This document shows, piece by piece, positions 1 through 64,000 of a stretch of 64,000 nt of DNA; within the stretch, counting starts at the first letter, position 1; the number at the start of each line of letters is the position of its first letter. Origin of the DNA: Hirudinaria manillensis. Lineage: Eukaryota > Annelida > Clitellata > Hirudinida > Hirudinidae. The position numbers and the translations under genes were made by a program. The DNA lies in assembly GCA_034509925.1 (NCBI GenBank), contig CM067527.1, positions 9,122,501-9,186,500 on the forward strand. The letters are read 5' to 3'. The notes beneath the pieces are model-generated. The model searched no databases, was not told the DNA's origin, and worked only from the letters and a program-made list of their open reading frames with translations.

Positions 1-258
1 ATGGACTTACGGATGCTTGGATACATATTCATGTATATGTGTTACTCTAGCGGACAGCTGATTGAACATATGGATGGATGGATGGACTGATTGATAGGTG
101 GGTGGATGAGAGAATAAACAAATGCAAAAGTCCACCCAGGAATAAAAGGGAATCATTATCAGTACTTGACATCAAAGAAACAATAAAGAACAACTTAAAT
201 GAGAACCACTCAACCGAACCAATCAGTTTTAAGTGGAAACTGAACGGTAAATTATTAA

Positions 259-377
<119 letters not shown>

Positions 378-659
378 TATTTTTTTTTATTACGTTGCAA
401 TTTATTATTCCAAAGAGGTTAAACATTCTCATTTACAAAGCTTTTGACTTGGATTTGCATTAATTTGATGCCCCATTATGCTGGATGTGATATTATTGAT
501 TGTAATCTGATTGATTGAAAGCGGACATTGGATGGGCTGATTGATTTGATTGAACGAGAGGTCGATTGAATTTCAATCCACCGTTGACTTCTCTCAACAG
601 GTTGCTAAGGATCGTCAATGTAAACAACGAGGTGAAGGGCAAACGATTGTCAGAAGAAT

Positions 660-1820
660 TTTTCTCGTATGATGATGATGATGACGCTGACGACGGTGAT
701 GATGACGGCGACGATGATGGTGATGATGTTTGTTTAAATCTCTGTGAGTTAAAGTTCAAAAGTCAATTGATATTACAAAGAACTATTTCCTTGCTGTAGA
801 CTAAAGTGATGATGACGACGACGACGACGATGAAAACGATGATGAGGACAACGACGATGATGGTGTCGGTAATTAACGTCGTTATTTTAGGAGAGAAATT
901 TCAAAACCTACAAAGGTCGAGCGACGATGACGTCATCATGTTGCTTTGCCAGACGACCAATCGGAGGAGGAGGAAGTGTAGTTGCAGGAGGTTGTTGTTG
1001 TTGTTGTTGCGCATCGTCGTGCTGTTTCAGTTGTTTCCAGTTGTTGTTGTTGATGATGATGACGAAGATGATGATGACGAGCTGGAAAACTCGGACTCTC
1101 TGCTTTTATTCGTGATGACCATGGTCGCAATGTTGATGATGACGATTATGTCGGAGATGATGACGATGGTGATGATGATGATGATGATGCTGGCGACGTC
1201 AGTTTAATTGGCAGACTCGCTTGTTCACCTGCAAGAATAAATTTTTGAAGATTCATTTCTTGGCTCAAGAAATCAAGACGTTATCATCATGGCATCATCA
1301 TCATCACCATCATCATCACCATCATCATCATCGTCGTCTTCGTCACCGTCGTCGTCGTCATCATCATCACCATAATAATAATAGGACATCATCCTCGTCT
1401 CAATAGGACTTCCGCTGCGAGTCTTTGTCCCCTGTGACTTTTCTTTCCTAATTTTCTTTTAATTTGTAATTTTATAATAAAAACAAAAAACAACCACAAA
1501 CCAAAAATGATTCGATACAACGATGAATTGCATATGTGATTACATGATGTCGATCACTATAATGAATAATGAAGATGATGACGACGACGATGATGGTAAT
1601 GATGATGATGGTTATGATGATGGTGAGTATGTGTGATGCATAAAAGCACATGCTATCAGGAGAGAATAAAAGACAAAAGATATTTCTTTGGAATATGGCG
1701 TGTTAACGAGGATGATGCTGGTAAGGGCTCGTGTCACTGGTGATGATGATGATGATGATGCTTATCGTGATGATAGTGATGATGTTGATGATACTGATGG
1801 TGATGATTATCGTGATGATA
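660..1820. repeat. Cluster of GAT/GAC/CAT trinucleotide repeats
   Basis: Successive islands of imperfect GAT, GAC, ACG and CAT repeats lie at about 669-735, 806-870, 980-1195, 1288-1375, 1570-1625 and 1737-1825, with a GTT run near 990-1010. They give Asp-, Met-, His- or Ser-rich open frames on all strands, with no splice structure and no recognisable domain. I regard the whole block as microsatellite DNA. Confidence 0.85.
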
Positions 1821-1829
1821 ATAACAACG

Positions 1830-3053
1830 ATATAATTGTTTTTCTGAGTGAGATTGAAGCCATGTTGCATTACATCGTAAGAACCCGTAAACATCGTCTT
1901 CACAATCTCCTTTGATCCCACATCGTACTCAGAAGTTCTATGAGCTTCAGTTTTAAAAATTTCTTTAACTTTTTTCTTCATAAATTAATGAATTACAACT
2001 AATTCTGGTTAATTGGAGATAATGTTTATTATATTATATTATTACGTTTAATAATTATTTCATTTTTATTAATTTATTAGAAACTCAGTTTGATTCCCGT
2101 ATTCCTGTTAATGATCCGATTTTAACAAATTGTTGTCAAATCTTCAAGAAAATATACGTTTACGTTGATAAAATAAAATATTAATTAACATTAAACTTTA
2201 AAATAATTAAATATAAATGGCAATAAAATTAAATCATTTGAACTATAATATAAAAGTTTGGCAAACCTCCTTCTCGTCTCAACTTTCAACTTCAAGGTCG
2301 TTTTCTGCACGGAAATTGAAATAAAATTAAATCTAAATAATCGCAGAATTTCTGGCATTATCACATCTCAATATCGTCAGAAGATACGATCTCTTTGAAG
2401 CAACGGTCTGAGAAGAAAAATCCTTTTAGGATATAAAAACGAAAAAATAATTTCATTTTTTCTACTTTTTCGCGAAAGACGTTCAACAAATAATAAACAA
2501 AGTCCGTAAACGATTTTCGGATGCTAGGATCGAGACGCCAGTTGCACGAGTCTGCACCCAGTTTGACGGTCTCCATTTTATAGTCACCCACCTGCCTGCA
2601 TCTACGTGCGTTGGTCATTACCGACGTAGTAGGCTGAAATCAAGGATGCAATTGATTTTTAAAAATAACCCATCGACCTCATCCGAATGATCCTAATTCG
2701 AGTGACCGCGTATGTCCGGATGATGATGATGGCATCAACAACAACAACAACGGATCGTCGGGGAAGTCTCTAATAAGATCTGTTGAAGTTAAAACTCTGT
2801 TCCGTTCCAGTACGACAACCTGTTTTCATTGAAGACCAAAAGGATTGAATCAACAGAAGTTGTCGGTCCTCATCTTTACACAAGTGTCAGAGCACTGGAA
2901 ATACAAAACACCTCCTCGACCCTACTCAGGCGAGACTCACGTGCGAACGAAATTAAGTGGAATGTGAAACACGAAATATGGAGCTGCCATGCGAGGCATG
3001 CCATTCTCGTTCCAGATGGGGTTCTTCTGTTCTTTCGCCATTCCAACCCATGA

Positions 3054-3084
<31 letters not shown>

Positions 3085-3806
3085 GCCATCGTCGTCATCG
3101 CGAACCAGCCACCCATTGGCAGAAGAATGGAGCACATTTTAGGAACTAAAGGAACGGCCGAAAGGAAAAAACATGCTCTTTCCTCCTGGCGCAGAGCAAT
3201 AAAAAACGCTTATCAGATGTCGAGCAAATATCTCCCAACTTCCGTCGTCTGCTTTCCTTCTCTTGGGATTATTTTTAAGAGGACGTTCCTAACAACCGGC
3301 CAAGAGACATTTGTAAAAGTTGCCCGCCATCTTCGATAATTACATCTGCTTTTAGAGAGGCCAGTTGTCATGAAAATCGCACCATTCTATCGAAAAGGAC
3401 AGAAATTATGAATCCAAAACGTTCAATCTTCCTTTTGACTTTAGTAACTCTCTTAATTTTATAATTAATTTAATGATTTCCCTAATGTGTTTTATTTTTA
3501 TAATTTGTCCAACAAGTGTAATCAATATCCTCAATTTCCGTTTTGTCGAACTTTACAGGGTTCGCTTGCCGCCGACAACTATTCCGAAAGCAGGAATTCA
3601 ACAACCTTTATTAATTATTTACTAATTAACCAATCAACAATCAATTTGATTGCCTTGGGAGATGTCTGTCTACCTTGTGGGACGTTGGTACGTTTAAATT
3701 TTCCAAAAATTCTAGGAAACGAAAAAGGTCAGTCCAGTCATAAATAACCATCGCACTGCAGGGTATCGCAGGGAAAATACAGAAAACAATTTATCGGATT
3801 TAATAA
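1830..3806. other. Gene-poor stretch, no supported gene
   Basis: AT-rich sequence with scattered short open frames. The least unconvincing is on the minus strand at 2361-2576, starting at a Met just after a TATAAA-like string. It has no homologue that I recognise and no convincing partner exon. A (CAT/CGT)n patch lies at 3058-3105. I see no RNA gene or mobile element here. Confidence 0.5.
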
Positions 3807-3812
3807 TTTATT
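3807..3812 (-). promoter_or_regulatory. Poly(A) signal AATAAA for the beta-propeller gene
   Basis: The plus strand reads TTTATT, which is AATAAA on the minus strand, 32 bp beyond the stop codon of the minus-strand gene ending at 3844. The spacing and orientation are right for its cleavage and polyadenylation signal. Confidence 0.55.
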
Positions 3813-3843
3813 GGATTTAATAGTTTTACCATTTACAATCAAT

Positions 3844-6800
3844 TTACAACACGACCGTGTTGCTGAAGGCCATTCTCCTTTCAAGCCATTTTTGTGCCAG
3901 GCGTTCTTTCAGGCGATCCTGTTTCTCAATTCTTCAACATGAATTTAACGTAAAATACTTTTTTCAGCTTGAAAAATTACTTTAAAATTGGTTTCTTAGA
4001 AAAAAATAAAAAATAAAACATTTCAGGGAACAGAGTAATCCTCACCGCTCTAAAATGTCCGTGTTTGCCGAAAGCGTCTTAGTAAGAGTGGAAGAAGATA
4101 CGTTGACATATTGAAGAGTGTTTTGTCTTTTAAGGAATTTCTGTGAGGCAATGAAATCCGAAACCTTGAAAATGAAAATGCAAGAGTGCCAAGAACCGCC
4201 GAAAGCCATTTTGAGATCGTTTATGTCTCGTCCTCCTTTCTTTTCTTCTTTTGTACTGTCTTCCGAAAGAGAACCTTTTGATTTTACATCGTTAGGATCG
4301 ACATCTTTTAGACAGGCCGTGTTCTCGTCGTGATGACCTTCACAAAAAAGTACTTTTTAAGATTTAAAAATTAATTTAAAAAAAAGAACGAATATTTTTG
4401 TAGTGGGAATTCTGACCTATCATGAAAAAATACTGCCCGTTCGAGTCAACAGAGGATGTGACGCAGGCAAACTGGGGGCATATGAAGCAACAGTGGGGCA
4501 TGACTATTTCGCAGACTTTATTCTTTCCAATGATGTTGTACAAAAAGACTTTGCAATCTGATTGGACGACGGCAAACTAAAAAGACCCAAAATTTCTATC
4601 AAATATAAAAAGGATGTCTTCGAATTTGTTTCTTATAATAGAAAAAGTAATTGATGATCTCACGCACTGTATCTCTTATTCCTGGGAGTTTGCGGATGCC
4701 GAGTGGGACTTCCGAACTGCACTCTATGCTTCGATTATTATTTTTATTTTAAACCGAATCATCAATTTAAATTGTTGTTCATTCGAACCCCGCATCTCCA
4801 TTAAACAAGCGTTAACAATGGGTTGCGTGCGCTACGCCAGAGTTGTTCCGACAAATAAGCTAATACACTTAATTTAACGATATTACTGTTGCAAGAAAGC
4901 AATGTCTGCGCTTTTAATACCATTATTATTGACGCCATAAACTTCTCTAGGAGAGAAAAACGTTATGATTTCGTTGATGTTAACACTCCATAAAATGAGA
5001 ATATTCCTTCTGAAAAATTCCACGAAAAGAAGATAAAAAAAACTTACAAAGGATTGATCGCCTCTTTTATAGGACCAGGACATGCTGCCTGTGCAGTGTC
5101 AAGAACGTAGATGTATCCCGATGTTGATAAGACAACAAGCCAGAAGTGAATATCAGTCTGTTTCTTGTTTATCTCGTCGGATCTCTCGTGATTGCAGTTC
5201 CGCTCCGATTGTGACTTGTCTACGATGACGACGTCGACGATTCTCCCCGCGTCAGCTATTTGGACGACATCTTTCAGAATACCTGCACCGAAAAACATGC
5301 ATCGGAGAGGTTTTAACGGCTGAGCCAGTGAAGATAATAATTGAGTTTTGCTTAATTAAGGAGATTTAATTACCCATTCAAGCGCTCGTTATTAGATTAC
5401 GAGTGGCCCTTGGTTATGACTGCGTCGATACGAAAGCGAGTAGCAGGGAAAATGCCCAAACCTAATTTCGCGTTCCAAATGATGGCATTGTTCCCATCGG
5501 AGATTAAGACCATGGAAGATGAGGAGGAGGAGGAGGAGGAAGAGGATGATGACCCAGAAGAGGTCACGATAGGCGATGGAGTGGGCCAGAGGATGTCAGG
5601 GTAGGAGCGCGGCGTCGAAGCTGGAAATGGTTGTTAAAAACGTTTGTTTATTACTAGAACTCGTGCCATGGCAGGTGCTTTTGAAATCGGAATGCACCGA
5701 AATGAGCAGGACTCAGTATGAACGTCGTGTGACAATGCGCCATTTTGAACGCCTGTTTTGGCTCGTTTCTTGTCGACTAGTAATTGTATTTATGGACCAT
5801 CTAGAATTTGAAATTGCGCGTGAATATCGTAATTTAAGTTTAGGACTTTTCTACGCACGTTGAGCTATTTTTAAATAAAATAAAATTATTCTAATTAAGG
5901 CCGGAAGGACGAGCAAAAATATATTGCCAACATTTCTCGAGGCGGTCCAAGTGGAAGAGGCAAACGTTGCACTGGAACTTCCACCAAAGCACCAGTTGAC
6001 CTGAAAAGCAAGTAGTGGCGATTACATGAGGTGACGGGCTCCAAATAAAAGTCGTCATGACAGCCTGGAATGGAATCAGGAGCAGAGAGATTAATGTCTG
6101 CTTCACGTGCGAAAAATAAATTTTCCAAAAACATTCGAAAGGTTTTGTAGGCGAATGAGGACACCGTGCATAGGACGCCACTAACGTGTTATTGATCCTT
6201 GTGACTGTGATTTAGTCGAAGTAATAAAGTGGAAACACGGCTTTCTGGGAACAGAAATAAAATGTTTGACAATTGAGATTGAAAAGGAGATTGTTATGAA
6301 TTCAAGCATCAAATGACCCCCAGTAATAAAATGGAGACACGCTCGTCGAAACGTGCGCAACTCACGTCGGCTCAACTTTTTCTCGACTTTTCATCCATTC
6401 TGCCACGTTTACATTTCTCCTTTTATCGCCCACTTCTTCCTTGTTATCGCCGTTACTCGATTCGCTCACACATTCGCCATAACCGGAATCTCTGAAAGTC
6501 TTTCGGAAGAAATTTGCCTTTTCAAAATTTTCTATGAAATCTATTTTTTGCTTTTCAGCTTGAATGAGTAGATCCCATCTGCTGTTGATGGTGGATTCAG
6601 CGACGAGACTTTGTCTTCCAAGTCCAGGAAGGACTTTGTGGTCGCCACCGTGTTGTTTGAAAATCTCATCAAAATTTGTTTCGCTTGGAACTGAAAATGG
6701 AGAGACAAATAATAGCAAATCTGGATATCTGCAATAACTGAAGAGCCATCTTTTACAAGATTTAATGGCATTTTTGGAATTAACTTCTAAACTATTTCTG

Positions 6801-8403
6801 ATTTAACCACCAATAGTTCTCGGTTGCTTTGTATTATTAATTAAGTATACTACTAGCGTGAATTATCGAGCGGTACATAATATGGAGAAATCATCATCAT
6901 CGTACCTGCTGGAGGAGTAGGTTGTTCCTGTCTCACGAGCACCTTTGGCTGGGAAAACGTTAAGTCTTTCACCACATTCTAAATGTCAACATAAATTTTT
7001 TTAGGAAAATTTAAAATTTCAACACCACGTCCTATTTGCTTACACTTTTAAGATCATCCAAAGACTTTAGTTCGTCTGGAATATTTCCTTTGTCTGAATT
7101 CTTTAAAAATAAACTTATGTCCAGTGATTGGAACAAAAAAAACATAGGTTTTATTGGAAGCACAGACCCTATCCACGTGTGCCTTTATATTTGACAACCA
7201 TTCACGAGCTGGCAGTGCGTATAATTCCATTGTAAATGTTCGTTGACTTTCAACGTTATCAGGGCCTGAAAATGTTAACGAAAATGTTTTTCAAGACTTA
7301 AAATAATGTTCAACTTCTTCCTAGGAAAGTTTTATAAGGAGTTGCATCCACATGTTGGTGCAATGTCTGAGAATGTGAAATATTTATAAGGCGTCACTTA
7401 ATCTAATGCAAGGCCATCAATGAATTTTTAATTCGAAAACTTAAAACCAACCATGCAGCTGGTGCCAGGCAACTGCAATAAATTCACAGCAAGGGGACAA
7501 CATCAAGTCTACAATTTCTACCCTGTTCGAATCCCCTTCATTTTGCTTGAACGTTAAATAACAAATTTTTAAGAAACTGAATTTCAATTAAATAATTTTG
7601 TTCAAAAGTGGGTTTGATTCAACTTAATGATGTACTGTTGAAGATAGTTAAAGATGTAAACCTGCTTCGTTGACTGCCAAATGAGATACAACTTGTTGGA
7701 AAAGAAACAAAACACGCTCAACATTCCTGTAAAATGTTCATTTGACAACCTTAATCCAATCCAAATTCGATGAATAGATATTTAAAATTTTCACGAAGCC
7801 CTCAATATTCGATACTTTTGAATGTATAAGATTATTTTTTTATATATGATTATTTAAGGGTATCTCAATCGTCATACCTTTGTTGTCGGAGGCTGCGATG
7901 TAAAAACAACCATCTACTTTCCAATATTGTGCAACCGATATCAATTCAATGCTGCCTTCTCCCTGCCAAAGTGCAAGGTTTCTACCACGACCGTTTGTGT
8001 ACTTCGTAACAGCCAATCCATCAGTTAGACCCACTACTAAGAATCCGTGATCATTAACGTCGGGAACAGCCATTTTTGTCACATTGGAAAATGGCTTTTG
8101 ATAAACAATTCATTTGATTTGCATATTTCGGCGATTGTAAAATTATCATTAAGTTTATTAGGAATGTCAAGTTACCTTAATCACATCAGAAAATCTGCAT
8201 TTCGGCGTTTTTAAGCGTTTCCTAAATCTTTCTTTCTTTTCTTCTATGACAGCTATCTTACTCCATGTAAGTTCCAGAATATAATCGAGCACTTTATCGA
8301 TCATTCGATAGGGCTGGGGTAACTTACTCCTTAGAAGGTCTGGATCTTGAAATATTTCACCGATATCTCTATCGAATAAAATTCCTGTTTCTTGCTCCAC
8401 CAT
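3844..8403 (-). CDS. WD40/beta-propeller-like protein, 16 exons, about 843 aa
   Basis: Modelled exons, in order of transcription: 8403-8176, 8094-7878, 7726-7662, 7545-7452, 7265-7144, 7100-7044, 6978-6906, 6690-6366, 6180-5966, 5620-5432, 5282-5048, 5009-4887, 4716-4668, 4576-4417, 4337-4046 and 3931-3844. All join in phase, total 2532 nt. The end of exon 9 is the weakest junction: 5966 and 5993 both fit, and unspliced it stops at 5897. The protein opens with an acidic segment (MVEQETGILFDRDIGEIF), then shows repeated hydrophobic strands typical of propeller blades, such as GFLVVGLTDGLAV, FWLVVLSTSGYIYVLD and NILILWSVNINEI. It ends in a basic helical tail. Exon 10 carries a 12-Ser run encoded by a microsatellite. 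I recognise no exact family.  A ciliary WD-repeat protein such as WDR93 is possible but unproven. It is divergently paired with the TyrRS gene. Confidence 0.7.
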
Positions 8404-8894
8404 CTTTATAGTAATTGTTATCGAACTATAAATACTTTTTATGTTATAGGCTTAGGTTTATGGATTAAATTATATATATGTATAGTTAGTATTGTAGAAA
8501 TTCACGGTTTAATAGACACTGTACATATCGGCGATGAATATAACGTTACTATGACAACCTCATTAATTTTTTATTTATTTATTTAACATTGCTAATTTTT
8601 TAAATTTTGTTGCTTGAATAATTGTACAATCATATAATTTTAAGCGTATTTTACATTTGTTAAAATTAAGTGTATTAGATGTTTATGATTTGCTTGTTAC
8701 TAGTCGCCGCTTGGTTGGTTGTTGTGGCATGTGGGTGTAGTAAAGCCGTGTTGTGTGAGTTTCAGTATTCCAATTATTTCAAATTGTTTGTCCCGGAAGC
8801 TAAATTTCACTAGTTATATTTGACCGCTGATTTATAAAATTTATTATAGAATGAAAATAATGACTTTTTGGCTAAAAGTGAATATTCTTGCAGC
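8404..8894. promoter_or_regulatory. Probable bidirectional promoter with a TyrRS 5'-UTR exon
   Basis: This interval separates the minus-strand propeller gene start (8403) from the TyrRS ATG (8895), which are head-to-head. A GTGAGT donor at 8755 and a TTGCAG acceptor ending at 8893 suggest that a non-coding first TyrRS exon ends near 8754. The shared core promoter would then lie within about 8404-8700. I see no clear TATA box. This is inferred from gene layout and splice sites. Confidence 0.45.
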
Positions 8895-11800
8895 ATGGAG
8901 AACAAATTGCATCTTATTACTAGAAATCTCCAGGTTGGCTTTATTAGTAGCATTTTAATATATTGTGAGCCTGAAATCGTCAACATCTGATCGTAATGAT
9001 TATACTTGACCTATAAAGGAGGTTCTTGGAGAAAGTAGACTCACTGAGATCTTAAGTGAAAGGGATCTGAAAGTCTATTGGGGAACTGCAACAACAGGAA
9101 AGCCACACGTGGCATATTTTGTTCCCATGTGTAAAATAGCAGATCTGTTGGATGCCGGTTGTGAGGTAAGAAAAATTTAAGCTGGTATTTTCATAATGTG
9201 AAAGTTTGCCATTAATAAAAGCTATAGATCTTTAACTAATTATCGTTATCATTTGACTATTTGACTATTTGATGATAAAGATATGGGTTTCCATGTATGT
9301 TGTAAGAAAATTACTGAATGGGTATGCAATTAATTCAATTACTTATATCTTTTTTATTTTGTTATAAAATCTATGCTTTGAACATTTATATAATCATCAC
9401 TAGCTTTTCAACAAATTTCTTTATGAGTATATTTTTGGAAGTCATGAATTATTGGTCTAAATGCAAAACAGAAATTGGAGCAAATCATGAATGATCTCTG
9501 ACCATTTGTTAAATGATCCTGTTTTATATAATTGAACATGTAAAATTTCAAATTAGTATCTGAGTGTTGATTCTTACTCATTAAACATTATTCTAATTTC
9601 AGGTGACAATATTATTGGCAGATCTTCACGCAGTGCTTGATAATCTGAAGGCTTCATGGGAATTGGTTCAGTACAGGGCTCAATATTACGAGGAGGTCAT
9701 CAAGTCCACCCTCAGGTCGATTGGGGTTCCCCTCGAGAAACTCAAATTTGTCAGGGGCACATCCTACCAGCTTTCTGAGTAAGTGGTTAATTTATTGCAT
9801 GAGTTCATTGATTGGTTAGAATGGTGGATGGATTGATGAATTCATCTGCTCTGAGTTTCTCATTCTTTCTCCTGTGATGATGATGTGTTATCATCTTCGG
9901 GATGGATGAATCATTTTAAATCATGTCAGCTATATTTTATTACTAAAGTAACAAATTCATCTCAAAGGAAGATTGGCCAGTGTTATTAAGGCACATTGAA
10001 TTAACTATTGATATAGTTGTGATGAAATCTATGAATATTGATGATGTCCATGAATTGTTGCTCTTAAATGTGATGCAATGTTGTGTAATGCTGGTTCATT
10101 CACAGCTGAATCGTTTGGTTCTAAAAATAGCTTTTCTGAAATTAATTATTATAATGACTGAACTATGAAAGGGATGTTACAAAATTAAAAAGTGTGAATT
10201 CAAGGAATTTTATTTTTATATTAGTTTTGTTCTTGTTTTACTGTAATTTTTAAATTTTTATAATATACATTCTTAATAGCCAAAATAATTAATTGACTGC
10301 TTCCATCAATAATTATTTGTGCCGCACGTTTTTGAAGGAAATACACATCAGATGCTTATAAGTTGTCAACATTGGTGACGGAACACGATGCAAAGAAAGC
10401 AGGAGCTGAGGTTGTAAAACAAGTGGATGATGCTCTCCTCAGTGGTCTCATGTACCCTGGTCTTCAGGTCTGTTGGTTTTTGCCGATTTTTGAGTCAAAT
10501 GATAGATTTTATTTTATGGAAACATTGGTGAATTATTGCCCATCCAGTGAGATTAAGTGCATTTAAATTCAGGTTGCTTATAAAATAATATTAATTTATT
10601 AATTAATAAAACTTAATTAAAACTGTAATTATTTTGTTGTTGTCATGCAGGCACTTGATGAGGAACATTTGGATGTTGATGCCCAGTTTGGGGGAGTTGA
10701 CCAGAGGAAGATATTTGTTCTTGCAGAGAAAGTAAGCTTTTGATCAACTTGTGATGTGTCTTGAAAATATTTGTTCTTGCAGAGAAAGTAAGCTTTTGAT
10801 CAATTTGTGATGTGACTCCTTGAAATCAATTTAACAATTGTAATGCAGATATTTATGTGTCACAAACACACTGTTTTAATTGTATTGCATACTTTCTTTC
10901 CAGTACTTGCCAAAAATGGGATACAAAAAAAGGATCCATCTCATGAATCCCATGGGTTGGTTTATACTTTTAATCTGTTCATAAATTAGTATTCATGCTC
11001 TTTTTTAACATCTTTATGATTACTATTGTCATTATTTATCACCTTAAAAAGAAATATCACAACTTAATATGGTGAACAAAAAAAAACTTAATAAGTATGG
11101 TGACTAATTTTTACAGTGTCACGAATAGATTTGGTTGATAACCATTAACTTTCACAACATAATTTCTCTCCAGTGCCAGGACTTACAGGATCAAAAATGA
11201 GTTCATCTGAGGAGGATTCAAAGATTGATCTGCTTGACACTGCAGCTCAGGTTGAGAAAAAACTCAAGAATGCTTTCTGTGAGCCTGGAAATGTTGAGAA
11301 CAATGGCATCCTTTCTTTTGTGAAGACAGTTCTCTTTGCAGTTAGAAAGTTTAAAGGTTTTGCCTGCTTATTTATTTATTATTTATTTATTTATAATTTG
11401 GTCATCAAACAATATTGTAATAAGTAATATTATTTAATTAATACATAATATATATTATGTTATATGATTAGTTTGGACTGTATAAATTATTAATGGAAAT
11501 GTTTTGATGTTTCAGGAGTTTTTGTGATCAGCAGGCCAGAGGAATTAGGTGGACCAGTAACTTTTGAGAATTATGAATCTCTGGAAAAATCCTTTATAAA
11601 CCAAGAGATCCATCCTGGAGACTTAAAGGGTGCTGTGGAAAAATATCTCAATGAACTCCTTGAACCAATCAGAGCTGACTTTGCTGATCCTGAAAAGCAA
11701 AAACTGGTCCAGATGGCTTACCCTTCTCCTAAATCAGTTGATTCGAAATGTAAATATTACAAAATATTTGTTACTGATACATTTATTATATCATTTATTA

Positions 11801-14800
11801 TTGAATATTTTGGTTACATAAACAAATTGCACATATTTGGTCAGCAATTAAGTAATGATTTTGTGAATTTAAGAATTGTTATTATATAATTGATGCAACA
11901 ACATGTGAACATAATTTATTGAAAATATTGATTAATTAATATGTTGTTTAAAGCTTCAGTTCAGGATGAATCGATTTTGGAGGAGTCTTTACAGAGTAAC
12001 ACCTGTGTTGAGAAAAAATTGCAACTTATTAAGAAAAATCTTCAGGTTTTATTTAAATTTGGTTGCACTCAGTTGTGATGGTTTAAATTAAAACTGCTGT
12101 AGGACACAAGAAAGACATTTAATTATAATTCTGCTCACAGGAAGTACTTGGAGAGGAAAGGCTGATTGAGATCCTGAAAGAGAGGGATCTCAAAATCTAT
12201 TGGGGAACTGCAACAATAGGAAAGCCACACGTGGCATATTTTGTTCCCATCTGTAAAATAGCAGATCTGTTGGATGCCGGTTGTGAGGTTAGAAACGACA
12301 AAGGATTTACAAAACCTAACTTGACTGTAAATGAGTGCTTTGTTGACTCAATGTTGACATTTTGAATAGATTTTAAATACATACATATATATATATAAAA
12401 ATACTGTGATGATCAATCAAATGTTCAATATATTTGTTAACTGATGTGGTTATGTTGACTGGTCAATTTAAGCAAATATTTCATAAGTATAAAGAAATAA
12501 TATATATATATATATTTTTGTGGGAATTTGTTTTTGAACAATTGATCATAAACAAATGGCAATTAATGATTATTTGATATTTTTAATTGCATTTTGCTTT
12601 GTTATTGTTTGAAAAGATTTTAAATAATATTCCAATATATGGGTTTATTTCAATTTCAGGTCACAATTTTGATGGCAGATCTTCATGCTGTGCTTGACAA
12701 TCTGAAGGTTTCATGGGAACAGGCTCAGTACAGGGCTCAATATTACGAGGAGGTCATCAAGTCCACCCTCAGGTCAATTGGGGTTCCCCTCGAGAAACTC
12801 AAATTTGTCAGGGGCACATCCTACCAGCTTACTGAGTAAGCTTATTAATTAAGTTTTATTAGTTAAATTGTTTTATTGATCAAATGATTGACTGGTTAAT
12901 GATTCAATCCCACAATGCTTATTTTATTGCCTTGAATATTTTTAGAAGTTAAATTGTTTTATCATTATATCAATGTTGTTTCATACTAACCATTTATATA
13001 CAAATAAGTTAATCTCAGTACAGGGTACCTTACCATTCCAGAGTAAGCTGCTATATTGTTACTTGCAATTAATTGTCTTATTGTTTGAAGGAAGTACACG
13101 ATGGATGCGTACAAGTTGTCAACGTTGGTGACCGAACGTGATGCAAAGATAGCAGGAGCTGAGGTTGTAAAACAGGTGGATGAGGCACTCCTCAGTGGTC
13201 TCATGTACCCCGGTCTTCAGGTCTGTTGATTTCAGAGTCAACTGGCGGATTTTATTTAATTTGGTTTAAAAACATGCAACTTTCAAGCATTTTTATTTTA
13301 TTTTTTTGTAAGCTTGTATTATTTTGAAGCTGTTGTGCTTGATTGTATTAATTATTTTTTGTTTTTAATGTAAGAAGGAACAATTCTAGGTTCTGATCAA
13401 TTTGCAAACTTAAATTTCACCTTAACGAATTACTATTTTCAATTATCTATTAAAATGTTCTTGTTGTTCAGGCACTTGATGAAGAATACTTGGGAGTTGA
13501 TGCTCAGATTGGAGGATGTGATCAGAAGAAGATCTTTGAGTTTTCAGAGAAGGTAGCTTTTGATTGTGGTGCATCCTTAGATTCAGAGATTTTGTCAAAG
13601 CTTTTGAATTCATTACTTAACTGAAAAGATGAATACTTAATTACTACTGCTTAGTAGATAATGTGGATTGGATGGTCATATCATTATCTTTATCTACAGA
13701 ACTTGCCAAAGTTGGGATACAAAAAGAGAATCCATCTCATTAATCCCATGGGTAAGTTTAAAACTTAAATGTTATCAGGAATTATTGTTGATGTTCATTA
13801 TCACCATTTGTTATTATTATTATTATTACCTAAAATTCAATTATTAATTAGATTCGATTTTGTTACTTGTATGGAAGAGTAACTGATAACCATTGACAAC
13901 CAACAACACCAAACAATTTCTTTCCAGTGCCAGGACTTACAGGATCAAAAATGAGTTCATCTGAGGAGGATTCAAAGATTGATTTGCTTGACACTGCAGC
14001 TCAGGTTAAGAACAAACTCAAGAAGGCTTTCTGTGAGCCTGGAAATGTTGAGAACAACATCATTCTTTCTCTTGTGAAGTACATAATCTTCAACATAAGA
14101 AAGTTTAAAGGCATGTTTTCTTTTGTCAGTTAATGTATTGATTGATTGTTATGTTGCTATGACTTATATCATAATATAATAATAATAATAGTTAGTTGTT
14201 CTAGTATAAACAATTTTCAATTGTTATTTAAGAGTGGCTTGATGATGCTTTTAGACTATTGTGTGCTTGTTGGCTGCAGCTTTTTCCAACTGTAGAATTT
14301 TTATTTGTTACTGAAAATTATTGGATTTGATTTTTAAATTGTTGCAAAGCTATTTCCATTTCAAACTTCTTCTAAATATATAAATAATGTTAATTCCAAA
14401 ATATATTCGGTATTACAAATTTGGATTAGATATAATAATAATAATAACTTCAACTGACCTTTTAGGAGTTTTTGTGGTGTCCAGGCCTGAAAAGTTTGGT
14501 GGACCAGTAACTTTTGAGAACTATGAATCTCTTGAAAAATCCTTTGCAAACCAAGAGATCCATCCTGGAGACTTGAAGGGTGCTGTGGAAAAATATCTCA
14601 ATGAACTCCTTGAACCAATCAGAGCTGACTTTTCCAATCCTGAGAAGCAGAAACTCATACAATTGGCCTTTAATTCTTTGAAATCAGTCCAGGCAAAAAG
14701 TAAGGTTCACATGTGATTTTAGTTTATTGAATGACTGATTAATTATAAATCCATTTTATTTTTATGACTTTTTTTATGTGAATTTAGTGAAATATTTGTT

Positions 14801-16410
14801 TAAATTGTGCTTTTGTTCATTAATTTCTGAAATTTTTAATCAGGATTGTAAAAGTTGACGTAGTGATATTTAAACAAGATTTGTTAAAATTTTTAACATG
14901 GTAATTGTTATATTGTTGTAAGATGCACTTCAAGATGGTGATGATGTATGCCCTTCAGTTTTGGACCTGAGGATTGGAAGAATTGATGACATGAATGTGG
15001 TATGTTTTAGTTGTTAGGCTGAAGAGCCATTTTTATAATTATACATTTTCATAATTAAAATTAATTATAATATAATTATACATTTATATAATTAAAGAGT
15101 GAAAGTAACTAACAAATTCAAAATTTAAGGAATGTTTAGCATTATAGAACTTTATGTTCCAATCTTAGAAATACAAATGAAGCTGAAAATTTAAAGAGTA
15201 GTTTTTTTTTAAGAAGAAAATCTGTGTTGTGGTGCATTAATATGAAATATTAAATAAAATCTGTTAAATCATGCAGTAAGTTACATATAGTTACAGCATA
15301 TATATATATATATGTTATTATTGTATTTGTGATTTTCTTCTGCTAGCTTGTTGTAATTAATTAAAATCTGACATTTTACAAAAATAGTTTCATATGAAGA
15401 GTTTGACAGACATTTGTAAAATTATTAAGAATCTGACATCAACAATTCTTTGCAAATTACAGCATCCACAAATAAACAGCCACTACGTCATGTCTGTCAA
15501 CTTTGGCGACAAAGGAAATTCCCAAGCAGTATTGGGACTGGCTCATGTTCTAAAAGCTGAAGAGTTGAAGGGCCGTCTAGGAATATTCTTGTGCAATTTG
15601 ACACCAGTCACTCTTAAGGGTGTGGAATCTAAAGCCATGCTTCTCTGTGCCTTTGGAAAGTAATTTCAATTGATTTACATTTTGCTTCCTGTTATTTATT
15701 TAAATATTTATTTGTTTTTAAAACATTCATTGACCAACTCTACCTGCAATATAATTATATCCCGATCCTCAGTGATTTGGGTGGCTTGATTAATTAAAAT
15801 GTGCATTTCAGGTCCAAAGCAGTAGAGCTTCTCTCAGTTCCTGAAGCTTCAAAACCTGGTGACGAAGTTTTTGTGGACGGATTTTGTCAAAAGACTCCAT
15901 TCTCAGAATTAAAAAAGAAAGACTGGGAGAGACTTCAGGTAAAACACAGTTTAACAAACATTGATAAACAGTTGATAGGAGTTTATTGATTGTATAATCA
16001 CAAATGTTGGTGATGCCTAATGTCTTTGTCGAATCTCAACCTTTATTTGGCCACACTGCAGCTAGTTCCATACCCAGTATTTCTGAAATATAGCTATAGA
16101 ATTTTATTGCAACCTAAACTTAACAAATAATTGAAATAATAGTTAGGTGATCAAGCAATAAATAAATTTTTGAAAACAGATATTCCTAAACATTTATTTT
16201 GCTTGTTGGTGGCCTAAAGATCTCCAATAAACTTAGCAGCCCAATTATAAAATTTACTTCTGATATTCCACTCACATTCTTTGCACTTAACCTTTACAGG
16301 CTGACCTCAAAACCAACGAAGACCAGAACGTAATGTGGAGGACCACACCATTGGTGACAAAATTGGGTCCCATCAAGACCAAGCTGTTGAAGAATGTTCC
16401 GATAAAGTGA
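8895..16410 (+). CDS. YARS1: Tyrosyl-tRNA synthetase with two tandem catalytic modules and an EMAPII-like C-terminus (882 aa)
   Basis: Cytoplasmic class I TyrRS, which charges tRNA(Tyr). Exons: 8895-8933, 9019-9165, 9603-9778, 10338-10467, 10651-10731, 10904-10955, 11174-11356, 11516-11749, 11954-12045, 12141-12287, 12660-12835, 13091-13220, 13472-13552, 13700-13751, 13928-14110, 14466-14699, 14923-14999, 15463-15659, 15812-15938, 16300-16410. The total is 2649 nt, an exact multiple of three. Residues 1-347 form a full catalytic and anticodon module: [15 protein letters not shown] with His43, YPGLQALDE, DAQFGG, KMSSS at 216. Residues 348-378 are a linker. Residues 379-712 repeat the whole module, with His408 and KMSSS at 581; the seven exon lengths (147, 176, 130, 81, 52, 183, 234) are identical in both copies. 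Residues 713-882 are the EMAPII-like OB-fold tail seen in animal TyrRS ([21 protein letters not shown]). Animal TyrRS normally has one module (528 aa in human) and dimerises. Here a single chain could be a pseudo-dimer. The intron after exon 15 is GC-AG. Confidence 0.93.
10711..10814 (+). repeat. 56-bp-period direct repeat over an exon-intron boundary
   Basis: Forty-eight bases covering the end of TyrRS exon 5 and its donor (10711-10758) recur almost unchanged at 10767-10814. The second copy holds another GTAAGC donor. Using it would put an in-frame TGA from the retained first donor region into the mRNA, so only the first donor at 10732 yields full-length protein. Confidence 0.85.
11954..12045 (+). 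other. Junction exon linking the two TyrRS modules
   Basis: This 92-nt exon is in phase on both sides. Its 5' end resembles the start of exon 17, the exon leading into the EMAPII tail: the peptide SSVQDES compares with NALQDGD, and the bases after the acceptors are alike. Its 3' end resembles exon 1: [13 protein letters not shown] compares with [13 protein letters not shown]. It therefore looks like a fusion of the old linker exon with a copy of the first exon. It is the physical seam of the duplication. Confidence 0.75.
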
Positions 16411-16474
16411 TGACTTTTATCACTGCAATTGTTAACTTTAATTTTAATGTCGCTACAAATTTGAACGTCTCAAG

Positions 16475-16480
16475 AATAAA
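16475..16480 (+). promoter_or_regulatory. AATAAA poly(A) signal of TyrRS
   Basis: Canonical AATAAA 65 bp beyond the TyrRS TGA at 16408-16410, in the transcript orientation. Confidence 0.7.
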
Positions 16481-17203
16481 GGTGACTAAAAGTCATATTT
16501 AGTAAATGCACCAATCTGAGTCCTGCATCCTCTTTGAACTTTGAAGCACTTCTTCAATGAACGTACCCCATGACCCTCCGACCAATCACAACCCTCCTAA
16601 TCTCATATCATCTCAATCTCCTTAGTTTCTGGTTTATTAGCAAGATTGCCAATGACATCAAAACTACAACTTTGATGGAGATTCAAAGGTTTTCTGGCAA
16701 GGGATAAGCAGCAGATGCAAGCAACAATGCACAAATGACTGGATACTGGCTGAGCAATTTGAAACTACTAAACAACAAAAAATACTTTCTCGAAATAGAT
16801 GTCAAAATATAGGAATATGAGTATACATTGAGACACACGATGAGAAATTGCAGACGACATTCGGTGGTTTCGATTTGCCACCAAACGATTTTAAAGTAAG
16901 TCAAATGATACTGTCGGAATATAAAAAAAATTCCTGGTGTGGTCCAAGCAGCTATGCAAGCGAGATGCAGTGCTAGCAGAAGCATTAACAATGATAAACT
17001 CACAGGATCTTTAGGAACACAACTCGGAAAATACTTGCAGACAAGCAGCGAACGGAGCTAAATTTGTCTAACAACGGATTAACAAAGCCAAATGGAAGAA
17101 CAATGCAATGGAAAATGGACAAAAAATGGATTGTTTGTGCAAATCATTGCAACAGAAATGAAAATAGTAGAAGTGTGGTTGTCCCTCTTTTTTGAATAGG
17201 CAT

Positions 17204-18049
17204 TTACTCCCTGCAGAGGTAATCTCCAATCATGCTGAAGAACTTGAATGAGGCACGCCAATTTTCATCCGAGCACTTCTTCAGAAATTCAGGGTAACGA
17301 GTGAATTTGTGGATGCAAAAGTAGGCAGCGGCCACGATATTCTGAACATTCTCCAGTGGAACGACTCGTGCAGATTCCACCAGGAATTGGAAGAAGTCGG
17401 CACATTTGTCCTCAATGATGCGGGACTGATCCAAGAAGTTTCCCATGTTTGAATTCTCTATGCTATCTTCGAGCTTATCAATTATTTTATTGTAGCAGAG
17501 GAGTATTTTATGGAGTACAAACACTGTAGCGGTGAGCCTCAACAGGTCAGAAACTGAGTCGTCACCTCAAGATTAATTTTTATTTGATTAACGTGGCTAA
17601 TTAAAGTTGCATTAAGATAATCATCTATGGGTGAAAATGAAACCAACCATATTTTGGCTGGAACTGGTTGCTGATTGTATTTTGAACTTCAGCTTTATTG
17701 AAATGGAGCATGGAATCCAGCTCATCAGTAAGCTCCCAATATGTGTAACCATTTGCTGAATCCTGATAATTCGTGGGCCGTTTTATAAAGTAATTTAATT
17801 GTAATTCATCCCACCTAATTTTAATTTGTTAGCTAATTTGATAAAAAAAAAACACACTTTCTGCATTAGTTTGAACAAATCATCCAAGATTGCCTTTGGA
17901 TCTTAAACAAAGAAAGATGAACCATTTAGGTAATAATGAAGAAAATATGGAAGAAGCATTCAGACAAACAGACATCAATATTGAAATTAATAACCTGCTG
18001 GATAGTAAACGTAAGAAGTTTGCAGATCTTCAGCCTTTTCGCCCTCCAT
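17204..18049 (-). CDS. Free-standing PARP4-type vault-interaction (INT) domain protein, 191 aa
   Basis: Exons: 18049-17995, 17901-17858, 17762-17648 and 17565-17204 (55, 44, 115 and 362 nt; 576 in total). Exons 2 and 3 have exactly the lengths and phases of the matching exons of the neighbouring PARP4 gene (21253-21210 and 20668-20554). The protein aligns with the extreme C-terminus of PARP4, the region that binds major vault protein and targets cargo to vault particles in vertebrates. Compare GYTYWELTDELDSML here with the human DGFWKLTPELGLIL, followed by a long helical stretch (LLRLTATVFVLHKI) and a terminal YPEFLKKCSDENW segment like the human YPSICPRLELGNDW. The start Met (MEGEKAEDLQTS) replaces everything upstream: there is no BRCT, PARP, VIT or vWA part. 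It is probably a small vault-binding adaptor or competitor made by tandem duplication of the PARP4 3' exons. The function is inferred. An upstream in-frame stop lies a few codons before the Met. Confidence 0.72.
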
Positions 18050-19859
18050 TTTACTGAAACAACACCTCCTGTACGAGTAATGTGAAGCTCTAGTCTCCAG
18101 ACAAGGCCGTCCTCCGCCTACGCTTATTATGATGCAGACAAAGATTTGGCGGTTAATGTTAGCGCTCTAATTATCAAAGGCAACTCGGTTTTTATTTTAA
18201 ATCAATTACCTACAATTAAAGGAACGTCAACTGCAAAACTGCTCAGTATGCACCAATCCAGCAAAACTCCAGCAAGACACGAACAAACAGGCAACAGCGA
18301 CAATGATTCACTGACGTTTCTGCAAAGGCTAAAAGCAGATCATCGTCGCAGAAAAATTGAGTTGCAGACGATCAAAGTTAAAAATTATTCTCTACATTAC
18401 TTAACATGGTTAATTGTTAAATCATTTAATTAATTAGTAACTCCATTCTAGTAAACATTCCTTTGAATAGTCGTGGATTCTTTTCAAATTGGTAACCAAT
18501 TCTAGAATAAATCGATTTTTGCCTAGTTTGGAGATATATCAGTCAGAAAATATTTCAAAGTGCTAAGTATACTGTATAAATGGGAACATAATTAACATAG
18601 CACATTAACGATGGCCAGTGATATGCGGAGAAAAGGGTCATAAAAGAGCATATCATTTCGGCTTTCCGTAGGGGGACAAAACAGATCTCATACTTTTCAT
18701 CAATAGTCAGGGAAGAGACAAAACCCGCTTGGGGAGGTGGAAGAGTACGATTGTCCTTAAAGGAGGTTGAAAATTTATTTCGGAGGAATTTGACGTCCTT
18801 CAAAAATGATTCCACTCGTGTGAAGACGCTCTGCCATTACTTGACAGCTATTGAATTTTATTAGCTTTTAGGGTGTGCTCCATTGAAACTTTCGCATAAC
18901 ATTAGTCATAGAAAGCAAACAGCGCGATAATGGGGCGTATCCAGCTCCAAACGGAAGGGGAGCGGAGCAAATTTTGTTTCGAGGAGGAGAGTTCGTACGC
19001 ATTATATGCAAAACGAAGTGATAAACTGATTGAAAGTAAACGTCATTTATTAAGAAAATACTTTGAACAGAATTGTTGCAAATTTATTCCACTAATTACT
19101 CAAGCCCATTGACGATTAGCATGGCTGACCCATTTAATCAATAATCATGTTTCTTAGCTATATTTTAATTCTGCCAATCGGGCTAAACGAACGGTCGCTG
19201 TGCTGACAATAAAGCAGTGCCTCAAAAGCAATCTCGGCAGCGCCTATCTAAGGACACGTTTCACTACCACATGCTCCGGTGGCATATTTAGGAGAGAGGA
19301 GGGAGGACCATTGGCATTATTAAAAAAAAAACAATTTTTTGAGCTTGGCGATTAGGGAGGCAAATTCACCTTTAATTTGAATATTTTCACACAGTTATTT
19401 CTGATCTGGTCCCTACCATTGTTAAAGTCTTCGCGATTAATTTTTTGGGCCTAATTAAATATTTAAATTTAATTAAGCAAAGCTAAAATTTTCTCCTTCT
19501 CATATTTGCTTATATTTTTTTTCGTTTTTGGCGTTTGGATGTTTTTACGAGGCAAAAAATTCAAGTTTTAAAATAAGGAGCCTTCCCACCCCCAAGTCTC
19601 TGCCTCCAAAGCTGAGATTCCCCGATAAGTCAATTAGTTGCACTATTCAATGGGTTTAAGGATGATAAGCAATAATATTTTTATATTATAAAAAGCATCA
19701 TATTTGATATTTAAAGTCTTGGACAATGTTTCATCACCATTTCAATATGGTTATTAATCATTCACATAATATAAGCAAGCAGTTTCAAAATGAAAGCTAA
19801 ACAATCACACATAATCCAAGAGATTATTCATATAATCAAAAAATAAAGCCTCATTATCA
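18050..19859. other. Spacer between the INT-only gene and PARP4
   Basis: I support no gene in this 1.8 kb. A plus-strand frame with Met at 18248 reads MHQSSKTPARHEQTGNSDND and runs to a possible donor at 18380, so it could be an orphan first exon. I found no partner exon. The rest holds only short, unconvincing frames. Confidence 0.4.
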
Positions 19860-22800
19860 TCACTCAAGTAATACATAAATTTCCTCATTGGATTCTATAA
19901 ATCTCATGATTTCGTCACATAAAGGATATTTGAAATCTTTAATAAAATTCGGATATTTTGAAATCATATCTATGCAGAAGTACAAAGCAGCCATTAAATC
20001 CTGCATCTCTTTCAAGGAGAAGTACTGCATAATTAGTTTGATATCTGTTTCCTTGATACTGGTCCCGATTATTGCAAACACCATCAAAGTAGCAAAGAAT
20101 CTGGCAAGGTCCATGACATTCCCATCATTTTCAACTGTTTCATACAATTATAAAAAAATTGTTTTTGTATTGATATGGCAATACTAAATTATTCTTTAAC
20201 ATTTAAATATTTGCTATTGTTAAATACTTGAGTTACTTGTTAAAATAAAGTAATTTTCATTGTGTAAATTGTATTTTGGCTTGTTATGATCTTAAAATGA
20301 CTAACATTGACTAAAATAACATTATATAACAGTTAGAAAAAAAACAGCAATGTAGAAGACAAATATAGAAATTAATCATAAGAAAAAAGCTTATAAGCAC
20401 TATTATTTGGATGGAACAATGAAAAATAAATATAATTAATTAACATAAACCAATAGATACTAAGTATCTTTGTACATAACTGGGTTTTTTGACAAAACAT
20501 TAAATTTAACTTTTTAAAAGAAAATATCAACAAATGACAACGCGATAATTTACCGCATATATGAGAGAACTGGCCAACAATGAGTTGCTTAATGAGGAGG
20601 CTGTTGATGCCAAACAAGGCTCCAAGATCTTCATTCAACTCCCAAAACATGTAACCAGTATCCTCGTCCTGAGATGAGGTTCAAAGAAATTTTGAGCAAC
20701 AACATAATACAAATATTTTTGTTTTTAACAACATTTTTCTAAATGATTGCACGTACAAATTTTTGTGCAATATGGTGAAATATACACTAGATTTACAGAA
20801 TTATCGAATTTATTGCACTGAAATCATTATTTTGTGAGAATTTCACAACAAACTTGAAATACACAAAATTATGTTGATCAGCCCCAGATAAAAGATAACT
20901 TTGGAAATTCTGTTATTGTTATTATATTATGTTATTCTGTTATAATTATTTATATATATATATATAAAATATATAAATATTAACTACAGTAAAACCTGCA
21001 AATAAGGGCACCTGAGAATAGGGTAAAACCTGACTTAAGGGCCATTTTTCTAGGAACCGGTTTTACATTTGTTTAACATTTGACACCTGATAAAAGGGAC
21101 AACCTCCTCATGGGGACACTATTGTCATGCAAAATTTAGCAGGTCCCTATAGGCAGATTTTACTGCATTTATATTAAGTTTGATGACATTTAATTAGATT
21201 GGAATCTACCTTCTGAAGTAAAGCTGTCAATTTGCCTCTGATCTCAGGAAATGCTGAAATTGATTTTGTTAAAGCTTAAAGCATTACTATGAGATGAGCA
21301 ACCAGTAATAAAGACAAATTGCATTACTAGATTCTCAAATTTTTATAATTAGATCATTTTAAAAATAAACTTATAGCTTATACTTTTTGCCATATCCTCT
21401 ATGTTGATTTCTTTCTCTTGTTGGTTTTGTTCACAAGTTAATTTTTGTGGTAGTTCTTGAAATAACTTTTGCTGTAATCCTTGAATAAATGCAATCAAAG
21501 ATAAAAATTTCATGGAATTATGTCGAAATTCATTTAATTTCAATTTAATCTGTTTTACTAAGCACCAGATTGTTGCAAACACCATCAGAGTAGCAAAAAT
21601 TCTGGCAAGGTCCATGACATTTCCTTATCATTTCCATATCATTGAAATTGTTGTAGAGCCATTGTAAATCACAGCTAAGGAAGCCTTTTGCTGAGGCAGC
21701 CTTAGCCTCTCAAGGCATCAGATCACAATAAAATCATCATCATCATCATCATCCATACACAAACAATTCACAAATAATTCAAATATGTTGGTATCTAAGG
21801 AAAGTCTGAGGATAAGATCAAGTTATTTAGTGCCTCAGAGCGGTGAATGAGACAAAGCCCAGTATTGATTATCATTGAATCTTTACAATGTTGACTCAAA
21901 ACATTATCCTCACTTGATGATCTAACTGCAATTCCATCTGCTTGAAGCGCTAAAGAAAGAAATCAATTAGATACAAATAAAATATCCAAAATAATTATAT
22001 CGTTGAGTGGCAATTTTTGATAAAAACAAGTGAATAGCAAATTTCATGAAAGTTTTCTATTGATTATGTCTCGTACAATGTCATGTTAAACATTGGCAAC
22101 TTGGCTCAGAACATTATCCTCACCTGGTGATCCAAACTTAATTGATTTTACTGGCACCTCTAAATGAAGAAATTAATTCGATGCTAATAGATAAATCCAA
22201 AATATTGTTTTTGGTACATAAAAACAAGTCTCTAGCAAATTTCATTGAAGCCATCTTGTTGATTATGGCTTGTACAATGTCATGCTAAACATTGGCAACT
22301 TGACTCAAAACAATATTCTTACCTGATGATCGAAGTGAAACTTTTACTGGAACCTCTAAATGAAGAAATTAATTAGATATAAACAAATAAATCAAAAATA
22401 ATGGTTTTATTGTGTTTTAATTATGTTTTAATCTTTAATATGTACAAACAAGCCACGTCACTAGGGAATCATTAAATTGAAGTTACCTTCTTGAATCTTT
22501 GCTGAACATATTAAATCATCAGAATCAGAACTCGACATTACTAAATTAGCAGATGCTAATTGACAATACATTGATTGCTGGTGTTTGAATACTGGATGTG
22601 GTGGCTTTGGTAGTTGTGGTTTCAAGGGAGGTGGTGGTGGTACTAGTCTTGAAGGTGGTGGTGGTACTAGTCCTGAAGGATGTGGTGGCTGTGGTGGTTG
22701 TAGTCTTGAAGGAGGTGGTGGTGGTGGTTGTAATCTTGAAGGAGCTGGTGGTTTAGAAGTGGTCGCTAAAATAAAATGAAATAAATGCAATAAGTGAAAG

Positions 22801-25800
22801 CAATCATTTTGATGACGAAAATGTCAGAAGAATTTAAAAAAATGATTAAATTACTCACAAAAATATTCACTTTCACAGGACCAACAATCAATTATTCAGA
22901 AAATAATCATTGAAAATCTGATCAGTAATCAATGCTAACAAATTATGCATCCCTTGCATAAATGCAAAAAAGCAATGATAGTAATGATCATCATTGTCGT
23001 CATCATCATCATCCATACACTCACAATTCATAAATAATTCCATAAATAATATATGGTGATATCTAAGGAAAGTCTGAGGGAAAGATCAAGTTATTAGTGC
23101 CTGAGAGTGGTGAATGAGACAAAACCCAGTATCGATTATCATTGAATCTTTACAATGTATGACTCAAAGCATTATCCTCACTTGATGGTAAAACTGCATT
23201 TCTACTCAGTCGATCCGCTAAAGGAAGAAATTAATTAGATACTTTATAAAATATCCAAAATATTTTTTTTGTAGTGTGGCAATTTTTGAGTCACTAGAAA
23301 ATTTTATTGAAGTTATCTCATTGATATGGTGATATGTAGGGCTTGTACTATGTTGTGTAAAACATTGGCAACTTGACTCAAAACAATATCCTCACCTGGT
23401 GATCCATACACTGGAAGCTCTAAATGAAGAAATTAATAAGACACAAACAGATAAATAAAAAATATTGTTTTTGATACATAAAAACAAGTCAGTGACAAAT
23501 TTCATTGAAGCCATCTTGTTGATTAGGGCCTATACAATGATGTCATGCTAAACATTGGCAACTTGATGCCAAACATTATCCTCATTATCCTGATTAAGTA
23601 CATTAATTGATTGTTTAATTGAAAGCATTACCCTTCTTCAAAATCTTTTCTTTGACCTGACAGTCAGACTCTTGCTGATGGCCATCACTAGCAAATAATT
23701 GCATTAAACAGTGTTCAAAATCTGAACTTGGACCCTCTGCCTGTTGTGGGAACACAAAAAAAGGCTTTAACTTGTCAATGCAATTATGCTGACTTTCTTT
23801 AGAATTCTTATTAAATGCTTAAAATGTATTATTTATCCTTTAAATTGAATGATAACCATAATGATAAAACATGAAATTCATTTGTTTAATCAGTAATTGT
23901 TAGAATAGCAGTTCAATGAATTTCATCAACCTCAACATTCATAACATCAGAATCGCGTTCTTCAAATCGTGAGTATCCATATTGAAGTCCCAGATATGAA
24001 CTCGAGCTGAGAGGTGGGGATGCAAGTCGCTTTCTAGTTTGGGGTTCCTTGTCAAGGACTAAATATTTTTCAGGAAAATAAATGTTTCTTTGAGAAACAA
24101 TTGTGGTTTCAATTGATTTGGCTTCAGTTGATAGTCCAGATATCATCTCCTGTGCTTTTCTCGGATTGAAACCTTGTAATTCTTTTGTTTGATCGCATTC
24201 ATATTTATCATCTTCCATTGCACATTCATAGATTTCAAATTCATATGAAGGTGAACATGTAATAAGGTTATCATCATCGTCATCATCACCTTCATCTTCC
24301 CAAAGATCATGTAAAAAATGGTCTCTGGAAGACTTTTCCGGGCTTGACATAAGAGTTCCTGAAATCATACAAAATTATAATTGGTTTTATATTTTTTAAT
24401 GAAATGTTATTCATCAGATTTGATAGGCAGAATGCACCACAAAATGTCTCAACTTTGTAAGCCATATGCACATTGACTGCATTTTCTCAGTTTTCAACAC
24501 ATATAAACAACTTTGAAACTGATCAAAGCCCCATTTTCATTAGCTCTTAGAAAAGGCCACAGCCTTGGCAAATAGCAGTAATTCAGTTAAATGAATATTT
24601 GTAACAAATAATACTTAGTAAGTAATTGTAACATGTAATGAAGAACAAATAATGGCGATGGTGTTGCTGTTTTTGATGTTGATCATGATTATAATGATGG
24701 TGGCAATGATAATATTATGATGATAATAAGTGAATTAAAACAATTAATTAAACTTATTTAATTTTATCTGCCTTCCTAAAAGAGAATTACACTCCTACCA
24801 GGATATCCATATTCAACTGATGTAAAGGGCATTCGGAAGTATGCATGAGGGACAAGAGGTGCTGCCCCTCCTTGAATTGATTTTCTGAGACTCCTCCTCA
24901 AAGATTTCTCTAAGTTTGGCAAGCTTTCCACTTGTGCATTATCTACAAAATTATTTCATGGTATTAAGATAACGTCGTTATGTTGATGATGATGATGTTA
25001 TGTTTAACGTCTGATAGCAAATTTTGAATGAATCATATTCATTTAAAACCCACGGGATTGCAAACTAATTAATTGTGTGATTAAGTTTATTGCAGGTATC
25101 CTGTTAGCATAAGTGATCTAAGATGGCTGAAGTTATGAGTTTAGACTGAATGAAGAGTTGAGGTAAACACTTTGGCTGTTATATTTAGGAACGTCATTAC
25201 AATTAAAAGCCTCTGAATATTAACTGATTAATTAAATCACATTATAACCTTGTTATTCAATTATCTGGATCTAGGGCTACAACAATATTAAAAAAGCACT
25301 TTAAAAGAATTAAAGGTTATTAAAGGTTTTAGAACCTTCCAAGAAATTAACACATTAAGATTTTTTCAAAACAAACAAGTGGCCAAAAACCTTCATGTTT
25401 TGACAGGCACAAGAAGCCCTCTGGATATCTTGTCAAACATTCCCAGACTGATTGAGGAGGCGAAACTTTCAAGTCAACAGTTGTTTTAGAAGAAGGGTCT
25501 TTCAGTAGAAAATCTGTTCCGACGGAGAGATTCGCAGACAACAAGGTCAAGAGGTCGTCGGTGGTCGATGCAGCGGGACATTCGATGATGATCACAGAAC
25601 CATCGCTACGTACAAACTTCACCTGGAGTAAAAACACTTTACTCGGGATTTCGCAAAATAACGGTTTGAATTTTTATTTTTTTTATTTTATTAGTTATTA
25701 TATTTCCTCGTATTGAATGGAGGAAAGATCAAAGATCTGACATGCCTTGCAAGAACTAGGCTCCCAAGTCAAATATGGCAGAAAATCAACTGAATTTTTG

Positions 25801-28800
25801 GCCAACAATTCACCGATATTCAAAATTCCTTGAATTTCATCCTGTATAAAATAAGATGATGATGATGATTAATTAAATTGTTATTATTATTATAGATTAT
25901 AATATATTATTATATATCAGGTAGTTATAGGAATACCATACATTATCAAGTTAATGAACAAATTTTTGGAACCTTTGAAAATGTTGAAAAATAACATTAA
26001 TTTTTAAAATATTTTCTGAAATAATGAAATAATATTTTCAAAAACTCTGATTAAGTAAAAGAATATCATTCTGACCTTATTTCTTTCTTCAATGGCAACA
26101 AAACTTGTGTATTTTGTGACGATTGAGTGTTTGATGCTCAGATTAATTATGTAATTCTTCTTGAGTCTCTTGATTACCTTTGTTAATAATAAAAATTATT
26201 ATTATTATTATTCTAATATTCTTTTTATTAATTTTAAATTCACATTAAAATCAATAAAGTACTTTTATATAGTGCATGGCATTTGGAATAAATTAATATT
26301 AATAATATATTATTAATCATTTCTAATATTTTAATTAACTGGGGTTCAGCTTTTAATGTAATTTTTAATTCTCATTTGAGAAAAGTTTTTGTTTTTCATT
26401 TTTAAAATTGAAAATGAAAATAAATGTTTATTATTATTATTATTCACTTTATGAATGTTATTAGCATATTATTCATAATACTAATGCCAACACTATTAAT
26501 TACATTATTATATTATTACATTATTATTTATGTTCATTCCACTTCCATTTTGGATACAAGTGCTTTCATATAATTTGTTAATGACCAGGTTTTTATTCAC
26601 TTGGATCTCGTTTATATTAATTCCTTAATAAATTCATGCATTAAGACCCTTTAAGATTGTTTTGGGGAATGATTGATGGGTGACAAATATGCAGACATAT
26701 TCAGAATATTTACGATAAAATAATATAAGGTGTATATAATAATTTTATATATTTTGATAGGTGTAATTATGTAATAAATATAATATATATATTTTATATA
26801 ATATAATAATATATCAATATATTTCTTATTGTCCCACCTCATCTTCCAATTTGTCCTGGGCCATCATGCCATGCAACCAATCTTGTATAACGGCCCTTGC
26901 GGTCAGTTTGTGAATCGTCTGCAAAGGTCAAAACTTTCAAAACTTTTCCATTGATTCATCGATAATCCTTTTTGTTGCATTATTGAAATATTTGCAAAAA
27001 TCATTATTTATCAAATAATTTATCAAGTAATTATTTATTAAGTAATTGTTAATTATTTATCAAGTAATAACTAATAAATGAATAGACACCATTCCCGTGG
27101 TGATGTTCAGTTCAGAGGTTGAAACCACAGTGCTGATCTCCTGGCCGCAGACATTTGCCTTCAAAGTTGCCTGATATTAAGTAAATATTTGATTACAATT
27201 AGTGCTTAATTGGCTTAAAATATTTCCCGCATTACAACCACATTGATTTAATCGTTAAATTTATTCTTGTTAATCTTGCAATAACAATTGATCCATGATA
27301 AATACAAAATAAAGATTATCAAAATAACAATAATAATCATTTTGAAATCATTTTATTTCTTTGTTAAATAACTTAACTGGACATTTTAATAATAATTAAA
27401 GGATTAATAGTAAAAAAATGTCAACTGACCATGGTGCAATTTGAAACGAATCCAAAGATGACTTGTCTGGATCCGCTGAAAATGGACGAGATGTGAGAGG
27501 GGGCCTGAACGATGGCTTCCTCGCTGCCGAAGTTCTGCCAGTCCACGGCCACTTCGGACACGCATGGTTGAGTGCTTTTCCACACCAAGTCCCTGACCTT
27601 CCCTATTTGTTTTGTAAATGCCAACACCCTCATCACCGTCGATATTTGATATTTTGAAATCAAAACATAGCTACGAATAACATAATGTCTGCTGTGATTT
27701 TAGATTGCATAACCATTACTTAGCAATTAATCAGCAGCGTAATTAACATAATTAATGAATCAATCACCGGTCCACTTGGACTTGATGTTGTCATCAAAAT
27801 ATTCGTGGCTTCCTCTGCCAATCCTGGCGAGACTTTGGAGGAAGTGGTTATTGGCAGCTGGTCTGCAATTTGAATTACTTAATAATAATATTGATTAATA
27901 ATAACAAAAATGATAATGATAAACTATTATCACCACTATTCCATAATGCGATTAAATGAAAAGATACAAAATGGCTTCAAGATGATTATTATTATTACTA
28001 CTTCAATAATATTTCAATGGAATATTTTCTCAAACATATGGGCACATTCACACATTGATACACTGTAGATCAGTAGAAAAAATTAAAAGTGAAACCAATT
28101 TAAATGCACTTAAAGATATCAAGTAATGCATCAACCCCATTCAAAAATTACCATTAAGTTGCTGACAGGTACTTAACTAATATTATTAATAATCTCTTTT
28201 CTTGAATTAATTAATTAATTTAATTAAATATTAAATATGCAAATGCAACTATTTTGGATTTGAATTTCCAACGAATCCCACGAACCCCACTCCGATGCCA
28301 AACAGTCTTGTCTTTGGAAGAAAATCTTTGATGCTCCTGAGAACTTCGCCCTCGTCGTCAAGGTAACCGTCGGTGATGATGACGATGTTGCGAGTTACGG
28401 TTGGAGACGTGAGGAGATGGAATACATGCAGGAGGTCACTGATTGAACTCCTCCCCATGGGTTTCGAGTTGGTCTGTGATTGGTTTATGTATATGTAATT
28501 ATCATAATTTATCATTTATTGAATTGGTATTGATAGGGCATGAGTTCATCGATAAATGAAATTTTATTATTTAAAATTTATAATCATTTATTGATCCTTG
28601 CCTTCAGAAAATTATTTGCATCCTCAACAGATTCATCTGACTTTGGTTTGCACCAGGGATATAACTTTGAGAAGTCTCAAAATATAACAATTTATGTTAA
28701 TATCAATAATAATAGTAACAATAATAGTAACAACAATAATAATAATAATAATAATTAATGATTCAATCCGTGGAATTAATACAAAGCAACAATGAATGGT

Positions 28801-31800
28801 CACCTGATCCAAAGAGGATGATGTTAAAAAGACTCTCATTGGTCAATTCCTTCAAAAAGAGGAGGAGTATCTGCCTGGCTGACATGATCGCCTCAGATTG
28901 GAACATTGAATTTGATTGGTCAATCAGGAAGATCACTTCACAGTTTGTCAAACTTTTCAAATCAAACTCAGGATAAAAGGCCAGCATGCAAGCCTGGATT
29001 ATTTTTCCAGAAACATTTAATTAAAAATTTGGATTTAACTTATAATTAAAATTAAAATATTTAAAATCCAATTACTTTAAATAAATGTGACATTACAAAT
29101 TGAGAATTAATGCAAATTTTTTTTCTGTGCTCAAATCTTGCTTTGGCAGTAAATGTACATCATGTTTTACATCGTGCATTAAGTGCATTTATAAAATTTA
29201 CTCTGAATTTCATTCAAATTTTAACATATTTCACATTTAGAATGCATATTTATGCATATTACAAGCATATTAATATTTAAATTATTTGAATTAAATTGAA
29301 CCAATTGAATTGTGGATAAGTTATATGGAATTTATATGGGTTATCTTTCTTGGTAATATTTGTTATTTGCATCCTCCATGGTAATAATATTTGTATTAAT
29401 GCTTTGCATACTTAATAAAGTTCAAAACTCTAGGCAATAATAGCAATAAACAACATCAATAATAATATTAACAATCAAGTGGAACTAAAAAAGAGCATCT
29501 CACCGTGCTATCAAGTTGTTGATGCCTTTCAATCCACATCCTAGGGGCGTGAACATTGGTCAACTTGACTTGGAGTTTGAAACCTGATGCCAGAGGTTGG
29601 TTCTTTGCCACCTCGACAACTGCTTTTGTATCTGTTTTCTGAGATATTCAGACAACAAAAATATTAATACCATCATAAGTTGGACAAACAATTTAATAAA
29701 TAACGTCATGAAATTGAATTTCATTTGAATTACAATTCAAAAGTTACCATTTCTGAGAAATTGATAGGTAATTCGTGTAGCATTAATAGGCGCAATAAAG
29801 TTGTTGTTGGTGCTACTAAATAATGTTTGAATGTCTCAGCAATTTGAAATAAGTTTGTACTTGTCATAGTTGCCTCACCTTTCAAACTATCACCTATTGC
29901 TGGCATATTTGTTTACGGAAAATATCATAATAATCATCACCATCGCCGTTATCATCATCATCATCAGCACCTTGATTCGGATGTTGTGAGTCGGCGAGGA
30001 GATGCGTTTGATTTCAAATGGCATCTCGATGGATGCCTGGACTTCTGTTTTCAACAAAGTTGATGGTTTTACTTTCAAGGTTTTGGTCTGGTCCTGAATG
30101 AATGCAGAAAGATGATATTGACTTTGATGAAGTGATGTGATGATGATTGATCATTGCAAAAATAAACAAACATTGTTATGCTAAGCCAAACTTGAATTGA
30201 ATTATACAAGCAATCGATAAAATAACAAATTTCAAACATTTCAAATGATTTAATAAAAATTAAAAGAAAATAAAAGAAACACAGTAGGATTTGAATCCAT
30301 GCCCTTCTGATATCAAGAGAGGCAGGTGCCATAAACACGTTTGGGTCGACCATTTGAACCAAGTGATGGTGAATTACCTGAGTTTGAACACCTAGAGTAT
30401 CCTCTTCTTTCCATGGAGCAACACAACCAGGAAGGTTGAAACAAATGTCTCCATCTTCAACTGACAACTGAGTGACATAAGTTACCTTAATGATTGCATC
30501 CGCACCTGGGGGCAAGTTGCCGACGCTGATAACAAACAGGTTCTGTGAAATAACAAATTTAGTGCAAACAATTATAAGTTATCCTTGTAATAAATGTACA
30601 TATTAAATTACTTTATATTACTAGACTAGCTTTAATTATAATAATTTATGAAAATTAGACCACCCTACTTGAATTTGCTCATCCTGATCCATGAGGTAAG
30701 CACCATGTCCCTTCCTAACTGCTTCTTTGTACTCAAGCCTTGCCTGTTCCTTCTCTTTGACTTCTCCAACGATGTGTTTGTCATTGATGAAAGCTTCAAA
30801 CCCATACACAGCTGCATCTTCATCAAGAGGGAAGACATACTTCACCTCAGCATTGCCTGCTATTGCACCACCAATGTTCAGATAATGCTGTAGCACTGTC
30901 ACCTGTCCATCAACATTTGTTAAGATTAACTAATTAAATAAAATAAAATAAAATAATTAATTAAATTATCAATCAAGTTATGGGTAATAAAGGAATAAAT
31001 AAAAACTTCAAAAATAAAAGTAATATAAATGGCAATGCTACAAATAGCACCAACAATGGCAATCATAAAGAGCCATAAATTAGCAACATGGACGTGTGTT
31101 CAGCCTAAACAACTTTCTGATGTTGAAATTGATTAACAGTTAACGTCTAACCTCTGCCACGAGGTCAATCATTTTAACAAAAACATGAACGGCCTTCAGT
31201 GGGATGGAAAGATTTGAGTTCGTAAAAAGAAGTCCTGCCTTGCAAGCAGAAAGAGGATCCTTCAATTTCAAAATATCACCAACTGACACTGCAATGGATA
31301 TTTTTTTGATTTGATATTTTAAGATTTAATATGCTGAGAAAATAATTAATGTACACAGAAATTGTGGTCACTATAGAGAGCATTTATTCAAAATGTATAC
31401 ATAAGCTCAAGTGGTTAAGAAATATATAACCAGTGTTTGTTTGGTTTATAATCACATAAAATCTTTTAAAATTTATTTAACAAATTTATGAATAATTCAA
31501 TCAATTAGAACATGCAGGTGGCCAAACAGGTTTCCTTTGCAGCAGTTGGCCGTGTTCAACACCTGCCTGCACCATTATAAATATGCGCAAACAAATGAGG
31601 ATCGATTAAGAAGTGCCTTTGCATATTAATAGGATGTGAACAAAGGATGCATTAGGCTCAAAAGATTGGTTGAATACAAATACAGGCACAAACAGAACTG
31701 GCGACAAAAATCAAACTTGTAAACATTCACCAACCTTTTCCAAGTTTTTCCATGACTTTTTGCATTTCATCAAGTTCCTCATCAGTTATCAATTTGGAAA

Positions 31801-34800
31801 CAAAATCATCACATCGTGGAATTGTCTCTGGATCTCCGTCTAAATTGAATTCCACTAAATATTCGAGTCTCTGCTGATTGGTCGAATAGATAACGTATTC
31901 GTCATCCTGGGAAAGAAATGATTCAAAGGCAAGAATTAATTCTTTAACATAAATGATAAGAAATTAGAAATTGTCAAGTAACATAACATAATATAACATA
32001 ACATATATAATGAGTGTAATATTTTAGCAATTAATGATCAAAATAATAAAAATGAATATTAAGTATTTATTAGATTATCAACATAATACATTCAATAAAT
32101 ATTATTCAGCAAATAGTTGTGACTTGGTCAATTATATCCAATAATATCAATAATAATAATAATAATGGCAATTTTTTCAAATGATAACAATAACAAAGAC
32201 AATAGCCAGAAAAAAAAAATAATAATAATAATTGCCTGAGATAATGAATTAATGTAATATATAAGTATTATTCTTAACTTTGTTAAGAATGCAATGAAGT
32301 CATCTATTAACAAATTAAAAATAAACAATATAAATAACGAACGACGGACCTCGAATACGGACTTCTCGTTGCGGAACTTTCCGACAGCATGGCAGCTGTC
32401 GAATCCTGCCGGGGCTCCGGAAATATTCGTTTCCTCGACCAGGAAATCTTTGCAGTTCCCGAGGGCCACCGAAGATGCAAACATGAACCTGCTGCCACTG
32501 CTTCTGGATGGCTCCGAGTACTTAATCGAGGTACTGGGGATCGTTTGAGCAGCCAATAAGTGATTAATATTAATAATTACGTTCGCTTAAATTAACCGAA
32601 GAATACTAATTTAGAAAAACATGTTAACAACTTCTCTGATGACGATTAATCGCAACGAAGGCTAAAGCAGTGGTGCACGACCAAAAAGATACTCCTCGGC
32701 TCTTAAAAACATCACAAACGCCTTGCGATGACGATCCTCACCTCGTGGAGTCGGCAAAATAGATTCCGCCGCCGAGCCTGCCGACGTCCGTCAAGGACCC
32801 CCCGAATTCATGGACGATGACCCTCGGTAGGAGCAGACCCCTGGAAGCAGATACCAAATAATGTTTATAAAGATAGGAGGATGCAATGGCTTATGTCTTG
32901 CTGGAAGGGCAACTGTTTTATCATTAGATGTTGTCGCTAATAGTGACTCACGATGCATTGCTTAAGGAAATTGCCAAATTAGTTACTATTTAAAAACATA
33001 AATCAAATAATAACCTGGACAAAATTCCCAAGACATTTTCAGTTTTTGTGGCATGAAACATCAATTTGATGTTACTCATGTGAGACACGAAGTTGAGAGA
33101 TTCAATTGGACGAGCTACCTTGAAGATTCTCTTGATTCTCACTCCTCTGTTGGTATCTCTGAATTTTTATTTAAATCATAATTTTACTTAGTTTCATAAA
33201 ATTGATAATGATCTATAAACATAAATGATGTGAATTGTGTTATATTAACATAAACATTGGTAATGTTAAAGATAGCATTAACGATGTTTCCTCTCCAAAA
33301 CCTTGGTAAGATGGATTCCATTATGGTATTTCTGATGTCATTGAATTCCTCTCCTACCAAGGACTTAAGGACACAATGGAGTGCTTTATACTTCTTTGCT
33401 GCTGTACTTTTGGTGCTTGACCCAAGACTTTCACTAACTGAGACCAAGTCTCTAAGGAGCTGAATTCAAAAAGAAAATTACTTTGTTAATATTATTTACA
33501 TTAGAACTGAAATTATTAACCTAAAAATTAATTACATTTTTAATGTTTTTTTTATAGTTACAACATCAAAAATATGCTTTTGAATATGTTAGACCCCAGT
33601 TGATATAATTTGTCTCTGGTGAGATCAAATAAATGCAAATAACAAATTAAAAATAAATAAGTAGTAAATATGATTTATTTAAGATTGAAAATCCATAGTT
33701 GTTCAAATTATCTTTCATTCACTTGGCAAAGTTCAAATTTTCTTGTGATGGATTTCTTGGTGCCAAGTCTTTCTTTGGTCTGATGGGGAATGATTTCATA
33801 AAATTCACGCTCCAAGTCTTCCCCCAAATTCTTTTCATTTTCTCCTCTTTTATTATCCATCAACTTTTTCAACTGAATGAGGATTGATTCTGCCTTTTCA
33901 ATCTAAAATTGTTTATCAATTTCATTATGAAGCAAAGATGATAATAGTTGAAATATAAGTTGGATTACACACATAGGCTCAACCGAACAAATTAGGATCC
34001 CAAGTTGAAACTAAAAATCTTTACTTGATCAAGTTTCAGTTTCAGTGCTGAGGGATGAATCATCTTCTCCAAGCAACCAATTGCTTCATTCCAAATCTCC
34101 TCCACCAGCTCTTCTACTTGCCCATCTTCTGGTTGGTCAAGAAGTCTTTTCATGTCCATTTTCTATCAAACAACAAATTAGAATAAAACATTAATTAAAA
34201 ATTAAAACATTAAACTTAAATAAACATTAAAATGATAATAGTACAAATGACAAAAGTAAATTTATAAACAAATTATGTTAAATAGTACAAGTTGGCAAAA
34301 TAGGTACTGAGGGACATGTGAAAGTAATGGAGACAGTCACAACATGGGCAGAAAATTCCTGTTATCTGAGTACATTCAAGAGGAGTGCTATATAAATGAC
34401 ACACTACATAAATAATTACAGTTCCATTGAATGGCCTGATTAGGAGAGCTACACAAAAATTACCAATTCAATTTTTTTAAATAATAACTTCAAACTGGCA
34501 AGTAATAGTAGAAGCTCTTAATCACTGTGTCATGAGAATGTGATATTGGTGTGTCACAAGTGTGTCATGAAAAAAAAATTGTTAATAGGCATTTTATAAA
34601 TAAAAAATGTGTAAAAAATAAATAAAATAATATCCTAAATTAGCACATTACTAATACAAAACTCTGCATATCTTCAGCAATGCAATCATGGAAAAGAAAA
34701 AAAATTAGTGTGGTGTGCAAATGGAATGATGGCTATGAAAATATATATTTCATATGTCAGCAGAAGAAAAATTAAGAACATCATTCTGAGGTGGACTCAA

Positions 34801-64000: not shown

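Follow-up and report, generated by a model that had tools for sequence, protein, structure and literature searches.

A double-length tyrosyl-tRNA synthetase gene in the leech Hirudinaria manillensis and its possible divergence towards a one-site pseudo-dimer

The gene described here occupies positions 8895 to 16410 of the window (the whole analysed stretch of 64,000 nucleotides from Hirudinaria manillensis). It was rebuilt from the DNA as 20 exons of consistent phase, whose joined reading frame comprises 882 residues and a single terminal stop codon; the sequence-only reading, which had reported the same 20 in-phase exons, the same chain length and the tyrosyl-tRNA synthetase (TyrRS) motifs in both modules, agrees with this reconstruction. 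All 19 introns end in AG; 18 of them start with GT and one (intron 15) with GC. In the predicted chain a short linker connects two TyrRS modules, numbered 1 and 2 from the N-terminus, and a single EMAPII-like tail follows module 2. An AATAAA is located at 16475, 3′ of the stop codon. The main parts of the gene are:

8895..11749, + strand: exons 1-8 (residues 1-347), encoding module 1 with the catalytic and anticodon-binding domains of a class Ic TyrRS (exon model, homology)
11954..12045, + strand: exon 9, a linker exon of chimeric make-up (exon 17-like acceptor and 5′ end; homology to exon 1 over the last 39 nt)
12141..14699, + strand: exons 10-16, encoding module 2, the second unit with TyrRS catalytic and anticodon-binding parts (exon model, homology, NCBIfam)
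14111..14465, + strand: intron 15, GC-AG, separating exons 15 and 16 (exon model)
14923..16410, + strand: exons 17-20, single EMAPII-like tRNA_bind tail and stop codon (exon model; Pfam match at residues 728-821)

Seven module exons are of equal length in both modules (147, 176, 130, 81, 52, 183 and 234 nt), and the motifs PHVAY, YPGLQALDE, DAQ and KMSSS are present in module 1 and module 2 alike. Scored separately against the NCBIfam tyrosine--tRNA ligase model (cut-off 220 bits), the modules reached 305.2 (module 1) and 292.2 bits (module 2); Pfam assigned two tRNA-synt_1b stretches and one tRNA_bind stretch to the 882-residue chain, PF01588 matching only once at the locus (chain residues 728-821). 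The best match of the tail among solved structures was 1ntg, the tail of human YARS1. The catalytic, anticodon-binding and EMAPII-like domains follow each other in the same order as in the human enzyme, both modules have the class Ic core with PHVAY-/KMSSS-type motifs, and module 1 is 71% identical to human YARS1 over the core (PDB 1n3l). The human protein, however, has one core per chain and forms a homodimer, whereas the leech gene model places two cores, which share one tail, in a single reading frame. An animal double-length TyrRS with the layout of a covalent dimer and a single EMAPII tail is supported at the gene level. The linker was previously given as 31 residues; as homology to exon 1 covers the final 13 of them, the true linker has a length of about 18.

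Exon 9 bears the mark of the event that probably created this arrangement. Its 3′ end is identical to exon 1 at 31 of 39 nt, the exon 1 ATG being replaced by GTT, and at its acceptor and 5′ end it looks like exon 17, the first EMAPII exon: the alignment of the end of intron 8 and the start of exon 9 with the end of intron 16 and the start of exon 17 scored 56 (shuffled controls: mean 33.1, s.d. 5.3, none of 500 as high). No support was obtained for a copy of the region upstream of exon 1 in exon 9 (136 of 500 shuffles reached the score), and introns 1 and 9 showed no similarity (415 of 500). The chimeric structure of exon 9 suggests that the double gene probably arose in a single step, by in-frame tandem duplication of a block that begins with exon 1 and runs into the first part of exon 17. 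The modules are 85% identical, with 78-93% DNA identity between paired exons; paired introns are far more diverged, with six of eight pairs still exceeding the best of 20 shuffles. Between the modules dN was about 0.09 and dS 0.30-0.36 (dN/dS about 0.25-0.3), i.e. they diverged under purifying selection. Among the degenerate codons that encode the same residue in both modules, 49 of 280 differ; recent gene conversion was considered and rejected, the longest run free of synonymous differences (28 codons) not being significant (p = 0.16).

The double gene is apparently the sole cytosolic TyrRS of the animal. A protein search of the assembly gave 12 matches, all inside this gene and six per module, and the other five PF00579 matches read as a cytosolic TrpRS and as a TyrRS and a TrpRS of mitochondrial type. 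An ordinary cytosolic-type TyrRS elsewhere in the 148-Mb assembly was sought and not found among the best-scored candidates, a missed copy being possible. A mitochondrial gene order of annelid type and a partial match to the hirudin family are in keeping with a leech as the source.

At the level of single residues the two modules are not equivalent. The positions concerned (human numbering, from homolog alignment) are:

9094..9096, + strand: module 1 ACA, Thr at position 45, the conserved Ser/Thr of the HIGH-like loop
12216..12218, + strand: module 2 ATA, Ile at position 45
13526..13528, + strand: module 2 AAG, Lys at position 189
11542..11547, + strand: module 1 GAA TTA, Glu-Leu at positions 282-283 (homologs mostly Lys plus an aromatic residue)
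14492..14497, + strand: module 2 AAG TTT, Lys-Phe at positions 282-283, pocket residues kept

Position 45 is Ser or Thr in all 45 readable homologs (of 48), and the Ile of module 2 is one base change away. Human Thr45 aligns with Thr40 of the Bacillus stearothermophilus enzyme, which has a role in the transition state. PMC1950313 names His45 as catalytic and also names the stretch PTADSLHIGHL. Position 189 is Arg in every one of the 46 readable homologs (of 48) and Lys in module 2, a conservative change that was flagged only if identical residues were required. Module 1 holds the conserved residues at the catalytic positions checked; in the comparison with near homologs it departs alone once in the catalytic domain (Ser at position 131). 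The retention of motifs is not the same as catalytic completeness, since the homologs show no variation at positions where module 2 has changed. The earlier description of two complete catalytic modules is doubtful, and two equal active sites are not supported.

In the anticodon pocket it is module 1 that departs. Position 283 is aromatic in 44 of 45 readable homologs, the remaining one having His, and is Leu in module 1; His305 and Asp308 are kept in both modules. In the yeast enzyme, Phe296 and Asp321 are anticodon contacts. The numbering was tied by alignment to Ser38, Phe261, His283 and Asp286 of Methanocaldococcus jannaschii, position 283 being the counterpart of Phe261. Phe261, His283, Met285 and Asp286 are described as the anticodon recognition pocket (PMC6681230), and F261S/D286E variants serve to charge a tRNA with an altered anticodon (PMC8440579). 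The former source also ascribes to the anticodon only a weak part in the tyrosine identity of M. jannaschii, so that the loss of the Phe261 counterpart may cost little. Module 2 has departures of its own in the anticodon domain, namely Gly259 to Ile (Gly/Ala in 18 of 18 readable near homologs) and Tyr341 to Phe.

An unselective scan of 54 class-conserved columns returned as single-module departures position 283 (module 1) and positions 45 and 90 (module 2). Module 2 was more changed overall than module 1 (24:10, p = 0.024), with 15:6 for the catalytic domain alone (p = 0.078); the split by domain of which module holds the rarer residue (19:8 versus 9:10) was not significant (Fisher p = 0.14). 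The putative complementary division into catalysis and anticodon reading rests on few residues.

Taken with moderate confidence, the reading that we prefer is a single-chain pseudo-dimer in which tRNA-Tyr would be charged at module 1 and its anticodon read by module 2. The 882-residue chain would fold as an intramolecular pseudo-dimer, whose halves appear to have diverged in a complementary manner: module 1 has lost the anticodon-stacking aromatic residue, module 2 the Ser/Thr and the Arg of the catalytic centre. As tRNA straddles both TyrRS subunits (PMC8319005), one of the two possible binding modes would stay intact, with the acceptor end in module 1 and the anticodon on module 2, where the adjoining EMAPII tail would help to hold the tRNA; the opposite mode would be damaged at both ends. 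With one mode intact and the other damaged, each chain would probably use a single active site. Of the sequence-only interpretation, the double-length chain laid out as a covalent dimer is supported at the gene level; two equal active sites are not supported, module 1 being without the aromatic residue 283 and module 2 without Ser/Thr45 and Arg189.

That both modules are fully active, so that the chain is a symmetric covalent dimer in which two sites work, as the sequence-only reading proposed and as is suggested for Arabidopsis At1g28350, is unlikely: PHVAY, YPGLQALDE and KMSSS in both halves, the score of module 2 above the NCBIfam cut-off and the low dN/dS would suit such an enzyme, but Ile45 and Lys189 of module 2 stand at invariant positions and Leu283 of module 1 in the anticodon pocket. 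Distinctly unlikely, too, are two proteins pairing as a heterodimer, module 1 alone and module 2 with the EMAPII tail, the latter expressed from a promoter in intron 8. The start codon in question is:

11941..11943, + strand: in-frame ATG within intron 8, usable as an internal start only if intron 8 is retained or transcription begins there

This ATG continues into exon 9, read-through from exon 8 into intron 8 meets a stop, and a single ATTAAA at 12087 (intron 9) is a possible weak poly(A) signal. However, the acceptor and entry phase of exon 9 match the exon 17 type, exon 9 shows no copy of the sequence upstream of exon 1, the former start codon is now GTT, and AATAAA is absent from 11750-12140, yet found after the stop codon. 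As no trace of a copied promoter is seen in the duplicated block, the two-transcript alternative raised earlier is less likely, even if the ATG at 11941 permits an internal start. An assembly artefact, two haplotypes or collapsed copies joined into a double gene, is very improbable since paired introns differ in length and are diverged far more than the exons and beyond what alleles would be expected to show, the chimeric exon 9 is coding and in phase, and PF01588 matches once only. A non-translational TyrRS-like protein, e.g. a secreted cytokine, would have a parallel in the cytokine forms of vertebrate EMAPII-like tails but is extremely improbable for the sole cytosolic-type TyrRS found in the assembly, whose module 1 retains the conserved residues at the catalytic positions checked.

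The preferred one-site pseudo-dimer resembles the double-length TyrRS of trypanosomatids (Leishmania major, PDB 3p0h; T. brucei), for which PMC8319005 and PMC5370408 describe a catalytic N-unit and a C-unit that is catalytically degenerate but binds the anticodon. The comparison drawn in the sequence-only reading was apt. The trypanosomatid enzyme, with two units in one chain, is intrinsically asymmetric, and the predicted split of the leech enzyme mirrors its N-terminal catalysis and C-terminal anticodon binding. In trypanosomatids, KMSKS is lost from the C-unit (ARAVL) and six residues are deleted from the N-unit, with an effect on the anticodon domain, whereas the leech modules carry single-residue changes; the leech protein, moreover, has an EMAPII tail and 85% identical modules and is encoded by a 20-exon animal gene. 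Compared with human TyrRS the chain reaches about 529 bits, and with the Leishmania enzyme 103, which argues for a fusion independent of trypanosomatids. Arabidopsis thaliana At1g28350 is a further double TyrRS with HIGH- and KMSK-type motifs in each of the two fused halves (PMC9437257, PMC7564348); it is listed there as a cytosolic copy beside At2g33840, whereas in the leech no cytosolic-type TyrRS was found besides the double gene, whose halves each have a complementary lesion. No animal case appeared in the titles and abstract openings of the papers returned by the searches made on double-length or pseudo-dimeric TyrRS, leech or annelid synthetases and fused or tandem metazoan TyrRS; 28 pattern matches in viral contigs, sought as giant-virus relatives, yielded none that was confirmed.

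We give an even chance to the full scenario, in which the only cytosolic TyrRS of an animal became an obligate one-site pseudo-dimer by one intragenic duplication and subsequent complementary loss, an independent repeat of the trypanosomatid design caught at an earlier stage with point changes only. Should the predicted chain be produced, then an animal has replaced an essential homodimer by one chain and apparently keeps no back-up copy. The altered EMAPII stoichiometry bears on the secreted-fragment biology of animal TyrRS. The few complementary changes point to residues that matter, and the need for both TyrRS active sites becomes directly testable: if true, the leech gene would be a natural experiment showing that one active site per TyrRS dimer suffices, and its occurrence in an annelid as well as in trypanosomatids would suggest this as a usual way for TyrRS duplications to resolve.

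All 20 exons of the TyrRS gene could be rebuilt from the plus strand with consistent splice phases, and the joined frame of this gene model comprises 882 residues with one, terminal stop codon, in agreement with the sequence-only reading, which had proposed 20 exons joined in phase into a chain of this length. The introns end with AG in 19/19 cases and start with GT in 18/19, the GC start belonging to one intron of the exon model:

14111-14465, plus strand: intron 15, GC-AG

The module 1 counterpart of the latter, intron 7, starts with GT. Exons 2-8 (module 1) and 10-16 (module 2) are pairwise equal in length (147, 176, 130, 81, 52, 183 and 234 nt), with DNA identities of 78-93% per exon. In the 882-residue chain, Pfam recognizes tRNA-synt_1b twice and tRNA_bind once. 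The solved structure that module 1 resembles most is human cytosolic TyrRS (1n3l, about 529 bits); module 2 scores nearly equally against it (about 496 bits), and the EMAPII-like tail matches the C-terminal domain of human TyrRS (1ntg). An AATAAA is present downstream of the final stop codon (16475); a splice-acceptor-like TTCTTGCAG (8885-8894) lies one base 5' of the start codon, so that a 5'UTR intron may precede exon 1.

The genome searched comprised 148.4 Mb in 23 contigs of a possibly incomplete assembly. With the module 1 core as protein query, 12/12 matches listed fell into this gene, six per module. Nine matches were listed for PF00579: four within this gene, one on contig C10 (a single open frame, cytosolic TrpRS by motif reading), two on C2 at 6.19 Mb (mitochondrial-type TyrRS by motif reading) and two on C5 (mitochondrial-type TrpRS, likewise by motif reading). 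The three matches listed for PF01588 comprised one here and two neighbouring ones on C3. Among the best-ranking candidates, which are those scored in the PF00579 and module 1 protein searches of the assembly, no second cytosolic-type TyrRS was found; this gene is the sole copy found.

According to the sequence, the simplest history would be one tandem duplication of a block that begins immediately upstream of exon 1 and runs as far as the start of exon 17. The paired introns of the two modules have unequal lengths and a divergence far above that of the exons, and 6/8 intron pairs outscore the best of 20 shuffles (exceptions: introns 1/9 and 7/15); such diverged but still similar introns are expected from an older tandem duplication. 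The divergence between the modules (dN about 0.09, dS 0.30-0.36 by three methods) indicates that the duplication was not very recent and that purifying selection acts on the coding sequence; clustering of synonymous differences between the modules was not significant. At the intron 8/exon 9 junction, 60 nt of intron and 30 nt of exon were aligned with the corresponding 60 and 30 nt at the intron 16/exon 17 junction, giving a score of 56 versus 33.1 (s.d. 5.3) in dinucleotide shuffles (0/500 as high). For whole intron 8 against whole intron 16 the score was reached in 2/500 shuffles; for the first 53 nt of exons 9 and 17 alone the likeness was weaker (34/500). The last 39 nt of the chimeric exon 9 agree with exon 1 at 31/39 positions, GTT being the counterpart of the exon 1 ATG. 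The exon 9 stretch preceding these 39 nt did not match the region upstream of exon 1 (score reached in 136/500 shuffles), and intron 1 showed no similarity to intron 9 (415/500). Such a duplication would fuse the start of the EMAPII linker exon in frame with exon 1, bring no recognisable promoter and leave the first copy without EMAPII exons. If transcription began in intron 8, a separate protein of module 2 plus EMAPII tail would result: an ATG within intron 8 (11941) is in frame with exon 9. The exon 8 frame read onward meets a stop within intron 8, and intron 9 contains one ATTAAA (12087).

Several further features of the genome and window were recorded. Code 5 applies to the mitochondrial contig: its cox1 match contains nine TGA, and the six AGR codons of the match fall, as judged by eye, at sites where cox1 is expected to have Ser. 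The readable gene order, entirely on one strand of this partly masked contig, is cox1-cox2-atp8-cox3-nad6-cob ... nad4 ... nad1-nad3-nad2, which is that of annelids. The cox1 matches in this genome (G000) are:

G000:C23:31-1371: L022, mitochondrial cox1 match
G000:C9:3026446-3027786: L021, cox1 match over the full length, nine in-frame TGA

The two score equally, which points either to mitochondrial DNA recently copied into the nucleus or to an assembly join on C9. A hirudin-family match on C4 lies above the Pfam cut-off (E = 5.8e-6, 33.9 bits versus 25) and is partial (26/64 positions, one stop codon counted inside); it makes a leech the likely host. Downstream of the synthetase, minus-strand open frames at 17207-17566, 19863-20147 and 21352-21624 appear related by eye and look like a small tandem gene family; reverse-transcriptase-like fragments seen by eye in several frames at 53500-54950 (plus strand) are probably a broken non-LTR retrotransposon.

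For residue comparison, both modules were aligned with 48 homologs, made up of the human and yeast enzymes, 17 prokaryotic loci and 29 loci from a phylum sample built around the Lokiarchaeota genome. The 17 prokaryotic loci (L030-L046), confirmed among 96 pattern matches, are by title 15 archaeal bins (Woesearchaeota, Micrarchaeota, Nanoarchaeia, unnamed archaea), one Lokiarchaeota and one Portnoybacteria; their TyrRS are 44-65% identical to the animal enzyme, seemingly close for prokaryotes, which could reflect transfer or common ancestry of this TyrRS type. The phylum sample matched in 74/79 genomes and returned 30 loci, one duplicate of the Lokiarchaeota genome being dropped; the longest open frame spanning each locus middle was used (two or three are gapped at the counted columns).

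In human cytosolic TyrRS numbering, module 2 carries Ile at position 45 (homologs: Thr in 32, Ser in 13, gap in 3), Lys at 189 (Arg in 46/46 readable homologs, 2 gaps) and Ile at 147 (Lys, Arg or His in 46/46 readable homologs); module 1 retains Thr45, Arg189 and Lys147. By eye, the other three class Ic enzymes of the genome possess Ser or Thr at the position-45 site. Module 1 deviates at 283 (Leu; Phe, Tyr or Trp in 44/45 readable homologs, His in one) and has Glu at 282 (Lys in 41, Arg in one, Gln in two, Glu in one), the module 2 residues being Lys-Phe; His305, Pro306 and Asp308 are present in both. Each module alone passes the NCBIfam tyrosine--tRNA ligase cut-off. The proposal of two complete catalytic modules is doubtful in view of positions 45 and 189 of module 2, Arg to Lys at the latter being a mild change. 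Relative to human, 24 derived changes fall in module 2 and 10 in module 1 (p = 0.024 by sign test; 15:6 and p = 0.078 within the catalytic domain); a by-domain contrast in rarer residues between the modules was not significant (19:8 versus 9:10, p = 0.14).

An unselective scan, avoiding hand-picked residues, took every column with at least 97% class conservation. All 48 homologs give 54 such columns, 38 of them in the catalytic and 16 in the anticodon domain; only module 1 deviates at 283, only module 2 at 45 and 90, and both at 133 and 197. The 19 nearer homologs give 116 columns (88 and 28), and here the departures are 131 and 283 in module 1 alone, 45, 90, 183 and 259 in module 2 alone, and 79, 104, 133 and 159 in both. 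Under an identical-residue criterion, the sole departure in 25 columns (48 homologs) is module 2 at 189; in the 64 columns of the near set, departures confined to module 2 occur at 45, 189 and 341, and none is confined to module 1. The complementary pattern thus depends on a small number of residues, and 131 in module 1 as well as 259 and 341 in module 2 are at odds with a perfect split.

By eye, the pattern G-x-x-[P/T]-[S/T] equates human Thr45 with M. jannaschii Ser38 (EPSG) and B. stearothermophilus Thr40 (DPTA); counted from the alignments, these serine and threonine positions are 38 and 40, the EKF-GG phenylalanine is M. jannaschii Phe261, and HPMD is His283-Asp286. Thr40 acts as a transition-state residue together with His45. 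His45 is named catalytic in PMC1950313. PMC6681230 assigns Phe261, His283, Met285 and Asp286 of M. jannaschii TyrRS to the pocket that recognises the anticodon, and gives the anticodon only a weak part in the tyrosine identity of M. jannaschii; together with the emphasis on A73 and C1-G72 in PMC9976931, this gives Leu283 less weight.

As described in the literature, tRNA-Tyr spans both TyrRS subunits. An acceptor end at module 1 with the anticodon on module 2 would be the mode with the named residues kept; the reverse arrangement would be damaged at both ends. The gene structure, the chimeric exon, the single copy found and the residue changes are shown by the sequence and the searches; from them we infer a single-site pseudo-dimer, translated as one chain and pairing intramolecularly, in which module 2 would have lost activity and would serve the anticodon. 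The double-length TyrRS of trypanosomatids is described as having this division, with an identical N-to-C order. Double-length TyrRS are already known from trypanosomatids and Arabidopsis (At1g28350), and no animal case was found in the literature searched. New here is an animal double-length TyrRS with an EMAPII tail, in a genome in which no other cytosolic TyrRS was found, carrying early complementary changes in its two modules.
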